Assembly: GCF_000348725.1 (NCBI RefSeq)
Contig: NC_020813.1
Location: 2,463,563 to 2,527,562 of the forward strand
Direction of reading: 5' to 3'
DNA length: 64,000 nt
Source: Pseudobdellovibrio exovorus JSS
Lineage (GTDB): Bacteria > Bdellovibrionota > Bdellovibrionia > Bdellovibrionales > Bdellovibrionaceae
Shown: positions 1 through 64,000 of the stretch, piece after piece
How positions within the stretch are numbered: the first letter of the stretch is position 1
Layout of the letters: each line of letters begins with the position of its first letter
Position numbers and translations under genes: made by a program
The notes under the pieces: generated by a model
Told to the model about the DNA's origin: nothing
Seen by the model: only the letters and a program-made list of their open reading frames with translations
The model's database searches: none

Positions 1-1416
1 GCTGGAAGTCCATATTCCTTTATGATCTTTTAACGATTGAAAAATCTTTCCAACTTTATCGTTTAAATAATAGTTTCTAGATGTTGCCATATTGAATGTA
101 TTTAATATAATTTCTTCAACCGAAAGTCCGTATGTCTCACCTTTATATTGTCTAACTAAAATTTTACCATTCTTTTTTTCCATTCTAAGAATATTGGCCT
201 CATCTGATTTTACATCCGAAATAATAAACGGCGAATGTGTCACGACTAAATAATGTAGGCCTCTAAATTTAGATAAGATCTGATCCAAATTGTCCACGAG
301 CCTAGTTTGCCACTCTGGATGCAAGCTTATTTCTGGCTCATCAATTAAAACTAATGCGTCGTCCTCTACCACTCCAAGTAAAGCCATAAATGTTGCCAGC
401 TGTTGAAGCTCACCACTGCTTGCTTCACGATAATTTACGGCCTTTCCATTTTTATATAAAATAAGATCCTGTAACCTAATTATCCCTAACTCTTGCAAAA
501 CTTTAAATTCTTCCATTTCATTATTTAAAGTTTTTCCATTTAACTCAAGATGTCCACCAAGCAAGTCAAACTTCAGCTCACTTCGCCAGTTAATACCTCT
601 ATCTCGGAACGAGCATTCTATCATTTCAAATAAAGTTTTCGAAATTTTATCTTTTAAAACTTCATCATTGAAATAACCTAACCGCACTAATTCAGAAGTT
701 CTATAAGAACTTCTTCCATTTATCGCATCCTCTACTATCTGTCGCGCCGTTTTCTTACTTATCTTTTCATCGAAACCTTGCTTATATTTAGTTAATTTAT
801 GTATTACATATCTTATATCTATATGTGATTGAAAATCTAACGTCTCAAGGAGTCTTTTAATGTTTCTTCTGTAAAAAGTATCGTTCGACCTACTAATAAA
901 GACTTCAAAAGCATTACGTATATGCATCCCATAAACCAACTGCCCTCGCCGTGAACGTGTTCCAAAGTATTGGTAATATTCGTCGAAGTGGTTCTCAAAA
1001 AATCTTATACGGTCATACTTTAAAGGAAATCTCTCAGAGACGGTATTTGTCGAAACAATAATTTTTGATGGCAACTCTATATTTTCAATCATCACAGGTT
1101 TGTCATTTTTTTTAATTGCAATTATTTCATCTCTACAATCGATCACATATCTATTATTATTAACAGAATAAGATAATTCAAAATCACACCGGTATTTTTG
1201 TTTTGATACTTTATCTAGTACGGCGTTACGCATTTTATCTAGGTTGATAAAAATGTCAGTTAACAAATACAAAAGGGTGGATTTTCCAGAACCGTTTGTT
1301 CCGATAATTATAGTCTTATAATTAATGTACCCAGAATCTCTGTTATCTAAAAAGTCAATAGTGCAGTCACCCAAAATTTCATGTTTTTGAATGACAATTT
1401 TCTCTAACACAAACAT
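1..1416 (-). CDS. AAA family ATPase (RecF/SMC-like), partial
   Basis: The reading frame is open from the ATG at 1416 to the left edge (472 codons), so the C-terminus lies outside the window. Walker A is GTNGSGKST near residue 40. An ABC-signature-like ASSGELQQ precedes a Walker B with LVLIDEPEISLHPEW, followed by the switch histidine VVTHSPF. This order is that of stand-alone AAA_21/RecF-type ATPases, many of which drive defence modules (PtuA, retron and OLD-like families). No TOPRIM domain is visible in the part present. The long insert between Walker A and the signature would form the coiled-coil arm. The region is AT-rich compared with the next genes, which suggests acquisition. Its partner, if any, would lie to the left. 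Family is well supported; function is open. Confidence 0.88.
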   Translation of the reverse strand, partial: MFVLEKIVIQKHEILGDCTIDFLDNRDSGYINYKTIIIGTNGSGKSTLLYLLTDIFINLDKMRNAVLDKVSKQKYRCDFELSYSVNNNRYVIDCRDEIIAIKKNDKPVMIENIELPSKIIVSTNTVSERFPLKYDRIRFFENHFDEYYQYFGTRSRRGQLVYGMHIRNAFEVFISRSNDTFYRRNIKRLLETLDFQSHIDIRYVIHKLTKYKQGFDEKISKKTARQIVEDAINGRSSYRTSELVRLGYFNDEVLKDKISKTLFEMIECSFRDRGINWRSELKFDLLGGHLELNGKTLNNEMEEFKVLQELGIIRLQDLILYKNGKAVNYREASSGELQQLATFMALLGVVEDDALVLIDEPEISLHPEWQTRLVDNLDQILSKFRGLHYLVVTHSPFIISDVKSDEANILRMEKKNGKILVRQYKGETYGLSVEEIILNTFNMATSRNYYLNDKVGKIFQSLKDHKGIWTSS

Positions 1417-1921
1417 AAATATTTCTCTTTCAAATATAATTCTATTTATATAGTGTTGTTTAAACGAAGAAATTTTAATTAGTATTTCATAGTCTAGACT
1501 AAAAGCTGGCTCAAAAAAATCTGTATCTCAAAATAGAAGTCAAAACTACAACACCGATGATGCTGTCTAAGACTGACTTGTGTCGCCTTCTACGAAGAGT
1601 AGTGAACATTTGCACTTAAAAGAAGACGCTGAAGAAAGTCAGCAGGGATATTTCTCCGATGTCTCTTTTTCCTGTAACCCGTAGCAGGAAAAGTAAGAAA
1701 CTAAATACTAAGGCTGATCGAATTGCAATTTCCTCTATAGGGATTTATGGCCACCAAATATCCAGCGCAATTCTGATACTGCAAATCTAGATACCATCTA
1801 TATTCAAACACATACTGCACCAGCCGTACTTCTTTACACAACTGAGGTAAAGCTCTATGCCGTACCATTTGCTCCACTTCATCTTCTTGCCCTCGGCGCT
1901 TAATTCCTGCAAAATTCATCT
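1417..1921. other. Intergenic stretch without a convincing gene
   Basis: About 500 bases between the ATPase start and the next gene. A weak stem (CTTTTCCTG paired with CAGGAAAAG, about 1665-1693) is present but lacks a U tract. A 72-codon minus-strand frame at 1701-1919 has no recognisable motif and no good ribosome site, so it is not called. Otherwise nothing is seen. Confidence 0.5.
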
Positions 1922-2935
1922 ATGACCAAAATGCGCGCCGCCCTCATCTCGAAATACGGAAAAAACGAAAAACTTAAATTCACCAATGTTGATATCCCCA
2001 CTTGCGGAGACACAGACGTTCTTGTCGAAATCCATGCCGCCAGTCTGAATCCGATTGATTTCAAAATACGTGATGGACAAGTTAAGTTTGTGCGGTCGTA
2101 TAAATTTCCTTTGATTTTAGGACATGATATCGCAGGTGTGGTCGTCGATGTCGGCAGCAAAGTCACTGGTTTTAAGAAAGGCGACAAGGTCTATTCACGT
2201 CCGCAAAATGATCGCATTGGTGGTTTAGCTCAGTTTATTGCGGTGGATGAAAGCGAGCTGGCTCACATACCAAAAAATCTGAGCTTCACAGAAGCGGCTA
2301 GCATTCCACTTGTGGGATTAACCAGTTGGCAGGCGCTGTTCGATGTGGCGGGTATGAAACGCGGAGATCGGGTTTTTATTCAAGCTGGAGCCGGCGGCAT
2401 CGGAACTTTTGCGATTCAGCTAGCTAAGAACTTCGGTGCCTATGTAATCACGACGACCAGCGGTCGCAACACAGATTTTGTTCGAAGCCTTGGTGCTGAT
2501 GAAATTATTGATTACACAAAACAAAACTTCGAAGAGGTTTTGAAAGAGGTCGATATCGTCTTTGATACTTTAGGCGGCGAAGCTCTTTACAAATCATTTC
2601 AAGTGCTACGCCCCGGTGGCCATGTGGTTTCTATTTCGGGAGCCCCTGATCAACGCTTGGCTGACGATATGGGTTTAGGTTTTATCAAACGCGAAATTTT
2701 GCGTCTTGTCGGTCTGAAGGCAAATTGCATGGCTGCAAAAACGAAGGGCCACTATCGCTTTATCTTTATGAAACCCTCCGGAGATCAACTAGCTAAAATA
2801 GCGAAGCTGATTGAAGATGGAAAAATCAAACCGATCATTGATAAAGAATTTGCTTTTGACGATGCACAGAAAGCTCTGGATCATCTGGAGCTCGGCCGCA
2901 GTCGCGGAAAAGTTGTGGTCAAAATCCGAGACTAG
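1922..2935 (+). CDS. NADP-dependent MDR oxidoreductase (quinone reductase-like)
   Basis: 337 aa, normal length for the medium-chain dehydrogenase/reductase superfamily. The N-terminal GroES-like domain carries LNPIDFKIRDG and GHDIAGVV. The Rossmann domain carries the nucleotide-binding motif AGAGGIGTFAIQLAK, and the C-terminal RSRGKVVV is typical of zinc-free quinone oxidoreductase/alkenal reductase members. Zinc-binding cysteines of alcohol dehydrogenases are absent. It probably reduces quinones or enones in the cytoplasm with NADPH; the substrate cannot be read. No strong ribosome site precedes the ATG, and a second in-frame ATG follows three codons later. Confidence 0.9.
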   Translation: MTKMRAALISKYGKNEKLKFTNVDIPTCGDTDVLVEIHAASLNPIDFKIRDGQVKFVRSYKFPLILGHDIAGVVVDVGSKVTGFKKGDKVYSRPQNDRIGGLAQFIAVDESELAHIPKNLSFTEAASIPLVGLTSWQALFDVAGMKRGDRVFIQAGAGGIGTFAIQLAKNFGAYVITTTSGRNTDFVRSLGADEIIDYTKQNFEEVLKEVDIVFDTLGGEALYKSFQVLRPGGHVVSISGAPDQRLADDMGLGFIKREILRLVGLKANCMAAKTKGHYRFIFMKPSGDQLAKIAKLIEDGKIKPIIDKEFAFDDAQKALDHLELGRSRGKVVVKIRD

Positions 2936-3131
2936 CAAGCTCTCTGCAAAACTAATTTTTATAGTTTTTTTCAGATTGATTTTTTCAGGTGGAACATTGC
3001 CCCGATAGACTGAAATTTTATTTGTCTTCGGCTTATATTCCATTTCAGTTTGGCGACTCATTTGCATTTCTTCTTAGCGGCAGCTTGTATGTTCATTTAA
3101 TACATAACAATCTGCAGAACGTGAGGTCGTC

Positions 3132-4367
3132 ATGCGCCAACAACTGCAACTTATCTTTCCTGCACTAGCTATTTTCTTGGCTTTTGTTTTAGTTTCGAAT
3201 TGTGGTCCTGCTAATAGTCAATCAACGACTCCCCCACAAAGTCTCTCTGCGGATCCACCCCAACTTTCAAAAACAAATTTGATGATGGGACTCAGTCAGC
3301 CTTGGGATTTAGCATTTGTTCCCAATGGAGATTTGCTTTTTACAGAAAGATGTATCGGACTTTCCGTGCGTAAAACAGATGGACAAACTGTGCGTCTTTT
3401 TGGACCAGCTGGAGCTATATTGGCGGCACCCGATATGTTTTGTGAAGGGCAAAGCGGAGCACACGGCATCGCTATTGATCCTGACTTCCAAAGCAATCGC
3501 ATGATCTATTTATTTATGGCGTCCAATATTTCTAACCCGCGTACGAATCGCGTTGTGCGCTTAACAGTGAATAGCGATTATTCGGTGGTCAACAACCGCG
3601 TGGATATTATCACAGATATCCCTTTTAAACATCAAAGCAACAGTCACGGCGGAATCGGAGCGCACAGCGGCGGGCGACTGCGCTTTGGACCCGATGGTTA
3701 TTTATATGTCACAACCGGAGACAACCACAATGGGCCACTGCCTCAGGATTTGCAGCGTTTAGGTGGAAAAGTTTTACGTGTTGATCGAAATGGGCAAGCA
3801 GCTGCTGGCAACAACACTCCGTTTGGTGGTGACGCGCGCATCTTCACCTATGGACATCGTAATGTTCAAGGCATCTGTTTCCATCCCGATACAGGTCAGG
3901 CGTACACAGCAGAGCATGGCCCCAATCATAGTGACGAGGTCACTTTGATTTCTGCTGGAGGTAACGCGGGATGGGACCCGAAACCTGATGCGGGAGTGAA
4001 CTGTGCTGATAATTACTGTGGCTATGGTTCCAATAATACGGCAGGAACACCAACCTCTATGACAGATTTAAATAAATTCCCCAATGCGATGAAACCTGTT
4101 CTTTCAATGAATGACTCCCAAGGAATGGGGCCCTGTGGATTTTTAGTGGGCTCACAATGGAAAAGTTGGGATCGCGCCCTAGTGGTTGGAATTATGGGAG
4201 GCGCTCGACTAGAGGTCTTACAAGTTGCAAATGAAAACTTAATAGAGCAAATGACTGCAGGTCAGTTACCTGCGGCTCGTCTACGCTCGACAGTTCAGGG
4301 GCCAGATGGAAATTTGTATATCGCAACCGACGCCGGAGAAATTTGGGTGGTGACTCCGGCTCCCTGA
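3132..4367 (+). CDS. PQQ-dependent sugar dehydrogenase-like lipoprotein
   Basis: 411 aa with a lipoprotein signal (lipobox LVSNC, acylated Cys near residue 24). It has the six-bladed propeller signatures of soluble glucose/sorbosone dehydrogenases: LSQPWDLAFVPNGDLLFTE, GAHGIAIDPDF, SHGGIGAHSGGRLRFGPDG, YGHRNVQGICFHP and EHGPNHSDEV. Family members oxidise aldoses in the periplasm using PQQ and calcium. No PQQ synthesis genes are nearby, so the cofactor would be imported or made elsewhere. GTGAGG upstream supports the start. Substrate is unknown. Confidence 0.9.
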   Translation: MRQQLQLIFPALAIFLAFVLVSNCGPANSQSTTPPQSLSADPPQLSKTNLMMGLSQPWDLAFVPNGDLLFTERCIGLSVRKTDGQTVRLFGPAGAILAAPDMFCEGQSGAHGIAIDPDFQSNRMIYLFMASNISNPRTNRVVRLTVNSDYSVVNNRVDIITDIPFKHQSNSHGGIGAHSGGRLRFGPDGYLYVTTGDNHNGPLPQDLQRLGGKVLRVDRNGQAAAGNNTPFGGDARIFTYGHRNVQGICFHPDTGQAYTAEHGPNHSDEVTLISAGGNAGWDPKPDAGVNCADNYCGYGSNNTAGTPTSMTDLNKFPNAMKPVLSMNDSQGMGPCGFLVGSQWKSWDRALVVGIMGGARLEVLQVANENLIEQMTAGQLPAARLRSTVQGPDGNLYIATDAGEIWVVTPAP

Positions 4368-4399
4368 TGACTTTACAACGAACTTTGATACAAAATAAA

Positions 4400-4798
4400 T
4401 TAACCCGCGATCAAAAACAATGTGGCCGCTCTGATTTTCAAACTACCTTCAACCATTACGCCATCCACAGTGACTCTTTTAATTGTTCCCCAACCGCTGT
4501 CGTCGTCAGTTAAATCGTCCGTGCCGATTTCGATATCGCAGGAAACTTTGTTGTATCCTTCACGAGCACAGCTGAATGAGGTGATGCTCGAACGAGACTC
4601 ATAACTTTGTGGAGCTATTACAGCTCCTAAAGCATCTTTTGCCTCTTGAGTTACAGATGGAGATGGCGAAGCTAATACCTTTGCTACGATAGAAGCGACC
4701 TGTGCGCCGCGATCTGCTGCTGAAGCTTGGCTTTCAGCTTTTGCTGTTACCGACAAACCTACAACCGCTAACACTAGAGTCAAAATTACGTTTTTCAT
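4400..4798 (-). CDS. Secreted protein of unknown function
   Basis: 132 aa with a clear signal peptide (MKN, hydrophobic core, AKAES cleavage region). The mature part has one cysteine pair (FSCAREGYNKVSCD) followed by an acidic TDDLTDDDSGWG stretch. AAGGAG sits just before the ATG. It is convergent with the sugar dehydrogenase and 32 bases away. No family recognised. Confidence 0.75.
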   Translation of the reverse strand: MKNVILTLVLAVVGLSVTAKAESQASAADRGAQVASIVAKVLASPSPSVTQEAKDALGAVIAPQSYESRSSITSFSCAREGYNKVSCDIEIGTDDLTDDDSGWGTIKRVTVDGVMVEGSLKIRAATLFLIAG

Positions 4799-4957
4799 GT
4801 TTCTCCTTAAAGTTTATATTTGAAACTTTGAATGGAGCGAATTTATCTGATGTCGATGGGGCCAACAACGTGGGATTTAAAAGGCTATAAATATTACGAG
4901 ATCGTCAAAAGTTTGGACAACTAAAAATGAAAATTTATTTCTTGAATGATCATTAGC

Positions 4958-5653
4958 TTATTCTATTTTGTCACTTTTTACCAAATTATGTCGAGCACAG
5001 AGCAATTGAATATTTGATGCAACTAAAGATGATCCTCCTTTGGAAAAAGGCAAAATATGATCATAATGTAAATTATCTGAGCTTCCACATGTTGTACACT
5101 TTCCTCCATCCCTTTTCCATACTTCCAGTTTTACTTGTGAAGGTATCATTCGGTTATGTTCAAGCGTTTGAATATTATTAGATTTTTCATCTAAGCTTTT
5201 ATCAGTAATGTGCAATGTAAATTTAAATACTTTGCGATTGTTCTCATTAACAATATTAGCATCTACTAATTCAAATATACCATTAAAGGACCAAATGCCT
5301 GCTTTAATCTTTTCATAAACCCGAACTAGCTCTGGTTTTTCCCCTTGAACTGCATTTTTCGCGGCTTCATAGAATTTACCATTTGCTGTCAAAGTTTTGG
5401 AATTTGGATTATACATCGGTTGATCTTGGGTTTTAGGATCTGGGCCGTTCCGTCTGTTATTTATATCATGACCTTCATAAATCAAAATTTTACCATCATC
5501 CAATACAGCATCTGCGTAGGGAGCATTTGGCTGCAAGCTCATTAGGATCACCGTATTCCGTCCTCGAAGGCGATAGTTCATTCCTTTTTGAAGACTTCCT
5601 CCACCCTCTTCCATACACATTTGACTATAAGAAATAATATCACCTGGTTTCAA
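4958..5653 (-). CDS. SRA-like/HNH endonuclease (putative modification-dependent)
   Basis: 231 aa. The C-terminal HNH/McrA-type nuclease reads VWKRDGGKCTTCGSSDNL, then HYDHILPFSKGG and NIQLLCARHN, giving the zinc cysteines and catalytic HxxN elements. The N-terminal ~150 residues follow the layout of SRA (YDG) base-flipping domains: DDGKILIYEGHD, DQPMYNPNSKTL, ELVRVYEK, then WSFNGIFELVDA. SRA-HNH fusions are known type IV-like enzymes that cut DNA with modified cytosine. No methylase is adjacent, as expected for a type IV enzyme. The start is TTG at 5653 with AGGAAAAGAG upstream; an in-frame stop lies a few codons before. The gene is AT-rich and looks acquired. HNH is certain; the SRA assignment is by pattern only. 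Confidence 0.8.
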   Translation of the reverse strand: MKPGDIISYSQMCMEEGGGSLQKGMNYRLRGRNTVILMSLQPNAPYADAVLDDGKILIYEGHDINNRRNGPDPKTQDQPMYNPNSKTLTANGKFYEAAKNAVQGEKPELVRVYEKIKAGIWSFNGIFELVDANIVNENNRKVFKFTLHITDKSLDEKSNNIQTLEHNRMIPSQVKLEVWKRDGGKCTTCGSSDNLHYDHILPFSKGGSSLVASNIQLLCARHNLVKSDKIE

Positions 5654-5702
5654 AAAACAGCTCTTTTCCTAATATTAATTATGAATATCTCTAGAATAAA
5701 TA

Positions 5703-6761
5703 TTATTTCACGCGCAGATTTTTACCGTGCACTTCGCGGTAGGCTGGCATGCCACCGAGTGCTGTGGCTTCGTACACACCACGGGCCACGGCGCGGGCCA
5801 AACAATCTGCTGCGACTAGGCCAATTCGATTTACTAAATCGGCGCGGGCTTCGATGTCTTTTCCCCACTGCCCTGTTGAGGCTGCAAAAACAGTATCTCC
5901 ATCAAACGGCGTGTGCACCGGACGAATCGAGCGCGCATAACCATCCTGTGCCATGATCGCCACGCGCTGAGCTTCGGATTTGGTTAGACGAGCATTCGTT
6001 GCGACCACTCCGATGGTGGTGTTTTCTCCGGCTTTATTCGCCGGTTGCAAGGTGTCCAATGGAGATCCTGTCCACGCTTCGCCTGCTGAAGAAAAATCTA
6101 TCGACGATGTCGGGATCGGTTGGCCGCCCAGTTCATTGGCTTGTTCAAATGGCCATGCCCAAAGCGAAGACTGACCGGGCATCACCGGACTGCCCACACA
6201 GTTTACGGCCACAATCGCGCCCACTTGTAGGCCATCACCAGATAGAGAAGAAGCACTACCTAATCCACCTTTTAACGGGCCAGCTTTCGCACCGAAACCG
6301 GCTCCCGCATTTCCCAATTTAAAATCCAAGTCAGCGGCATCCAAAGCCGCGCGGCCTAAATTCCAATACGGAGATTTATCGCCCCACTCTTTGTTACCAC
6401 CGTTTAATAAATCAAATAAGACAGCACTAGGAACAATCGGCGCACGAGCAGGTCCAATCGGGAATCCGATCCCACGAGAGGCCAGTGTGTCAGTCACGGC
6501 AGAAGAAGCCCCCAAACCAAAAACAGATCCACCACTCAGCACGATAGCGTCAATGCGATCCACCAGACAACTTGGATTGAGTGCATCGGTGTCACGCGTT
6601 CCCGGTGCTCCGCCACGCACGTCCACAGCGGCGACGGCAGACTTGTCAAAAAGCAAAACTGTAGTGCCCGTCCAAACCTCATGATCTTCAGCCTGTCCTA
6701 CACGGATAGAGTCAACATCAGTAATGCGATTACGAGGGCCGGGTTTAAAATTGTATTTCAT
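5703..6761 (-). CDS. P1 family (S58) peptidase, DmpA-like
   Basis: 352 aa, full length for the L-aminopeptidase/D-esterase family. Diagnostic segments are TDVDSIRVGQAED, VDVRGGAPGTRDTDAL, ALDAADLDFKLGNAGAG and the self-processing site ENTTIGVVATNARL, where the Thr should become the nucleophile of the beta chain after autocleavage. No signal peptide, so probably cytoplasmic. It lies 12 bases downstream of hflX in the same direction and is probably co-transcribed. AGGAGA precedes the ATG. Substrate unknown; family members cut N-terminal residues from small peptides or D-amino-acid amides. Confidence 0.92.
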   Translation of the reverse strand: MKYNFKPGPRNRITDVDSIRVGQAEDHEVWTGTTVLLFDKSAVAAVDVRGGAPGTRDTDALNPSCLVDRIDAIVLSGGSVFGLGASSAVTDTLASRGIGFPIGPARAPIVPSAVLFDLLNGGNKEWGDKSPYWNLGRAALDAADLDFKLGNAGAGFGAKAGPLKGGLGSASSLSGDGLQVGAIVAVNCVGSPVMPGQSSLWAWPFEQANELGGQPIPTSSIDFSSAGEAWTGSPLDTLQPANKAGENTTIGVVATNARLTKSEAQRVAIMAQDGYARSIRPVHTPFDGDTVFAASTGQWGKDIEARADLVNRIGLVAADCLARAVARGVYEATALGGMPAYREVHGKNLRVK

Positions 6762-6773
6762 GGGTGGGTTCTC

Positions 6774-8180
6774 CTATTTAATCTTAAATTTCTTCTTCAA
6801 TTGAGATAACGATTCTTCCGTGGCGCGCACAGTAAGCGAGACACCTTTTTCATCATAGGATTCGCTGAGTACACGCATCTTCGCGCGGATTTCACCGATC
6901 ACACCTTGCACTGTGTATGGAATAAAAAGTGTTTCATCTATCATGTGACTTTCAAAATAACCCATGATTTTATCACGCATCATTTTTAAGTCGTCTTTAT
7001 CACGGGTGGAAATCATCACCGCTTCCGGATATTCAGCGCGCAGCGACTTCATTTGCTCTGCTGTCAGGCGGTCTTTTTTATTCAAGACCAACAAGCTTGG
7101 AACTTCTGTTGCACCGACTTCCGCCAAAACACTTTGAGTCACTTCCAATTGAGAACGAAATGACGGATCTGAAGAATCCACCACAAACAATAATAACGAA
7201 GCATGTAAGGCTTCGTCCAAAGTGGATTTGAACGAGGCCACTAAGTCATGGGGAAGTTTTTTAATAAATCCCACGGTGTCTGACATTAAAACTTTTGGAC
7301 GAGTTTCTGGATAAAGTTGACGAATGGTTGTGTCCAATGTGGCAAAAAGTTTGTCCGCCACTAAAACTTCACTTCCCGTCATAGCTCGCATCAACGATGA
7401 TTTTCCCGCATTCGTATAACCAACTAACGCCACGGAAATTTCCTGCTCGCGGCGAGCACGGCGCACTTGATGTTCGTTACCAATAGAGGCCAATTCGGTT
7501 TTAAGTTCTTTGATGCGATCACGGATTTTGCGTTTGTCTAATTCGAGGCTGCTTTCTCCGGCTCCTTTACCGCCGACGCCGCCTCCACCACGATCTTCTC
7601 CGCCTCCAGTTTCACGTAAGCGCGGTGCCACGTAGGTCAGTCGTGCGATCTCTACCTGTAAACGGGCTGCGCGAGTACGGGCGTGGCGGCTGAAGATTTC
7701 AATGATCACGCCGGTACGATCTAAAACTGTGACACCTGTGGCGCTTTCTAAATTTCGCAACTGTGACGGAGAAAGTTCCGTATCGACAATGACGATTTGG
7801 GCCGAGTTTTTTTGCTCTTCGCTGAGGATGCCCGACTCTTCGTTTTCACTGTCATTTTCTGGGTTTTCATTTTCTTCTGCCAATGCATTTTTTTCGTCTT
7901 GCCACTTTTGCGCTGCCTTGGACAACTTATGTTCGACCATGGCGGCGATCTTACCCGTGCCTCCGGTCCATTCAGCTAATTCTTTTAATTTTCCATCCCC
8001 CAGAACAGCGGCGGAGCGATCGGAATTTCGTTTTTGTGTCACTTGACCGACGACATTGTAGCCCAGTGTTGTCACCAAACGAGTGAGTTCTTGTAATGAG
8101 GCCTCTAATTCCGCAGAACTGACTTTAGGAAGCTGAATCCCCACAAGAACGGCATTTTTAATTTTGTTTTCGATCGACAT
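6774..8180 (-). CDS. hflX: Ribosome-associated GTPase HflX
   Basis: 468 aa. It has the HflX N-terminal domain (GLGKLKELAEW-like segment, then VIVDTELSPSQLRNLE), the glycine-rich GGGEDRGGGGVGGKGAGE linker and a G domain with GYTNAGKSS (G1), ATLDTT (G2), DTVGFI (G3) and NKKD (G4). HflX splits stalled or stressed 70S ribosomes. An acidic insert near residues 100-120 (EENENPENDSENEESG) lengthens it relative to E. coli. It is the first gene of a two-gene operon with the P1 peptidase. ATG at 8180. Confidence 0.97.
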   Translation of the reverse strand: MSIENKIKNAVLVGIQLPKVSSAELEASLQELTRLVTTLGYNVVGQVTQKRNSDRSAAVLGDGKLKELAEWTGGTGKIAAMVEHKLSKAAQKWQDEKNALAEENENPENDSENEESGILSEEQKNSAQIVIVDTELSPSQLRNLESATGVTVLDRTGVIIEIFSRHARTRAARLQVEIARLTYVAPRLRETGGGEDRGGGGVGGKGAGESSLELDKRKIRDRIKELKTELASIGNEHQVRRARREQEISVALVGYTNAGKSSLMRAMTGSEVLVADKLFATLDTTIRQLYPETRPKVLMSDTVGFIKKLPHDLVASFKSTLDEALHASLLLFVVDSSDPSFRSQLEVTQSVLAEVGATEVPSLLVLNKKDRLTAEQMKSLRAEYPEAVMISTRDKDDLKMMRDKIMGYFESHMIDETLFIPYTVQGVIGEIRAKMRVLSESYDEKGVSLTVRATEESLSQLKKKFKIK

Positions 8181-8200
8181 GGCTTATATCTATCACACAG

Positions 8201-9235
8201 TCAATCCACGGACAATAGAATCAACTGTAACTCGGTCAGTACTCCATAGTGGTCCGATAGGGGCAATTCCCCTGAGCGATTGGGGATTTTTAATTTTTCA
8301 GTTAATACAATTTTAGATTCTTGTACTTTCATTGCAGAAGACGAAGATACGAAAATATAATCAATCACTTGCTCGGGAGCTGGATTCTTATAAAAATAAG
8401 AGGCTCCAATATATTGATTTGTTAGAGGGGAAGCCGTGGCTTTGACTTTAGCATCCGTATTTAGACTTTTATAAGAGTCCAAAAGATTTAAGCAATTATC
8501 GGCAGCGCCTGTCGTACAGGTTATGGACTTGTAATCTTCCCCATATTCTTCTGTGTAGCCACCTTGATGATAGGTTTTAAAATGTGCATTGAAATCACCG
8601 GCTAAAATTATCGGACGCTCTTCATGGGTTTTACGAATGAACTCAATCAGTTCACGGGATTGCTGCCGACGACTTTGTTCATGTGAGGAATCGAATGCTT
8701 GGGCTTTCGGATTAAAGCTCACCGCCCCTAAATGAGTATTATAAAAACTGATCTCGCCAAAGTCAGGAATCTGGACGCGCATATGCACAGCCCCTTTCCC
8801 TGCAAAATACTCATCTGGACGCGTGAAAGTACTGAAAGACAATACGCGTTCATTTTGATTCGATATGTGCGCCAGTGGATATTTGGATACGACTAACAAA
8901 CCATTGCCCAACCAGCCCCGCAGTAGCCAATTTGCAGGCAAAGACTCTTCCTGTGAATAAAGATAACCTTTTTTGTAAAACTCAGAAGCTAGTTTCTGGC
9001 GAGCCCGAGGGGACCACACCTCTTGTAGTGCGATAATATCTGCATCTAACTTGGCTAATTCTTGTGGAATTATATTAAGACGAGCGGCTATATCCCGCGA
9101 GCCCATATTAAATGGCAAATCCAGTAACCATGTATTATAGGTCACTATTTTTAAAGTTGAACTCTGTGATTTGTAAGAATGAGCCTGACAAGACAGGCTC
9201 ATAGCTAATACAAAAAACAATACGCTAGATCTCAT
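8201..9235 (-). CDS. Secreted endonuclease/exonuclease/phosphatase family protein (sphingomyelinase-like)
   Basis: 344 aa with an N-terminal signal sequence ending near SLSCQAHSY. The EEP fold catalytic elements are all present: YNTWLL, IIALQEVW (Mg-binding Glu), NTHLGA, LAGDFNAHF and PLSDHYGVL (Asp-His). The order and spacing resemble bacterial neutral sphingomyelinases and phosphodiesterases more than Exo III. It would act outside the cell or in the periplasm, possibly on lipid headgroups. The Cys in the signal region is not in an ideal lipobox. It ends 20 bases before hflX, same strand. Confidence 0.88.
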   Translation of the reverse strand: MRSSVLFFVLAMSLSCQAHSYKSQSSTLKIVTYNTWLLDLPFNMGSRDIAARLNIIPQELAKLDADIIALQEVWSPRARQKLASEFYKKGYLYSQEESLPANWLLRGWLGNGLLVVSKYPLAHISNQNERVLSFSTFTRPDEYFAGKGAVHMRVQIPDFGEISFYNTHLGAVSFNPKAQAFDSSHEQSRRQQSRELIEFIRKTHEERPIILAGDFNAHFKTYHQGGYTEEYGEDYKSITCTTGAADNCLNLLDSYKSLNTDAKVKATASPLTNQYIGASYFYKNPAPEQVIDYIFVSSSSAMKVQESKIVLTEKLKIPNRSGELPLSDHYGVLTELQLILLSVD

Positions 9236-9303
9236 GCCGCTATTTTAGAGCGAGGCTGCAGCTTCTGTAAAGCTTGAACGTCAACTTACGAAGCTTCTGT
9301 AAA

Positions 9304-10614
9304 TTAAACTTCCTTCGTCCATAGTTTTTTTGAACGCTCGTGAACACCCTCTAAAATCAACTCTTGCTGTTTAAGATCAAGATCCTCAGTGCTTTTCTTT
9401 TGTGGTGCTTCCATGGCGGCGACTGAGGATTTTAGCTCTTGAGTGATCTCTTCAAATGTATCTTCACTAAGTCCACATTTCTGTGCTTCTTGTTGCCAAT
9501 CATTCAGCGTTATATCGACATACTTTTCTTTTTCATTGATACGCAGACTAGATTTTAAATTTTCATATCGCACTTTGTGATTTTCTTTCAAAAAGTGCGC
9601 GCTTAAAAGATCATACATAGGAGTTAAAAGATATCCTTTGCGCACATGGAAAAGGCTAAAGTTTTTAGCGTGGCTGTCAGTATTGTGAATAAGATCGTTA
9701 AACATTGCCGTCTTGAACAACATCTTACGATCCTCTTCTGCATTGGCTGAACTGGACAAAATATTCATCATCGCTTGTAAAGAAGGACCACCATTTTTTT
9801 CATATTTCTTAACCGGAGAAGTTCCTGTCGCCTGACAAAAATCTTCCTGCGGGATGCGAACTAGAATATCGTTCTGCCACTGCCGATCAAAACGTTCGAC
9901 ACTAAGGACACGCTGGTCTTCAAATTGTTTAATCTCGGCCGATGCCACCTCAATTTTGAATTGCTTCGCTAACTTTAAACTTATCCACTCATTATCAACA
10001 CTAGCTTCGAAATCAATAGGAGCCTCTGTCGTTCCTTTAAGAAGAGTGCCTATTGATTTTTTAAGAATATGACTGGTTGGGCTTATACCACGCGGCTCCC
10101 ACCACTTGTTTTTGCGATAGAGCAAGGCCATTTTTTCTTGTGCTCCAGCAATCGATATACGGAAATCTCCATCCTCATCCATTCCCAGAGGATTTTCACT
10201 AGCTAATCCTCTAAGACGTCTGGCGATATTCTCCTCATTGATAGGACGCACACTCATCTTTTCCAAAAATACAGGTTCATCGTCTTCGTCGAAAAAGCTC
10301 AACGCCCCGACACACTCCCGTCCAATCACAGCCAAGATATCAAATGACTTGGTACTAGAGGCATCAAACTTTTCAGCAATCGCCTCTAAAGTTCTCTTGT
10401 TGTCCGGCAATAAGTTATCAAAGAAAAAAGAGGCTCGCTCTCCTAAAAACACCCGATCTGCTAAGGGCAAGGATAAGGAAATAGCATAACCCGTATCGAC
10501 CCAATTGTCCTCATAGCGAAACTCCATCGAACCATCAGCTCGACGCTTCAGCATTCCGATTTTATTTCGGCCTAAATAAACCATTAAATTTTGAACTATT
10601 CTTTTTCGCCCCAT
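9304..10614 (-). CDS. hipA: HipA-type serine/threonine kinase toxin
   Basis: 436 aa, close to E. coli HipA. The N-terminal couple_hipA domain runs to about residue 110. The P-loop/autophosphorylation motif SIAGAQEK is at 154-161, VERFDR at 239-244, the catalytic loop HNTDSHAKN at 310-318 (D313) and the metal-binding YDLLS at 334-338. HipA phosphorylates glutamyl-tRNA synthetase in E. coli; here the target is unknown. It follows hipB by 41 bases, and GAGG precedes its ATG. All catalytic residues are intact. Confidence 0.96.
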   Translation of the reverse strand: MGRKRIVQNLMVYLGRNKIGMLKRRADGSMEFRYEDNWVDTGYAISLSLPLADRVFLGERASFFFDNLLPDNKRTLEAIAEKFDASSTKSFDILAVIGRECVGALSFFDEDDEPVFLEKMSVRPINEENIARRLRGLASENPLGMDEDGDFRISIAGAQEKMALLYRKNKWWEPRGISPTSHILKKSIGTLLKGTTEAPIDFEASVDNEWISLKLAKQFKIEVASAEIKQFEDQRVLSVERFDRQWQNDILVRIPQEDFCQATGTSPVKKYEKNGGPSLQAMMNILSSSANAEEDRKMLFKTAMFNDLIHNTDSHAKNFSLFHVRKGYLLTPMYDLLSAHFLKENHKVRYENLKSSLRINEKEKYVDITLNDWQQEAQKCGLSEDTFEEITQELKSSVAAMEAPQKKSTEDLDLKQQELILEGVHERSKKLWTKEV

Positions 10615-10655
10615 GCCATTTCCTCAACGAGCTTTTACACAACTGAATTTCTTAA

Positions 10656-10904
10656 TCAATCGACAAGGGAAACCAAATCCTTTTTATCAATTTTGCTAAT
10701 AGGTTCGAATAATACTTCTAACTTCAATGCAAACATGATCGCTTCAACAGTGCCCAAGGTTCCCCCCAGTCCTTTTTCAATATTTGAAATGGCTGGCTGT
10801 GACAGTCCAGCGAGATCTGCTAACTCTTGTTGTGATAGCCCCTGCAATTGCCGATGATATTTAAGAAGTTTTCCAATTTCTTGATGATTTTTTGCGCTTT
10901 TCAC
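10656..10904 (-). CDS. hipB: HipB-type antitoxin, XRE family
   Basis: 82 aa helix-turn-helix protein: RQLQGLSQQELADLAGLSQP followed by AISNIEKGLGGTLGTVEAIM. It should neutralise HipA and repress the operon. It is the first gene of the pair, directly downstream of four regularly spaced repeats that are its likely operators. Confidence 0.93.
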   Translation of the reverse strand: MKSAKNHQEIGKLLKYHRQLQGLSQQELADLAGLSQPAISNIEKGLGGTLGTVEAIMFALKLEVLFEPISKIDKKDLVSLVD

Positions 10905-10914
10905 AACCCCTCCA

Positions 10915-11018
10915 TTATACGATTTTATTATATTATATTTTTATATGATTTTATAATAAAAAATATTTATACGATTTTGTTATATTTTATTTTTATACGA
11001 TTTTATAATAATTTAACT
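10915..11018. promoter_or_regulatory. Four 26-bp repeats upstream of hipBA (putative operators)
   Basis: TTATACGATTTT or a one-base variant begins at 10915, 10941, 10967 and 10993, an exact 26-bp period. Units 2 and 4 extend to the dyad TTAT-N8-ATAA; units 1 and 3 have ATTA and GTTA at the right half. E. coli hipBA also has four operators bound by HipB, so the arrangement is as expected, though the sequence differs (established for E. coli, inferred here). Confidence 0.75.
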
Positions 11019-11175
11019 TGGATAGGCTCTATATAGCCTAGGAGGTATAGTAAAAACAAAAAACTCTGTTGAGCCTACTTCGGCCCTTGTCTAAAGTCTA
11101 GACACCATTCTCCCTGTCATAACCTCTTAAATTTTAACTGAGGTTTCATGTTTATTGCATTTTAAGTTTCAGGTT

Positions 11176-12054
11176 ATGGGATTATATCGTTTCTTATTTT
11201 TAACGCTGGTTTGGGCTGGGATGGCCTTTTCACCTGCGGCTGCTATTGCAGCTCCGCGCTGTTCTGCTTTATTTGCGCAATTAGAAGGTCTGGATTTTCC
11301 TATCGAAATTGGCGGACGCAACAGTTCCCGTGCGTATTTGACCGCAGCCCACGACAAACTGATCGCTGAGTTTGAAATGCCTCAGCTCACAAAAGTCTTA
11401 AAAATCATTCGTGATACCGGCTTAGAAGCTCTGACACCTAAGCAACGTAAACGTATCGTTAAATTCCGCCAACAGGCCTCGTTTATGAGATCTATTTTTC
11501 AAACTTCTGAAAAAGATCATGGTAGCCCACGCGAATTTGCCAAATTCGTCCGTGACTTTGGAGTCCTAAAAGATCTCGTCTTAATGAATGACTCAGTTGG
11601 TGCGCGCGATATGGCGAAACAAATATTAAGAAAATATTCAGAGCTAGATTTCGAAGCTCTTTTAAAAGACGCTAAACCTGCCTCAAGACGTTCTGTCAGT
11701 CGTTACTTTTTAGAAGTGTTAAATGACACGCGCGTTTTAATGCATAAACGAGACGTCACTGTGGATGAAATGCATGACGTCCGCAAAAATCTTCGCGATG
11801 TTTTACGCTACTTACAAATTCAAAACCAAGTCCGTCAAGAGTCTTTAGGCAATAGAGGTCGAATTGAAGATAGCCCTCAGATAGCTTACTTAAAAAAAAT
11901 CAACGACGACTTGGGGCGCATTTGCGATGAACATGCAGCCCGTATTCTTAGAAATGAAATTACAGATGAAACCATCGTTCGGTTTCCTCAGGAAATTCGC
12001 TCACAAATTGAATATTTTTTAAATAACGCCACCGTTATTGTGGACGGTACATAA
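11176..12054 (+). CDS. Secreted protein with CHAD-like helix signature
   Basis: 292 aa from the ATG at 11176; a TTG 21 bases upstream would add seven residues but has a poorly placed ribosome site. A signal peptide is followed by PAAAIAAPRCSALF. The mature protein is charged and helical. VDEMHDVRKNLRDVLRYLQI resembles the first helix of CHAD (polyphosphate-binding) domains, and a later LKKINDDLGRICDEHAARIL resembles the second. A full CHAD domain cannot be confirmed. The stop overlaps the next frame and the two genes are probably co-expressed. Confidence 0.7.
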   Translation: MGLYRFLFLTLVWAGMAFSPAAAIAAPRCSALFAQLEGLDFPIEIGGRNSSRAYLTAAHDKLIAEFEMPQLTKVLKIIRDTGLEALTPKQRKRIVKFRQQASFMRSIFQTSEKDHGSPREFAKFVRDFGVLKDLVLMNDSVGARDMAKQILRKYSELDFEALLKDAKPASRRSVSRYFLEVLNDTRVLMHKRDVTVDEMHDVRKNLRDVLRYLQIQNQVRQESLGNRGRIEDSPQIAYLKKINDDLGRICDEHAARILRNEITDETIVRFPQEIRSQIEYFLNNATVIVDGT

Positions 12055-12068
12055 TGAAGGGGTCCCTT

Positions 12069-13328
12069 ATGAACACATCATTCATTACGAAGTCCTTCTT
12101 CAAGTCGGCTCTGAACTATGTTTTTCCAGCGCTTTTGTTGCTTTCCTCATTTTCGGCGCAGGCGTTAACTTGTGAAAGTCTTTTTGTACAACCTTTTGAC
12201 CCTTATACAATCACATCTGACTCTTCCCGTGTTCGTATCACAAAAGTCGCGGCTGACCATGTGGCCACACGCTTGAACATCCAAGAAGGTAATTTCGGTC
12301 GTGACGTCAACCAATCTGCCATCGAACTCGTTCGCATGCTCGTTCATAACAGTGATTTCAAACTAGAAGACAAAAATGTTCTTTTAAAAAATAAGTTCAC
12401 TTTGGGTATTCCTGTGAAAGATGGCTATGTTTTACAGCTCACTTATGAGTCGCGCTCGAATGGCTCGCCTCGCTTTATTCTACAAGACAAGTTAGTTTTA
12501 ATCACTCCGGCTGGACGCGAGATCAAAGTCACCAACGAGCTGATGAGCAACGATCAACTGCGTTTGAATCAGACTCAATTTGAACTGAGCGAATATGGTG
12601 TGCGTGGGCTTGATCTGAATGTGCAAGTTCCCCTAGTTGTTGAAGGGGCCCTTTTAAATAAATTTGCTCATCTTGCTGACTACTTCCGCTACTTCAAAAA
12701 AGAAGAGGTCGCCCGTATCTTTCAATCTAACAGTATGATGCGTATCGAGTCTCAGTTTAAACTGCGCAAGGCTAAGCATGTATTCCACCAAGTTCTGATT
12801 AAAGAGCCTTTTAAGTTTATAATTGGTGGTGCGATTGCATTGACTGTGATGAATAGCCAGATGTTCATCCATCCGGCGAAAGAGGCTCCTGTATCGACTC
12901 CTCCGGCGGCAGAGATCAATTTGAGCTACATGAATAATACGCTCAACAACATCCCTATCCCTGCGAACCAACCGAATGTAAAGGCGGAGTTTCAACAACT
13001 TCGCACCGAAGTGGCTCAACGTGTGGCGGCTCGCTCTTTTGCAGAGGTCAATGCCTATGATGTGCGTATTGATCCCAACAATATGTTCTCGCGCGAGCAC
13101 AACCTATTTGTCTTCACTCGCGTCAATGAAAACACAGGCTCAACTCATACCTACCTTGTATTTTCACAGGATGTTTCACAGAACACAGCTCAAAATCGTA
13201 ATTTAGGTTTGCAATACTACGTTATGGAAATTTCAGCATCGCGCTACACGAATTTGATTCGCTTTATTAGAAATCAAGGTGGAGCTATGAGTGAAGCCAG
13301 CGGGCCTGCGTCCACACCAAATCCGTAG
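12069..13328 (+). CDS. Secreted/membrane-anchored protein of unknown function
   Basis: 419 aa. The ATG at 12069 is preferred because AAGGGG lies just upstream; an earlier ATG at 12054 overlaps the previous stop codon without a ribosome site. Signal peptide through FSAQALTC. A second hydrophobic segment (FIIGGAIALTVMNSQMF) near residue 260 is followed by a proline-rich APVSTPPAAE linker, suggesting a transmembrane anchor. The C-terminal part has no recognised fold. Pairs with the preceding secreted protein. Confidence 0.7.
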   Translation: MNTSFITKSFFKSALNYVFPALLLLSSFSAQALTCESLFVQPFDPYTITSDSSRVRITKVAADHVATRLNIQEGNFGRDVNQSAIELVRMLVHNSDFKLEDKNVLLKNKFTLGIPVKDGYVLQLTYESRSNGSPRFILQDKLVLITPAGREIKVTNELMSNDQLRLNQTQFELSEYGVRGLDLNVQVPLVVEGALLNKFAHLADYFRYFKKEEVARIFQSNSMMRIESQFKLRKAKHVFHQVLIKEPFKFIIGGAIALTVMNSQMFIHPAKEAPVSTPPAAEINLSYMNNTLNNIPIPANQPNVKAEFQQLRTEVAQRVAARSFAEVNAYDVRIDPNNMFSREHNLFVFTRVNENTGSTHTYLVFSQDVSQNTAQNRNLGLQYYVMEISASRYTNLIRFIRNQGGAMSEASGPASTPNP

Positions 13329-13369
13329 CCACGTTGCTGTCTATATACTTTGACTCTTACAGATAATTT

Positions 13370-14386
13370 CTATTTTTGCTCTTTAAGATAATTTGCAATA
13401 AGCCTTCGACCCTCTTGTTGTAATTGAAGCATATTCGCTGCTGGTATTCCCTGCGCACGGGACTTAGGACAATAGTTCATCCGCGTTGTCCCGTGAGACA
13501 CACTTTGTGCCTGTGGTGATACAAAGCAAAAACGATGCATCGCTTGCGTGTATTGCTCAGGGCTATAGTCTTTCCCGCCTAATATCATCAGGCAAGAAAC
13601 TGTATTGAGCTGACAGTCTTTATCCCACATCTGATACGCTTGCGCATGCTGTTCCTTACTAAAGTAATACGCTCCTATTATGGCACATTCTGTAGCGCCA
13701 TAGCTTTCGGTTTTTTTATTAAGACAATTTTCTGTTAATATCTTGACCACCTCATTTCGCTGAGGATGATCCGGCATATAGCGTAAGGTAAAAGAGCAGG
13801 AAAAGTCCCTCGTGCGACACTTTTTTAAAGTCTCTTCAAATGCTAGTTTTTTATCAACATTATATTTGTAGGCAAACCATGTGTAATTGCCCTCTTTAAA
13901 TTTGTCATAGTATTTTTTCGCAGCCTTAACTGCCTCGGTGGTCTTGCCTTGATTTTCATAAATACCCGCAAGACTGTCACAGAATTTAACATCCGCTGTG
14001 CACATAGCCTCTATTTTTGCTAAAGCCCGTTTGGCCTCTTTGTTTCCAATCCCTTCTGCTATATAATAGATATCCTGACATCTTTCTGGCTTCTTTGGAC
14101 ATATGATTTCTGCGATTGCCAAAGCTTCACTTAAACGTTGATCGCTCCATAAACGCGCCTGCACCATTTCACAGACAATAACAGCTTTTTTATCATGGCA
14201 TTCTTGATGTAAGAATCCTTCCATATCATCACCATAATACGGAGGAATTTCATATCCTTCATCTGGATCACTCGCTTTTACATATTGTGATTCGCCAGAG
14301 GAAGAGGATGTGGCAAACGAGACAGAAGAAAAAGTAAAGCACCCCAGCAACACGACAGAACACGTGAACATTGGCATTGGTTTCAT
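13370..14386 (-). CDS. Secreted cysteine-rich TPR/Sel1-like protein
   Basis: 338 aa with a signal peptide (ends near SSVSFATSS). The mature protein shows repeated helical pairs spaced like TPR/Sel1 units with regularly placed cysteines (EIICPKKPERCQDIY, IEAMCTADVKFCDSLAGIY, LKKCRTRDFSCSF, WDKDCQLNTVSCLMI), each probably a disulphide-clamped repeat. Likely a periplasmic binding scaffold. No enzymatic motif. The gene converges with the preceding plus-strand pair. Confidence 0.7.
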   Translation of the reverse strand: MKPMPMFTCSVVLLGCFTFSSVSFATSSSSGESQYVKASDPDEGYEIPPYYGDDMEGFLHQECHDKKAVIVCEMVQARLWSDQRLSEALAIAEIICPKKPERCQDIYYIAEGIGNKEAKRALAKIEAMCTADVKFCDSLAGIYENQGKTTEAVKAAKKYYDKFKEGNYTWFAYKYNVDKKLAFEETLKKCRTRDFSCSFTLRYMPDHPQRNEVVKILTENCLNKKTESYGATECAIIGAYYFSKEQHAQAYQMWDKDCQLNTVSCLMILGGKDYSPEQYTQAMHRFCFVSPQAQSVSHGTTRMNYCPKSRAQGIPAANMLQLQQEGRRLIANYLKEQK

Positions 14387-14460
14387 ACTTCTAGTTTATA
14401 CGAAGTCGAGAATTTAAAAACAGAAGATCGTTGGATTCTTGAATTGAGACAATCCAGTAA

Positions 14461-14511
14461 CGAAAACAAAAAAGAAAGGGCCACTTCCGAGAGAGGCCGA
14501 AGCAGCCCTTT
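14461..14511 (-). terminator. Rho-independent terminator
   Basis: On the minus strand AAAGGGC and GCCCTTT close a hairpin at 14475-14511, followed by CTTTTTTGTTTT. It lies just downstream of the 160-aa secreted protein. Confidence 0.75.
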
Positions 14512-14555
14512 AGATATCTTATTATTAAAATCTATTTAAACTATCTCTAGCTCAA

Positions 14556-15038
14556 TTAGATCTTTTTGTAAGGAACAATAACATCCACATCAGACTGAGA
14601 GTGGCAGTTATCAAAAGCATTGTAGTCTAAACGCAATTCAATGCTTTGAACTTGGGTACGGCCAGTTTTTGAATTGTATGTCGAAGTCGCACGCAAGAAT
14701 GAGCTTGCGCTTTCGCTACAAGTTGATCCTTCATAAAACGGGAAAAAAGTTGAGCTTTTCAAGCTATATGTTTTTTGATCTTCTAACTGTGTTGGTTGAA
14801 ATGATAAACGAATGTTTTGTGCTGACAATTTATCTGTGCTGATTTTGTAAGTCACTACTCGTTCAATCAGATTGATATCTTCTGTTTTTACACAAACTTG
14901 TTGAGGCACTTGATCAATCATCTTGTTGTATAAAGGCTTTGAATGTGATGGCAGTTGGCTTTTATCTAACACGAAACATGTTTGAGCCATAGCAGCCTGA
15001 GCGGATAAAATTACGAATAGAGCGATCATTGTTTTCAT
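14556..15038 (-). CDS. Secreted protein of unknown function
   Basis: 160 aa with a clean signal peptide ending AAMAQTC. Four further cysteines (QQVCVK, GSTCSES, DNCHSQ) could form disulphides. AAGGAG precedes the ATG and a terminator follows. Monocistronic. No family recognised. Confidence 0.75.
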   Translation of the reverse strand: MKTMIALFVILSAQAAMAQTCFVLDKSQLPSHSKPLYNKMIDQVPQQVCVKTEDINLIERVVTYKISTDKLSAQNIRLSFQPTQLEDQKTYSLKSSTFFPFYEGSTCSESASSFLRATSTYNSKTGRTQVQSIELRLDYNAFDNCHSQSDVDVIVPYKKI

Positions 15039-15204
15039 TGCAGTCTCCTTGCGTTTGAATTGCCGTTAAACGGTAATTGATCTGTTTTTGGAACTCGTTT
15101 TTCAGGAACGTACTGCTATCTAAAATAAAAAGAAAGGGGCGAAAGCCTTCTTGACGAAAACCTAATATATCTTGATCTCAAGCGGCTAAAAAATACATAT
15201 AATA

Positions 15205-15231
15205 TACAAAAGGGGCTTTAGAAGCCCCTTG
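15205..15231 (-). terminator. Rho-independent terminator after metQ
   Basis: AAGGGGCTT (15211-15219) and AAGCCCCTT (15223-15231) form a 9-bp stem with a 3-nt loop; on the minus strand it is followed by TTTTG. It closes the metNIQ operon. Confidence 0.8.
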
Positions 15232-15260
15232 CATCTACTTTATTTTCGATCTGACTGAGT

Positions 15261-16094
15261 TTATTTCTTCCAAGATGTGGGGAATTTGTAGCCTTTAAAT
15301 TTCGTATTCGCGTACTTTTTTAGCTCTTCTGAGTTCAGAACTTCAACGAGATCTTTTGTAAACACGCTGTCTTTGTTCTTTTCTGTCACCACAGCCCAAT
15401 TCACGTACAGGTCGCTTTTTTCCTGAGTTAGTGCCGAAGTCAATGCCATCCCTGCACTGGTCGCATAGTTTCCGTTAATAACGGCATAGTCGACATCAGC
15501 TAACGCTCGAGGTAATTGAGCGGCTTCAAGTAAAACGATTTTTAACTTTTTTGGATTCTTGGTGATGTCTTTAGTTCCCACCAATAGAGGATTCGCATTT
15601 TTAGAAATTTCAACCCAACCTAAATCCGACAAAATCGTCAGTGCACGCGATAGATTAGTGGCATCGTTAGGAATCGCAATTTTACTTTCTTCTTTCACTT
15701 CATCTAATGATTTTAATTTACCTGCGTATAAACCCAACGGCGCTGTTGGCACTTGTGCAACCGCAGACAGTTTCAAACCTTTCTCTTTCGCAAACTGATC
15801 TAGGTAAGGTTTGTGTTGAAAGATATTCGCGTCCAATCTGCCTTCAGCCAAAGCTAAGTTCGGTGTCACGTAATCAGTAAACTCCACCAATTTAACTTTG
15901 TAGCCTTTTTTTTCAAGCTGAGGACGTAACCCATGCTTCACCAGATCAGCAAAGTCGCCAACAGTGGCTCCGATAGTGATGTTCTGCTTTTTAGCTGCTG
16001 GCGATGGAGTCTGTGCCTGCACGGTTGTTGAGGTTAGAAACAAAGCTGTTACTCCGAATGTAAAACTAAACCATTTCATAAAGTTCTTTTTCAT
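15261..16094 (-). CDS. metQ: Methionine ABC transporter, substrate-binding protein MetQ
   Basis: 277 aa NlpA/MetQ family. The signal peptide ends TTVQAQ and lacks a lipobox, so the protein may be soluble in the periplasm rather than a lipoprotein as in E. coli. Family motifs: KQNITIGATVGDFADLV, EFTDYVTPNLALAEGRLDAN, FQHKPYLDQF, IAIPNDATNLSRAL and ADVDYAVINGNYA. Binds D/L-methionine and delivers it to MetI. Last gene of the operon, 57 bases after metI. Confidence 0.95.
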   Translation of the reverse strand: MKKNFMKWFSFTFGVTALFLTSTTVQAQTPSPAAKKQNITIGATVGDFADLVKHGLRPQLEKKGYKVKLVEFTDYVTPNLALAEGRLDANIFQHKPYLDQFAKEKGLKLSAVAQVPTAPLGLYAGKLKSLDEVKEESKIAIPNDATNLSRALTILSDLGWVEISKNANPLLVGTKDITKNPKKLKIVLLEAAQLPRALADVDYAVINGNYATSAGMALTSALTQEKSDLYVNWAVVTEKNKDSVFTKDLVEVLNSEELKKYANTKFKGYKFPTSWKK

Positions 16095-16151
16095 TTTGAA
16101 TCCCTTTCGAGTTAAAAATTATATCCTTGCGACTATATCCCGACGACTCCG

Positions 16152-16850
16152 CTATTTACGATTGTAACGAGCCGCCAAACGGCCTCCGGCAAACTGAATC
16201 AATTGCACCAAAACAATCAAGGTCACCACTGTCACCAACATGATATCTGTCTGAAAACGATAATAGCCATAGCGAATAGCCAAATCACCAATACCACCGC
16301 CACCCACAATGCCTGCCGCCGCCGAGTACGAAATATAACTGACGGTTAAAGCCGTAAACCCCAAAATCAAAGAGGCACGGGCTTCCGTGTAAAGAACATC
16401 AAAGACAATTCTTGGGATGGACGCACCCATGGACAAACTGGCTTCGATGACTCCTTTAGGCACATCGTTCAAAGCTAATTCGACAATACGAGCAAAATAA
16501 GCAATCGCTGCTATCGACAGAGGAACCGCCGCCGCAATTGGACCAATCGTTGTTCCTGTCAGAACGCGCGTTAATGGTCCTACTGAAATTAACAAAATCA
16601 CAAATGGAAACGAGCGCACGATGTTCACCACGCTGCCCGTGATAAAAAATAAAATTCGATTTTCACGCAATCCACTTGGGCGCCATAAAAACAATAAAGT
16701 TCCGATAATGCCACCAAAGATCACCGCTACAGGTAATCCAAACAACAGCATCTGGAGTGTTTCCCAACTGGCCTGCGCAAACTCGGGCAAGTAACTCATC
16801 AAAGTTTCAGTCGACGCCTCATCTATAATGGCTGCATTGTCTTCGTTCAT
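16152..16850 (-). CDS. metI: Methionine ABC transporter permease MetI
   Basis: 232 aa with five or so membrane segments. The EAA loop reads EASLSMGASIPRIVFDVLYTEA, and VNIVRSFPFVILL and GIVGGGGIGDLAIRYGYYRF are hallmark MetI sequences. The start ATG follows AGGGAC by five bases; metN ends 12 bases upstream. Forms the inner-membrane channel of MetNIQ. Confidence 0.96.
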   Translation of the reverse strand: MNEDNAAIIDEASTETLMSYLPEFAQASWETLQMLLFGLPVAVIFGGIIGTLLFLWRPSGLRENRILFFITGSVVNIVRSFPFVILLISVGPLTRVLTGTTIGPIAAAVPLSIAAIAYFARIVELALNDVPKGVIEASLSMGASIPRIVFDVLYTEARASLILGFTALTVSYISYSAAAGIVGGGGIGDLAIRYGYYRFQTDIMLVTVVTLIVLVQLIQFAGGRLAARYNRK

Positions 16851-16862
16851 AATTAGTCCCTG

Positions 16863-17600
16863 TTAAATCGTTTCCAATAAGGCTTTACCAAAACTTGATG
16901 TGGGCTGAATTTGCCCTTCGCGCACATCCAAGGTCTCTAAATTTTGTCCGCCATTAATAATAGCTACCCGCTGACAAAGCTTCTTAACCAAACCCATTTC
17001 ATGAGTTGAAATCACCACTGTTAAACCCAATGCCTTATTCAGACGCAGAAGACATTCTAAAATTTCATTTTTCGTCAACGGATCTAAAGCGCTGGTCGGC
17101 TCGTCAGCCAATAGAAGATCAGGATTATTTGCAATACTGCGGGCGATAGCCACTCGCTGCTTTTGACCACCCGAAAGCTGATTCGGGTAGACATCATGTT
17201 TGTCTTGCAAGCGGACTAGCTCAAGACATTCCATCACACGCGGTTTAATCTGCGCTGATTTCCAACCTGCAATTTTCAACGATAGGGCCACATTTTCGGA
17301 CACTGTTTTATTTGATAATAAATTAAAGTGTTGAAAGATCATTCCGATCTTTTGGCGCACCAATCGCAGCTCTTTATCCTGTATTGTTGAAATGTCTTTA
17401 CCTTTGAAGATGACCTGTCCCTGATCAGGAGCCTCTAGCAAATTAAATGTGCGTAAAGCGGTCGATTTACCTGCGCCAGAAAGACCGATAAGTCCAAAGA
17501 CTTCACCTTTATTAACTGATAAAGAAAAATCCTTTAAGACTTGAAAAGTTTCACCTGTAGGAAGCTGAAAAGATTTATTGATATTTTTCAATTCAAACAT
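16863..17600 (-). CDS. metN: Methionine ABC transporter ATPase MetN (short form)
   Basis: 245 aa from the ATG at 17600 (MFELKNINKSF, the usual MetN start); GTG 17612 and ATG 17609 are alternatives but sit on top of the GAAGG ribosome site. Walker A GLSGAGKST, Q-loop IFQHFN, signature LSGGQKQR, Walker B LLLADEPTSALD and switch His THE are present. At this length it lacks the C-terminal NIL/C2 domain of E. coli MetN (343 aa) that mediates methionine trans-inhibition, so regulation may rest on the upstream riboswitch. First gene of metNIQ. Confidence 0.94.
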   Translation of the reverse strand: MFELKNINKSFQLPTGETFQVLKDFSLSVNKGEVFGLIGLSGAGKSTALRTFNLLEAPDQGQVIFKGKDISTIQDKELRLVRQKIGMIFQHFNLLSNKTVSENVALSLKIAGWKSAQIKPRVMECLELVRLQDKHDVYPNQLSGGQKQRVAIARSIANNPDLLLADEPTSALDPLTKNEILECLLRLNKALGLTVVISTHEMGLVKKLCQRVAIINGGQNLETLDVREGQIQPTSSFGKALLETI

Positions 17601-17692
17601 AGAACGCATCACCTTCAGTTAAATTCAGTGTTCGTGCTTTTTTGAATCAGATGGCAGACGAAAGGGCGAAAGTGGAAGGACTGTTTTTACTA

Positions 17693-17757
17693 ACGCTTTA
17701 GCTGTTTTGCCCGCAAGCTGTCTCAAATCGGCTTTATCTTGATAACGCTATCACCTT
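17693..17757 (-). ncRNA. Probable SAM-II (SAM-alpha) riboswitch
   Basis: On the minus strand, upstream of metN, GATTTG (17724-17729), CTTGC within 17713-17719 and GCTAAA (17697-17702) occur in that order. These are the invariant segments of SAM-II aptamers. GCC/GGC can close P1, and two AGCT stretches can pair across it as the pseudoknot helix. The element lies about 90 bases before metN and 7 bases after the upstream stop codon. Genomic context (methionine uptake) fits. SAM-V is a related alternative. Confidence 0.68.
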
Positions 17758-17763
17758 TAAAAG

Positions 17764-18504
17764 TCAATAAACGGGAGCATCTTTAAATCCTAAGCGACCG
17801 ACGAATGGCAACTTCAGAGCAGGCCTCCAGAAATCCACACCGAAGCTCATACCCAACAAGTTAACTTCGATACCTTCTGCTAAACCTAATGTGACCCCCA
17901 AGGCGCCGAGTGCAGATAATTGCACTCCGGTGCCACTTTCAGAAAAGCCCACCAGATCTCCGTTATCAATCCAGTCCTTCCCTATGGCATTCGATGGCAG
18001 CTCGACTCCTAATTCAGGAGTATGACGAATGATGTGTGAAACAAATGTGTTACTGTTAGGGCCGGGCCATGCACGATAAACACCTGCGTTCGGATAGTTT
18101 TCCGCTAACTCTTGGATTTTAGGAATCGCCGCTTCGGCTTTAGCTCCGCGTAATTCTTCAATCAACTGCACTTCAGCACCAAACCAGCGACGATCAGGAA
18201 TATCCTGTTCAATGACTACGGAAGTTCCCGTGCGATCTAAGCGGAATCCCATCACATGATAGGTGACATAGTGATCTGCATCTTTTGCCTTTGTTGCAAT
18301 CCAACAGTGAAGTGAAAAATTCCCACGCCAATTAATTGCCCGCGCACCATAGACATGGACAATCGCCTCTTTTTCTTCTTCAGGAAGTGGAGCTAATCCC
18401 ATGCTCGTGCGATCCGCCGTGCGCCAATCTGTATGTGAACACGAAGTGGCGAAGCAAACTCCTAAAACCAATGATGCCAGCAAAAGAATTTTTGAATATG
18501 TCAT
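17764..18504 (-). CDS. DUF3750 family lipoprotein
   Basis: 246 aa from the ATG at 18504, which gives a lipoprotein signal with lipobox FATSC; longer frames upstream have no ribosome site and would bury the signal. The segment YRAWPGPNSNTFVSHIIR, followed by PELGVELPSNAIGKDW, is the signature of DUF3750. Function unknown in the family. It sits immediately upstream of the metNIQ riboswitch, same strand, and may read through into it. Confidence 0.82.
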   Translation of the reverse strand: MTYSKILLLASLVLGVCFATSCSHTDWRTADRTSMGLAPLPEEEKEAIVHVYGARAINWRGNFSLHCWIATKAKDADHYVTYHVMGFRLDRTGTSVVIEQDIPDRRWFGAEVQLIEELRGAKAEAAIPKIQELAENYPNAGVYRAWPGPNSNTFVSHIIRHTPELGVELPSNAIGKDWIDNGDLVGFSESGTGVQLSALGALGVTLGLAEGIEVNLLGMSFGVDFWRPALKLPFVGRLGFKDAPVY

Positions 18505-18641
18505 ATTTTTAGGTCTATCTGACAAATAGGTCTGTGACCAATGAATAATTTTTAATTCTATCCTCATCACGTGGCACTGCTTCTGCAAACTCAATAGAAT
18601 TGATGATGTTTTATTCTTTTTTGACGTAGGGAGCACGTAAA

Positions 18642-19634
18642 ATGAAGCTCAGTAAATCGCTAGTGTCTATTTTGTTTTCAACGTTCGCCTTTTCGAGCGC
18701 ATGGGCGATGACAACAGTTCGTTTAGATGCCGCTGGCGGCTCTATGCAGTTCATGCCTGTCATGGATCAACAAAAGTCAGCGACATGTTATGCTTATACC
18801 GCCACACAGATGTATGACAGCTATCGCTTTGGACGCGAACACGACTCGCGTACTCAAGTTCTTTCATCACCTCAGGCTCTAGCTATTGAGTACACGCTAA
18901 ATGGAGCCGAAGATTTAGATTGGAACGGCGGCTACCCCGACCCCACACTCACTTATGCCATTGTAAACGGGACCTGCTCTTACCAAGATTTTAATGGCGA
19001 CTTAAATGGAAACTCTATTGATCAGTTCATGCAAAGCCTAGAAAGCGAGTTGAACGGGCTTAATCCCAACGGACCGGGCGCGGGCTTTGATAGCAATAGT
19101 CCTTTTACTCGTCATGATGATCCCCGTGCTGAAGCACTTAGAAATATCGCCATTCATCGCGCTTACCAAAGACAACGTCTTATGGAAAAAGCACAAGAGC
19201 GTGTCACCGAGCGCTGCCAAGAGCGAATCACATTAAGTGCTGCACCTCAAATGACCAAGGTGGATTTAGATGGAGCCACTCGCCTAGATAAATTAAAATC
19301 TTCTGTGCAAACAACCCTACAAAACAAGCACGCGGCAGCGATTGGAATGGTCTACTGCGAAGACTTTTTACGTGGGAATGGTGATCGCGTTGTCGATCAA
19401 AACGGTTTATTCCAACGCCTTGAGTGCAAAGAGTATCATGCCTCGGTTTTAGTGGGATGGCGTGGAAACAACAATCAAGTAGAAGAAGTTCTTTTGCGTA
19501 ATACCCGTGGAACCAGTTGTGATAAGTATGGGGATAAGTGGAAAACTCGCTGTGAAGCGGGCCAGCTTTGGATTCCGGCCGAAGATTTGGCGCTGAATGC
19601 TCAATATTTGTTGTTATTACAGGGCAGAGATTAA
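18642..19634 (+). CDS. Secreted papain-like cysteine peptidase-like protein
   Basis: 330 aa with signal peptide (SSAWAM). A papain-like triad is readable: MDQQKSATCYAYT (C49, with the oxyanion Gln at 43/44), EYHASVLVGWR (H266) and LLRNTRGTSC (N287). This matches the order Q-C-H-N of C1A peptidases, but Trp after the nucleophile is Tyr and the central region carries a long charged helix (about 160-195). It could be a protease or an inactive relative. The upstream gene is divergent, leaving 137 bases for promoters. Confidence 0.78.
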   Translation: MKLSKSLVSILFSTFAFSSAWAMTTVRLDAAGGSMQFMPVMDQQKSATCYAYTATQMYDSYRFGREHDSRTQVLSSPQALAIEYTLNGAEDLDWNGGYPDPTLTYAIVNGTCSYQDFNGDLNGNSIDQFMQSLESELNGLNPNGPGAGFDSNSPFTRHDDPRAEALRNIAIHRAYQRQRLMEKAQERVTERCQERITLSAAPQMTKVDLDGATRLDKLKSSVQTTLQNKHAAAIGMVYCEDFLRGNGDRVVDQNGLFQRLECKEYHASVLVGWRGNNNQVEEVLLRNTRGTSCDKYGDKWKTRCEAGQLWIPAEDLALNAQYLLLLQGRD

Positions 19635-19644
19635 ACAAGCCCGA

Positions 19645-19959
19645 TTAAACTTCGATGATTTTCACTTCTGCCATGTGCTGTTCCATCTGCTGAACCCGCT
19701 CTTGAATCGCGGGTTCATTTTGCTGCAAAGCCAGCTGTTCAATCTCGCGACCAAGCTCGCCGAGTTCATCAAATCCAAAACTTCCACAGATACCCGCCAA
19801 GATATGACCCACATCTGAAATTTTTTGCCAGTTACTTTGACTTAATGCCACTTTAAGGTCGTGAATGTTTTCACGACGAGCTTCTAGAAATCGTGGCAAC
19901 ATGTGCATCAGCTCGGATTCGACATTAACTGTTTTGGGAAGAGATATGTTGCTTTTCAT
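19645..19959 (-). CDS. Histidine-containing phosphotransfer (Hpt) protein
   Basis: 104 aa all-helical protein; the phosphoacceptor His lies in ISDVGHILAGICGSFGFDEL, which matches the Hpt consensus (H-x-L/I-x-G-x-x-x-x-x-G). It overlaps the 3' end of the hybrid kinase by 35 bases, so the two are translationally coupled. It probably takes phosphate from the kinase's receiver domain and passes it to a response regulator elsewhere. Confidence 0.88.
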   Translation of the reverse strand: MKSNISLPKTVNVESELMHMLPRFLEARRENIHDLKVALSQSNWQKISDVGHILAGICGSFGFDELGELGREIEQLALQQNEPAIQERVQQMEQHMAEVKIIEV

Positions 19960-21769
19960 AATTATCCTTTGCGCGAATCGCTTGGTCTAAAATTGAAAAT
20001 AGATCTTTTTTCTTAAATGGTTTTGATAAATACAAGTTACAGCCAATTTTCAGACACATCTCGCGCTCTGATTCATAGGCCTGTGCCGTCAGAGCCACGA
20101 TCACTGTGGGCCGTAGCTTCTTTTCTTTTTCAAGTTGACGAATTTTTTGTACCGCCTCTGAACCATTCATCACAGGCATCTGCATATCCATTAAAATCAC
20201 GTCAAAGCTCTGTTGCTCAAAAAGATTTAAAGCTTGCTGCCCATCACTACCAGAAGTGATCTGCATTCCAGCCGGAGCCAAATAGTGTTGTATCAACTGC
20301 CTGTTGTCTTCAACATCATCTACAATCAAGATACTTTTTTGTCTGAAGTGTTCAATATCCACAGCGGCTGCCGCCGGTGCGGGCTTCGCCGTCACGTCTT
20401 GTGCCTTAAATACTGTCGGCATCACCACAGTAAAACGACTTCTTTTGCCTAACTCACTTTCCACATGAATCGTGGCATTTGCTAGATTTAATATCTTTTT
20501 ACTAATAAATAGCCCTAATCCTGTCCCACCATATTGGCGAGCCGTAGAAACATCGGCCTGCTGGAATGGCTTAAATATCCTTTTCATTTGAGCGGTCGTC
20601 ATTCCTAAACCCGTATCTGCCACCACCAGACAAAGTTGATCAGACTTAGGACGCATAATTTGCAAGCGCACTTCACCTTTATCTGTAAATTTAATCGCAT
20701 TACCAATTAAATTGATCACAACCTGTCTTAGACGATTGCCATCCATCTGACAAATAAGTCCTACTGGTAGTTGATTTTCAAAAACCAACTCAATTTTTTT
20801 CTGTTCCGCCCGAGGTAACATCATCTGCTGGATTTCATCTAACCATACAGAAAGCTCAACCCACGAAGGCTCTAACTGCATTTCGCCAGCCTCGATTTTC
20901 GATAGATCCAGAATGTCATTCACAATACGCAGAAGCATGTCTCCTGATTTTCTAAAGACACCCACATAATTTTTCTGTTTATCATTTAACGGCGTCTCTT
21001 CTAAGAGTTCAGACATTCCGATAATCGCATTCAACGGCGTGCGCACTTCGTGGCTCATCATTGATAAGAATTGAGTTTTAAATTCTGAAGCTTGTACAGC
21101 CATTTCACGCGCACGCAGCAACTCTTCTTCGTGCCGTTCACGCAGGCGGGCATCACGAAAAACACCCCACATAGCTAAAGTGAAAATAACAAAAGCCAAA
21201 ATTCCCACTTGATAAAAAAGTTTTTCGGCAGAGCCCGCCGCTTTTTTTGCATTTTGCTGAGCTCGATCAAGATCGCTCTTAATATCATCTAATAAGTTGG
21301 AATAGCTCACTTCAAGGTCAGCCGATGTCCGTCGACCAACACCTGTAAAGATGACTTGCAAAGGGTCCGTCAAACCTTCATCCCGCAGACTGACAGACTC
21401 TTTCATGTAATTAAATTTTTTCTTAAGCGAGTCCTCATACAATGAAATTTGCTCGCGAGCTGGCGTACCACCATTTTTTTTAAGGCCTTCGATATTGCTC
21501 CAGATCTGCGAATCGACTTCAGTGTAAGGTGCCAGATAACGGCGCTTATTCGTCAATAAAAAACCAAGCTGGCTGATCTCGGCATCTTTTTGCATGCGAT
21601 CAATGTCCGTTAAAGACTTTGCAAACTCATAGCGATCAATCAGGGCTGCCGTATCCACACGATAATTATTTAAAGCGATCAAAGCAAAACAGAAAATAAT
21701 AAACAGTAAAAAGCTTCCCGCCACATACAGAAGTAAAATTTTATTCTTTGATGAGGATTTAAAAATCAT
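19925..21769 (-). CDS. Hybrid sensor histidine kinase (CHASE3-like, HisKA, HATPase, REC)
   Basis: 614 aa. TM1 at about 11-34; a periplasmic helical domain with QLGFLLTNKRRYLAPY resembles CHASE3; TM2 at about 186-204. The H-box is SHEVRTPLNAIIG with phospho-His 240. ATP-binding boxes VINLIGNAIKF (N), VADTGLGM (G1) and GGTGLGLFI (G2) follow. A receiver domain begins ILIVDDVEDN with acceptor Asp in VILMDMQMPVMNG and Lys in LSKPF. Operon of barrel, kinase, Hpt: the start overlaps the barrel gene stop by 4 bases. Signal unknown, but linkage suggests envelope sensing. Confidence 0.95.
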   Translation of the reverse strand: MIFKSSSKNKILLLYVAGSFLLFIIFCFALIALNNYRVDTAALIDRYEFAKSLTDIDRMQKDAEISQLGFLLTNKRRYLAPYTEVDSQIWSNIEGLKKNGGTPAREQISLYEDSLKKKFNYMKESVSLRDEGLTDPLQVIFTGVGRRTSADLEVSYSNLLDDIKSDLDRAQQNAKKAAGSAEKLFYQVGILAFVIFTLAMWGVFRDARLRERHEEELLRAREMAVQASEFKTQFLSMMSHEVRTPLNAIIGMSELLEETPLNDKQKNYVGVFRKSGDMLLRIVNDILDLSKIEAGEMQLEPSWVELSVWLDEIQQMMLPRAEQKKIELVFENQLPVGLICQMDGNRLRQVVINLIGNAIKFTDKGEVRLQIMRPKSDQLCLVVADTGLGMTTAQMKRIFKPFQQADVSTARQYGGTGLGLFISKKILNLANATIHVESELGKRSRFTVVMPTVFKAQDVTAKPAPAAAAVDIEHFRQKSILIVDDVEDNRQLIQHYLAPAGMQITSGSDGQQALNLFEQQSFDVILMDMQMPVMNGSEAVQKIRQLEKEKKLRPTVIVALTAQAYESEREMCLKIGCNLYLSKPFKKKDLFSILDQAIRAKDNYEKQHISSQNS

Positions 21770-23505
21770 GGTGTGCCCCCTTTAGTGGGCTGTTCTCCTT
21801 GGCTGCACGTTTCAACCAATAAATCCACGTCCATTGTAGCGTCTGGAGCCACATAGGTATCACTCGCCACCGCGAAGTGTAAAATGCGGCCTTTTTTCTC
21901 TGGCGAATATAAAACACCCTGTAATTCAGAAACCAATGAGTTTTCGACCAGCTTAGCCACATCTAAATTTAACTGTCCTAATCGTCCGGCAGATCCCTTT
22001 GTCAGCAGTTCACGCAGGAAGTAGTCATTGGGTGTTTCTTTTCCTCTGAAAAAATTCGTATTGATATTATCTTTCCAATCAGCTGTTTCGTGAAGCTCGC
22101 CGGAGCAAACCTTTGCATTTAAAATACAAAGAATCTCGCTGTCTTTACTGCTAGCTGTACCACCGGCATCTACACCGCGCGCTAGTTTGTGCACTTTCAT
22201 CCGTAATTGAGCCCCTTCCACTTTAATCACCTGCTCCATCGGAGGTAATGCAGACAGATCTATTGTGAAAATAACCATTGTGTCTTTAACAGAGGGAACC
22301 GCACTTGTAGCTCCTTGATTGCCTTCACCAATACTGCGAACGACAAAACGGCGACTGGCCGAAGACACATAGGGCAGACCAGATAGATTTTGATACTCGG
22401 CAGGTGTAATCTTCCGTGCCAGCACACTCCAGCGACGGCGTTTAGGCTCACACCTTTCCGTTGTGTTCACCACTTCCACTTCATGAACTTTTTTAACCAC
22501 TGTTACCGGAGGCGAAGGAACTCTAACAGGAACTGGGACTTCCACCCTGACAGGTACTTCCACAGGGACGGGAACTTCCACTCGAACTGGAACCTCGACT
22601 CGTACTGGTACAGGTACTTCCACTCTTTTGACGAGGACTGGTTTTTCAATTTGATAAGCCGGTAAATATTTAAAAACTAAAAGTCCGCGAAAGCTGTCTC
22701 CGACTTTTCCGGCGCCACCATCAACACCTGCCACGGAAAAACCAAGATCAAAGCGAGCATTATCACGTAAGGCATATTGAAATCCTAAATACACATCACC
22801 AGGACCATCTTTAAACTTTTTCAAATAATTCAACTGTGTTTCTAGATTGACAGCGAAGCTCTGTCCCACAGGAACACGCACCCCTGTTCCAAAAAGATAC
22901 TGTGTTGAATAATCTAAACTCTGATGTTGGGCTTTGCCAAAGTGTTGAGTGCCTAAGTTGATGACCCATGTGAAGTAATTGAAATTTTTTTCCAAAGCCA
23001 AACGTAAAGCGAGTCCTAAAGACTCATTCGAAACGAAATTATTTTTGCCACCCGTCGGTAAAATAACTTGGCCCCCCAACGATAGACCCATAAAACTTTG
23101 AAAGCGGTTTAGGAATTCATACTCGACCCCTAAGGTCACATCACCCATCAAAAACTTATCTGTGCGCAAATCTTGTCTTTGAACCGAATGCAGCGGTAAT
23201 CCCAACGACACATTCCATTTTTGTGCAAACGAGTACTGCACCCCCATGTCTAGGGTGGTGATGCTCGCCACAATCGTATTGCGATTCTGTCCATTCGCAT
23301 CGAATTCCACCAGCGGCGAACTGACAGAGTTCACTTGCAGCACATAAAAGAAGGTATTTCTAGGAGTTAATTTTTCATTCAGAACATGACCACTTAACGA
23401 ATCTTCTAACAGAGTATAACTGAAATTATAACTTGGCTTGATGGACTGGATGTTCACTTGCGCCACCGCTTTGGTTAAAAAACCATTAAGAAAAATTAAC
23501 ATCAT
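21766..23505 (-). CDS. Outer-membrane beta-barrel protein with VPV repeat and C-terminal DNRLRE-like domain
   Basis: 579 aa from the ATG at 23505. Residues 20-290 alternate hydrophobic and polar like a porin-type barrel (LTLGVEYEFLN, SLGLALRLALEK, VYLGFQYALRDN). About 295-345 is a Pro-Val repeat, VEVPVPV/VRVEVPV, likely a rigid rod. The C-terminal part (FTIDLSALPPMEQVIKVEGA, AQLRMKVHKLAR) resembles DNRLRE carbohydrate-binding modules. The open frame continues upstream without a standard start codon to give a better signal peptide (see findings). First gene of the kinase operon; ATGA overlap with the kinase. Confidence 0.8.
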   Translation of the reverse strand: MMLIFLNGFLTKAVAQVNIQSIKPSYNFSYTLLEDSLSGHVLNEKLTPRNTFFYVLQVNSVSSPLVEFDANGQNRNTIVASITTLDMGVQYSFAQKWNVSLGLPLHSVQRQDLRTDKFLMGDVTLGVEYEFLNRFQSFMGLSLGGQVILPTGGKNNFVSNESLGLALRLALEKNFNYFTWVINLGTQHFGKAQHQSLDYSTQYLFGTGVRVPVGQSFAVNLETQLNYLKKFKDGPGDVYLGFQYALRDNARFDLGFSVAGVDGGAGKVGDSFRGLLVFKYLPAYQIEKPVLVKRVEVPVPVRVEVPVRVEVPVPVEVPVRVEVPVPVRVPSPPVTVVKKVHEVEVVNTTERCEPKRRRWSVLARKITPAEYQNLSGLPYVSSASRRFVVRSIGEGNQGATSAVPSVKDTMVIFTIDLSALPPMEQVIKVEGAQLRMKVHKLARGVDAGGTASSKDSEILCILNAKVCSGELHETADWKDNINTNFFRGKETPNDYFLRELLTKGSAGRLGQLNLDVAKLVENSLVSELQGVLYSPEKKGRILHFAVASDTYVAPDATMDVDLLVETCSQGEQPTKGGTP

Positions 23506-23638
23506 AAAACCAAGGCCATACTTTTTGATAAGAACACCTCATGCTGTTGAACTTCTCAGGAATCACTATACAATCAAATTCACATCGTTAATAGTTTTTT
23601 GTTTGTTTAGTCGTGACGATCTCAAATTGAGGAGAAAG

Positions 23639-24304
23639 ATGAACGCAGAATTACTCGCTTGGCAGATCGGTCGCAACATTCGATTTTATCGAAATCGTTT
23701 CGGTCTGACACAGAAAGAAGTCTGCAGTCGGATGAAATGTGATCGTCGATTCTATCAAAGAATTGAAGTGGGAAAAGCACGCACGACAGTCGCCACTTTA
23801 AATCGTATTGCCGATATTCTTTCTGTTCCCGTCCATGATTTGATGTCAGTGAATAAGTTAGTCTTAGATGATGAAGCTTCTTTACTTCTTTTTGATTGGA
23901 ACCACGTCGATACAGAGAATACCGCCATTTGGTATCGCAACCAGCAATTTGAAATTTTAAAAGTAAATAACTCTTTTAGCGATTTGATTGGTGTAACGTC
24001 TGAAAAAATTGTAGGACAAAAACTTTTTCAATTCCTTTCTGCAGAAAATCGCGATCTTTCCAATATTCTAGCGGACTGTGAATCAAAGGGTCTGACTAAT
24101 TTTTATTTCTCTTACTTCAAAGAAAAAGACCACAGCTTTCCTCTACAGATCCATCCCATACCTTGTTTTAAAATCAATGGTGAATATCTAGGTAGTCTGT
24201 CTTTCGCTGTACCAATTAGATCCAACCCGAAAATTCAACAACTTTTAATCCCATTCATCCAACACCTTTTCCACTACAGTCCCATTTTGATGGCTTCAAA
24301 ATAA
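23639..24304 (+). CDS. XRE-family regulator with PAS domain
   Basis: 221 aa from the ATG at 23639, directly after GGAG; a longer frame upstream would run into the divergent barrel promoter. N-terminal HTH: RNRFGLTQKEVCSRMKCDRR, then EVGKARTTVATLNRIADIL. A PAS-like domain follows (WYRNQQFEILKVNNSFSDLI, VGQKLFQFL). It is divergent from the barrel/kinase/Hpt operon and probably regulates that operon or the repeat protein downstream. Ligand unknown. Confidence 0.87.
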   Translation: MNAELLAWQIGRNIRFYRNRFGLTQKEVCSRMKCDRRFYQRIEVGKARTTVATLNRIADILSVPVHDLMSVNKLVLDDEASLLLFDWNHVDTENTAIWYRNQQFEILKVNNSFSDLIGVTSEKIVGQKLFQFLSAENRDLSNILADCESKGLTNFYFSYFKEKDHSFPLQIHPIPCFKINGEYLGSLSFAVPIRSNPKIQQLLIPFIQHLFHYSPILMASK

Positions 24305-24367
24305 AACACTGAGGTGGTAGTTTTTTACCAACTTTTTTTAAATTTTTTTTCATGCGTAAATTTAAAT

Positions 24368-27100
24368 ATGAAAACAAAATCCTATTTTCACGTAGTTTGT
24401 TTGGTTTCAATACCTCCTACTTCTACCTCTTTCATGGCGATTTTATTTTTAGCCCTCCTTGCTTTCAACTCAGCCTGTAGTAAACGCGCTTCCTTTAACG
24501 GAACTCCCGCACAACTAGAAGTGAGTACAAACAAATTAGAATTTTCATCTTTGCAGGCTGGTGAGGTTGAAAGACGAACCTTTCAAATTACAAATAAAGG
24601 CGACACGACCGCTTCTTTAAAAAATTGGGCTCAGTTAGAAAATCCCTTTAAAATTTTAAAGCCAACCGAAGTCGCTTCAGGTGTTCCTCTGTGCGGAGGA
24701 GACTTAGCCGCCCACTCTTCGTGCCATGTTGTTGTCGAGTTCCGCCCCGAGAGTATCGGGAGTTTTACACAAGAATTTTCTGCAAAGTTCAAAAGTAGTT
24801 TAGCGACGGAAACGGCATTAAGTCTAAATGTTAAAGGCCAAGGTATTCCGGCACCGGCTGCAGTTCTTACATTTGACTCAGGAGACCTTTGGGACTTCGG
24901 TAATCAGTTCGTCGGCTCTAGTCAGTCGAAAGTTATTTCAATCCACAATACGGGAACAGCCTCGGCACAAATTTTAACGACCTCATTTTTGAATAATCCT
25001 TTTTCCTATCTAGGTGGAAACTTCCCTGGTACTGGCGGAACCTGCTCGAACACTTTGACGGCAGGTCAATCTTGTACTTTTGCAGTGGTGTTCAATCCCA
25101 GCATTACAGGAAACTTCGCTTCACAATTTTTGGTGCAATATCATGATTCACGCCAACTCCAAATCAGCTCTTTTGATATCCTCGGACAAGGGCAAAACAC
25201 TTTAGAAGCCACCTTAGGTATTACAGAGGGATCTTTACTTCACTTTGGTTATTTAGATGTGGGACAAACTCGCGTCCTCAGCGTTACGTTGAATAACTCC
25301 GGTGGAACTGATGCCACATCGATTAGTGCTAGTTCCCTTTCAGGAGCTTTTCAATTTGTAGGTGGTAATTATCCTGGAACTGGAGGCACCTGTAGCGCCA
25401 CTCTTGCTGCCGGTGACAGTTGTGTTTTAAGATTAGTTTTTTCTCCGACAGTATCTGGATTTGTGTCAGACTCCTTAACTTTAAATTACACGCACACTTT
25501 TGGATTTAGATCACTTCAGTTAGGTCTGGATGGAACAGGTTCTTCTCTTTTGGAAGCTCAACTTGATTTTTCACTGGGGTCTTTATTTAACTTTGGCTCT
25601 GTCGATGTCAACACGATACAAAATACCACTTTAACTGTAACTAATACTGGTGATATCGAAGCCTCTTTTATTACTCCGTCGCCATTATCAGGTTCACTTT
25701 CCTTTTTGGGAAATAGCTTCCCTGGCACTGGTGGAACCTGTGGATCTACCCTCGCTGCTGGCCAAAGTTGTATTGTTCTGGTTTCCTTTGCTCCGCTGAT
25801 CGGAGGCTTGGTTTCTAAAACTCTGTCTATGCAGTATTTCAATGGAACTCAGGCGGCAACCACTTCTATCGTCTTCACCGGAACGGCTATTCCTAAAGGA
25901 ATCTTAGATACCAGCTTTGGAACTAATGGATTAACACAGTTGCAGATAGATGTTTTGCAATCAGTTAAAAGCCTTGAAATTCAGAGCGATCAAAAGATCG
26001 TCTTGGCCAGTGAGATTTCCAATGGAACTCACAGCGACTTTGCTTTAATTCGTTTAAATACAAATGGCAGTCTAGACACGACTTTTGGAAGCTCAGGACT
26101 GACTCGTTCGGATTTAGGTTCGGCATCTGATGACAAATTAAATTCCTCTACACAACAAAGTGATGGAAAAATTCTGCTCAGTGGTCAATCGAACAATGGG
26201 ATTGCTTTAGCTCGCTATAATGCCAACGGCACATTGGATACGAGTTTTAATAGCAATGGTTTAATCAGCGGAGTCAACGGACTTTTAATCAGTTTAACCA
26301 ATAGCTCTGAAGCTGGATACTGTGCTGCTGTGAGTTCCGCTGGACATATTACCTTAGTGGGCGAACTCGCTAGTGGTAATAACAACAGCTTCGCAGCCCA
26401 ATTTACCTCTGGCGGAGCCGCACGACTTCTGACCTTCGGATTACTAGGATATCGCACTTACGATTTTGGTTCGGGTGGCGATGATGGTTTGAAAACCTCT
26501 CGCTCTGACAGTGCCGATCGTATTGTTGTCAGCGGCTATCGTATGGCTTCAGGTACAAAGCGTGCCCTTATCGCCCGCACACATCTAGCAGGAAATTTAG
26601 ACTCCTCTTTCGGAAGTAATGGAGTTGCCACTGCGGATCTGAGTGGGACTGGTCATAACAATGAACTTTTCGACTTCGCTTTTCAAAGTGATGGAAAAAT
26701 CGTCGCTGTGGGTATAACGAACAATGCCTCGAACAATCAAGATGTGGTCGCTATTCGCCTGAACAGCAATGGTAGCTTTGACAGCAACTTTGGAAGTGGA
26801 GGCATTGTACGACTCGATTTGGGTAGCAATGTGGACAGCGCCACTTCTGTTGCTATCGATGCAAATGGAAAAATTTTAATTGCTGGAAACACTCAGCATA
26901 ATGGCAATTTAGCTCCGGCTGTGATTCGTCTGAATAGCAACGGAGCCCGCGATATTTCGTTCGGCAATAATGGTGTCTTCTTACAACCTTTTTCGGGAAA
27001 AGATGCTTACATTTACAACGTAAAAATTCAGTCTGATGGAAAAATCATTACCGCAGGCCGAGTCGAATTTGAAGCTTTAGTTATGCGACATTTACCTTAA
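24368..27100 (+). CDS. Large secreted choice-of-anchor-D / delta-60 repeat protein
   Basis: 910 aa from the ATG at 24368 (signal segment ending LLAFNSACSKR; the Cys could be acylated although the lipobox is imperfect). Four immunoglobulin-like choice-of-anchor-D repeats span about 50-520, each with GTGGTCS or a variant, then TLAAGQSC and FxP. The rest carries delta-60 repeats: IQSDQKIVLAS, IRLNTNGSLDTTFGSSG and many variants, a probable beta-propeller. A surface adhesin-like role is inferred. It starts 64 bases after the HTH-PAS gene and is followed by a response regulator. Confidence 0.88.
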   Translation: MKTKSYFHVVCLVSIPPTSTSFMAILFLALLAFNSACSKRASFNGTPAQLEVSTNKLEFSSLQAGEVERRTFQITNKGDTTASLKNWAQLENPFKILKPTEVASGVPLCGGDLAAHSSCHVVVEFRPESIGSFTQEFSAKFKSSLATETALSLNVKGQGIPAPAAVLTFDSGDLWDFGNQFVGSSQSKVISIHNTGTASAQILTTSFLNNPFSYLGGNFPGTGGTCSNTLTAGQSCTFAVVFNPSITGNFASQFLVQYHDSRQLQISSFDILGQGQNTLEATLGITEGSLLHFGYLDVGQTRVLSVTLNNSGGTDATSISASSLSGAFQFVGGNYPGTGGTCSATLAAGDSCVLRLVFSPTVSGFVSDSLTLNYTHTFGFRSLQLGLDGTGSSLLEAQLDFSLGSLFNFGSVDVNTIQNTTLTVTNTGDIEASFITPSPLSGSLSFLGNSFPGTGGTCGSTLAAGQSCIVLVSFAPLIGGLVSKTLSMQYFNGTQAATTSIVFTGTAIPKGILDTSFGTNGLTQLQIDVLQSVKSLEIQSDQKIVLASEISNGTHSDFALIRLNTNGSLDTTFGSSGLTRSDLGSASDDKLNSSTQQSDGKILLSGQSNNGIALARYNANGTLDTSFNSNGLISGVNGLLISLTNSSEAGYCAAVSSAGHITLVGELASGNNNSFAAQFTSGGAARLLTFGLLGYRTYDFGSGGDDGLKTSRSDSADRIVVSGYRMASGTKRALIARTHLAGNLDSSFGSNGVATADLSGTGHNNELFDFAFQSDGKIVAVGITNNASNNQDVVAIRLNSNGSFDSNFGSGGIVRLDLGSNVDSATSVAIDANGKILIAGNTQHNGNLAPAVIRLNSNGARDISFGNNGVFLQPFSGKDAYIYNVKIQSDGKIITAGRVEFEALVMRHLP

Positions 27101-27127
27101 AAACAGCACGTTATAAGAGGGGTATTT

Positions 27128-27520
27128 ATGAGTATTGCAAGAATTGAAAAGAAGAAAATCTTAATTGTCGACAACGAGCCGACTTTAAACGAGCCACTCG
27201 CTGACTTTATGATCGGATTGGGGATACAAATTTATCAGGTCCCCAGCCTAGAGCGCGCCTTAGAGCATATCCGCATCCAAAAGCCAGATCTTATCTTATT
27301 AGATTACCAGCTTAAAAGTGCCAATGGTGTCAGCGGTCTTGAAAGCTTACGACAGCACAAAATAAAAGTTCCTATTATTGTCATGACGCGTGATACATCA
27401 CCCCAAACCTATCGTGGAATATGGTCTCAAGAAGATGTGCGTGATTATTTTATCAAACCTTTGGACTGTCAGTCCCTTCTGCGCTCGGCTCAAATCGTCT
27501 TAGAAAGGGAGCCCGCTTAA
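27128..27520 (+). CDS. Single-domain response regulator
   Basis: 130 aa receiver: KKILIVDNEPT (acid pocket; second acidic residue is Asn-Glu), acceptor Asp in LILLDYQL, Thr in VMTRDT, and Lys in YFIKPLD. No output domain. It follows the delta-60 protein by 27 bases and AGAGGGG precedes it. It is a possible partner for the Hpt protein encoded at 19645-19959. Confidence 0.9.
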   Translation: MSIARIEKKKILIVDNEPTLNEPLADFMIGLGIQIYQVPSLERALEHIRIQKPDLILLDYQLKSANGVSGLESLRQHKIKVPIIVMTRDTSPQTYRGIWSQEDVRDYFIKPLDCQSLLRSAQIVLEREPA

Positions 27521-27668
27521 GCTCTCATCGTAAACACAACGTGGTCTCTTAGCGAGAGTCCACGTCAAGATAACGTCAAGATCGAAACTATCGTTTTTTT
27601 GAATTTCAATCTGGAATTTCATTAAGAATTATTGCATGCTGAACACCTGAATATTATTCGAGGTGAGC

Positions 27669-28751
27669 ATGCGACATTTGATCCTGTTTGCGCTTTTATT
27701 TTCAACTTTTTCAGCGGCTGCATTTCAAGCGCCCTTGATCATCGCCCATCGCGGAGCTTCTGGCTATCGACCGGAGCATACTCTGGAATCCTATAAGCTC
27801 GCTATCGAAATGGGCGCAGACTTTATCGAACCCGACTTAGTGATGACAAAAGATAAAGTTCTAGTGGCTCGCCACGAAAATGAAATTTCTGAAACTACTA
27901 ATGTCGCCGAAAAATTTCCTTCTAGAAAAAAAACAAAAACTATTGATGGCCAAGAAATCACAGGTTGGTTCACAGAGGACTTTACTTTAAAGGAACTGAA
28001 AACTTTACGAGCTAAAGAACGTCTTGAATTTCGTGATCAATCTTTCAATGGGAAATTTGAAGTTCCCACGTTTGATGAAATCTTAGTTTTTCTTAAAGCC
28101 GAAAGTAAAAAACATAAACGCGTGATCGGCGTCTACCCTGAGACCAAACACCCTAGCTACTTTGCCTCTATTGGTTTACCTATGGAAAATGCTGTCGTGG
28201 ACGCTTTAAAGAAACATGATCTCAATCATGAAAAATCTGCTGTTTACCTTCAAGCCTTCGAGTTAGACATTTTGAAAAAACTAAAAGATCTGACTCCAGT
28301 AAGCTTAGTATTTCTATATGGCTCACCGAAAGAGTCTCCTTACGATTTTATCCTAGCAAAAGATAAACGTACCTTCGCTGATCTGACGAAACCAGCCGCT
28401 TTAAAAGAGCTCGCTAAAACTGTCCATGGTATCGGTCCCCATAAAAGCTATATCATTCCTACAAATAGCTTCGGAGAACGCTTAAAGCCAACAACTCTGG
28501 TCGCCGATGCCCATGCAGCAGGTCTTGTGGTGCACCCTTACACTTTTAGAAAAGAAGAAATTTTTCTTCCTGCCACGTACAAAGGTGATGCCATAGCTGA
28601 ATATATCGAATTCTTTCAACAAGGGGTTGATGGAGTTTTTTCAGATTTCACCGATCAAGCCATTCAAGCTAAGAAAGATTTTTTGAAAATAAAGTCATCG
28701 GTAAAATCGAATACGAAATCACATAAAAATTTAAATAAGGAGTCGAAATGA
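27669..28751 (+). CDS. glpQ: Glycerophosphodiester phosphodiesterase, periplasmic
   Basis: 360 aa from the ATG at 27669, served by GAGG four bases upstream; a GTG six bases earlier is less likely. Signal peptide ends SAAAFQA. GDPD motifs: IAHRGASGYRPEHTLESY, MGADFIEPDLVMTKD and LVARHENEI give the catalytic His pair and metal-binding Glu/Asp. Length and insert pattern match E. coli GlpQ. It hydrolyses deacylated phospholipids to glycerol-3-phosphate and alcohol. It is the first gene of a four-gene operon with an ABC importer (4-base overlap). Confidence 0.95.
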   Translation: MRHLILFALLFSTFSAAAFQAPLIIAHRGASGYRPEHTLESYKLAIEMGADFIEPDLVMTKDKVLVARHENEISETTNVAEKFPSRKKTKTIDGQEITGWFTEDFTLKELKTLRAKERLEFRDQSFNGKFEVPTFDEILVFLKAESKKHKRVIGVYPETKHPSYFASIGLPMENAVVDALKKHDLNHEKSAVYLQAFELDILKKLKDLTPVSLVFLYGSPKESPYDFILAKDKRTFADLTKPAALKELAKTVHGIGPHKSYIIPTNSFGERLKPTTLVADAHAAGLVVHPYTFRKEEIFLPATYKGDAIAEYIEFFQQGVDGVFSDFTDQAIQAKKDFLKIKSSVKSNTKSHKNLNKESK

Positions 28752-29782
28752 AACTCGTAAAGAACACCTTGTCCGCAGGTTTACGCTTTGCTTTACTGAT
28801 GGCTTTTACAGGTGTGGTCTTTACTGGCTGCACAAAGAAAGACAGTAAACAAAAAGTCTGGATTTACACTTCTTTATACAAAGATACGATCAGCGATATC
28901 CAACCCAAGTTAGAAGCCCAGTTCCCCGAGATCAACTTTCAATTTTATCAAGCCGGCTCTGAAGAAGTTGCGGCGAAAGTTCAAGCCGAAGCCTTAGCTG
29001 GATCTATTCAAGCGGACATCCTGGTTTCGTCAGATCGCTTCTGGTATGAGGATATGGCTCAGCAGGGTAAGCTCTTGGCCTATCAACCGCAAAATAGCGA
29101 AAAAGTTGCCGATTTCTTTAAACATCCTGAGCACTTATACACCACGCTGAGCTTTCCCGTTATGGTGATTGCCTACAATTCTGAAGCTGTTTCTGAGGCC
29201 GAGGCGCCAAAAAGCTTCAAAGAATTGGCGGATACAAAATGGAAAGATAAGGTTTCTTCTGGCAGTCCTTTAGCATCAGGAACCAACTTCACCACGGTGG
29301 CTTTTCTGGCAGACAAGTACGGCTGGGATTACTTCAGTGCTTTAAGAAAAAACAATTTTATTTCTGAAGGTGGCAATTCAGGTGTCGTTCGTCGCTTACA
29401 AAGTAAGGAACGTCCTGTCGGAGTTGTTCTTCTAGAAAACATCCTACGCTTGAAGACGTCAGACCCTCGCATTAAGTTCCTGATCCCCTCAGACGGAGCC
29501 GTTATTCAATCGAATGTTTTGGCTATCGTGAAAAAGCCGCAAGATGAGGCCCGCACGGAGGTTGTCAAAAAAGTAACAGATTGGCTTTTTAGCTCGGAAG
29601 GTCAGCAAGCCATGGCACGTTCGTTTATGTATCCCTCTGTTGCTGGTGAAAAAGCACCAGAAGGGGCTCCTGAATTTGCTGAAATTCTAAAAGCCGCGAA
29701 ACCGTGGTCACGTGAGTTTATCTCGACAACGATGAAAGATCGCGAAGAGATCAAAAACAAATTTTCAAAAATCGTGTTCTAA
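28748..29782 (+). CDS. ABC transporter substrate-binding lipoprotein (FbpA/AfuA-like)
   Basis: 344 aa; lipobox VFTGC. Family motifs of the ferric-iron/2-AEP/sugar-phosphate binding group: KVWIYTSLYKDTISDI, AEALAGSIQADILVSSD, LSFPVMVIAYNSE and SEGQQAMARSFMYPS. The ATG overlaps the glpQ stop. Close linkage to glpQ argues for glycerol-3-phosphate or another organophosphate rather than iron; AfuA homologues are known to bind sugar phosphates. Ligand is inferred. Confidence 0.88.
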   Translation: MKLVKNTLSAGLRFALLMAFTGVVFTGCTKKDSKQKVWIYTSLYKDTISDIQPKLEAQFPEINFQFYQAGSEEVAAKVQAEALAGSIQADILVSSDRFWYEDMAQQGKLLAYQPQNSEKVADFFKHPEHLYTTLSFPVMVIAYNSEAVSEAEAPKSFKELADTKWKDKVSSGSPLASGTNFTTVAFLADKYGWDYFSALRKNNFISEGGNSGVVRRLQSKERPVGVVLLENILRLKTSDPRIKFLIPSDGAVIQSNVLAIVKKPQDEARTEVVKKVTDWLFSSEGQQAMARSFMYPSVAGEKAPEGAPEFAEILKAAKPWSREFISTTMKDREEIKNKFSKIVF

Positions 29783-31407
29783 TGAAAAAAAGTTTTTATA
29801 TCGTCGGGCTGCTGATCATCGCAGCCCTTTTTGTTGTTCCCTTACTTCATCTATTTTGGATTCCAAATTGGGCTGACTATGCAGCCGTTTTAAAAAGTGA
29901 AAACACTCTTAAAGCCGCAAAGAATACTCTATTAGTTTCAGGTTGTGTTGGTCTTCTTTGTCTGATTCTGGGACTGCCACTTTCATGGTTACTGACACGC
30001 ACGGATTTACCTTTAAAATCCAACTTTCGCTCGTGGTTTTGTCTGCCCTATGCCATTCCTCCGTTTGTCGGTGCGATTGGCTGGATCATATTAGCTAATC
30101 CCGTCAGTGGCGTTTTGAATCAATGGTTTGGCTTGAACTTAAATATCTACTCGTTCTGGGGATTAGTTTGGGTTGAAGTGAGTTTTTTATTCACCTTTGT
30201 TCTTTTAAGCGCTTTAAATATTTTGGACCGCATGGACTCTTCACTGGAAGAAGCCGCTCGTCTTTCTGGAGCTTCTGGATTGCGCGTCTTTTTAGATATC
30301 GCTTTGCCTATTTTAAAACCCGCCATGATCAGTGGCTTCTTACTTTCCTTCTTAGCCACTGCTGCGAGCTTTGGCGTTCCCGCCTTGATCGGTGGACCAG
30401 CCCGCATCTATTTGATGACCACACAGATCTACACTTATCAGCGCATGGGCACAGCTCAAGGAATGCAGATGAGTATTGCCGTGTCTGTGTTATTAGGATT
30501 AAGCACTTTAGTTCTTTTGTATTCTGCACAAATGTTTTTTGGTCGCGGAAAGAACTATACTGTGGGTGGGAAATCTTCACGGGCCTCGCTGGTCCCACTG
30601 AAAAAGTGGAAATGGCCCATTGTAACGGCTCTGAGTGCTTTGTTATTTGTTATTTTCGTATTGCCGATTCTCGGCGTTCTTCTGTCGGCCTTCAGTTCCG
30701 TTCAAGGTTCGTGGAGTCTGTCACAGCTCAGCTTACAGAACTACACGCGCGTGCTTTTTGAAACAGAAGAAACTATTCGTGCGATCACACAGTCCTTGAT
30801 GTTAGGTTTAGCTGCCGCAGTGATCTGTACTGCGTTTTCCTTTTTCTTTAACTACTTCCTACATCGCACGAACTGGAAAGGCCGCAATATTTCCACTGTA
30901 GCGGTCAGTATTCCCTTTTCAACACCGGGAACAGTTTTAGCTTTGGCCTTCATTCTGACATTCAGTCAAGGCTACTTCGGCTTTGGCCCCTCGTTGTACA
31001 ACACCTTGGCTTTAATTCTTTTGGCTTACATCGTGAAATACATGAGCCTCAGCTTAAAAACCTTAGGGGATGGCTACCAACAAATTCATCCCTCTTTAGA
31101 AGAGGCCGCGCGTATTTCGGGAGCTAGCTGGTTTCGCACGCTCTTCACCATCTACGGGCCACTTTTAAAGACGGCCATGATGGCCTCAGTCTTTTTAGTT
31201 TTTATGCCTGTGATCAGCGAGCTGACCATGACGATATTACTTACAGGCCCAGGCCTTGAAACCATCGGAACTTTGATCTTTCAGTTACAGGAATACTCGG
31301 ATATGGGTGGCGGCGGTGCTGCGGTCTTATCCAGCTTAGTCGTTTTATTTATTTTAGTTTTGAATTTTAGTTTAAAAACTCTTTCGAAAGGGCGTTACGG
31401 ATTATGA
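29782..31407 (+). CDS. ABC transporter permease, fused two-domain (FbpB/AfuB-like)
   Basis: 541 aa with about 12 membrane segments in two homologous halves. Each half has an EAA loop: LEEAARLSGASGLRVFLDIALP and LEEAARISGASWFRTLFTIYGP. This double-length permease is typical of the iron/organophosphate importer family. Its ATG overlaps the stop of the binding protein gene and its stop overlaps the ATPase start. Confidence 0.94.
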   Translation: MKKSFYIVGLLIIAALFVVPLLHLFWIPNWADYAAVLKSENTLKAAKNTLLVSGCVGLLCLILGLPLSWLLTRTDLPLKSNFRSWFCLPYAIPPFVGAIGWIILANPVSGVLNQWFGLNLNIYSFWGLVWVEVSFLFTFVLLSALNILDRMDSSLEEAARLSGASGLRVFLDIALPILKPAMISGFLLSFLATAASFGVPALIGGPARIYLMTTQIYTYQRMGTAQGMQMSIAVSVLLGLSTLVLLYSAQMFFGRGKNYTVGGKSSRASLVPLKKWKWPIVTALSALLFVIFVLPILGVLLSAFSSVQGSWSLSQLSLQNYTRVLFETEETIRAITQSLMLGLAAAVICTAFSFFFNYFLHRTNWKGRNISTVAVSIPFSTPGTVLALAFILTFSQGYFGFGPSLYNTLALILLAYIVKYMSLSLKTLGDGYQQIHPSLEEAARISGASWFRTLFTIYGPLLKTAMMASVFLVFMPVISELTMTILLTGPGLETIGTLIFQLQEYSDMGGGGAAVLSSLVVLFILVLNFSLKTLSKGRYGL

Positions 31408-32141
31408 GCTCAGTTAAGTTTGAACACGTGGCTAAAGAATTTTCTTCAGGTGGTAAAACCCACAACGCCGTAAAGGATTTCAATTTACAAATTGCCAATG
31501 GTGAATTCGTCAGTTTTTTAGGCCCTTCAGGATGTGGTAAGACCACCACTCTGCGTATGATCGCAGGACTGGAAGAAAATACTCACGGAAAAATCTATTT
31601 CGATAACGATGTGGTTTCAGATCCACAAAAGAAATTATTTTTGCCTCCAGAAAAACGCAATGTAGGTATGGTTTTTCAATCCTATGCCGTTTGGCCTCAC
31701 ATGAATGTCTTTGACAATGTGGCTTATCCTTTAAAGTTAAAGAAAGTTTCCAAAGAACAAATCCAGCAGGAAGTTTTAGCGATCTTAGATTTGGTAGAAC
31801 TGGGTGGTTTAGAAAAAAGAAAGTCCAATGAACTTTCTGGTGGTCAACAACAGCGCGTAGCTTTAGCTCGCGGTCTTGTGATGAAACCTCGAATTTTATT
31901 ATTAGATGAACCTCTATCGAACTTAGATGCCAAGTTACGTGAAAAAATGCGCCGTGATATTCGCAAGATCCAACAAGATTTAAAACTCACAATGGTCTAT
32001 GTGACCCACGACCAAAAAGAAGCTTTTCAGATGAGTGACAAAGTGGTGGTAATGAATCGCGGCCTTATCGAACAAGTGGGCAGTGTCGACGATATTCGCA
32101 CCAAGCCCGTTTCAGATTTTGTGAAAGACTTTGTTGAATGA
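31404..32141 (+). CDS. ABC transporter ATP-binding protein (FbpC/AfuC-like)
   Basis: 245 aa. Walker A GPSGCGKTT, Q-loop VFQSYAVWPH, signature LSGGQQQR, Walker B ILLLDEPLSNLD, and switch VTHDQ. It lacks most of the C-terminal TOBE/regulatory domain seen in 350-aa FbpC/UgpC proteins. Last gene of the glpQ-importer operon. A REP sequence begins two bases after its stop codon. Confidence 0.94.
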   Translation: MSSVKFEHVAKEFSSGGKTHNAVKDFNLQIANGEFVSFLGPSGCGKTTTLRMIAGLEENTHGKIYFDNDVVSDPQKKLFLPPEKRNVGMVFQSYAVWPHMNVFDNVAYPLKLKKVSKEQIQQEVLAILDLVELGGLEKRKSNELSGGQQQRVALARGLVMKPRILLLDEPLSNLDAKLREKMRRDIRKIQQDLKLTMVYVTHDQKEAFQMSDKVVVMNRGLIEQVGSVDDIRTKPVSDFVKDFVE

Positions 32142-32142
32142 A

Positions 32143-32174
32143 TAGGTGCCAGGCCCTGTTTACGGACGCAACGC
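32143..32174 (+). repeat. REP element 1
   Basis: Begins TAGGTGCCAGGCCCTG and ends TTTACGGACGCAACGC. Same family as the copies at 47943, 54664, 55433 and 58691. Lies two bases downstream of the ABC ATPase stop codon. Confidence 0.85.
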
Positions 32175-32200
32175 ATACTGAATTATGAAATCAACTCACT

Positions 32201-32464
32201 AAAAAACTGCCCCTTTAAATTGTTGTGAGTTAATAGCTAAGCTGCTGTTTTTTCTAAAGGATATGAAAAATTTAAATAGGCTCTGTAGATTGCGTCCTCT
32301 TATCGTCTTGGGTTTGCAACTTACTTTCGAAGTTCGGACAATACTTCCGAAAAGTGAACCTTGCGGAAGTCCACAACGAACCACTTAGAATATTTTAAAA
32401 ATCTATCATCTCTTGAGGCGTGAGATAAACAAAATCGAACAACAATTTAAGGGGGCAGTTTTTA
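32201..32464. mobile_element. MITE-like element with 26-bp terminal inverted repeats
   Basis: The left end (32201-32226, AAACTGCCCCTTTAAATTG core) and right end (32439-32464) are inverted copies matching at 24 of 26 positions. The 212-base interior has no open frame and contains a hairpin CTTCCG...CGGAAG. No clear target duplication was found. It may be a non-autonomous element or a regulatory RNA with a very long stem. The rest of the intergenic gap 32142-32515 holds only REP element 1. Confidence 0.5.
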
Positions 32465-32515
32465 ATTATTTTGATCGGCGTCAGTGCCGCCGCGCGAATG
32501 CTGCTGCCTTACCTG

Positions 32516-33217
32516 TTAAAGTGAATCACCTATGATGACTTCTGCTTTTACTTCGGGCTCAGTCACAATATCTTCATAAACTTCGGCCTCTTGAAACTGA
32601 CGACGATGAATTCTAAACCAAATCCATCCCACAATAACTCCCCCCACATATCCCCAAAAGTGACTGATATAGCTCACTTCGGGACGATAGGTTTCAGGCA
32701 CCAATAGCACCACTGTGACTAACGCCACTTTGGCAATTCGACGCCGCCAACTATCACGACGTTCAATCATCAGATAAAGCATTGACCACACCGCGGCCAT
32801 CCAATAGACCACCCCAGAAATGCCCAGAAGATTTGTCTGAGGTGCTAAGCCTTGTAATACAAAAACATTAAGCACTCCGCCCAGCGCTATTCCTAAAAAA
32901 GGAAAAAGCCAAAAACCATAATAGCCGTACAAGTAATACGCCAAAGGAAAAAACAATAAGGAGTTACTGGCTATATGACCGAAATCTGCGTGTACGAAAA
33001 GTGCAGTCCACAGTCGCCAATACTGACGCTGTTGAAATACTTGCTCTGAATTGGCCATCAGCAAATTTTGCAAACCGCCAATATTCGCTTCGAAAAGAGC
33101 CTGAATGCCGTAAAGCAGGAAAAACAAGACCAACGGCGCAAACCATGCCTGCGGAGTGGGCTTTCGCGTAAGCCAATGTTCTTTTATCCGCCGCTCAGGT
33201 TGCTGTAGGTCGTCCAT
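32516..33217 (-). CDS. Rhomboid family intramembrane serine protease
   Basis: 233 aa with six membrane segments. YWRLWTALFVHADFGHIASN is the rhomboid TM2 signature with the HxxxN motif, LLGISGVVYW holds the nucleophile Ser (GxSG) and YISHFWGYVGG holds the catalytic His. All active residues are present, so it should be an active protease. Substrates unknown. Both termini are cytoplasmic and hydrophilic. Confidence 0.92.
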   Translation of the reverse strand: MDDLQQPERRIKEHWLTRKPTPQAWFAPLVLFFLLYGIQALFEANIGGLQNLLMANSEQVFQQRQYWRLWTALFVHADFGHIASNSLLFFPLAYYLYGYYGFWLFPFLGIALGGVLNVFVLQGLAPQTNLLGISGVVYWMAAVWSMLYLMIERRDSWRRRIAKVALVTVVLLVPETYRPEVSYISHFWGYVGGVIVGWIWFRIHRRQFQEAEVYEDIVTEPEVKAEVIIGDSL

Positions 33218-33301
33218 CTAAGGAATATGGGACCGATTAAAAAAATGGCAAGGACCTTTTCTCGTCTTTTCTTCATCTGTGATATGGACTAGGATAGCCC
33301 C

Positions 33302-33712
33302 ATGTCTGAGCATACAAAAAAGCAATACATCGGTGATATTTCGGCTGCGATGGCGCGAATTCACAAATTGTTATTAGAAAATGAAATCGAGTTCATTGAA
33401 ATCAAAAATGGCATCACGCTAAATGCAAATGATCGTTTAAATGTTTTACTGAATGCCGTTGAAGTCGCATGGCTACGTGAAATGAGTCAACTGATGGCTT
33501 ACGTGGATGAAATCTATTTTCAAAAAGAGCCAATCACAGACGATCAATGGCAAACAGTTAAAACGCGAGTAGAAGATCTTTTAGTTAATGCAAAAGAGAC
33601 TGAGTTTATTAAACGCTACCACAAGCATTTACCTGTGATTCCGGATTTAATGCGCGAACATGGTCTGTTAAAAGTGGCGTTGCAAAATACTCCGCATTCG
33701 ACTGTGCAGTAG
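33302..33712 (+). CDS. Conserved-looking cytoplasmic protein of unknown function
   Basis: 136 aa, mostly helical by composition, no signal and no known motif. It is followed 46 bases later by a secreted protein gene on the same strand. Codon use matches neighbours, so it is probably real. Confidence 0.65.
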   Translation: MSEHTKKQYIGDISAAMARIHKLLLENEIEFIEIKNGITLNANDRLNVLLNAVEVAWLREMSQLMAYVDEIYFQKEPITDDQWQTVKTRVEDLLVNAKETEFIKRYHKHLPVIPDLMREHGLLKVALQNTPHSTVQ

Positions 33713-33758
33713 TCGCAGAGTCTTTAAATCTAGCCTTCAACCTTAGAAAGGTGATGCT

Positions 33759-34259
33759 ATGAAATTTTCAAATCGGTTTCTGCTTTCTGTTTTCTTAGGT
33801 ATTTTTTCGTTGGCTATTTTTTCTAATGCGGCCGAGCCAATAAAAACCTGCGTGCGCGATCAAAAAGGCCTGCGCGAATTACTTGGCGATCAAAATTTCC
33901 CTGCCGAATGGATTGAAACAACCGCAGACGATGGCAAACCCTTAATGCTTAAAATGTCGGATCGCGATGATCGTCTTTATTTTATCTTCGACAAAACACG
34001 CGAAGGCATTTGGGCTGAAGGACTAATTGAGGTCTGCTCAGAAAAAGATGGCGTCGTTGTCAAAATTTCTGGTCAGGATATTAAGTTGGGCGACAAAGCT
34101 CCCCGCCTGATCCGTTGGAGTATGAGCGGCGGCGCCAAGTTTAAATTAAAACTCAAAGAAAAAGACAAAATGTATGTGTCCACTTTAGGTTGGAGCGGCG
34201 ATTTTATCCCGATGACTTTGCCAGCTAACGTAAATCCAGAAACAGCCCAGCAGAAGTAA
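33759..34259 (+). CDS. Secreted protein of unknown function
   Basis: 166 aa with signal peptide (IFSNAAEPIK). One probable disulphide (KTCVRDQ and EVCSEK). The rest looks like a small beta-sandwich (RLYFIFDKTREGIWAEGLIE). AAAGGTGA precedes the ATG. Converges with the Vps62 gene, 19 bases apart. Confidence 0.7.
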   Translation: MKFSNRFLLSVFLGIFSLAIFSNAAEPIKTCVRDQKGLRELLGDQNFPAEWIETTADDGKPLMLKMSDRDDRLYFIFDKTREGIWAEGLIEVCSEKDGVVVKISGQDIKLGDKAPRLIRWSMSGGAKFKLKLKEKDKMYVSTLGWSGDFIPMTLPANVNPETAQQK

Positions 34260-34278
34260 TTCTACTGGGCCCAGAATT

Positions 34279-36195
34279 TTATGGTGCTAAGTTCACATCT
34301 AACTCGTAAGACACAACGGCGACATAGTCACTACTCCACTTTGCGCCTTTACAAAGATCTACCCAACCTCTTCCATCTTCATTAATACGCGAAATCCAGC
34401 CTTCACTATTTCTTTTCAATGCGAAAATATGCGGCTGTCCATCGTGTTTAAATGGCGCTATAGCAGTTCCAACATAATTGCTACTCCATTTTCCCTTATA
34501 GACATCTACCCAACCTTTACCATCATCATTAATACGAGTAATAAAAGCCTCATCACTGCCTCTTAAGGCAAAAAGATAGGGATGACCATTTAATTCAAAA
34601 GATTTTATAGCAACATATCTACTACTCCATTTGCCTTTATAAATATCTGTCCACCCTTTGCCGTCATCATTAATACGCGAAATGTACGCCACATCATTGT
34701 TCTTCAATGCAAAGATATGAGGATGCCCATTTAGCATAAATGTCGTAATCGCGGAGCCAACATAGTTACTATCCCATTTACCTTTATAAATATCTGTCCA
34801 CCCCTTACCATCATCATTAATACGCGAAATGTATGCTTCATTATTACCTTTTAGGGCAAATAAATAGGGATGATCCTTTAACTCAAATGATCTAATTGCT
34901 ACATAATTGCTACTCCATTTGCCTTTATAAATATCTGTCCACCCTTTGCCATCATCATTAATTCTGCTGATAAAAGCTTCGTCACTTAATCTTAGAGCAA
35001 AAATGTATGGATGACCGTTTAACTTAAATGACGTGACCGCGTTGCCAACGTAACGACTGCTCCACTTACTTTTGTAAATATCTCTCCATCCCGTAGCATC
35101 ATTGTTAATTACAGAAATCCAGCCCTCATCGTTTCCTTTGATACCAAAAAGAAATGTTTTAACTGTTGAATTCTCTGGACAAATAGGCAACGTCGCCCCA
35201 GCAGGCACAGGTTGCATGTAGTCACGATTTCCCAAACCAGATGGACCATTTCCATCTCTGATATTTTTGGGAAGTTTATTGATCAGTAATGCAAGAAAAT
35301 CTACTTTATCTACGAAATACCAATCAGGCTCATTTAGTTTTGTTCCGTCTAAGTAAGTTGCGGATAACAAAGTATTTTTCTGTTGTGCACCTAATCTGCC
35401 TTTAAACTTAACCCAGTGCTCTGTTGTTGGTCCCATATCATCTGTTAAACGCAATTGTTTAAATTCGCTAGATTGCCACGGACGCCATTTAGGTCCTTTA
35501 TTATCTAAAAGATCCGTTACAATCACAAATCCAGCCATGCCCCCTAAGTCTTTATAGTGATTGTATGCCAACCCATTATAAGTCCCATGACCATTAAGTG
35601 AAGCATACGCTACAGGATGCGTTCCTTCACAGTAAAATTCTCCTGAAGAATATTTTTCGGTGTTGCCATGCGCTTCGTACATAACTTCAGAAATATAGAA
35701 CTCATCATTATTTTTTGGAGCTAATCTAACGGTTACACATTCTAAGTCACCTTGGTGCTCACCATAAGAATGAAGTATGCAATGAAATGAGCTCAGAACA
35801 CGATCTGCAATGACCGTCTGCCCTCCTTGATTTGCATAAAGAAGCGGATAAACGATTTCAATCGCGTTTTCAAAACGACGAATGACATAATACATCGGTG
35901 CTTTAACTGTTTTTGTCGCTTTATCGTACATCCCAGGAAATTGCGACGAATTAATATCTACAAAAAAATTTGGATGACTATACTCAGCCAAGTCTTCTTG
36001 CTTCAGATTTTTTCTTTCAAAGCTCGGGTCTATTGTTTTTCCATCATCTTTATAACGTCTTAATGTTCCATCTTTCAAAAGATGTTCAATCGAGCATGGA
36101 AAAAATGATTCCAAGCTGTGGAAATAAATTGCTGGAGAGAACTTTTTCGCCAGTTCTTCGAGTTGGGCGTCTGTTAGGTCTTTTATTTTTTGCAT
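34279..36195 (-). CDS. Vps62-domain protein with six C-terminal propeller-like repeats
   Basis: 638 aa from the ATG at 36195 (GGAAGC ribosome site; an upstream TTG is rejected). Residues 1-320 match the Vps62 family: FSPAIYFHSLESFFPCS, GEHQGDLECVTVRL, and VAYASLNGHGTYNG. The second half is six units of alternating 47 and 49 aa, each with FALKGNDEA-like, ISRINDDGKGWTDIYKGKW and SSNYV segments, a lectin-type beta-propeller pattern. No signal peptide, so export would need another route. The repeats are nearly identical at DNA level, implying recent duplication or conversion. Confidence 0.85.
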   Translation of the reverse strand: MQKIKDLTDAQLEELAKKFSPAIYFHSLESFFPCSIEHLLKDGTLRRYKDDGKTIDPSFERKNLKQEDLAEYSHPNFFVDINSSQFPGMYDKATKTVKAPMYYVIRRFENAIEIVYPLLYANQGGQTVIADRVLSSFHCILHSYGEHQGDLECVTVRLAPKNNDEFYISEVMYEAHGNTEKYSSGEFYCEGTHPVAYASLNGHGTYNGLAYNHYKDLGGMAGFVIVTDLLDNKGPKWRPWQSSEFKQLRLTDDMGPTTEHWVKFKGRLGAQQKNTLLSATYLDGTKLNEPDWYFVDKVDFLALLINKLPKNIRDGNGPSGLGNRDYMQPVPAGATLPICPENSTVKTFLFGIKGNDEGWISVINNDATGWRDIYKSKWSSRYVGNAVTSFKLNGHPYIFALRLSDEAFISRINDDGKGWTDIYKGKWSSNYVAIRSFELKDHPYLFALKGNNEAYISRINDDGKGWTDIYKGKWDSNYVGSAITTFMLNGHPHIFALKNNDVAYISRINDDGKGWTDIYKGKWSSRYVAIKSFELNGHPYLFALRGSDEAFITRINDDGKGWVDVYKGKWSSNYVGTAIAPFKHDGQPHIFALKRNSEGWISRINEDGRGWVDLCKGAKWSSDYVAVVSYELDVNLAP

Positions 36196-36391
36196 ATTGC
36201 TTCCTTTTTTAGTTATTGATCTTTGCGATCGAGGAAACAATATGGTGATTTTTCTACAAGAAAAACTACTTGTTATTTTTCATGAGAAAGGTCTGGAGTT
36301 CACAAATTATTTTTTCTATTCTTTGTCTGTCTTTTAACAAATGACTATCGCTGTTACGATATATGTCCAAAAATTATCTCTTAACTTTTTC

Positions 36392-37516
36392 TTAATATTT
36401 CAAAATTTCTAATACTCGAGCCACTTCTTCGTCACGATTAAATCCGTGAATCGAGATACGAATTCCGGGACCGCGCTTAATACAACTGACTTTGTTTTTT
36501 TGAAGGCGCTGCAAAAGCTCCTCTGTTTTTTCTGTAGTGTCCGCCGCGAAATTGACGATGGGGCCGTCGGCACAAAACATTTTGTACCCCTGAGATCTTA
36601 AACCCGCGCGCAGCAAATCCGCTAAACGACTGGCCTCTTGAAAAATCGCAGCAACGCCCACTTGTGACATCAAGTCTAATGTTTCACCTAAGCCGATGAC
36701 TTCAAACATCGCTTTAGAGCCCGGCTCATAGCGCTGGGCTGTCAGCTTAGGCTGAATCGAGAAACTCTTTTCTGTATCAGGATATCCGTACGTCATGGCG
36801 CCAAATTCCAGCGGAGCTAGTTGCGGCATACGCTGATGACGAATTGCCATAAAGGACGCTCCATACGATGAGCACAACCATTTGTGACTCCCACCACAAA
36901 TAATATCAAAGCCAGATTGGTGGAAATGAAAAGGACGAACACCAATTCCCTGAATCACATCGGCCACTAACCAAATGTCGTCACGGCCTTGAGCCCGTAA
37001 AGTTTTCGAGATCAACTCTAAATCTGTTACGGCTCCGGTTTGGAATTGCACCCACGACACGGCGATCACTCGCGTCTTCGGCGTCACGTGATCCAAAATT
37101 TTCTGCGCCGGAGTTTGCCAGTTTTCTGAAGCGAGCTGAATCACTTTCGCCTGTGATCTTTCGGCGGCGATCCTCCAAGGATAGAAGTTAGAAGGATACT
37201 CTTGATCCCATGTCAGAATCTCGTCATCTTTTTGCAAAGGAATCGCTAGAGCCGCCTGTGAAATAGCCGAAGCTGCTGTACCAAAGAACGCCACTTCCGC
37301 AACCTCTGCACCGATAAAGTTCGCCAGTTTTTGACGGACCACTTCGGTTTGTCCCCACCCGTCCATAGAACAGTGCGCCCCTTCACTGTAAAAGCGATCC
37401 AGCCAGTATTTGACTTTATCGCGATTCACATCGGGGATCGGTGCCTGTCCCGAATTATTGAAATGAATAAATCCTGAAGTGAAATCAAAGTGTTTTTTAA
37501 ACTGCTCAATGCTCAT
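36392..37516 (-). CDS. Class V aminotransferase family protein (PLP enzyme)
   Basis: 374 aa from the ATG at 37516 (AGGAAA upstream). It has the cysteine-desulphurase/isopenicillin-N-epimerase fold: HFNNSGQAPIP, VAFFGTAASAISQ, and PLP-lysine in GGSHKWLCSSYGASF. Catalytic cysteine of NifS-type enzymes is not apparent, favouring an epimerase, lyase or aminotransferase role. It starts one base after the stop of the oxygenase gene, so they form an operon. Confidence 0.88.
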   Translation of the reverse strand: MSIEQFKKHFDFTSGFIHFNNSGQAPIPDVNRDKVKYWLDRFYSEGAHCSMDGWGQTEVVRQKLANFIGAEVAEVAFFGTAASAISQAALAIPLQKDDEILTWDQEYPSNFYPWRIAAERSQAKVIQLASENWQTPAQKILDHVTPKTRVIAVSWVQFQTGAVTDLELISKTLRAQGRDDIWLVADVIQGIGVRPFHFHQSGFDIICGGSHKWLCSSYGASFMAIRHQRMPQLAPLEFGAMTYGYPDTEKSFSIQPKLTAQRYEPGSKAMFEVIGLGETLDLMSQVGVAAIFQEASRLADLLRAGLRSQGYKMFCADGPIVNFAADTTEKTEELLQRLQKNKVSCIKRGPGIRISIHGFNRDEEVARVLEILKY

Positions 37517-37517
37517 T

Positions 37518-38228
37518 TTAATTTCCTGTATCAAATGGAATCGGAGACCCCTTAGCAATTTCAGCCAAAATATCAAATGCCATCGTCACACGTATTCCAT
37601 CTTCTTGATACGGCATCGTCGAGTGTTGCACCCACGATGGAAAAAATGTAACCCAGCCCTCTTCACTTTCTAACTTCAGACAGTAAGTTTCGGTCTGTGT
37701 CTGCGAGCATTTCATAACGAATGGAAAGTGATATAACGTTGCAGCAGAGGTCGTATTTAAAGCTAGGTGGCCACTGATCGCGGTGATCGGACGATTGCTG
37801 TGCAAGTGACGCTCAAGCCCTGCCCCTTTACGAAGGGCATTGGCCCAGCATTGAATTTGATTCTTGAAGGGTTGCACTTCCGAAAGTTGAAGATACTCGC
37901 GGTAGACGTCGAAGAGTCTCTGTTTCAAACCCACTTGTTCAGGCACGGACCATGTTAAAACATTGTAATGACTCCACAATGTAGTTAGACCAGAAGTCAG
38001 GCCCGCAATCGGAGTTGATGTATGTTGCGAAGTGATCTCGCTTTCTTTTTCTAAAATCTGATCGCGAATCAACTGACACTCTTCTGCACTCAAAATCTTT
38101 CGGCGCAAAATAGGAATACGAAAAGCCGGAGGACAAAGATGACTCTCCCCCTGTGCTTGTACAAAGTTATACGAAACCTCATGAGCAGAGGCTGAATGAC
38201 CTGAATTCATATTTATTAAGTAGATCAC
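37518..38228 (-). CDS. 2-oxoglutarate/Fe(II) oxygenase-like protein
   Basis: 236 aa from GTG 38228, or 230 aa from ATG 38210; neither has a strong ribosome site. The layout matches the 2OG-FeII_Oxy_5 family: QCWANALRKGAGLERHLHSN (proximal His), SGHLALNT, then GWVTFFPSWVQHSTMPY (distal His) and GIRVTMAFDI with the 2OG-binding Arg. Metal ligand Asp is not obvious, so activity needs testing. It is co-transcribed with the class V PLP enzyme, which suggests joint modification of an amino-acid-like compound. Confidence 0.75.
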   Translation of the reverse strand: MIYLINMNSGHSASAHEVSYNFVQAQGESHLCPPAFRIPILRRKILSAEECQLIRDQILEKESEITSQHTSTPIAGLTSGLTTLWSHYNVLTWSVPEQVGLKQRLFDVYREYLQLSEVQPFKNQIQCWANALRKGAGLERHLHSNRPITAISGHLALNTTSAATLYHFPFVMKCSQTQTETYCLKLESEEGWVTFFPSWVQHSTMPYQEDGIRVTMAFDILAEIAKGSPIPFDTGN

Positions 38229-38365
38229 AACCCAAGCACGGTGTTAAGAATTTTGACAGTCTTAGAAAGATTGCAAAAGTATTACGGAACACTTTCATAA
38301 TTCTTATTTTCCTATATTTATGGAGCATCGAGTAATCGCTCTATCTTAACCCAAAGGATCAAGTT

Positions 38366-38800
38366 ATGAAAAAAGTCATTTCGTTATCATTAGCCACTTT
38401 AGTTTTAGGTCTCTCGTCTTCAGCTTTAGCAGCCAAAGCTAAAGTTGCCTGCCCCGCAGGAACTCAACAAACCCTTAAATGTCTTTCAACTCCCCTTGCG
38501 GATGGTACTGAAGATATGATCGGAAACTTTTTGGACGCGATCCTTGTTTGCAGCACAGGTGAACGCGTTCTATTGGTTTTAGAGAAAGGCAAGAAAGTTT
38601 TGGACAGTGGTGAAGCGGAAGTGATTCGCCGAGTCGGAGGCAGCTCCTACAAAATCAAAACCAATGAGGTCGACTTCATGCTTTCCCATGGCTCTTTAGT
38701 GGGACCCGCAGCGAAAGCTGGAAGCATTGGCGCGCGCCTTTCCGTATCTGTGAAAGAATTAGGTTACACTTATTCTTCGACTTATACTTGCAAACGCTAA
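38366..38800 (+). CDS. Secreted protein of unknown function
   Basis: 144 aa with signal peptide (SSSALAAKA). Four cysteines (VACPAG, LKCLST, LVCSTGE, YTCKR) suggest two disulphides. Glycine-rich and beta in character. AAAGGA upstream. Followed 45 bases later by another small secreted protein. Confidence 0.72.
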   Translation: MKKVISLSLATLVLGLSSSALAAKAKVACPAGTQQTLKCLSTPLADGTEDMIGNFLDAILVCSTGERVLLVLEKGKKVLDSGEAEVIRRVGGSSYKIKTNEVDFMLSHGSLVGPAAKAGSIGARLSVSVKELGYTYSSTYTCKR

Positions 38801-38845
38801 TTTATTTTACTAAAAATGAGACATTACATTTAGAGGGGGAATCCA

Positions 38846-39358
38846 ATGTCTCGTTTTTCAAAAATAAAAGGTCTTATCGTATTATCAGCTTTAGTATCTC
38901 AAAGCGCTTTAGCAGAAACAGTTGTCTGCACAGGCGCCTTGATCGTGAACAACACGGTTGCAGGAGTTGCTAAGGATCACACTCCGATCGAAATCGATCG
39001 CGCTCCAACTCAATCAGAAGAAAACTACATGGGTCACCCAGTAGTTATTTCTAATGCTAACTACAAAGTAACTGTTAAGCGTTCTGTGAATGCGACAGCT
39101 GACGTTGTTCTTGAGCTTTGGAAATCTGGCGTTCGCACTCAATGGGCTGCGGGCATGGGCCACGTAATGTTGGGCTTCCAAAATGGTCACGCAGAAAGCT
39201 CTTACGCTAACTTGAATTGCTACACATCTGATACATGGAAAGAAATGAACGCTCGTCTTTGCCCAGATCACAAAGAAATTCCAGCACAGTTGCAACCTTA
39301 CTGCGATTCTTTAAACGAAAATCGTGAGCGTAATTTTCCTGTGACTCAAACTCCGTAA
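38846..39358 (+). CDS. Secreted protein of unknown function
   Basis: 170 aa with signal peptide (SQSALAETVV). Cysteines in VVCTGAL, NCYTSD, LCPDHK and YCDSLN. GAGGGGG upstream of the ATG. It probably forms a transcription unit with the preceding gene, ending at the terminator at 39398-39427. No family recognised. Confidence 0.72.
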   Translation: MSRFSKIKGLIVLSALVSQSALAETVVCTGALIVNNTVAGVAKDHTPIEIDRAPTQSEENYMGHPVVISNANYKVTVKRSVNATADVVLELWKSGVRTQWAAGMGHVMLGFQNGHAESSYANLNCYTSDTWKEMNARLCPDHKEIPAQLQPYCDSLNENRERNFPVTQTP

Positions 39359-39377
39359 TCGGTGTTTTATCTATAAA

Positions 39378-39427
39378 AGAAAAGATTCGTCTTTTCTAAA
39401 AAAAGGGGCTGATAAGGCCCCTTTTTT
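39378..39427 (+). terminator. Tandem hairpins: UUCG-capped stem and rho-independent terminator
   Basis: AGAAAAGA-TTCG-TCTTTTCT (39378-39397) is a perfect 8-bp stem with a UUCG tetraloop. It is followed by AAGGGGC...GCCCC and a T tract (39402-39427), a standard terminator. It ends the small secreted protein pair. Confidence 0.82.
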
Positions 39428-39482
39428 ATTTCGGCCTGTAAACCCCTGTAAGCTTTATCCTCCTGATCTGAAAGGAATTTTT

Positions 39483-39869
39483 ATGTGGACGATCTATCAC
39501 AACCCTAAGTGTTCTAAATCCCGTGAAGCACTGGCTTTACTACAAAGTCACTCAAGTGATGTACACGTGATCGAATATCTTAAAGACGCTCCGACTGTTG
39601 ACGAGTTAAAAGATTTAATTCGCCACTTGCAAGGACCAGCATCTGCCTTAGTGCGAACAAAGGAAGACCTTTATCAAGAGCTCCAGTTTGATTTAGGTTC
39701 AGAAGAACAGATAGTTACAAACTTATCGCAATACCCACAACTACTGGAAAGACCGATTGTGATAAAATCAGAAGTGAGCCCTCAACATATAGCTCGAATA
39801 GCTGTTGTAGCTCGCCCCGTTGAACTGATCTTACCTCTATTACAAAGTGAAAGCTCCAGCTCGACTTAA
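39483..39869 (+). CDS. arsC: ArsC family reductase
   Basis: 128 aa. YHNPKCSKSREAL carries catalytic Cys10, and the arginines of LVRTKED, LERPIV and VARPVE match the arsenate-binding set of glutaredoxin-dependent ArsC. Spx/YffB-type relatives share the fold, so arsenate reduction is probable but not proven; no ars genes are adjacent. The 3' end overlaps the convergent M14-like gene by 30 bases. Confidence 0.85.
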   Translation: MWTIYHNPKCSKSREALALLQSHSSDVHVIEYLKDAPTVDELKDLIRHLQGPASALVRTKEDLYQELQFDLGSEEQIVTNLSQYPQLLERPIVIKSEVSPQHIARIAVVARPVELILPLLQSESSSST

Positions 39870-41012
39870 AATATTTTGAAATAGCCCACGCGAGGCTGCG
39901 ACGACCGCCTGCCTCCACTTGTCATCCTGAGGATAAGAGCGCTCGAAACTCTCTTTTTGAACCTCTTCTGCTAACTCGGGAGTATTATACCCATTATAAA
40001 AACCTTGATGCTCGACCAGTAAATTATCCAACGATCTTAATTTCGCTTCAAGGTCATGTCCTAATGTTCCGAACTCCATAGTAATCGCGCAGACACGTTG
40101 ATGAGGTTGGGCCAGATCTGAAAAGGCTGTGTTCAGCGCTCCGTGTACTTCGTAAAAACCCTCTGCTGCTGCAGGTGTATATTCATAATAATCTTTATCA
40201 GCTTCTATATCAAAAAGCTGCGCGAACAAATCCGGATGTAGATCTTCACCAGAACCTGAAGTCAAAAGATGCAAGCGGTTACGATGTCCCAAGCCTGTGT
40301 GCAGATCCAAAGCCACAACATCTTGATATTGCGGGATCAACTCTTTTAATTTTTCCACTAACTTGGCCGACTGAGGCTCTAGCGCCTTTCCTCCAAATTC
40401 GAGGTCTTGTGCGCTTTCACACTGTCCTGGCGACACGGCCTTGATAAATTGGTCCATCGAAATATCACCAAAAAAAGCTTTTCCATTTTTGATTTCTAGA
40501 TGTTGAAACAGATGGCTTTTTATAGAACCGACTTTTTCGCGTTTAAAAAACTGCGCATGCATTTTTTCCGAGTCTTCATTTCTTCTTTTGTAGCGTTCGC
40601 CAGAAATGGAAAAGTTCCTGTTCAGATTCACGCCATTTTCAGTTGTGCGACGATGATATTTGAATCCGTAGGGATTCATCGCATGCACCAATAACACACC
40701 CAATCCTTCGCGATGCAACTTTGGAAAAACCTCAGTCAAAAACATTTGTAAAATTGCAGAGCCAGCATAGGTTTCAGAACCATGAATACCCGATGTCACC
40801 ACCAGCAGTTGTTGCGTTTGTTGTGTCGGCGCCCAATAGGCCAAATCCACAGACAAATCTTGATCGATTTTACTGGGGATCATCCACTTTTCAATTTGTA
40901 CAGACGCGCCCTCTTTCTGAGTTTGATGGACAAGATCTAAAAATCGCTGACGTGAATCTATATAATGAAAAGGAAAGTAAGACGCATCATTTTGTGGCTT
41001 GTGATTTTGCAT
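39840..41012 (-). CDS. DUF2817 / M14-like zinc carboxypeptidase
   Basis: 390 aa, no signal. SGIHGSETYAGSAI gives the HxxE zinc pair, NPYGFKYHRRTTENGVNLNRNF the substrate-binding Arg/Asn region, ALDLHTGLG the third zinc His and TMEFGTLG the catalytic Glu. This is the DUF2817 branch of M14 peptidases. It probably trims C-terminal residues or amide-linked groups; substrate unknown. Converges with and overlaps arsC. Confidence 0.88.
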   Translation of the reverse strand: MQNHKPQNDASYFPFHYIDSRQRFLDLVHQTQKEGASVQIEKWMIPSKIDQDLSVDLAYWAPTQQTQQLLVVTSGIHGSETYAGSAILQMFLTEVFPKLHREGLGVLLVHAMNPYGFKYHRRTTENGVNLNRNFSISGERYKRRNEDSEKMHAQFFKREKVGSIKSHLFQHLEIKNGKAFFGDISMDQFIKAVSPGQCESAQDLEFGGKALEPQSAKLVEKLKELIPQYQDVVALDLHTGLGHRNRLHLLTSGSGEDLHPDLFAQLFDIEADKDYYEYTPAAAEGFYEVHGALNTAFSDLAQPHQRVCAITMEFGTLGHDLEAKLRSLDNLLVEHQGFYNGYNTPELAEEVQKESFERSYPQDDKWRQAVVAASRGLFQNILSRAGAFTL

Positions 41013-41148
41013 CTTTTAATCTTAAACAGCTTTCCTGCCAAAAACCAGTTGGGCTATGATCCAGCCCTGATATATATGCGTTATATATCAGGCCAACTCT
41101 GGATGTTTTCCAAGATTTAGGCTAGATTCTTGGAACCGAATAGATAAC

Positions 41149-41238
41149 GGAGAGGTGGCCGAGTGGCTGAAGGCGCACGCTTGGAAAGCGTGTTTAGGGT
41201 CAAACCTAACGAGGGTTCGAATCCCTCTCTCTCCGCCA
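41149..41238 (+). tRNA. tRNA-Ser (GGA)
   Basis: 90 nt with encoded CCA. Acceptor GGAGAGG pairs with TCTCTCC; anticodon loop TTGGAAA gives GGA; a long variable arm and GGTTCGAATCC T arm are present. The anticodon decodes UCC/UCU. It is the attachment side of the integrative element. Confidence 0.97.
41230..41238 (+). other. Putative attL in the tRNA 3' end
   Basis: TCTCCGCCA of the tRNA 3' end recurs at 46352-46360, between the last gene of the element and the next chromosomal gene. The match is short (9 bases), so it is a candidate only. Confidence 0.35.
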
Positions 41239-41254
41239 TTATTTTTGATTATTA

Positions 41255-41295
41255 AAACGGGTTTGGGGATTTTTCCTAAACCCGTTTCTTTTTTT
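41255..41295 (+). terminator. Terminator after tRNA-Ser
   Basis: AAACGGGTTT and AAACCCGTTT form a 10-bp stem (41255-41287) followed by CTTTTTTT. Confidence 0.85.
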
Positions 41296-41453
41296 GTGGG
41301 CCATTATTAATTTAATAATTTCGCCTATTTATTAAAAAATCAGGCCCGTCTCAATTTTAGACGGCGGAAAGTTTAATAAAGTTTGACCACCCAAAAGTAA
41401 TCCAGTGGGTGACGGCCCTAAAAAATCCTATGAGTTTTTGAGTGTGAGAAAAT

Positions 41454-41487
41454 AAAAAAACCACCGAGATTGTCGGCGGTTTTTTTC
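41454..41487 (-). terminator. Terminator after the integrase
   Basis: CCACCGA and TCGGCGG (one mismatch) are bracketed by A and T runs. On the minus strand it ends with TTTTTTT, 29 bases past the integrase stop. Confidence 0.75.
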
Positions 41488-41515
41488 GTCTGTGATTTTA
41501 TGAGTAGATTAGATT

Positions 41516-42742
41516 TTATCCGCTTTTTCTGTTTTTCGTGTGGGGCCTCAACTTGTGAGAAACTCCCTTGATGTCTTCTGGTTTTAACTTCGCTGTGTAG
41601 TGTTTTAGTGTCGCATAATCCGCATGGCCTACGAGTTGCTGGACTGTTAAATGTGGAACCCCTGCCGTGAGTAAGTTCATAATGTAAGAGGCCCTTAAAC
41701 TATGAAAGTTCGGCCATAGTTCTTTGCCCTTGGCATTTTTCTCTGGTGTGTATCCCACTTCTTTAAGGGCCGCTCTCACTGCTTGGGCGGCCTTGCCTGA
41801 TTTCCATTCTCTATCACGGGGAAAGAAAAACTCTTTTTCTACTGCCTTGGTTCGTAGTCTGTGGGCGAGTAGGTATTTTCTAATGGCGGTTACATCCACC
41901 ACTCTCTGCTGTCCTGATTTAGTCGGTGTGATTTTTTCGGTTTTCCAGTTGTAAGTGGTCTTTACCACCACATAACTATTCTCTGGATTTTCTAAATGAA
42001 CATCATCTGCGGTAAGAGAAAAAATCTCTCCGCTTCTCATTCCCGTATAGTAAGCAAAATAAAATAGGCTGGCCCACTTGTTGAGTGGGTTCATGTCTTT
42101 ATCATGGTAAAGGTCTATAATTTTCTCCATGACCTCTGGCCGTATCCATTGGACTTGGTGCGGTTCTTCGTCCTTATTTCTTGGAATATAAACATTATGG
42201 GCTGGGTTTAGGTAAAGGCTTGCCATTGGCCCCATAATAAACTTAAAGGCCAATCTTATGTGTCTCATGTAGTGTTTTTTTACTCCATAAGTAAGACACT
42301 TAAACTCTGGCCTGTTCATCATGCTATGAACATGGCTGGGGGATATTTGCCCGATAAATAATTTTTCCCACTGTTTTGTGTATTTGTAAGCGGCGATGGC
42401 TGTCTCAAATGAACCCTCACCCATTGGCTTATGGCTTGTCTGGCTGTCGTCTATTTTTTGCCTAATGTGGGATACATATTTTTTGTAAGCCACATCCCAC
42501 TTAAATTGACCGTCCCGATGTTTTAAGTCGTCTTGACTGAGTTGATAGATAAACCCTTTTCTAATTTGTCGGGCTTCTTGAATGAGTTTAATGTTTCGTT
42601 TTTTCTTCGTCTTAATTTTTCCGTTAATTCGTTTTTGAACCACCACCATGAAACGGCCATTGGCCATTCTAAAAATGTTTTCCTCTAATTTTTCTTTAAC
42701 CATGTCGTGATGGCTGATGGATTTTTCTTTTTCCTCACTCAT
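41516..42742 (-). CDS. int: Tyrosine recombinase / integrase
   Basis: 408 aa phage-type integrase. N-terminal arm-binding region, SAM-like core-binding domain about 70-190, catalytic domain 200-400. Active-site residues: Arg in YTGMRSGEIFSL, HxxR in FHSLRASYIMN, His in VGHADYATLKHY and the nucleophilic Tyr in the last of these. It lies beside the 3' end of tRNA-Ser and reads toward it, the usual arrangement for tRNA-integrating elements. All catalytic residues present, so it may be active. Confidence 0.95.
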   Translation of the reverse strand: MSEEKEKSISHHDMVKEKLEENIFRMANGRFMVVVQKRINGKIKTKKKRNIKLIQEARQIRKGFIYQLSQDDLKHRDGQFKWDVAYKKYVSHIRQKIDDSQTSHKPMGEGSFETAIAAYKYTKQWEKLFIGQISPSHVHSMMNRPEFKCLTYGVKKHYMRHIRLAFKFIMGPMASLYLNPAHNVYIPRNKDEEPHQVQWIRPEVMEKIIDLYHDKDMNPLNKWASLFYFAYYTGMRSGEIFSLTADDVHLENPENSYVVVKTTYNWKTEKITPTKSGQQRVVDVTAIRKYLLAHRLRTKAVEKEFFFPRDREWKSGKAAQAVRAALKEVGYTPEKNAKGKELWPNFHSLRASYIMNLLTAGVPHLTVQQLVGHADYATLKHYTAKLKPEDIKGVSHKLRPHTKNRKSG

Positions 42743-42787
42743 AAAAATCTCCCTCTCTCTTGTCGGTAAAATTATGAAAAGATTGAA

Positions 42788-43357
42788 TTAAGCCGCTCTT
42801 GCGGTTTGGTCTTGCTTCCTTAATTTTGCGAGTAGTTGCCTGTAAAAGTCGGGGTCTAATTTTCTCAATGGTCTGGGGGTGTGATAAATCCAAAACTTTT
42901 CCGTTTTCTCACTCCAACGAGTGGGCGAGTTCTCCAATAGAAAGGAACGGACAAAAGCCATCTCTACAAAAAGCCGTAGGGCCAACTTTTTAAGGTCGTC
43001 TGGATTTAAGTCAGTGGCATTGTCGGGGTCGTAAAATGCCTTATGAAACTCAACGGGAAAAAATACCCCTCTAACTCTCACAATTCTATCAATGTATTCA
43101 CGGTCAAGGTTGTGGGGGAAAACCTCATTAAGGGGTAAGTCTGGGTTGTATCCCGTCCGTGTAGCCTTTAAAAACTCTGGGCTGTCTTCGTGTGGTTTAT
43201 ATGGGATTGGTTTTTTCTTAAATAGTTTCGTTATGGCCTTAAAAATCATCATAGCGGGCCAAATAACAATGGCCAAAAACATGACGATAGGGCCACCAAA
43301 GGCGATGATAAAAGGGATTAAGAAAATTATATTTAAACCTATATCGACACTTGACAT
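42788..43357 (-). CDS. Membrane-anchored protein of the integrative element
   Basis: 189 aa. Residues 7-45 are one or two membrane segments, then a basic stretch and a cytoplasmic domain (YNPDLPLNEVFPHNLDREYI). It lies 45 bases upstream of the integrase in the same direction. No ribosome site precedes the ATG, and the palindrome at 43357-43372 begins at the start codon, suggesting a leaderless or tightly repressed transcript. Function unknown. Confidence 0.7.
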   Translation of the reverse strand: MSSVDIGLNIIFLIPFIIAFGGPIVMFLAIVIWPAMMIFKAITKLFKKKPIPYKPHEDSPEFLKATRTGYNPDLPLNEVFPHNLDREYIDRIVRVRGVFFPVEFHKAFYDPDNATDLNPDDLKKLALRLFVEMAFVRSFLLENSPTRWSEKTEKFWIYHTPRPLRKLDPDFYRQLLAKLRKQDQTARAA

Positions 43358-43372
43358 AGTAAAATAATACTA
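43357..43372. promoter_or_regulatory. Operator copy 1 (short form)
   Basis: TAGTA-AAATAA-TACTA, the inner part of the TATAGTA-N6-TACTATA palindrome, abutting the start codon of the minus-strand membrane protein gene. Confidence 0.6.
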
Positions 43373-43401
43373 CAAAATAACTCATCAAGTCAATTAAAAT
43401 A

Positions 43402-43421
43402 TATAGTATCCTTTTACTATA
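43402..43421. promoter_or_regulatory. Operator copy 2, TATAGTA-N6-TACTATA
   Basis: Perfect 7-bp arms around TCCTTT, 18 bases before the HTH gene's start, overlapping a likely -10 region. Confidence 0.75.
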
Positions 43422-43439
43422 TTGGAATAAGGTAGGATT

Positions 43440-43688
43440 ATGGCACGGAATGAAACGATAGACCTTAAAGGCTTGTATAAAAAGAAACGGAAAAAACTCC
43501 CACGGCTTAAAGTGGCCGAGGCCATTGAGAAAAGCGGCCTAACCTATATGGAAATAGCCGAGCAATTAGGGATGAACTACTACAACAACATAACCAAGTG
43601 GAAAACCGCCGATAATATCAACTTTAAAACCCTTGCGGCCCTTGCCCTTGTTCTTAATTGCCGTATCCGTGACCTTTACGAGGAATAG
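43440..43688 (+). CDS. Small XRE-like HTH regulator of the integrative element
   Basis: 82 aa, strongly basic N-terminus (LYKKKRKKLPRLK). The HTH is KSGLTYMEIAEQLGMNYYNN followed by ITKWKTADNINFKTLAALAL. It is flanked by two operator palindromes that recur elsewhere in the element, so it is the most likely binder and self-repressor. AAGG precedes the ATG. Its last 13 bases overlap the opposite-strand gene. Confidence 0.85.
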   Translation: MARNETIDLKGLYKKKRKKLPRLKVAEAIEKSGLTYMEIAEQLGMNYYNNITKWKTADNINFKTLAALALVLNCRIRDLYEE

Positions 43689-43903
43689 GGAAAATAATTG
43701 TCCATGAGGCTATTAGCGAGTTTATGAATGGCGATAATTTCCCCGTCCTTTAAAGAGTAGTCCCCGTTATAAGCGGTGTAATCATTAGGACTAATTTTTA
43801 TAAAAGCAATTGAATAGGGATAAGATAAAGACCTAACCCTAAATACTATAAAATCATCTTCTCTAAATTGTTCTTCTGGCCAAATGTATTCAAGTCTATT
43901 CAT
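43676..43903 (-). CDS. Small protein of unknown function
   Basis: 75 aa, beta-rich (DDFIVFRVRS, YSIAFIKISPNDYTAYNGDY), no signal. It converges with the HTH regulator with a 13-base overlap. No family recognised and no strong ribosome site. Confidence 0.5.
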   Translation of the reverse strand: MNRLEYIWPEEQFREDDFIVFRVRSLSYPYSIAFIKISPNDYTAYNGDYSLKDGEIIAIHKLANSLMDNYFPYSS

Positions 43904-44038
43904 AAAAGACTAAATGGATTTTTACCTATCATTAAATCTTGATGGCCTAATTATTAGGAAATTAGATTTATAATTTCCTAATAATTATTTTTAAGAGAAA
44001 AACATCAATTTTTGATGATGAGCATTTTTTGAGAGTGA

Positions 44039-44383
44039 TTATTTTTTCTCTACCGTGTCCGTGTTTTTGAAACGAGAGCCGAGCCGTTCTTGTATCAACT
44101 CCCAATTATACTCTGTCGGTTCAGTAAGCCTTACCGTGTGTTTTGAACCCTTATCAAGGGGGTCAATTTTTATAAGGGCCATCCTATTTAATTCCTTGAG
44201 AGCTTTTTGAATAGAGTTGTAGGAGAGCCGAGTAGAAAAGCAGAGATGACCACGGGAAAACTCTATAATCTTTTTCGCCTGTAAATGCGGATTATTCTCC
44301 ACTCTATAACGGAAAAGCAGAAAAACCCTTAAAGCCGTATCTGGCACTACTCCACTGTCTAAAAACCACCCATAAAACTTCAT
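44039..44383 (-). CDS. Winged-helix protein, replication-initiator-like
   Basis: 114 aa from the ATG at 44383, which has GGGGG seven bases upstream; a start at 44458 lacks any. LRVFLLFRYRVENN, then LCFSTRLSYNSIQKALKELNRMALIKI is a winged helix of the type in RepA/DnaD-like initiators and MarR-like proteins. Charged tail. Position beside a structured non-coding region fits a replication or copy-control role, as in integrated plasmids or phage satellites, but this is inference. Confidence 0.65.
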   Translation of the reverse strand: MKFYGWFLDSGVVPDTALRVFLLFRYRVENNPHLQAKKIIEFSRGHLCFSTRLSYNSIQKALKELNRMALIKIDPLDKGSKHTVRLTEPTEYNWELIQERLGSRFKNTDTVEKK

Positions 44384-44489
44384 AAACTTACCCCCTTGGT
44401 TGTTGTATAGGGGATAAATGGAAAACATCATTTTAAATCTATTTTTGGAGTTTTCCATTTAGATAGATGAGTAGGATGGGGGCAGATGG

Positions 44490-44710
44490 TTAAGCCCGAT
44501 TTCGCAAGCAAAAGCCTATTCAAGCGAGTGGAATTAAGCCATAGCGGGGCCGACGGAAAACAGTTGGAACCGTCCCAGTCAGGGGTAAAAATACTGACCG
44601 CAGGAAAACCGCAACACCCAACACTGGGCAGGCTAAATAAGGCGGAAAAGGGCTAATCCTGAATGAGACCGAGCCATAAGACGGGCAGTAATCCGCAGGC
44701 TTGCGAGAGA
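44490..44710 (+). ncRNA. Candidate structured non-coding RNA of the integrative element
   Basis: No open frame, and more GC-rich than its surroundings. TCGCAAGC (44502-44509) pairs with GCTTGCGA (44699-44706), closing a domain of about 205 nt. Inside are GACGG/CCGTC, GTCAG/CTGAC (loop GGGTAAAAATA), CCCA/TGGG with loop ACAC, and GCGGA/TCCGC enclosing GGCT/AGCC. GCCCG (44494) can pair with CGGGC (44682), crossing the closing helix. The A-rich loops lie on the plus strand, the usual sense of an RNA. No known family was recognised. Confidence 0.6.
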
Positions 44711-44717
44711 AAAGTAA

Positions 44718-44737
44718 TATAGTAATTATTTACTATA
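44718..44737. promoter_or_regulatory. Operator copy 3, TATAGTA-N6-TACTATA
   Basis: Perfect 7-bp arms around ATTATT, directly after the structured region. The remaining bases to 44877 are AT-rich with a small CCC TTACGGG hairpin (about 44775) and a half-site TAGTAAAATAA at 44842, but no gene. Confidence 0.7.
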
Positions 44738-44877
44738 TATCTATAATATATATACTATTAAGCCATGTCCCAGCCCTTACGGGAGCCTAAGCCTCTGGAA
44801 AGCTTTTTTAGACCCATTCTAAAAAAATAGATTTAGATAAATAGTAAAATAATAATACAGGTTAAAAACAAGTTATT

Positions 44878-45087
44878 ATGAATGAATTATTAGCCCGTAG
44901 TGTGTTCTATTTAGAAAATATGGGAAAGGTTGGCCGTCCTAAAAAGAAAATTACTCATTTTATTGATTTGGTTTTTTGTTGTTTCTTGATTTCCGTTCTC
45001 GTCCTTATCTTATTCCCTACCCCATTGACCTTAACGGTCGTGGGGCTTTTGTGGGGAATTGGCGAGGTTGCCAGTGCTTTTAAATAA
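44878..45087 (+). CDS. Small membrane protein with AT-hook-like N-terminus
   Basis: 69 aa. A basic VGRPKKK motif precedes a hydrophobic stretch of about 40 residues that can form two membrane segments. No good ribosome site for the first ATG; an in-frame ATG 14 codons later is an alternative. First of three genes in a row ending with an M23 peptidase. Confidence 0.6.
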   Translation: MNELLARSVFYLENMGKVGRPKKKITHFIDLVFCCFLISVLVLILFPTPLTLTVVGLLWGIGEVASAFK

Positions 45088-45355
45088 TTTCCGTCCTGAT
45101 AATGATGACCGCTTTTATTTTTTCTACCGCTTTATTATGCGGTCGTGGTTTTTATTTTTGTCCCTGATTTTTTTAATCCCTGCTTTGGGTCTTTTAGGCC
45201 GTTCAATAATGGGGGAACAATTCATAACCCTGTGCGGTGTATTTGTTCTTATTCTGGCCGTGGATTTTTTGAGTGTGTGGATAAAGGCTTATCCGCTAAT
45301 CAAGGAACAGGAACGGATAGAATGGGAAAATAACGGGAGAAAGAATACTTATTAG
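45059..45355 (+). CDS. Small membrane protein
   Basis: 98 aa if it starts at TTG 45059, 72 aa from the ATG at 45137. Two membrane segments (WFLFLSLIFLIPALGLLG and FITLCGVFVLILAVDFLSV), then a charged tail. It overlaps the preceding small membrane protein gene. No family recognised; size and topology are holin-like, which is inference only. Confidence 0.6.
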   Translation: MARLPVLLNNFRPDNDDRFYFFYRFIMRSWFLFLSLIFLIPALGLLGRSIMGEQFITLCGVFVLILAVDFLSVWIKAYPLIKEQERIEWENNGRKNTY

Positions 45356-45387
45356 GAAAACTCTTTGAATATAATAAAATCATACTA

Positions 45388-45407
45388 TATAGTATTATCT
45401 TACTATA
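45388..45407. promoter_or_regulatory. Operator copy 4, TATAGTA-N6-TACTATA
   Basis: Perfect 7-bp arms around TTATCT, 18 bases before the GTG start of the M23 peptidase gene, the same distance as copy 2 from its gene. Confidence 0.75.
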
Positions 45408-45424
45408 TAAGATTGAGGCTTTCA

Positions 45425-46234
45425 GTGAAAAAACGATGGTTGATTATTAGCAGTTTTATTTTACTTCTTCTAAGCACTTCTGGTTTTATTTCTTATTTCA
45501 TTTATCCATCTGCTTTTTGGAATTTCCGCATTCAATATCTGTTAAAGGATTGTCAGTATTCTTCATCACCTTGCGATAAAAATGAGTATTGTATTCAGTT
45601 TAACCCAAAACAAGGTAAGTGTTTTCCTAAGTCCAATTTATCTCCTGAAATTATTTTTCCCCGTGACTTGAATACTCCAACGGTATGTTCTCAGGGAAAT
45701 CTAACCGGAGAAAATAGAACCCATAGTTATTTGAATACGGGTTATGCTGTGGATTTATCTACTCCACCCACTCATAAAAATGCCGAAATTAGAGCCGTAT
45801 TTAATGGCAAGATTATGACCCATGTTGGGTGTGACAACAAAGACGGCGAAAATTTTAACAACGATACTTGTGGACAAGGTTTTGGAAACTGGATTGCCTT
45901 ATTTGATGATAGTTCTAACCTGATTGCTTTTTATGCCCATCTCCGTAGCCATAATGTTAAAAGTGGAGAGGTCGTAAAAGTTGGGCAAGTGATTGGCGAG
46001 GAGGGAAAAACGGGAGCGGCTGGACATAGGCATTTACATTTTAGTATTCATAACAATTTATTTAAAATTACCCCCGATGATATGAAAAAACATGGGGCTT
46101 GGTTGCCGCCGAGCATTCCCTTTAGAGTGAAAGTCATTGGGAGTGATGGCAAGCCCGTAGAAAAATCAGTGGATGAGTTGCCCTGCGAGGATAGTAATGA
46201 CCTTAGTCGTCCGCCGTTTTATGGGGCTGAATAA
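45425..46234 (+). CDS. Membrane-anchored M23 family metallopeptidase
   Basis: 269 aa from GTG 45425 (TTGAGG six bases upstream); a longer frame from 45365 would cross the operator and is rejected. N-terminal anchor WLIISSFILLLLSTSGF. M23/LytM motifs: THSYLNTGYAVDLS (HxxxD-type), YAHLRSH and HRHLHFSI (HxH), so zinc ligands are complete. Two Cys pairs before the domain (DCQYSSSPCDKNEYCIQF). It should cut peptidoglycan cross-links outside the inner membrane. Last gene of the element. Confidence 0.88.
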   Translation: MKKRWLIISSFILLLLSTSGFISYFIYPSAFWNFRIQYLLKDCQYSSSPCDKNEYCIQFNPKQGKCFPKSNLSPEIIFPRDLNTPTVCSQGNLTGENRTHSYLNTGYAVDLSTPPTHKNAEIRAVFNGKIMTHVGCDNKDGENFNNDTCGQGFGNWIALFDDSSNLIAFYAHLRSHNVKSGEVVKVGQVIGEEGKTGAAGHRHLHFSIHNNLFKITPDDMKKHGAWLPPSIPFRVKVIGSDGKPVEKSVDELPCEDSNDLSRPPFYGAE

Positions 46235-46351
46235 ATTTTTGTAACGGAATTTAATAATGGGATGTGCTACTTTTGTCACCCAGATATTTTTGTAATGACT
46301 TAACTGTCTGACATAACTACGGAAAATTGTTTTTTAATATTATTAAAATCA

Positions 46352-46360
46352 TCTCCGCCA
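46352..46360 (+). other. Putative attR
   Basis: TCTCCGCCA, identical to the 3' end of tRNA-Ser, located between the M23 peptidase gene and the next gene. It would make the element about 5.1 kb. Nine bases can occur by chance, so confidence is limited. Confidence 0.35.
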
Positions 46361-46404
46361 AGTGGCCAAGCTTTAACATCTAGACTTTCTTTTCTATTAC
46401 TATT

Positions 46405-47478
46405 TTATTTATTATCGTTTCTTGATTCGTTATTCAGCTTTGCCGTTTCAATGCCCCTTTTAATCATAAAATCGATATCTTCATTTGTATTTGTTACGTC
46501 AATTTCAATATGAGGAAATCTTTCTTTAAAAACCCTGAAAACCTCATCCACGAATGCCTGACCAACAGTTTTAATGCCTTTGAAATCTAGGATAATATGA
46601 TTAAATTTTTCCAAACCTAGCATGATTCGTTTGGCCTGCGATCTTGAAACAAAATGATCTTCATTCGACAGACTTAAAGAAACCAAAATATGTGTCCGAT
46701 CAAAAGCCATAGTTTCTGGGTTTTGATATTTTTCGAAAACATTTCTTAATCTTCTATCCGAGGTCGTATCAATTTCAAACTGTACTACAGTGGAATAGTT
46801 TGATGTGTTTTTTTTCTCTTGAACAAACCAATCTTCTTGGGTGTTATCTCGCAAATAAAATATCCCATTGGCTAAAATTTCAAAGCAATCTACTGCCCTT
46901 GATGTGAAAAAAATTCCTTCGCCTGAGTGTCGGCTCTTGTCAGTTGTTAGTTTCCCTTTTGAAAGTTGCAACACACTTTCTCGTTCGTCATCTAAACCAA
47001 ATGCATCTTTAATTTTTTTAAAAATTCCCACTCCGTTATCTGAAATTGAAAAGATAAGTTTATTCCCTTTTTTTTCTGACGCGATAATAACTCGCGAGCC
47101 CTCTGAGTGATCTTTTGCGTTATTCACCATCTCGGTAAAGCTGTAATAGCAGATCTCCTCAATATTCGGCTTCAATTTAGTCGCAATAGAGCTGAACTCT
47201 TTCTGCCAGATATCGGACTCAGACAAGTCTTCTGTTATTTTAAAAGATATGACTTTATTAAAGGATTCTTTTAAAAAATACTGGCTGGTATTTGTAACAC
47301 CAATTTTTTCAATTTTATCAGCTTTGATCAAAGTATTCAGATGCCGGTGCACAGTAGTCCTTGTGACACCAAATTCGGCCATTGTTAAATTCACAATATC
47401 ATGCGGATGAGCTTCGACATGAGCCAAGAGGTACTGCTTTATTTCTTCGCCTCTGTTAGGCTTTGAACTTGAAGTTAT
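46405..47478 (-). CDS. HTH/HATPase/STAS-like (DUF4325) regulator
   Basis: 340 aa counted from TTG 47427, but 17 additional in-frame codons reach an ATA at 47478 next to a near-perfect AAGGAGG, so the true start is probably there. Winged HTH: EFGVTRTTVHRHLNTLIKAD. GHKL ATPase: FTEMVNNAKDHSEG (N), SDNGVGIF (G1), HSGEGIFFTS (G2). The C-terminal part (SRSQAKRIMLGLEKFNHIIL, then VGQAFVDEVFRVF) is DUF4325, a STAS-like fold. No phospho-His domain, so it resembles anti-sigma/partner-switch ATPases fused to their own DNA-binding and antagonist-like domains. Confidence 0.88.
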   Translation of the reverse strand: MTSSSKPNRGEEIKQYLLAHVEAHPHDIVNLTMAEFGVTRTTVHRHLNTLIKADKIEKIGVTNTSQYFLKESFNKVISFKITEDLSESDIWQKEFSSIATKLKPNIEEICYYSFTEMVNNAKDHSEGSRVIIASEKKGNKLIFSISDNGVGIFKKIKDAFGLDDERESVLQLSKGKLTTDKSRHSGEGIFFTSRAVDCFEILANGIFYLRDNTQEDWFVQEKKNTSNYSTVVQFEIDTTSDRRLRNVFEKYQNPETMAFDRTHILVSLSLSNEDHFVSRSQAKRIMLGLEKFNHIILDFKGIKTVGQAFVDEVFRVFKERFPHIEIDVTNTNEDIDFMIKRGIETAKLNNESRNDNK

Positions 47479-47575
47479 AACTCCTCCTTTTTACACACTA
47501 TAACTATGTAAAAATATGGTTATAACTATTACATATTATGTTATAACTATCAAATATAATAGTTATAACTATTAT
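47473..47575. promoter_or_regulatory. Tandem TTATAACTAT repeats upstream of the HTH/ATPase gene
   Basis: AGTTATAACT at 47473 and 47561 is a perfect 10-bp palindrome; close copies of TTATAACTAT lie at 47499, 47520 and 47541. Spacing is 21-22 bp for four of the five copies, i.e. two helical turns. Probable operators for the regulator's own HTH domain. Confidence 0.7.
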
Positions 47576-47650
47576 ATTTGTCTTTAAAACGAATATAGTT
47601 GATTTAGAGTTATATTAGAACTCATTAGTCTAGTTATTACTTTCTTCCCA

Positions 47651-47942
47651 CTAATGCGGCAACCTTAGAATCACCTGCGTTCCTCTTACAAAATCCGAGG
47701 TATCCACTTCTTGCGAAAAAACTTCGATTGAACCATTCATCATCTGCAAGTATTCACGAACAAGAGGCATTCCGTAGCCAGTTCCCTTTTCACCACTAGT
47801 ACCTTGACGAGTTGTTGGACTGTCCATGCGAAAGAGATTATTTAAAATGTTTTTCGGCATGCCAATACCGAAATCGCGGATCTCAATTACAACATTTGCG
47901 CCCTCTAAAGATAAAGAAATTTTCACTTCGCCTTCAGCGCAA
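47651..47942 (-). pseudogene. Truncated histidine kinase (C-terminal ATPase fragment)
   Basis: About 96 codons that begin in frame at the REP sequence. RDFGIGMPKNILNNLF (G1) and GEKGTGYGMPLVREYL (G2) are the end of a HATPase_c domain. The N-box, H-box and sensor region are missing. The break coincides exactly with REP element 2, implying deletion or recombination there. Confidence 0.85.
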
Positions 47943-47975
47943 TAGTGCCAGGCCCTGTTTACGGACGCAATGCGC
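47943..47975 (+). repeat. REP element 2
   Basis: TAGTGCCAGGCCCTG...TTTACGGACGCAATGC. It lacks one G compared with REP element 1. It sits at the junction between the broken kinase and the transglutaminase-like gene. Confidence 0.85.
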
Positions 47976-48022
47976 CGCTTTGGCAGCGGTGTTTGGTATG
48001 TCTTTTGAGATACCTCTAACTG

Positions 48023-48844
48023 ATGTCTTTCAAATGGAACTTAAAGATTTTTAGTGTCAATTTTTTTGACACTCGCCTGACATTCCTGTTGTTGGCGATG
48101 TTGATAACTGTGGGCGGTTATCAACCCTCGGCTATTGCAGAACCGCAAAACACGCAAAATTATGTCGTCCTCAATGGTGGCCTCACGGACATCCATGATG
48201 GCGCCTATGTAGAAGGCTCGGCACGACACGGGGGAATTCAACCGGATTATCATATCGACCTACAAGCAGAACCATTAAAATCTTTGCTCGCTGAATCCGC
48301 TGAAATCGGAAAACTACCTGTCGGCTATTGGGACAAGGTGGGAATGGTGGTGGATTTACTACGATCGACCTTGGTGTACCATGATTATTACAATCCTTAC
48401 TATCGGCGGCTACTCAAACAGTACCGCGACAGCCAACGTGATATTCCATTAAATGAATATGTAGCCTGTGGCGCTGGTGTTTGCCGTGAACACGCCTTAC
48501 TTCTTCACTTTGCCCTGAAGTCAGCAGGGATCCCGAACAAACACGCCTACGCTTCGATCTACCGCGCCAGTCGCAGCGAAGGTTGGAGTGTGAATGAAGA
48601 CCATGCTTTTCTGGTGGTCCGTCATCAAGGGGTGGATTGGGTTGTCGATTCCTACTATCGTGGTTTTAATGGGTTTCGGTTGCAGGATCTGATGTCACGC
48701 CATGGAATTACCAAGTCGTCTGTAACGGCCCCGATCGCCGATCCAATGCCAGGCATTCGGCGCATCGTCGCGATCAACTCGTTCCCCAAAATTTACAACC
48801 CTCGATCCACAGTCAGATCGTGTCGCGCTCTATTTTTAAATTAA
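48023..48844 (+). CDS. Secreted transglutaminase-like cysteine enzyme
   Basis: 273 aa with a signal anchor (LLLAMLITVGG, then PSAIAEP). A transglutaminase-like core: VACGAGVCREHALLLHFAL (nucleophile Cys before REHA), NEDHAFLVVR (His) and DWVVDSYY (Asp). It may act as a protease or amidase rather than cross-linker. The 3' end overlaps the convergent gene by 9 bases. Confidence 0.82.
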   Translation: MSFKWNLKIFSVNFFDTRLTFLLLAMLITVGGYQPSAIAEPQNTQNYVVLNGGLTDIHDGAYVEGSARHGGIQPDYHIDLQAEPLKSLLAESAEIGKLPVGYWDKVGMVVDLLRSTLVYHDYYNPYYRRLLKQYRDSQRDIPLNEYVACGAGVCREHALLLHFALKSAGIPNKHAYASIYRASRSEGWSVNEDHAFLVVRHQGVDWVVDSYYRGFNGFRLQDLMSRHGITKSSVTAPIADPMPGIRRIVAINSFPKIYNPRSTVRSCRALFLN

Positions 48845-49792
48845 CTTCAGTTCGGAAAGAATCTGCTGCGATTCTTTCCACTGCTTTGTTAAAAACGGCG
48901 ACGCTTGACCGACCGCGCTGACTTTTGACATCAGCGGAAAGCTAACAGCTTCAGGATGCCACTTCCAGTCTCCGTTTGGTAATTGGTTGCGAGAGCCCGA
49001 TCCAAGATAGGCCTGTCTTCCGATCTGCATTTCTGCATCTTTAAACTGTGTCTGCAAGTGACGGACTACAGTCTTAATACTTTCATACGGAATTGCAGAG
49101 CCCGTTTTTTTAGACCAGTGAAGCAAGGCATGTAGTCCCCGCAAGACATCGTAAAAATAAAAACGTGGAAAGCACAGTTGCATCCACTCTTTCGCACTTT
49201 CTCTTTCACTGGCATTGTATTTTGTTTCTGAACCCAACATCAATTGGCGTTTTATCAGAAAATCCGCCCCTTTTTTTAAGAACACTTCTTCTTCAGATGT
49301 CCACTGGCGATTCGTGTGAAATAACACCGCCTCAAAAATCGGAATCGTTCCTACCATTGAACTGGGCACTTCTTCTTTTTCTCGATAAGCCCCTTCGTCA
49401 CAATTTAATCCACCATCGGCCATTTGATATTTTAAAAACCATGGGCGCAACCAATTGACCTCGCTGTCCACATCTACACCTCGAGCGGCCAATACCTGAT
49501 ACACGTGGCCCAACTGACAGTGACAAGGGCTCCCCCGGGCTAGGTCCACACCCGCCGGCATGTCTTCTGGGTAGATCGGAAAAATTTTAACGGGTATTCT
49601 ATTGATAGCCGCGATATAAGATTCAACAACAGTCTCAGGAATTTCGTGAGTCAGTCCCATTTCGTGCAACAGCAGCATGTGCCACCACGATGAATCCCAC
49701 TTAGGCCAGTACGCATCGGCTTGCAGACTTTTTATCGCCTGCGGTGATTTTAAATAGTTCAAACTTTGTTCTAATTCCTGTTGGTAGTTCAT
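48836..49792 (-). CDS. Protein of unknown function, alpha-toroid-like
   Basis: 318 aa, no signal. Regular helices with QMADGGLNCDEGAYRE, LRGLHALLHWS and NGDWKWHPEA recall the QW-type repeats of terpene cyclase/prenyltransferase (alpha/alpha toroid) proteins, but no DxDD or zinc motif is visible. Function not assigned. Confidence 0.7.
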   Translation of the reverse strand: MNYQQELEQSLNYLKSPQAIKSLQADAYWPKWDSSWWHMLLLHEMGLTHEIPETVVESYIAAINRIPVKIFPIYPEDMPAGVDLARGSPCHCQLGHVYQVLAARGVDVDSEVNWLRPWFLKYQMADGGLNCDEGAYREKEEVPSSMVGTIPIFEAVLFHTNRQWTSEEEVFLKKGADFLIKRQLMLGSETKYNASERESAKEWMQLCFPRFYFYDVLRGLHALLHWSKKTGSAIPYESIKTVVRHLQTQFKDAEMQIGRQAYLGSGSRNQLPNGDWKWHPEAVSFPLMSKVSAVGQASPFLTKQWKESQQILSELKLI

Positions 49793-49825
49793 CTGATTAT
49801 TTTAAATCATGATGTTATCTGTTGG

Positions 49826-50101
49826 CTACAATTGAAAATTCGCCAATCGCACCAGCTCTTGCCCCGCTTTGGATTTTATAAGCTCTGGCCTGTAAGCCAA
49901 AAAAATCTCGTCACTGCGATGGGGTAAGCTGCTGTCGTACATCACCAAATCTGTGCCATCCACACTGGCTACGCGCTCGGGTAAAATGTCGACTCCAAGC
50001 CATTGACGAGTCATCGTACGAATCAGTTCTAAGTTCGTCGTCGAGATCAACTTCCAACCTCGGAACTGCTTGTGCGATGTCTTCGCCGATAGTTTGCCCA
50101 C
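49826..50101 (-). pseudogene. LysR-type regulator fragment (C-terminal)
   Basis: 91 codons that match only the last part of a LysR substrate-binding domain: STTNLELIRTMTRQWLGVDI, LPERVAS, and DEIFLAYRPELIKSKAGQEL. The DNA-binding domain is absent, and no frame continues upstream. It is 13 bases downstream of the EamA gene; LysR genes often border such transporters, so this is probably a remnant of one. Confidence 0.7.
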
Positions 50102-50114
50102 ACCGCTTAGATTA

Positions 50115-51029
50115 TTATTTAGTCTCTACTCGGCGTCCGAGTTGTACCAACAGGGCGCCCGCAGAAGCAATCACCAACGCCACCACATCCAAAACACTTA
50201 ATCTTTCACCTAAGAAGATCACCGCCAATACGGCGATTTGAATCATCATGGTGTTGTTGATCACACTGGATTCCACGGACGAAAGTGTTCGCAGGGTATG
50301 ATTCCAGAGCGTAAAAGCGAATGCGGTATTGATCCCTGCAAGCCACAACACGATTAAGATTTGCTTCACGCCTAATATGGGCATTTGCTCAGTCAGAAGA
50401 CCCGCTACCAATAAGATCACACTGCCAAATCCCATGCTGATGATCGTCACCACGCGCGGGCTCAGGTGCTCTTTGCGGTTGATGGCGCGCCCTGAAATCG
50501 CAGCCCCCGCATTGGCCAGCATTCCGATAACAGGGATCAATAAAAGCCATGTCCACCCCACATCCTGTTGCAAATGCGGAATGAAATAAAGTGCTGACCC
50601 TAACAGACACACACCGATACCTATCACCTGTTTTAAGGAAGCGGATTCACGCAGAAGTATCAACGAAAGCAGCGCCACCACAATCGGAGTAAAATTTAAA
50701 ATCAAAGTGATCAGCACCGCAGGAAAGTGAGCCAAACTCAGGAACTGCGCCCCTTGTGTGGCGGCGTACATGATAAACCCTAAACCTAAAAGCTCCCACC
50801 ACTGCCTGCCAGACAGCTCTTTGATTTTAGAGCTGTCCTGTTTCAGAACAAACGGAAGTAAAAACAGAAACCCTAAGAAGTAACGAAGTCCTGCAAAAGT
50901 TAAAGGGGGTAATCCTTGACCCTGTAGACCGACCTTGATGAAAACCCATGACGAGGACCACAGGAAGGTGACAAACAAAGCCTGTACAATTGCATTTTTA
51001 TGAAATGATATTTTATTTCGACCAGCCAT
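50115..51029 (-). CDS. EamA/DMT-family transporter
   Basis: 304 aa with ten membrane segments in two EamA halves (FVTFLWSSSWVFIKVGLQG and NTTFAFTLWNHTLRTL-type end of second half; PIVVALLSLILLRE). An exporter of metabolites or amino acids. Its start overlaps the upstream methyltransferase-like gene by 17 bases; third gene of a TetR-led operon. Confidence 0.92.
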   Translation of the reverse strand: MAGRNKISFHKNAIVQALFVTFLWSSSWVFIKVGLQGQGLPPLTFAGLRYFLGFLFLLPFVLKQDSSKIKELSGRQWWELLGLGFIMYAATQGAQFLSLAHFPAVLITLILNFTPIVVALLSLILLRESASLKQVIGIGVCLLGSALYFIPHLQQDVGWTWLLLIPVIGMLANAGAAISGRAINRKEHLSPRVVTIISMGFGSVILLVAGLLTEQMPILGVKQILIVLWLAGINTAFAFTLWNHTLRTLSSVESSVINNTMMIQIAVLAVIFLGERLSVLDVVALVIASAGALLVQLGRRVETK

Positions 51030-51840
51030 TCAGGTAGATGATAAACCCACCCCGATTGTTTTGCAATTTACCTGAGTCCCAATGCCAGTCTTTTCCTGCA
51101 GCTGCAGTGCTGGCCTCGGCGATTTCTTTCAGGCGCTTTGGATTACGAATGCGAATCAAAGCCACCAAGCCATCCCATGTGATCATCAACGGCAGTAAAG
51201 GAATAATAAATGTAAAAAACAATCGCGACCAACGAAATGGTTTTATAAAAAAAGAAGCCACGACTGCCACAAGCGGAGCCAAGATCGTCATGCCGATGAT
51301 CTGACGAATGCTTTTGTTGTTTCCCTCGCCGATCATCACCTGATCAAATTTCTTCGTTAGTTCCTGTAAAAGCTGCACCAGTTCCGCATCCGTCATCAGA
51401 TGGGACTGATTAATTGAAAAAACCGCTTTGCGTACCCGCCCATCACTCGAACTGGAGTTGATTGCGGAAATTTCCGAAAGTTTGATCTGCTCGTACGGCG
51501 GCTTCAAGGCTCCCTTTAATGAAAGCAAGTGCTGATGGCGGTCTTCTGAAAAATTATCTGTCAGCAAAATGGTTTTTTTGATTTCCGGCATCGTTTGCAA
51601 GTCAGGAACCAGCAACGCAGAAGAGCCTCCGACTTCCGGTGCCAACAGATAGACTTCGCTAGCTATACCCTTCGGCGTTTTCAGGAGTGGCAAGAATGGC
51701 CTATTGGCATTGACCATCATCACGATAAAATCCAGAAACTCGGGCATCAGTCGGCGCAGAACCTGCGGCACCCATGTGCTGTGGGAAAATTGCCCTGTGT
51801 TTCGGTGCTGTGGCTGTTGGTGCTGTTGGCGATCTTTCAT
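51013..51840 (-). CDS. Membrane-associated methyltransferase-like protein with degraded SAM motif
   Basis: 275 aa. Overall layout matches a family of class I methyltransferase-like proteins: an N-terminal MPEFLDFIVMMVN, and a C-terminal IKPFRWSRLFFTFIIPLLPL followed by TWDGLVALIRIRNPKRL, DWHWDSGKL and YLNGW. In active relatives the SAM loop is glycine-rich near the start; here YLLAPEVGGSSALLVPD has lost most of it. It may be catalytically dead. Overlaps TetR gene by 4 bases and EamA gene by 17. Confidence 0.6.
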   Translation of the reverse strand: MKDRQQHQQPQHRNTGQFSHSTWVPQVLRRLMPEFLDFIVMMVNANRPFLPLLKTPKGIASEVYLLAPEVGGSSALLVPDLQTMPEIKKTILLTDNFSEDRHQHLLSLKGALKPPYEQIKLSEISAINSSSSDGRVRKAVFSINQSHLMTDAELVQLLQELTKKFDQVMIGEGNNKSIRQIIGMTILAPLVAVVASFFIKPFRWSRLFFTFIIPLLPLMITWDGLVALIRIRNPKRLKEIAEASTAAAGKDWHWDSGKLQNNRGGFIIYLNGWSK

Positions 51841-52463
51841 TTAGTCCTCCATTTTTCGCAGAACCATTGGAGCATCTCACGCAGATCTTTTTCAGTCGGC
51901 GCAAAGGGATGATTTATTCCAGGCAACGGAAAGAAACCCACCAGACAGTGTAAAAAAATGCGCAGTTCTTTTGTTAAGGAATCAAAGTGATAGAGTTTCT
52001 TTTTCTGTCCTTCTTCCAAAATTTTACGAAGAGTGTCGTTCCACAGATCTTGCTCTTGCTGGTTGATCTCGGGCGCAATCGTGATCATCGCCTGTGCCAA
52101 ATCTGAACCGCCTTGCGAGTCCACTTTCGAACCCAATTGCGAACTCACTTTCGAGCTTATAGTTTCTTTTTGCCAAAGCTCGAAACGATTTAAAATATAC
52201 TCTTTTAGTTTTTGATCGGGACTGAGTTGGTTTTTTTGCAAAAGTTCAAAGACGGCCGTTTGATGGGCCTGATGAAACCGCACAGCACAGGCCCGCAAGA
52301 TTTCCTCTTTACTCGAGTAGTACAAATAAATCGTACCGGCCGCAATTTGAGATGATTTCGCTATTTCGGCGATCGAGGTCTTCGCATAACCATGGCGGGC
52401 GAAGTGTAACAACGCCGCATCTAGAATCTGATCTGCACGTCCTTCAGCTTTAACTCGAGGCAT
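51837..52463 (-). CDS. TetR/AcrR family regulator
   Basis: 208 aa from the ATG at 52463; extending further would translate its own operator. HTH: HFARHGYAKTSIAEIAKSSQ followed by IAAGTIYLYYSSKEEIL, the TetR consensus. C-terminal ligand domain has no known motif. It heads the operon with the methyltransferase-like and EamA genes and is divergent from the DJ-1 family gene. Confidence 0.92.
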   Translation of the reverse strand: MPRVKAEGRADQILDAALLHFARHGYAKTSIAEIAKSSQIAAGTIYLYYSSKEEILRACAVRFHQAHQTAVFELLQKNQLSPDQKLKEYILNRFELWQKETISSKVSSQLGSKVDSQGGSDLAQAMITIAPEINQQEQDLWNDTLRKILEEGQKKKLYHFDSLTKELRIFLHCLVGFFPLPGINHPFAPTEKDLREMLQWFCEKWRTK

Positions 52464-52475
52464 AGGGTCATTATA

Positions 52476-52510
52476 AATAAATGAATAATTTTGTAAATTA
52501 TTCATTTATT
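52476..52510. promoter_or_regulatory. 35-bp perfect palindrome, putative TetR operator
   Basis: 16-bp arms AATAAATGAATAATTT and AAATTATTCATTTATT around TGT, 13 bases before the regulator's start. Its position between divergent genes could control both. Confidence 0.82.
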
Positions 52511-52585
52511 CAGGCTGGCCCATAAGATGCAGTTCCTCTTTTCATGTCAGCTAAAGACATATACTTAACCGCCAAGGAGGGATTT

Positions 52586-53194
52586 ATGGCACAGACAACT
52601 TTAAAAAATAAAAAGGTGGCTATTTTAGCCACGGACGGATTTGAACAAAGTGAACTTTTTGAACCTAAAAAAGCTTTAGAAGAGGCCGGAGCAGAGGTCC
52701 AAATTGTATCACTGAAAAGTGGGAGCATCAAAGCGTGGCACAAAAAAGACTGGGGTAAAGAAATTGATGTGGATTTAACTGTAGATAATGCAGATGTTGA
52801 AACCTTTGATGCCTTGATGTTACCCGGTGGAGTGATGAACCCTGACAGCCTACGCCGCGAACAAAAAGCGATAGACTTTGTGCGTGCCTTTGCTGATGCG
52901 GGCAAACCCATTGCAGCTATCTGCCATGCTCCGTGGATTCTGATCAACGCAGAAATCGTCAAAGGAAAAGAGCTGACGTCGTGGCCTTCTATTAAAATGG
53001 ATTTGATCAATGCCGGTGCTCGCTGGACTGATCGTGAAGTTGTCACCGATGAAGGACTAGTCACCAGTCGTAAACCGGAAGACATTCCCGCTTTCAACCG
53101 CAAGATGATTGAAGAGTTTGCTGAAGGTCGACATACGGGCATGAAGTCTTCCGCAAACCCATCCAAAAGTGACAACACTCAACGAATTAATTAA
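52586..53194 (+). CDS. DJ-1/PfpI family class I glutamine amidotransferase-like protein
   Basis: 202 aa from the ATG at 52586, preceded by AAGGAGG. VAILATDGFEQSELFEP and the nucleophile elbow AAICHAPWIL (C113) with the LMLPGGVMNPD loop identify the YhbO/PfpI branch, which has glyoxalase or deglycase-type stress roles. Divergent from the TetR regulator across the palindrome; TetR control is plausible. Confidence 0.92.
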   Translation: MAQTTLKNKKVAILATDGFEQSELFEPKKALEEAGAEVQIVSLKSGSIKAWHKKDWGKEIDVDLTVDNADVETFDALMLPGGVMNPDSLRREQKAIDFVRAFADAGKPIAAICHAPWILINAEIVKGKELTSWPSIKMDLINAGARWTDREVVTDEGLVTSRKPEDIPAFNRKMIEEFAEGRHTGMKSSANPSKSDNTQRIN

Positions 53195-54506
53195 GTTGCT
53201 TCGGGCACTTAAAGTCAGGGTTGTTAGCACCCATTGGATATTTTAACTCGTGCACTTTTTTGTTGAAGGCCGCTACCCATTCAGGAATTGTGCCCGAGCG
53301 GCGCTCGATCTGCGCTGCTAAGAAGAGGTCTTCAACACGTTTTTGTCCTTCGGCTCCGGCAGAAAAGCCTTCCAAAAGTTTCACTAAAAACTGACGGCCT
53401 TCTTCTGTTGCCTTTTCATCTTTTAAAGTGCGGTTCGCCCACCAGCCGACATCCATACGACAAGCGCTTGCCTCTTTCCAGAAGGGTTTACGCACCCAGT
53501 GCTCTAGGCGGGCTTTAGCGATATTAATTCCTAAGAATGAACTTTCATTATCCGTCGTTAGGCCACGACCGAATGTAGCTCCCACATCTTGCACAATCAA
53601 TTTCACTTCACCTAAGCAGTTGCCTTCGGCATCAAAGTCACCAACGCAAGTGAGTCGTTGATTTTGTTCTTTATTATCTACGTGCTGAATAAAGCTGGAT
53701 AGAATTCTTAAGGCATCCCGTTCAATCTTTTGGCGACGAGCCTCTGCTGGATTTTCAGAAGTCAGTGTCATCAACTCGTCAAAGCCCCAGCCCTCATGCA
53801 CTACTGTGCGGTAGCGAGGTGGTGTATTGTGTCTGTTAGGGCCCGCTTCTGTTATTTTAACTTGCCGATTCACATACATCGCTTCGCCATCATGTTTGCG
53901 CTCGATAGCTGCCGGAATAAATTCACGTGGTGTCTGTAATGATGATGTATCGACACGTCGATCTTTGAATGGATTACTAGTACAGCCGTAACACAACAGG
54001 CGATCAATGAACATCATACGATCCGCACTGAAGCCCAAGGCCCATAGCAGGCGGGTTCCCATGAGTTCTCCGTAGATTTCACCATTATCAGCGCCGTACT
54101 TAACTTTGATTTTTTTACCTTTACCGCTCGCTTCTTCAAGCTGTCCGGCACTGTTGGTCTGCAAAAGGTTGCAGCGAAACTTAGGCGTTTTTCCCGTGCT
54201 GAATTTATCCGTGGTGTCTTCAGTCATCAGACAGCTCACTTCCGAGCGGCCTGTGTCAGCATTTGGTAATAACAACAAGTCATTGGCATTAGTCACTTCC
54301 GAGCCGCGCAGAATATTCAGCTCATTGCTGAATCTGAAAAATTGACCTTCATCTTTGATCCAAGATGGAGCACTCCAAACCTCGCCTTTGCGGATATTTC
54401 CATTGCGCACATCTTCTGAGGTCATGCGAATATCTTCGCCGGCAAAAGAAGGAGGTGTGGCCAGAGCCAGCATCATTAATATCGTTAAAGGTTGTCGCAC
54501 TTTCAT
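53187..54506 (-). CDS. Secreted protein with HipA/Fam20-like kinase motifs
   Basis: 439 aa from the ATG at 54506 (GAGGATG upstream). Signal peptide ends PPSFAGE. The sequence has the order of the atypical kinase fold: KVKYGADNGEIYGELMGTRL, then SSFIQHVDNKEQN resembling the catalytic loop HxDxKxxN and LIVQDVGATFG resembling the metal-binding DxG. Six or so cysteines could form disulphides. A periplasmic kinase would lack ordinary ATP, so it may be inactive or act after export into another cell. Inference from motif only. Confidence 0.75.
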   Translation of the reverse strand: MKVRQPLTILMMLALATPPSFAGEDIRMTSEDVRNGNIRKGEVWSAPSWIKDEGQFFRFSNELNILRGSEVTNANDLLLLPNADTGRSEVSCLMTEDTTDKFSTGKTPKFRCNLLQTNSAGQLEEASGKGKKIKVKYGADNGEIYGELMGTRLLWALGFSADRMMFIDRLLCYGCTSNPFKDRRVDTSSLQTPREFIPAAIERKHDGEAMYVNRQVKITEAGPNRHNTPPRYRTVVHEGWGFDELMTLTSENPAEARRQKIERDALRILSSFIQHVDNKEQNQRLTCVGDFDAEGNCLGEVKLIVQDVGATFGRGLTTDNESSFLGINIAKARLEHWVRKPFWKEASACRMDVGWWANRTLKDEKATEEGRQFLVKLLEGFSAGAEGQKRVEDLFLAAQIERRSGTIPEWVAAFNKKVHELKYPMGANNPDFKCPKQLN

Positions 54507-54663
54507 AGCATCCTCGCCAAATCGTTCTGGATCCCGTGCCGCTTTCATTGAAGCTTTTATTCAGCATCAAGACACAGGGATTCAGCGTAGGATAATCAAG
54601 ATCTATGCCCGCTCAAATTCGTTATATAAGATTAGGTCATCAAAAAGCGTTTAAGATTGAGAC

Positions 54664-54694
54664 AGGTGCCAGGCCCTGTTTCCGGACGCAACGC
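54664..54694 (+). repeat. REP element 3 (left of RAYT)
   Basis: AGGTGCCAGGCCCTG...TTTCCGGACGCAACGC, with the variant TTTCCGG shared only with element 4. Lies 74 bases before the RAYT start codon. Confidence 0.9.
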
Positions 54695-54767
54695 CCAACT
54701 AACGAATTTTAACTCAATCAGGCTTTCTTTTCAGACCTTGCATGTCTTTGCACTCCGTAACTAGCTT

Positions 54768-55406
54768 ATGGCGAGAGCACAAGCAATTCTTCAATCTCAA
54801 TTTCCGTATCACATCACCGGTCGCTGTATTAACCGCGAATGGTTTCATCTACATCTCGAATTAGTCTGGAGCATTTTTTCAGAAGAACTCTATGTGACAT
54901 CGAAAATTTATAATTTACAGATTCATTCCTTTGTTTTGATGAGCAATCACTTTCACCTGATTGCGAGCACTCCTGATGCGAATATCAGTCAATGTTTGCA
55001 TCGTCTTATTGGAGTTGTTAGTAGACGCTTGAATGAGTGCGGAAATCGAATCAATGGAACATTTGCCGGACGACACTTTAAAACTATTTTACAGCATCCG
55101 AATTATTTTCTTAATACTTACAAATATGTCTATCGCAACCCCATCGCAGCAGGGCTATGTCAGCGCGCAGAAGAATATCCCTACAGCACGCTTTATGGGT
55201 TACTTGGACAAGCTTATCTCATAATTCCTGTCCTTGAAGATACGACTCTATTTTCAGATGTCGAGGGAACTTTACAATGGTTAAATACAACACCTAATAG
55301 CGAACATTGGGAGTCTGTGCGCTATGCCTTAAAAAGATCTTACTTCCAGCCCCGAAAAAATCGTGAAGATGGCAAAGTTACCCTTACATTGAATGACTTA
55401 ATTTAA
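54768..55406 (+). CDS. REP-associated tyrosine transposase (RAYT), Y1_Tnp family
   Basis: 212 aa. HUH motif HFH at 61-63 in FVLMSNHFHLIAS; catalytic Tyr in NTYKYVYRNPIAAGL (about 118-122). N-terminal QFPYHITGRCINREWF and GTFAGRHFKTIL are typical of the TnpA_REP group. It is flanked within 30-75 bases by inverted REP copies that share the same variant, the standard layout of a REP/RAYT unit. It is a single-copy domesticated transposase thought to move REP elements in cis. Intact. Confidence 0.94.
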   Translation: MARAQAILQSQFPYHITGRCINREWFHLHLELVWSIFSEELYVTSKIYNLQIHSFVLMSNHFHLIASTPDANISQCLHRLIGVVSRRLNECGNRINGTFAGRHFKTILQHPNYFLNTYKYVYRNPIAAGLCQRAEEYPYSTLYGLLGQAYLIIPVLEDTTLFSDVEGTLQWLNTTPNSEHWESVRYALKRSYFQPRKNREDGKVTLTLNDLI

Positions 55407-55432
55407 TCTTTGAATTATCAACTCGCTTATTT

Positions 55433-55464
55433 GCGGCGCGTCCGGAAACAGGGCCTGGCACCTA
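55433..55464 (-). repeat. REP element 4 (right of RAYT, inverted)
   Basis: Inverted copy of element 3 (reads TAGGTGCCAGGCCCTG on the minus strand with TTTCCGGACGC). Its first TAG is the stop codon of the acyl-CoA dehydrogenase gene. Confidence 0.9.
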
Positions 55465-56835
55465 AGTGAACGCACTTTGCCCGGTGATCGCGCGACCGAC
55501 CACCAAGCTGTTGATCTGCTTTGTTCCCTCATAGGAATAAAGTGCTTCGGCATCACCTAAAAAGCGAGCCACCTTATTCGAGATCAGGATACCGTTGGCT
55601 CCCATCAACTCACGCGACATGCTGGTGATCGCACGGCAACCCACAGTACAAAATACTTTTGCCAGCGAGGCTTGCTCGTCACTCATCAAACCCTCATCCT
55701 GCATTTGGCTTAAACGTGAAACCAGTGTTTGCATGGCCGTCAGTTGCGACAGCATCTGTGACAGTAAATCCTGAGTCATCTGAAAGCCTGAAATCGGTCT
55801 GCCGAACTGACGGCGATCCATGGTGTATTTTAGTGTGTGCTCGTAGGCACCGCGGGCGCAACCTACGGCCTGCCATGCGACTCCGGCACGGGTCGTTTTC
55901 AACACGCGAGCTGTGTCTTTAAAGGTATTGGCATTTTGCAAGCGACGCTCTTCCGGAACTTTCACATCCTTCAAACGAATCAACGCATTCTGCACGATTC
56001 GCAGCGCCATCTTATCTTCGATTTTTTCTGTTTCTAATCCCGCTGTTACGCGATCGACGATGAAGCCTTTGACTTGATGGTCCTCCACATCTTTCGCCCA
56101 CACGATAATGTAATCTGCGAATGTGGCGTTACCGATCCATTTCTTTTCGCCATTGATCACCCATGTGTCACCTTGGCGTTTACACGTGGTCTTCAAACCC
56201 ATCGATGCAGCCGAGCCGACCTCGGGCTCTGTTAAAGCAAAGGCGCCGATTTTGTTCATCTTGATCATTTCAGGTATAAATGTCTTTTTCTGTTCTTCAG
56301 AACCACACAGGTAGATCGAGTTCATCGCCAGTCCACTGTGCACACCGAAGAACGTACAAGTTGAAACATCCACGCGCGCGATCTCTTGCCCAATCATGCC
56401 TTCCAACAGATTGCTGCGCTCTTGCCCGCCGAGATCTTTGCTGTAGGTCAGACCACAGATATTGAGCGCTTTGAATTTTTCAACGATATGAAAAGGGAAT
56501 TCACCGCGCATCCAGTAGTCATCCACAATCGGAGCCACTTCGGTATTCATAAATTCACGCACACGCAACACAATCGCTTTTTCTTCAGCGTTCAAAAGAT
56601 CGAAGGTGTTATAGAAATCCCCGTTGATTTCGGGAAATTTAGGATTTTTTCTTTTTTTGATTTTACGGGCCTGATCCAGCAACAGCAATAACTCTTCACC
56701 TTGTAGATCCTTCAGGTAGGACAAAATGCCCGGAAGATTTTTGATCATCGCAAAATCAGCTTTGCGTTTTTTTTCGGCCTCTTCATAGGCGGTTTTAAAT
56801 TTAGTCCCTAACTCTTCCCAAAAATTTTCTGCCAT
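55462..56835 (-). CDS. Acyl-CoA dehydrogenase (glutaryl-CoA dehydrogenase-like)
   Basis: 457 aa, longer than average because of an N-terminal charged extension of about 75 residues. FAD/substrate motifs: GAFALTEPEVGSAASMGLKT, WIGNATFADYIIVW, RRQFGRPISGFQMTQ, and the C-terminal YEGTKQINSLVVGRAITG. The last block, with its catalytic Glu, is close to glutaryl-CoA and related dehydrogenases. Stop codon TAG is formed by a REP element. Confidence 0.92.
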   Translation of the reverse strand: MAENFWEELGTKFKTAYEEAEKKRKADFAMIKNLPGILSYLKDLQGEELLLLLDQARKIKKRKNPKFPEINGDFYNTFDLLNAEEKAIVLRVREFMNTEVAPIVDDYWMRGEFPFHIVEKFKALNICGLTYSKDLGGQERSNLLEGMIGQEIARVDVSTCTFFGVHSGLAMNSIYLCGSEEQKKTFIPEMIKMNKIGAFALTEPEVGSAASMGLKTTCKRQGDTWVINGEKKWIGNATFADYIIVWAKDVEDHQVKGFIVDRVTAGLETEKIEDKMALRIVQNALIRLKDVKVPEERRLQNANTFKDTARVLKTTRAGVAWQAVGCARGAYEHTLKYTMDRRQFGRPISGFQMTQDLLSQMLSQLTAMQTLVSRLSQMQDEGLMSDEQASLAKVFCTVGCRAITSMSRELMGANGILISNKVARFLGDAEALYSYEGTKQINSLVVGRAITGQSAFT

Positions 56836-56944
56836 AAAAACCTCGTGTATTCATTCGAGATCTTATAGCAGAAGAGATCAAGTTGATTTATGTAGGGTCC
56901 TGTGTCGTAATTTATTTCGCCAAATTGTTAAAAATAAATAACAA

Positions 56945-57358
56945 CTAGATGTTGTTAAATTTAACAGCGCTCCAAACCGTAATCGCGCTGACCGCGGCGA
57001 AAACAAAAACACCCCACGCCATATCCGCTAGAGCAAAAGCCCAAGAGTAATTTTTTAGAATCGCCATATTGGTCATGTCGAAAACTCCGTAAACTAACAG
57101 ACCCATAAATGCCCCAAGGCCAATAGCTTTAACAACAGAACTTCCCGCCAGCGGAGCCACAAAGATCACCACACCCAAAGACATTAAGATGTACACAATA
57201 AACGCAGCACCGTAATGAACTTGAAAATCCCCATCCACGATTCGTCCGATTTCAGACAAATGACGAAGATTGAATTTCTTCATTACGAATCCTAGCCAGA
57301 TAAAATCTAAAATGGCGAACGCTATTGCAGAAACTAAAAAGTTTTTAAGAAACATCAT
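56945..57358 (-). CDS. DUF2177 family membrane protein
   Basis: 137 aa from ATG 57358 (AGAGGTG upstream). Four membrane segments. LDFIWLGFVMKKF near the start and GVFDMTNMAILKNYSW are family signatures. Function unknown. Divergent from the epimerase gene. Confidence 0.85.
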   Translation of the reverse strand: MMFLKNFLVSAIAFAILDFIWLGFVMKKFNLRHLSEIGRIVDGDFQVHYGAAFIVYILMSLGVVIFVAPLAGSSVVKAIGLGAFMGLLVYGVFDMTNMAILKNYSWAFALADMAWGVFVFAAVSAITVWSAVKFNNI

Positions 57359-57414
57359 AAAACACCTCTGTTTTAGAGTGCCACCTATCGAAACCTCAGG
57401 CATCATAATTTTCT

Positions 57415-58308
57415 ATGTCAACCGCACGAAACATTTTGATTATTGGTGGGAATCGCTTCTTTGGCAGAACACTGGCTTTACGGCTTTTAGAGCAAGGCCA
57501 TCGCGTCACCTTGCTCAATCGTGGACGCATCGACGATGATTTAGGTTCACGTGTTCAACGCATCACCTTAGATCGCAAACAGTTAAGTGCTGAGCAGCCC
57601 GATTTAAAAGGACAAGATTGGGATGTGATTTTTGATCAGGTCTGTTTCGATGCCTGTGAAGCACGACGAGCCTGTTCTGTTTTTCAAGGACGTGTCGGCC
57701 ATTATATCTTCACTTCGACCATGTCCATTTATGACAATCAAATGCGTGGAGACTTACATGAAACCGATTTTGTCCCCGAGGCTTACCAGTTCACCAGCAG
57801 TCACGCCAGCGAGCCCACGGGACATCAAAATTATGGCGAAGCGAAACGCCAAGCTGAAGCGGTTTTTTTTCAACAGAGGGCCTTCCCTGTAACTGCCGTT
57901 CGCTTTCCTTTGGTTTTAGGAACCGATGACTATACAGGACGACTTAAATTTCACATTGACCATGTAGTTCAGAAAAAAGCTATGTATTTTCCAAACATTA
58001 ACAGTCATATCTCGCTTGTCAGTTCGCAGGATGCCGCCCGCAGTTTACACCACATTGCGGACAAAAAGATCCTTGGCCCGATTAACTGTGCTTCCAGCCA
58101 ACCCATTTCACTGCTGGATTTCATCGGACTGATTGAGGACATCAAAGGGGAAAAAGCTCTGCTAGCCAAGAGCCTTGAGACTGGCGATCATTCGCCCTAT
58201 GGCATTCCGACCGACTGGTGGATGAACACGTCAAAGGCGCAATCCCATGGACTTATTCTGCCGCCCATCTTAGATTGGTTGCCACCCCAAATTACTCACT
58301 ACAAATAA
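57415..58308 (+). CDS. NAD-dependent epimerase/dehydratase family protein
   Basis: 297 aa extended SDR. Cofactor loop IIGGNRFFGRTLALRL (GGxxFxG variant), TSTMSIYD catalytic Ser/Thr region and YGEAKRQAE (YxxxK). Nucleotide-sugar or small-molecule substrate unknown. Followed by a small membrane protein gene 25 bases downstream. Confidence 0.9.
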   Translation: MSTARNILIIGGNRFFGRTLALRLLEQGHRVTLLNRGRIDDDLGSRVQRITLDRKQLSAEQPDLKGQDWDVIFDQVCFDACEARRACSVFQGRVGHYIFTSTMSIYDNQMRGDLHETDFVPEAYQFTSSHASEPTGHQNYGEAKRQAEAVFFQQRAFPVTAVRFPLVLGTDDYTGRLKFHIDHVVQKKAMYFPNINSHISLVSSQDAARSLHHIADKKILGPINCASSQPISLLDFIGLIEDIKGEKALLAKSLETGDHSPYGIPTDWWMNTSKAQSHGLILPPILDWLPPQITHYK

Positions 58309-58333
58309 CCCGCTAAAAATAGCAGGAGCTTAT

Positions 58334-58693
58334 ATGCTGTTGTTCAAAAGACCTGAGGTTTTGATCTCGATTGCTTTACTGGTTGCCAGTAATATCTTTA
58401 TGACTTTTGCATGGTACGGACATCTGAAGTTCAAACACAAGGCTCTGTGGTTAGTGATCTTCGTTTCTTGGGGAATCGCATTTTTCGAATACTGCTTACA
58501 GGTTCCCGCAAACCGCATTGGTTCCGAAGTCATGACTCCAGCACAGCTGAAAGTTTTGCAGGAAGTGATCACGTTCGTTGTCTTTGGTTTTTTCTCGGTT
58601 TTGTATCTTAAATCTGCATTGACCATTAACGATGGCCTTGCCTTCGCTTTAATCGTCGTTGCCGTCGGAGTGAGTTTGTTTCAGCCTTTTTAG
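58334..58693 (+). CDS. DUF486 (DMT-like) membrane protein
   Basis: 119 aa, four membrane segments; VASNIFMTFAWYGHLKF and SWGIAFFEYCLQVPANRIG are the DUF486 signature. Stop codon TAG is formed by the first bases of a REP element. Likely co-transcribed with the epimerase gene. Confidence 0.88.
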   Translation: MLLFKRPEVLISIALLVASNIFMTFAWYGHLKFKHKALWLVIFVSWGIAFFEYCLQVPANRIGSEVMTPAQLKVLQEVITFVVFGFFSVLYLKSALTINDGLAFALIVVAVGVSLFQPF

Positions 58694-58747
58694 GTGCCAG
58701 GCCTTATTTACGGACGCAGTGTGTCCGTAAATAAGGCCTGGCACTCA
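58691..58747. repeat. REP element 5, inverted pair forming a 22-bp hairpin
   Basis: Two REP copies in inverse orientation (58694-58715 and 58723-58744) match perfectly around the loop GCAGTGT. Both carry CTTATTTACGG instead of CCTGTTTACGG. The element spans exactly from the stop codon TAG of the DUF486 gene to the stop codon TGA of the convergent PP-loop gene, and may act as a bidirectional terminator. Confidence 0.92.
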
Positions 58748-59662
58748 AAAATGCACGAGCTGCTGTCGAATAGGATCAATCGAGGGCAGTACAAATCTGG
58801 CATTTTTGCTATAGGGATATAAAGACTCGGCCCACTGCCGATAGTAGCGTTGATAGTCTGTCTGCTGTTTTTTCAGCCTCTCATCAAAATATATTTTTAC
58901 TTTTTCAAACCCATGTAGTTTTTGAGATCGTGCCGATATTTCTTTTAGCGGAAATCCTGCCATCTTATAAAACTGAAATTTATCTGCGTAAAATTCCGGA
59001 ACGTGATCATCAGGATACAGGCGATGGGTCAATTTCAAGCTCGTCTTAAAAAATGACCAAATCAGAGGTGTGCTGTGAAAGTGAAAGTTGGGTGTTCCCT
59101 GTTTTCCGGTATATTGGAAATATCTAAAAAACACGGCTTCCATTTGCGTGATCGGCTGTAAGCGAATTTCATCATCAGGTCGACGTAAAGCTCGAAACCC
59201 TTGGCCTCCCCAGATGACTGGCTCTGGTGTTTGATCTAAAAACCAAAGCTGTACGGCCACTTCAACCGACATCGATTTGTATCGATGTAAATAATCTTCA
59301 AATCGTCGCTGTTCATAAAAATTAATAACATCTAGGTCCACAAACTTCTGCTCTATTTGATGATGTTGGCAGAAAGCTGTGGCATGACAGATATCCTCTT
59401 CGTTGAGGTTATTGTTAAAGCGCAATGTCCAGACATGGATAGGAATGTCTTCAGCCAAAAAAGCGAGGGCCATGGCTTCACTATCCAAACCACCACTCAG
59501 ACAAAGATTTAAAGGGCGTTGATATTTCTGATAGAGCTCGCGTGCGCACAGACGAGCTTCAGCAAAGGCATTATCTGGAACTCGTGTCAGAGGCTCCAAC
59601 TGACAGCAGAAATCCTCTTCAGGATTGTAATCGGCAAAGCTCTGACCATACCCCAGCTTCAT
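58745..59662 (-). CDS. Asparagine-synthase-like PP-loop enzyme without glutaminase domain
   Basis: 305 aa. LNLCLSGGLDSEAMALAFL contains the adenylating PP-loop (SGGLDS, 56-61), and WGGQGFRALRR is the second substrate loop. Only the synthetase half of AsnB is present. Such truncated PP-loop enzymes form amides or macrolactams in peptide natural-product pathways (e.g. lasso cyclases), and modify other substrates. It follows the 81-aa protein by 16 bases in the same operon. Confidence 0.82.
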   Translation of the reverse strand: MKLGYGQSFADYNPEEDFCCQLEPLTRVPDNAFAEARLCARELYQKYQRPLNLCLSGGLDSEAMALAFLAEDIPIHVWTLRFNNNLNEEDICHATAFCQHHQIEQKFVDLDVINFYEQRRFEDYLHRYKSMSVEVAVQLWFLDQTPEPVIWGGQGFRALRRPDDEIRLQPITQMEAVFFRYFQYTGKQGTPNFHFHSTPLIWSFFKTSLKLTHRLYPDDHVPEFYADKFQFYKMAGFPLKEISARSQKLHGFEKVKIYFDERLKKQQTDYQRYYRQWAESLYPYSKNARFVLPSIDPIRQQLVHF

Positions 59663-59678
59663 CTGGTTGACGACAACC

Positions 59679-59924
59679 TTACTTGGCCACTACATTTTCG
59701 AAAAGTGCGTAGTGCAGTTGTTCCTCTGTCTGAGGCTGGAACATCGACTTGATTTTATCTACGAAAAATTTTTCATCCTCTGTCATAGAAGAGATAATAC
59801 CGATTTCCCCATTAGCCCCATGAGATGTAGTCGCTACCTGTTGATTTAACTCAACCAAGTTTGGTGCATTCTTCGTGGGCTTCTTAACTGTAGATTTTGA
59901 ATTTTTATTTTCTGACTTTTTCAT
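59679..59924 (-). CDS. Small 81-aa protein, possible precursor peptide
   Basis: 81 aa. The first 20 residues are very basic and polar (KKSENKNSKSTVKKP), the centre has ATTSHGANGEIG, the end is acidic then hydrophobic (HYALFENVVAK). No membrane segment, no known domain. Its ATG begins right after the stop of the Tat-signal gene, and the PP-loop gene follows at once, so the three are tightly coupled. Precursor or carrier role is inference. Confidence 0.65.
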   Translation of the reverse strand: MKKSENKNSKSTVKKPTKNAPNLVELNQQVATTSHGANGEIGIISSMTEDEKFFVDKIKSMFQPQTEEQLHYALFENVVAK

Positions 59925-60950
59925 CTAGGCCCCGTACTGTCTGTAGCTGCTGATCAGCGCATTAAAATCGGGATACTGCTGAGTCAATGCTCGCAGATAG
60001 TGCCCTTTGTACTTTTGTAATTTATCCTGAATAGCCACAGGTATTTCGTGCACCTTCCAGTTGTACTTCGCAGACAGATCTTTCAGGATTTCATTTTGCA
60101 TTTCTTGATTTTGCAACAAAATAGCCTGCATCTGCTGTTTCAGTACCGCCACCTGATTCAACAGCAATGCATTATCCGCTGCAGGTTGAGCCGCATAGAT
60201 CACTTCCACCATATTCGCACTACGACTGTGACGATCTATGAAAACATTCTGGTTCTGATAAAAATCATCTTGAATTCGACCAGAAGCTTTTTTCTTTTCA
60301 ATAAGCTTCATAAAAGTCGACGGAGAAAAAGCCTCTGTAATATCCAATCGGTCACTACGCAATAACTCTAATTGGCTGCCCAAGTTATCTTTATATCTTC
60401 CACCTTGTACATCAAAGCCCATACTAGAAAACCAAAGCGAGCGTGCTTGTTGAGCACCGATACGAAGTGGTGTTGTTGAGTCTTGCCACGTTGCCAATTC
60501 AGTCGCATTCACTTTAGAAAGACGTACACCAATAGGATTCGTTAAACCTAAGACTTCAGAAGATAACCCCAAGCGCGAATAGTGGCGTTGAATCAAGCCG
60601 TAGTTTTGCTGTACCCAATCCCATTTTTTTGCCAAATCCATATCGTTCGGAATAGAGTCAAAAAGCGAAAACACCGGTTGAGATAAAGCTAGATATTCAG
60701 AAGATGAAATCAGACAGCCTAATTTTCCTGCCTTTAGGTCGGCAAAAGCCTGCTGCTGATCATGATAAACACGGAAGTTCTTTTTTACTTCATCTTGAAA
60801 AACTGAAAATCCAAGCGTGTTCAACATAAAACCGACTGGGCGTTCAGAGCTGTTTTGATTGTTTTGAGGAATGAGTGCGGCTCCAGATAAAGTGCTCAAC
60901 GCGCCCGCAGCCAACGAAAATTGCAGAAATCGTCTTCTGGTTTGTTTCAT
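59925..60950 (-). CDS. Tat-exported DctP-like solute-binding protein
   Basis: 341 aa with a twin-arginine signal (TRRRFLQFSLAAGALSTLSGA). The C-terminal two thirds resemble TRAP DctP proteins: TPLRIGAQQARSLWFSSMGF and EVIYAAQPAADNAL. The match is loose, and no TRAP membrane subunits are nearby. First gene of the operon with the 81-aa protein and the PP-loop enzyme. Substrate unknown. Confidence 0.68.
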   Translation of the reverse strand: MKQTRRRFLQFSLAAGALSTLSGAALIPQNNQNSSERPVGFMLNTLGFSVFQDEVKKNFRVYHDQQQAFADLKAGKLGCLISSSEYLALSQPVFSLFDSIPNDMDLAKKWDWVQQNYGLIQRHYSRLGLSSEVLGLTNPIGVRLSKVNATELATWQDSTTPLRIGAQQARSLWFSSMGFDVQGGRYKDNLGSQLELLRSDRLDITEAFSPSTFMKLIEKKKASGRIQDDFYQNQNVFIDRHSRSANMVEVIYAAQPAADNALLLNQVAVLKQQMQAILLQNQEMQNEILKDLSAKYNWKVHEIPVAIQDKLQKYKGHYLRALTQQYPDFNALISSYRQYGA

Positions 60951-61251
60951 TTCTCAATTGTAAACACTTGAATATTTATTTGCAACTTTATCCGATTTTG
61001 TACTCTAAACCGGCTTTTCTGATATTGCGACCTTGGTCTATGCCCCGAGGTGAGTTTGAAAAATAGAGAACAATTCTTGCAACTTACAGATTCAGGAGTC
61101 GATTAGAAATACGGCCTGAAATATAAAGGCACACCAGACCAGCCACGGAAATTTAGCCCCAGAAAAGGGCCTATTTTCCCCCTCTTCAGAGTACAAATGC
61201 CTTGAAACTCAGGCCCAACAACAAAACCAGTAACAAAAACACGAGGTAGCT
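60951..61251. other. Intergenic gap between divergent genes
   Basis: About 300 bases separating the Tat-protein start and the OsmC gene. AT-rich with no open frame, no repeat and no stable hairpin seen. Confidence 0.5.
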
Positions 61252-61725
61252 ATGAATACGATGAAAAGCAGATCAGCCAGCGTCAGTTGGAAGGGAAGTT
61301 TAAAAGATGGCGGAGGAAAAGTGTCAACAGAAAGCGGAGCCCTACGAAATCTGAGTTACGCTTTTAACACTCGATTTGATAACGAAACAGGTACAAATCC
61401 TGAAGAATTGATTTCGGCAGCTTTAGCTTCTTGTTTTACTATGGCCGTTTCAGCAGAGCTGCAGAAGCAGCATTTAGTCGCCGATGCTTTAGAAGTCGAG
61501 GCGACAACTTATCTTGATCGCAGCAGTACAGGCGCTTGGTTTATTCCAGAAATTTTTCTTGAAGTTTCGGGAATAGTTCCCGGTTGTAATAAAGCACAAT
61601 TCGACAAAGCGACGATGAACGCTAAAATGAACTGTCCCGTTTCTCAGTTACTCAATGCGGACGTCACCATGGAAGCCCACTTAATGTCACCACCACTGCA
61701 AAGCCTTGATGCAGGCCCTGTTTAG
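61252..61725 (+). CDS. OsmC family peroxiredoxin-like protein
   Basis: 157 aa. NPEELISAALASCFTMAVSA holds the first catalytic Cys and MNCPVSQLLNAD the second, as in OsmC hydroperoxide reductases. GAGG five bases before the ATG. The last residues (LDAGPV) and stop come from 13 bases identical to the REP core, and the stop overlaps the convergent gene by 4 bases. Confidence 0.93.
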   Translation: MNTMKSRSASVSWKGSLKDGGGKVSTESGALRNLSYAFNTRFDNETGTNPEELISAALASCFTMAVSAELQKQHLVADALEVEATTYLDRSSTGAWFIPEIFLEVSGIVPGCNKAQFDKATMNAKMNCPVSQLLNADVTMEAHLMSPPLQSLDAGPV

Positions 61726-62294
61726 AAACGATAAGAAACAGCCAGCCCATGCGAAATAAAATAGGCTATAAGCGAGCGCTCGTGCTGGTTGTTGTAAGAT
61801 GCAATAAGGCCATTATCTAAAACCATCATGAAATAACTGATTTGAGCTTTGTCATCCCAGAAACGCACACTGGTCGCCATTCTTAGACCAAACCTCAACG
61901 CAGTTTCATCATAGTAACCAGCTGTAGGGTATTTACCCGGTGAAGCACGAAAGTAATGCGTGTTATCCAACGATCTTAATAAGTAACCCCCCACAGTAAA
62001 GAAGTGCCAACTCAGATCATTATTAGATTCAAAGCGATGATACCACGGCGTTTGATAGTTATATCCAAAATTCAATTGGGTGTAGCGTGTGCTTTCAATA
62101 GAGTAGTAGCCAAATGAAAGATGTAGACTGTGTCTTTCATTCCATTCCCGTAAAGCTCCGATAGAACAATCACCTAAGTATCCGCCATAGCTCAATTCAG
62201 CGCCCCACTTATCGCGAGCTTCGGCTACAGAACCAAATGCAGTTACCCACAAACTTATCAACAGTATCGCTGTTACGGCTTGAAGTTTTGCCAT
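61722..62294 (-). CDS. Outer-membrane beta-barrel protein
   Basis: 190 aa from ATG 62294; the longer frame would start inside the metallophosphoesterase. Signal peptide ends VAEARD. The sequence is short alternating strands with aromatic ends (LSYGGYLGD, LHLSFGYYSIES, NFGYNYQTPWYH) and a terminal Phe (VSYRF), the assembly signal of outer-membrane proteins. It overlaps the upstream gene by 22 bases, so the two are coupled. Confidence 0.83.
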   Translation of the reverse strand: MAKLQAVTAILLISLWVTAFGSVAEARDKWGAELSYGGYLGDCSIGALREWNERHSLHLSFGYYSIESTRYTQLNFGYNYQTPWYHRFESNNDLSWHFFTVGGYLLRSLDNTHYFRASPGKYPTAGYYDETALRFGLRMATSVRFWDDKAQISYFMMVLDNGLIASYNNQHERSLIAYFISHGLAVSYRF

Positions 62295-63103
62295 GGTACG
62301 ACGACTCCTGCCTGATTGATAATCTGGTATTGTCCGGCTTGCACCTCTAATACCACCCACTGATTTCCCTCTACGCGTGGAACTTGCAATAACACAGTGC
62401 CAGAATCATAACGCAGTAAATAGGCATGATTATGCCCATTCATCACTGCTTTTACGCGGCTATCCTGTACGATTTGTGTGAACTTGGCTTTAACGTCTCC
62501 GTGAAATCTTTCTTTATCATCTAAAGGAATATGACTAAAAATCATCACTGGCTTTGTTGAAGCCTGTACTATACTCAGCAACCAATCTGGATGAAAATTT
62601 TCAGGAGTTTCTAAATTTGCAGAGTTAAATAAAATAAATCTATAAGAGTTCGTTTCGAAAAACAAATTACTTGTGCCAAAGACTTTATTAAAAATGGCAG
62701 GTCCCGCCCCTAGCATATCGTGATTTCCAGCGACCACGAAAGACGGAACACCGATCAGAGAGTGTGAACGTAGGTACTGATCATATTCCATGTTGTAACT
62801 ACTGTTCGTGATATCGCCTAAATTCACTAGGAAATCCACATCTGTAACTCGTTTTAAAGTGGAAATAGCATCTTCAAGGTCTTTGTAGTTCTGATGAGGG
62901 TCTGCAATGATGGCGATGCGAATAATACCATCGGCTTCAGGATCACCTAACGAGGCCACGGCGCTGAGGTTGAGGTCACGTTCGCCGCGAAGGATATCAC
63001 TTGAAAAAGGTGAGCCTCTGTACTTTCCACAACCAATGCCCACCAAACTAAAGGTTAAAAAAGAAAGAACGATGACGCCAAAAACTACAGCCTTGGCTTT
63101 CAT
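62273..63103 (-). CDS. Metallophosphoesterase lipoprotein
   Basis: 276 aa with lipobox LVGIGC. Calcineurin-type metal motifs: IADPHQN, LVNLGDIT, VAGNHDM, FSHIPL and MNGHNHAYL, all intact. A periplasmic or surface phosphohydrolase. It begins 6 bases after the upstream partial gene. Confidence 0.92.
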   Translation of the reverse strand: MKAKAVVFGVIVLSFLTFSLVGIGCGKYRGSPFSSDILRGERDLNLSAVASLGDPEADGIIRIAIIADPHQNYKDLEDAISTLKRVTDVDFLVNLGDITNSSYNMEYDQYLRSHSLIGVPSFVVAGNHDMLGAGPAIFNKVFGTSNLFFETNSYRFILFNSANLETPENFHPDWLLSIVQASTKPVMIFSHIPLDDKERFHGDVKAKFTQIVQDSRVKAVMNGHNHAYLLRYDSGTVLLQVPRVEGNQWVVLEVQAGQYQIINQAGVVVPWQNFKP

Positions 63104-63109
63104 ATAAGA

Positions 63110-63997
63110 TCACTCATACAGTTCCCGTGAAAAAAGAATTTTAAATGGATTTACAATATTCATGAAAAATGGATTCCAACTTCCGGTCATCAAAATTTGC
63201 TCTTCCCGCTGCCAGAAATGCAATTGGGACGCCGACCACAGATACCCATAGTCATAGCTCGTTGGGTTCTTCCATGGTTCAAAAATCGGAATTTCAGGAT
63301 AACGTGTATTTTTCACTAGCGGCTGCACCAGCGCGTGGGCCAGAAGGCGATACCCTTCTGCTTCTTTAATTTTATTATTAAACTCAGATGTCTTCCGCGC
63401 ATATGCGACCGCTTCACGTAAAGCCAATGCGTGTTGCAATCGCAGCTCTGTTATTTTCAACAAGTTCCGGATCTCTTCGTTCTTAACACCCTCTAAAGAA
63501 GGCTTATTTTGTAATGCTTCTTTTAAATCACGAATCTCGGACTGAATAACATCCGTTCTTTTGTAAAAGTCACGCATCAAAACACGATCATGGACAGGTT
63601 CGGCGAAAGGCAACTCATCCAACAAATTCGCCGTCGTGATGGCCTGTGCTAATTGACGGGTTTTAATGTACTCATGTTGCCAATCTAAAATAGGCTTCCA
63701 CACTTCTTTTTTTTCACCTAGAAGCTCCAGTGCAAAATAAGGATTATTTCTAGAAGCGGGGTCAGCTAAAAGAGCTGTTTGCCAATCGATCAACCAATAA
63801 CCTAATTCTTGTCCTGTTGAAAAATTCAAATGTCCATTTAGACCTTGAGTCTCCATCCAATCCACATCTTCTGTGCGGATTTTCAAGTAGTCCGTCAAGA
63901 ACACAGGCACATCCACATCCATAAAGACCCAATAACTGGTTTCAGGATAGTATAAAGCTTCGCGTTTAAAAGATTCCGTGTAGTAAAACTCTTTCAT
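63110..63997 (-). CDS. Unknown protein, possibly truncated by the window edge
   Basis: At least 295 aa; an ATG at 63997 is only three bases from the edge, so the real start may lie outside. Aromatic-rich with WQREEQILMTGSWNPFFMN near the end and a helical middle (VIQSEIRDLKEAL, LRLQHALALREAV). No known domain recognised. First visible gene of the operon with the phosphoesterase and barrel protein. Confidence 0.7.
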   Translation of the reverse strand: MKEFYYTESFKREALYYPETSYWVFMDVDVPVFLTDYLKIRTEDVDWMETQGLNGHLNFSTGQELGYWLIDWQTALLADPASRNNPYFALELLGEKKEVWKPILDWQHEYIKTRQLAQAITTANLLDELPFAEPVHDRVLMRDFYKRTDVIQSEIRDLKEALQNKPSLEGVKNEEIRNLLKITELRLQHALALREAVAYARKTSEFNNKIKEAEGYRLLAHALVQPLVKNTRYPEIPIFEPWKNPTSYDYGYLWSASQLHFWQREEQILMTGSWNPFFMNIVNPFKILFSRELYE

Positions 63998-64000
63998 ATC

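Follow-up and report, generated by a model that had tools for sequence, protein, structure and literature searches.

GOLLD and ROOL are large structured RNAs of phages and mobile elements, whose roles are unclear, and OLE RNA, a large structured RNA of bacteria, goes together with the membrane protein OapA. Among plasmids, those of the ColE1 type make use of an RNA pre-primer and replicate without the need of a Rep protein (PMC8683028). The locus treated here lies in an integrative element of Pseudobdellovibrio exovorus JSS, inside the window (the whole stretch of DNA that was analysed, 64,000 nucleotides), and consists of a structured RNA of about 325 nt on the plus strand (44478–44802, limits set by conservation across the homologues).

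As in a ColE1-type replicon with its RNA II pre-primer, a structured RNA is present in a mobile element devoid of an initiator of the RepX type (the protein that stands in the place of the RNA in sister elements), and a primer role here would follow by analogy; the elements with the RNA have no RepX, but they do carry a winged-helix (WH) protein with no assigned role. The RNA is shorter than the RNA II of ColE1 (about 550 nt), the element is integrative, and a sequence match to plasmids was not found; moreover, when the minus strand of the 3′ domain was scanned for a promoter like that of the antisense RNA I, the scores were not above those of shuffles. The likeness to OLE lies in the size and structure of the RNA, again a bacterial one, and in the gene for a small membrane protein close to most of its copies, whereas here these genes (memA and memB) also occur without the RNA, the RNA also occurs without them, and the setting is one of mobile elements. 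With GOLLD and ROOL it shares the condition of a large orphan structured RNA of mobile DNA, although those two are about twice as long; the lack of any Rfam match separates it from all three. Since large orphan RNAs are already known from mobile elements, the RNA is a new family, with no relative in Rfam, within a known setting; a large structured RNA outside all the catalogued families is uncommon.

The RNA family and its fold

The RNA sequence is found once in the 2.66-Mb single-contig source genome. Among 369 genomes of the phylum, BLAST gave three clear relatives (L003, L004 and L005, at 86%, 76% and 75%), and the same three came back from an exact-pattern search of a second genome collection, in MAGs labelled Bdellovibrionaceae, Bdellovibrionota and Proteobacteria. 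The covariance model R1, built from these three and the RNA of the window, added two copies, in G197 (72 bits, E 6e-18) and in G166 (38 bits, E 8e-8). The family numbers six copies, all in genomes of the Bdellovibrionota type and 311–326 nt long, and a second model, built from all six, brought no further convincing copies. Weak model matches in G276, G190, G287, G220, G173 and G072 were rejected as copies of the RNA, the one in G190 (L072) appearing to be situated within a coding sequence.

When the window was compared with Rfam 15 at the gathering cut-off, a tRNA alone was matched and the RNA region was left unmatched; with E values up to 10, the RNA region gave only chance-level matches, and with E up to 1, nothing lay over the RNA in four loci with homologues. 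A DNA search of phage and plasmid collections with the RNA returned short chance matches, the best among 72,556 plasmids being a chance match of 43 bases (E 0.4), with no homology to a known plasmid origin; motif and protein searches of viral contigs gave no relative of the RNA or of its element, two single pattern matches (L035, L085) being unlike the homologues on inspection. A search of a library of papers gave none on the RNA or its element. The first-pass annotation had claimed for the integrative element a structured RNA not described before, distinct from RNase P RNA, tmRNA, 6S RNA and group I/II introns, and had proposed a check against Rfam and a test of covariation; the Rfam comparisons, in which the cut-offs of all these families were left unreached, bear this description out, as do the pairing data that follow.

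The folding energy is weak (z −1.54, with 16 of 200 shuffles folding equally well), and the case for structure therefore rests on covariation in the homologues. There the structure goes beyond chance. In an unfitted MAFFT alignment of four sequences, 96.5% of the cells pair and 10 base pairs have changed on both sides, against 0–2 in slid controls, in which the pairing partners are shifted by 1–3 columns. In the six-sequence alignment, which was fitted to the R1 structure and so leans towards it, 23 of the 42 R1 pairs are double-changed, against 2–7 in the slid controls; in the same structure-fitted alignment, once the pseudoknot and the terminal helix CGAGCC/GGCUUG, both of which came from an exhaustive search for further stacks, have been added, the count is 31 of 54, against 3–9. 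The paired cells contain 36 G-U against 6 A-C combinations, which favours the plus strand as the RNA strand, in a structure built with G-U allowed.

The modelled core (44478–44708, plus strand) begins with the hairpin P0 (44480–44483/44494–44497), whose loop AUGGU (44486–44490) forms a pseudoknot with GCCAU (44538–44542), replaced by CUGUC/GGCAG in the G166 copy (L055); the first-pass annotation had listed one potential pseudoknot, and the presence of a pseudoknot is confirmed. There follow P2 (44498–44505/44528–44535), P3 (44544–44553/44564–44573) and P4 (44578–44582/44594–44598), then P6 (44601–44605/44657–44661), which encloses P7 (44609–44612/44642–44645) and P5 (44617–44620/44625–44628), and lastly P9, in which CGAGCC (44670–44675) pairs locally with GGCUUG (44698–44703), and P8 within it (44682–44684/44693–44695); all these helices are those of the covariation model. 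In the G197 copy (L061), P9 covaries to GGUUA/UGACC. An alternative long-range pairing of AAGCC..GCGG with CCGC..GGCUU, as drawn by RNAalifold, was replaced by the local P8 and P9 and the pseudoknot, because these hold in L055 and L061 too. The 3′ domain (44704–44802, plus strand), an AT-rich hairpin region with a conserved block ending in CUCUGGAAA, is conserved in sequence, yet its single-sequence folds disagree.

Some earlier descriptions of the locus stand after these comparisons and others have to be changed. A compact domain with several stems and A-rich loops on the plus strand is indeed found, and it is GC-rich in an AT-rich element (G+C 0.53 in the core, about 0.33–0.44 in the element). 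The limits first given, a 205-nt domain within 44490–44710, are too narrow for the conserved unit, and the closing helix then drawn (CGCAAGC with GCTTGCG, 7 bp in the window) keeps 5 of its 7 pairs in L004 and L005, its 3′ strand being invariant. Nor is the region free of open frames, as had been said: the core contains one of 56 aa (44486–44656). Among the homologues, L003, the closest, alone preserves it whole; stops break it up in L004 and L005, and L055 and L068 lack it. A reading as a CsrA sponge, based on GGA motifs in the loops, was dropped on inspection, the homologues not keeping the motifs.

RNA or RepX in related elements

The element (41239–46360, 5.1 kb) is integrated at a tRNA-Ser gene (gga; 41149–41238, plus strand, with the attL core at 41230–41238). 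Its left part contains a tyrosine integrase (41516–42742, minus; PF00589, E 2.6e-20), two core proteins with no function assigned, orf189 (42788–43357, minus) and orf75 (43676–43903, minus), a Cro/C1-type HTH protein (43440–43688, plus; PF13443, E 3.5e-6), and the WH protein (44039–44458, minus, with its probable true start near 44383), which resembles the wHTH domains of initiators and of regulators. The predicted structure of the WH protein has a mean pLDDT of 63, with residues 31–110 mostly at 69–87, and a fold search with it returned, alongside many further wHTH proteins, the plasmid initiators 4pql, 4pt7 and 5kbj (Z about 8); these matches to a predicted model therefore do not decide on a function, that of replication initiator or any other.

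Between the divergent WH gene and the RNA lies an inverted repeat, TAAATGGA..TCCATTTA (44415–44461), which is likely to be an operator or a pair of promoters at the divergent WH promoter. It was located in the window, L034, L053–L056, L068, L099 and L101–L103, and in nearly all the elements having it the total length of TAAATGG..CCATTTA is 25, 31–32 or 47 bases. Its right half-site, CCATTTA (44455–44461), precedes the RNA by 15–16 nt in each of the six homologues and also stands before RepX in L050–L052, and it is therefore probably, as judged from its sequence context, a promoter or operator element.

Related elements were found by searches with the WH protein and then with RepX, a protein of 260–300 aa that resembles replication initiators of the HTH_36 type. 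A second element of the same genome (L050, about 2.446–2.452 Mb, in tRNA-Ser(gct)) has RepX in the place of the RNA, and this best-scoring version matches PF13730 HTH_36 (E 3.9e-11), phrog_270 (E 8.4e-8) and the O-like phrog_391 (E 3.2e-7), the last two being phage replication-initiation families; the distant versions (L053, L056) have weak scores, or none, against replication families, and a sequence search of the PDB with RepX gave only weak HTH matches. A part for RepX in replication is thus suggested by its HTH homology. In L050, L051 and L052 it lies exactly between the inverted repeat and memA, that is, in the slot which the RNA occupies in the window, upstream of memA (44920–45087, plus strand) and memB (45074–45355, plus strand); both of these genes follow RepX in L050 and L052, and L051 shows the start of memA before its contig ends. 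The integration site is a tRNA-Ser gene in the window, L050 and L051, and in G166 the element lies beside the tmRNA gene.

In the elements at hand, the RNA and RepX exclude each other. Eleven elements have RepX and no RNA (L050–L054, L056 and L099–L103), six loci have the RNA and no RepX, and none of the 17, several of which are on short contigs, has both. Under random assortment of the 17, a perfect separation would have a probability of 1/12376, or of 1/364 when the RNA side is restricted to its three best-delimited elements, in both cases with elements that are not independent of one another. Nor is the separation a matter of a single lineage. A tree was built for 15 elements, all of which have the WH protein, from the shared core genes WH, orf189 and orf75. 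On it, four changes between RNA and RepX are required, and the grouping of all the RNA elements in one clade is rejected; the size of the statistic in this clade test needs care, because of one row with a very long branch and two that are less than half filled. The nearest RepX elements on the tree are L050–L052 (for the window and for L034), L053 and L054 (for L055), and L103 (for L068). RepX was sought throughout the RNA-carrying genomes G166, G197 and G117 and not found, so that there it is not simply supplied by another copy; G000, G160 and G192 each combine one RNA element with one RepX element, and in them RepX could act in trans.

Possible roles of the RNA

Such a strict alternation suggests that the RNA and RepX serve the same need, and as RepX resembles a replication initiator, the simplest reading would be that the RNA starts or licenses replication. 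To the reading, drawn from sequence comparison, in which the RNA takes over from RepX the start or control of replication of the excised element, we give a probability of about 0.4. Transcription of a noncoding RNA of some 325 nt would begin in the divergent promoter region (about 44415–44470) and proceed rightwards; the RNA would have a 5′ domain with a pseudoknot, a central part of several helices and a 3′ domain, and would fill the functional place held in sister elements by RepX with its HTH_36 domain. It would then start or license the replication of the excised circle without RepX, and could do so as (i) a structured primer, (ii) the RNA of an R-loop, or (iii) a scaffold recruiting host replication factors, with the WH protein as its possible partner or regulator. 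The functions first floated for the locus were replication, packaging and control of the downstream genes: replication is favoured by the context, given the alternation of the RNA with a protein that resembles initiators, packaging has found no support, and the control of downstream genes is possible, but weakened by the homologue without those genes.

That elements otherwise related have either the RNA or a protein like an initiator gives a direct hint of function, and one that can be tested. Should the exchange with RepX stem from a shared function, this would be a new replicon type, and, if confirmed, a replication system beyond the gamma-proteobacterial ColE1 group in which an RNA stands in for the initiator protein, as well as a natural case of RNA and protein swapping one job. 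The wider proposal would be that integrative elements of Bdellovibrionota make up a new replicon class, with an initiator protein and a pseudoknotted RNA as interchangeable modules that were exchanged several times in evolution, the RNA starting the replication of the excised element; we put this forward tentatively, and regard it as rather doubtful.

Other roles have to be weighed against replication, and the copies differ in their surroundings. In G197 (L068, G197:C108) the element has a DNA methylase-like protein, and the RNA stands free at the element end, past the 3′ end of that gene and convergent with it, with no mem genes downstream; in the sister elements, in turn, the slot has other contents. 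Both facts, together with the precedent of the large structured RNAs OLE, GOLLD and ROOL in phages and mobile elements, would suit a noncoding RNA acting in trans or carried as cargo (such as a regulator, a weapon used on rival elements, or a protein scaffold), which would share the promoter-proximal slot of RepX by chance; this account is possible without being probable, as a strict exclusion of RepX over about four exchanges would not be expected of it. The same G197 copy bears on the reading of the RNA as a structured 5′ leader, a riboswitch or a protein-binding leader, that controls memA and memB. Five of the six copies have mem genes after the RNA on the same strand, and G117 retains the RNA together with memA and memB, the remaining genes of the element not having been found there, a point which also counts against replication, since it suggests another role or a remnant. 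A leader in cis, however, would always be upstream of the gene it regulates, and the copy in G197 abuts the end of a methylase gene; furthermore, in L050 and L052 memA and memB come after RepX and no RNA is present, and L053 and L054 have memB but not the RNA, all of which makes a leader function unlikely.

That the conserved block works as DNA (a replication origin, or a site of packaging or transfer, whose strands would fold when single-stranded) could be argued from its position next to the inverted repeat, an AT-rich tract and the WH protein. We consider it very improbable: the excess of G-U over A-C combinations speaks for an RNA of the plus strand, the half-site CCATTTA at its fixed distance resembles a promoter element, and no iterons were found, an origin with iterons having been named in the first-pass annotation as a finding that would speak against an RNA. 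Of all these readings, a replacement of RepX by the RNA in replication is the one that we favour, without holding it to be more likely than not.

The right side of the element

Downstream of the RNA, the stop of memA overlaps the start of memB. The product of memA, a small membrane-like protein of 55 aa with a basic N-terminus, begins with the motif GRPKKK, which is AT-hook-like or simply basic, and continues with hydrophobic stretches; no clear Shine-Dalgarno sequence is seen ahead of the gene. That of memB is a membrane-like protein of 93 aa. In L032 (G192:C86, 562–857) a deletion across the junction of memA and memB damages both, and the RNA upstream of them is well conserved. The next gene, a probable cargo (45365–46234, plus strand), encodes an M23 peptidase (PF01551, E 3.2e-14), that is, a peptidoglycan hydrolase, which deserves mention in a group that includes predatory bacteria.

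The element would end at the probable attR core TCTCCGCCA (46352–46360), the sibling L050 repeating CTCTCCGCCA at its far end. Just outside it (46405–47584) a protein is encoded with matches to HTH, HATPase and the STAS-like DUF4325, and a 43-nt tandem repeat, imperfect and rich in TATAACTAT, lies upstream of this gene (47499–47584).
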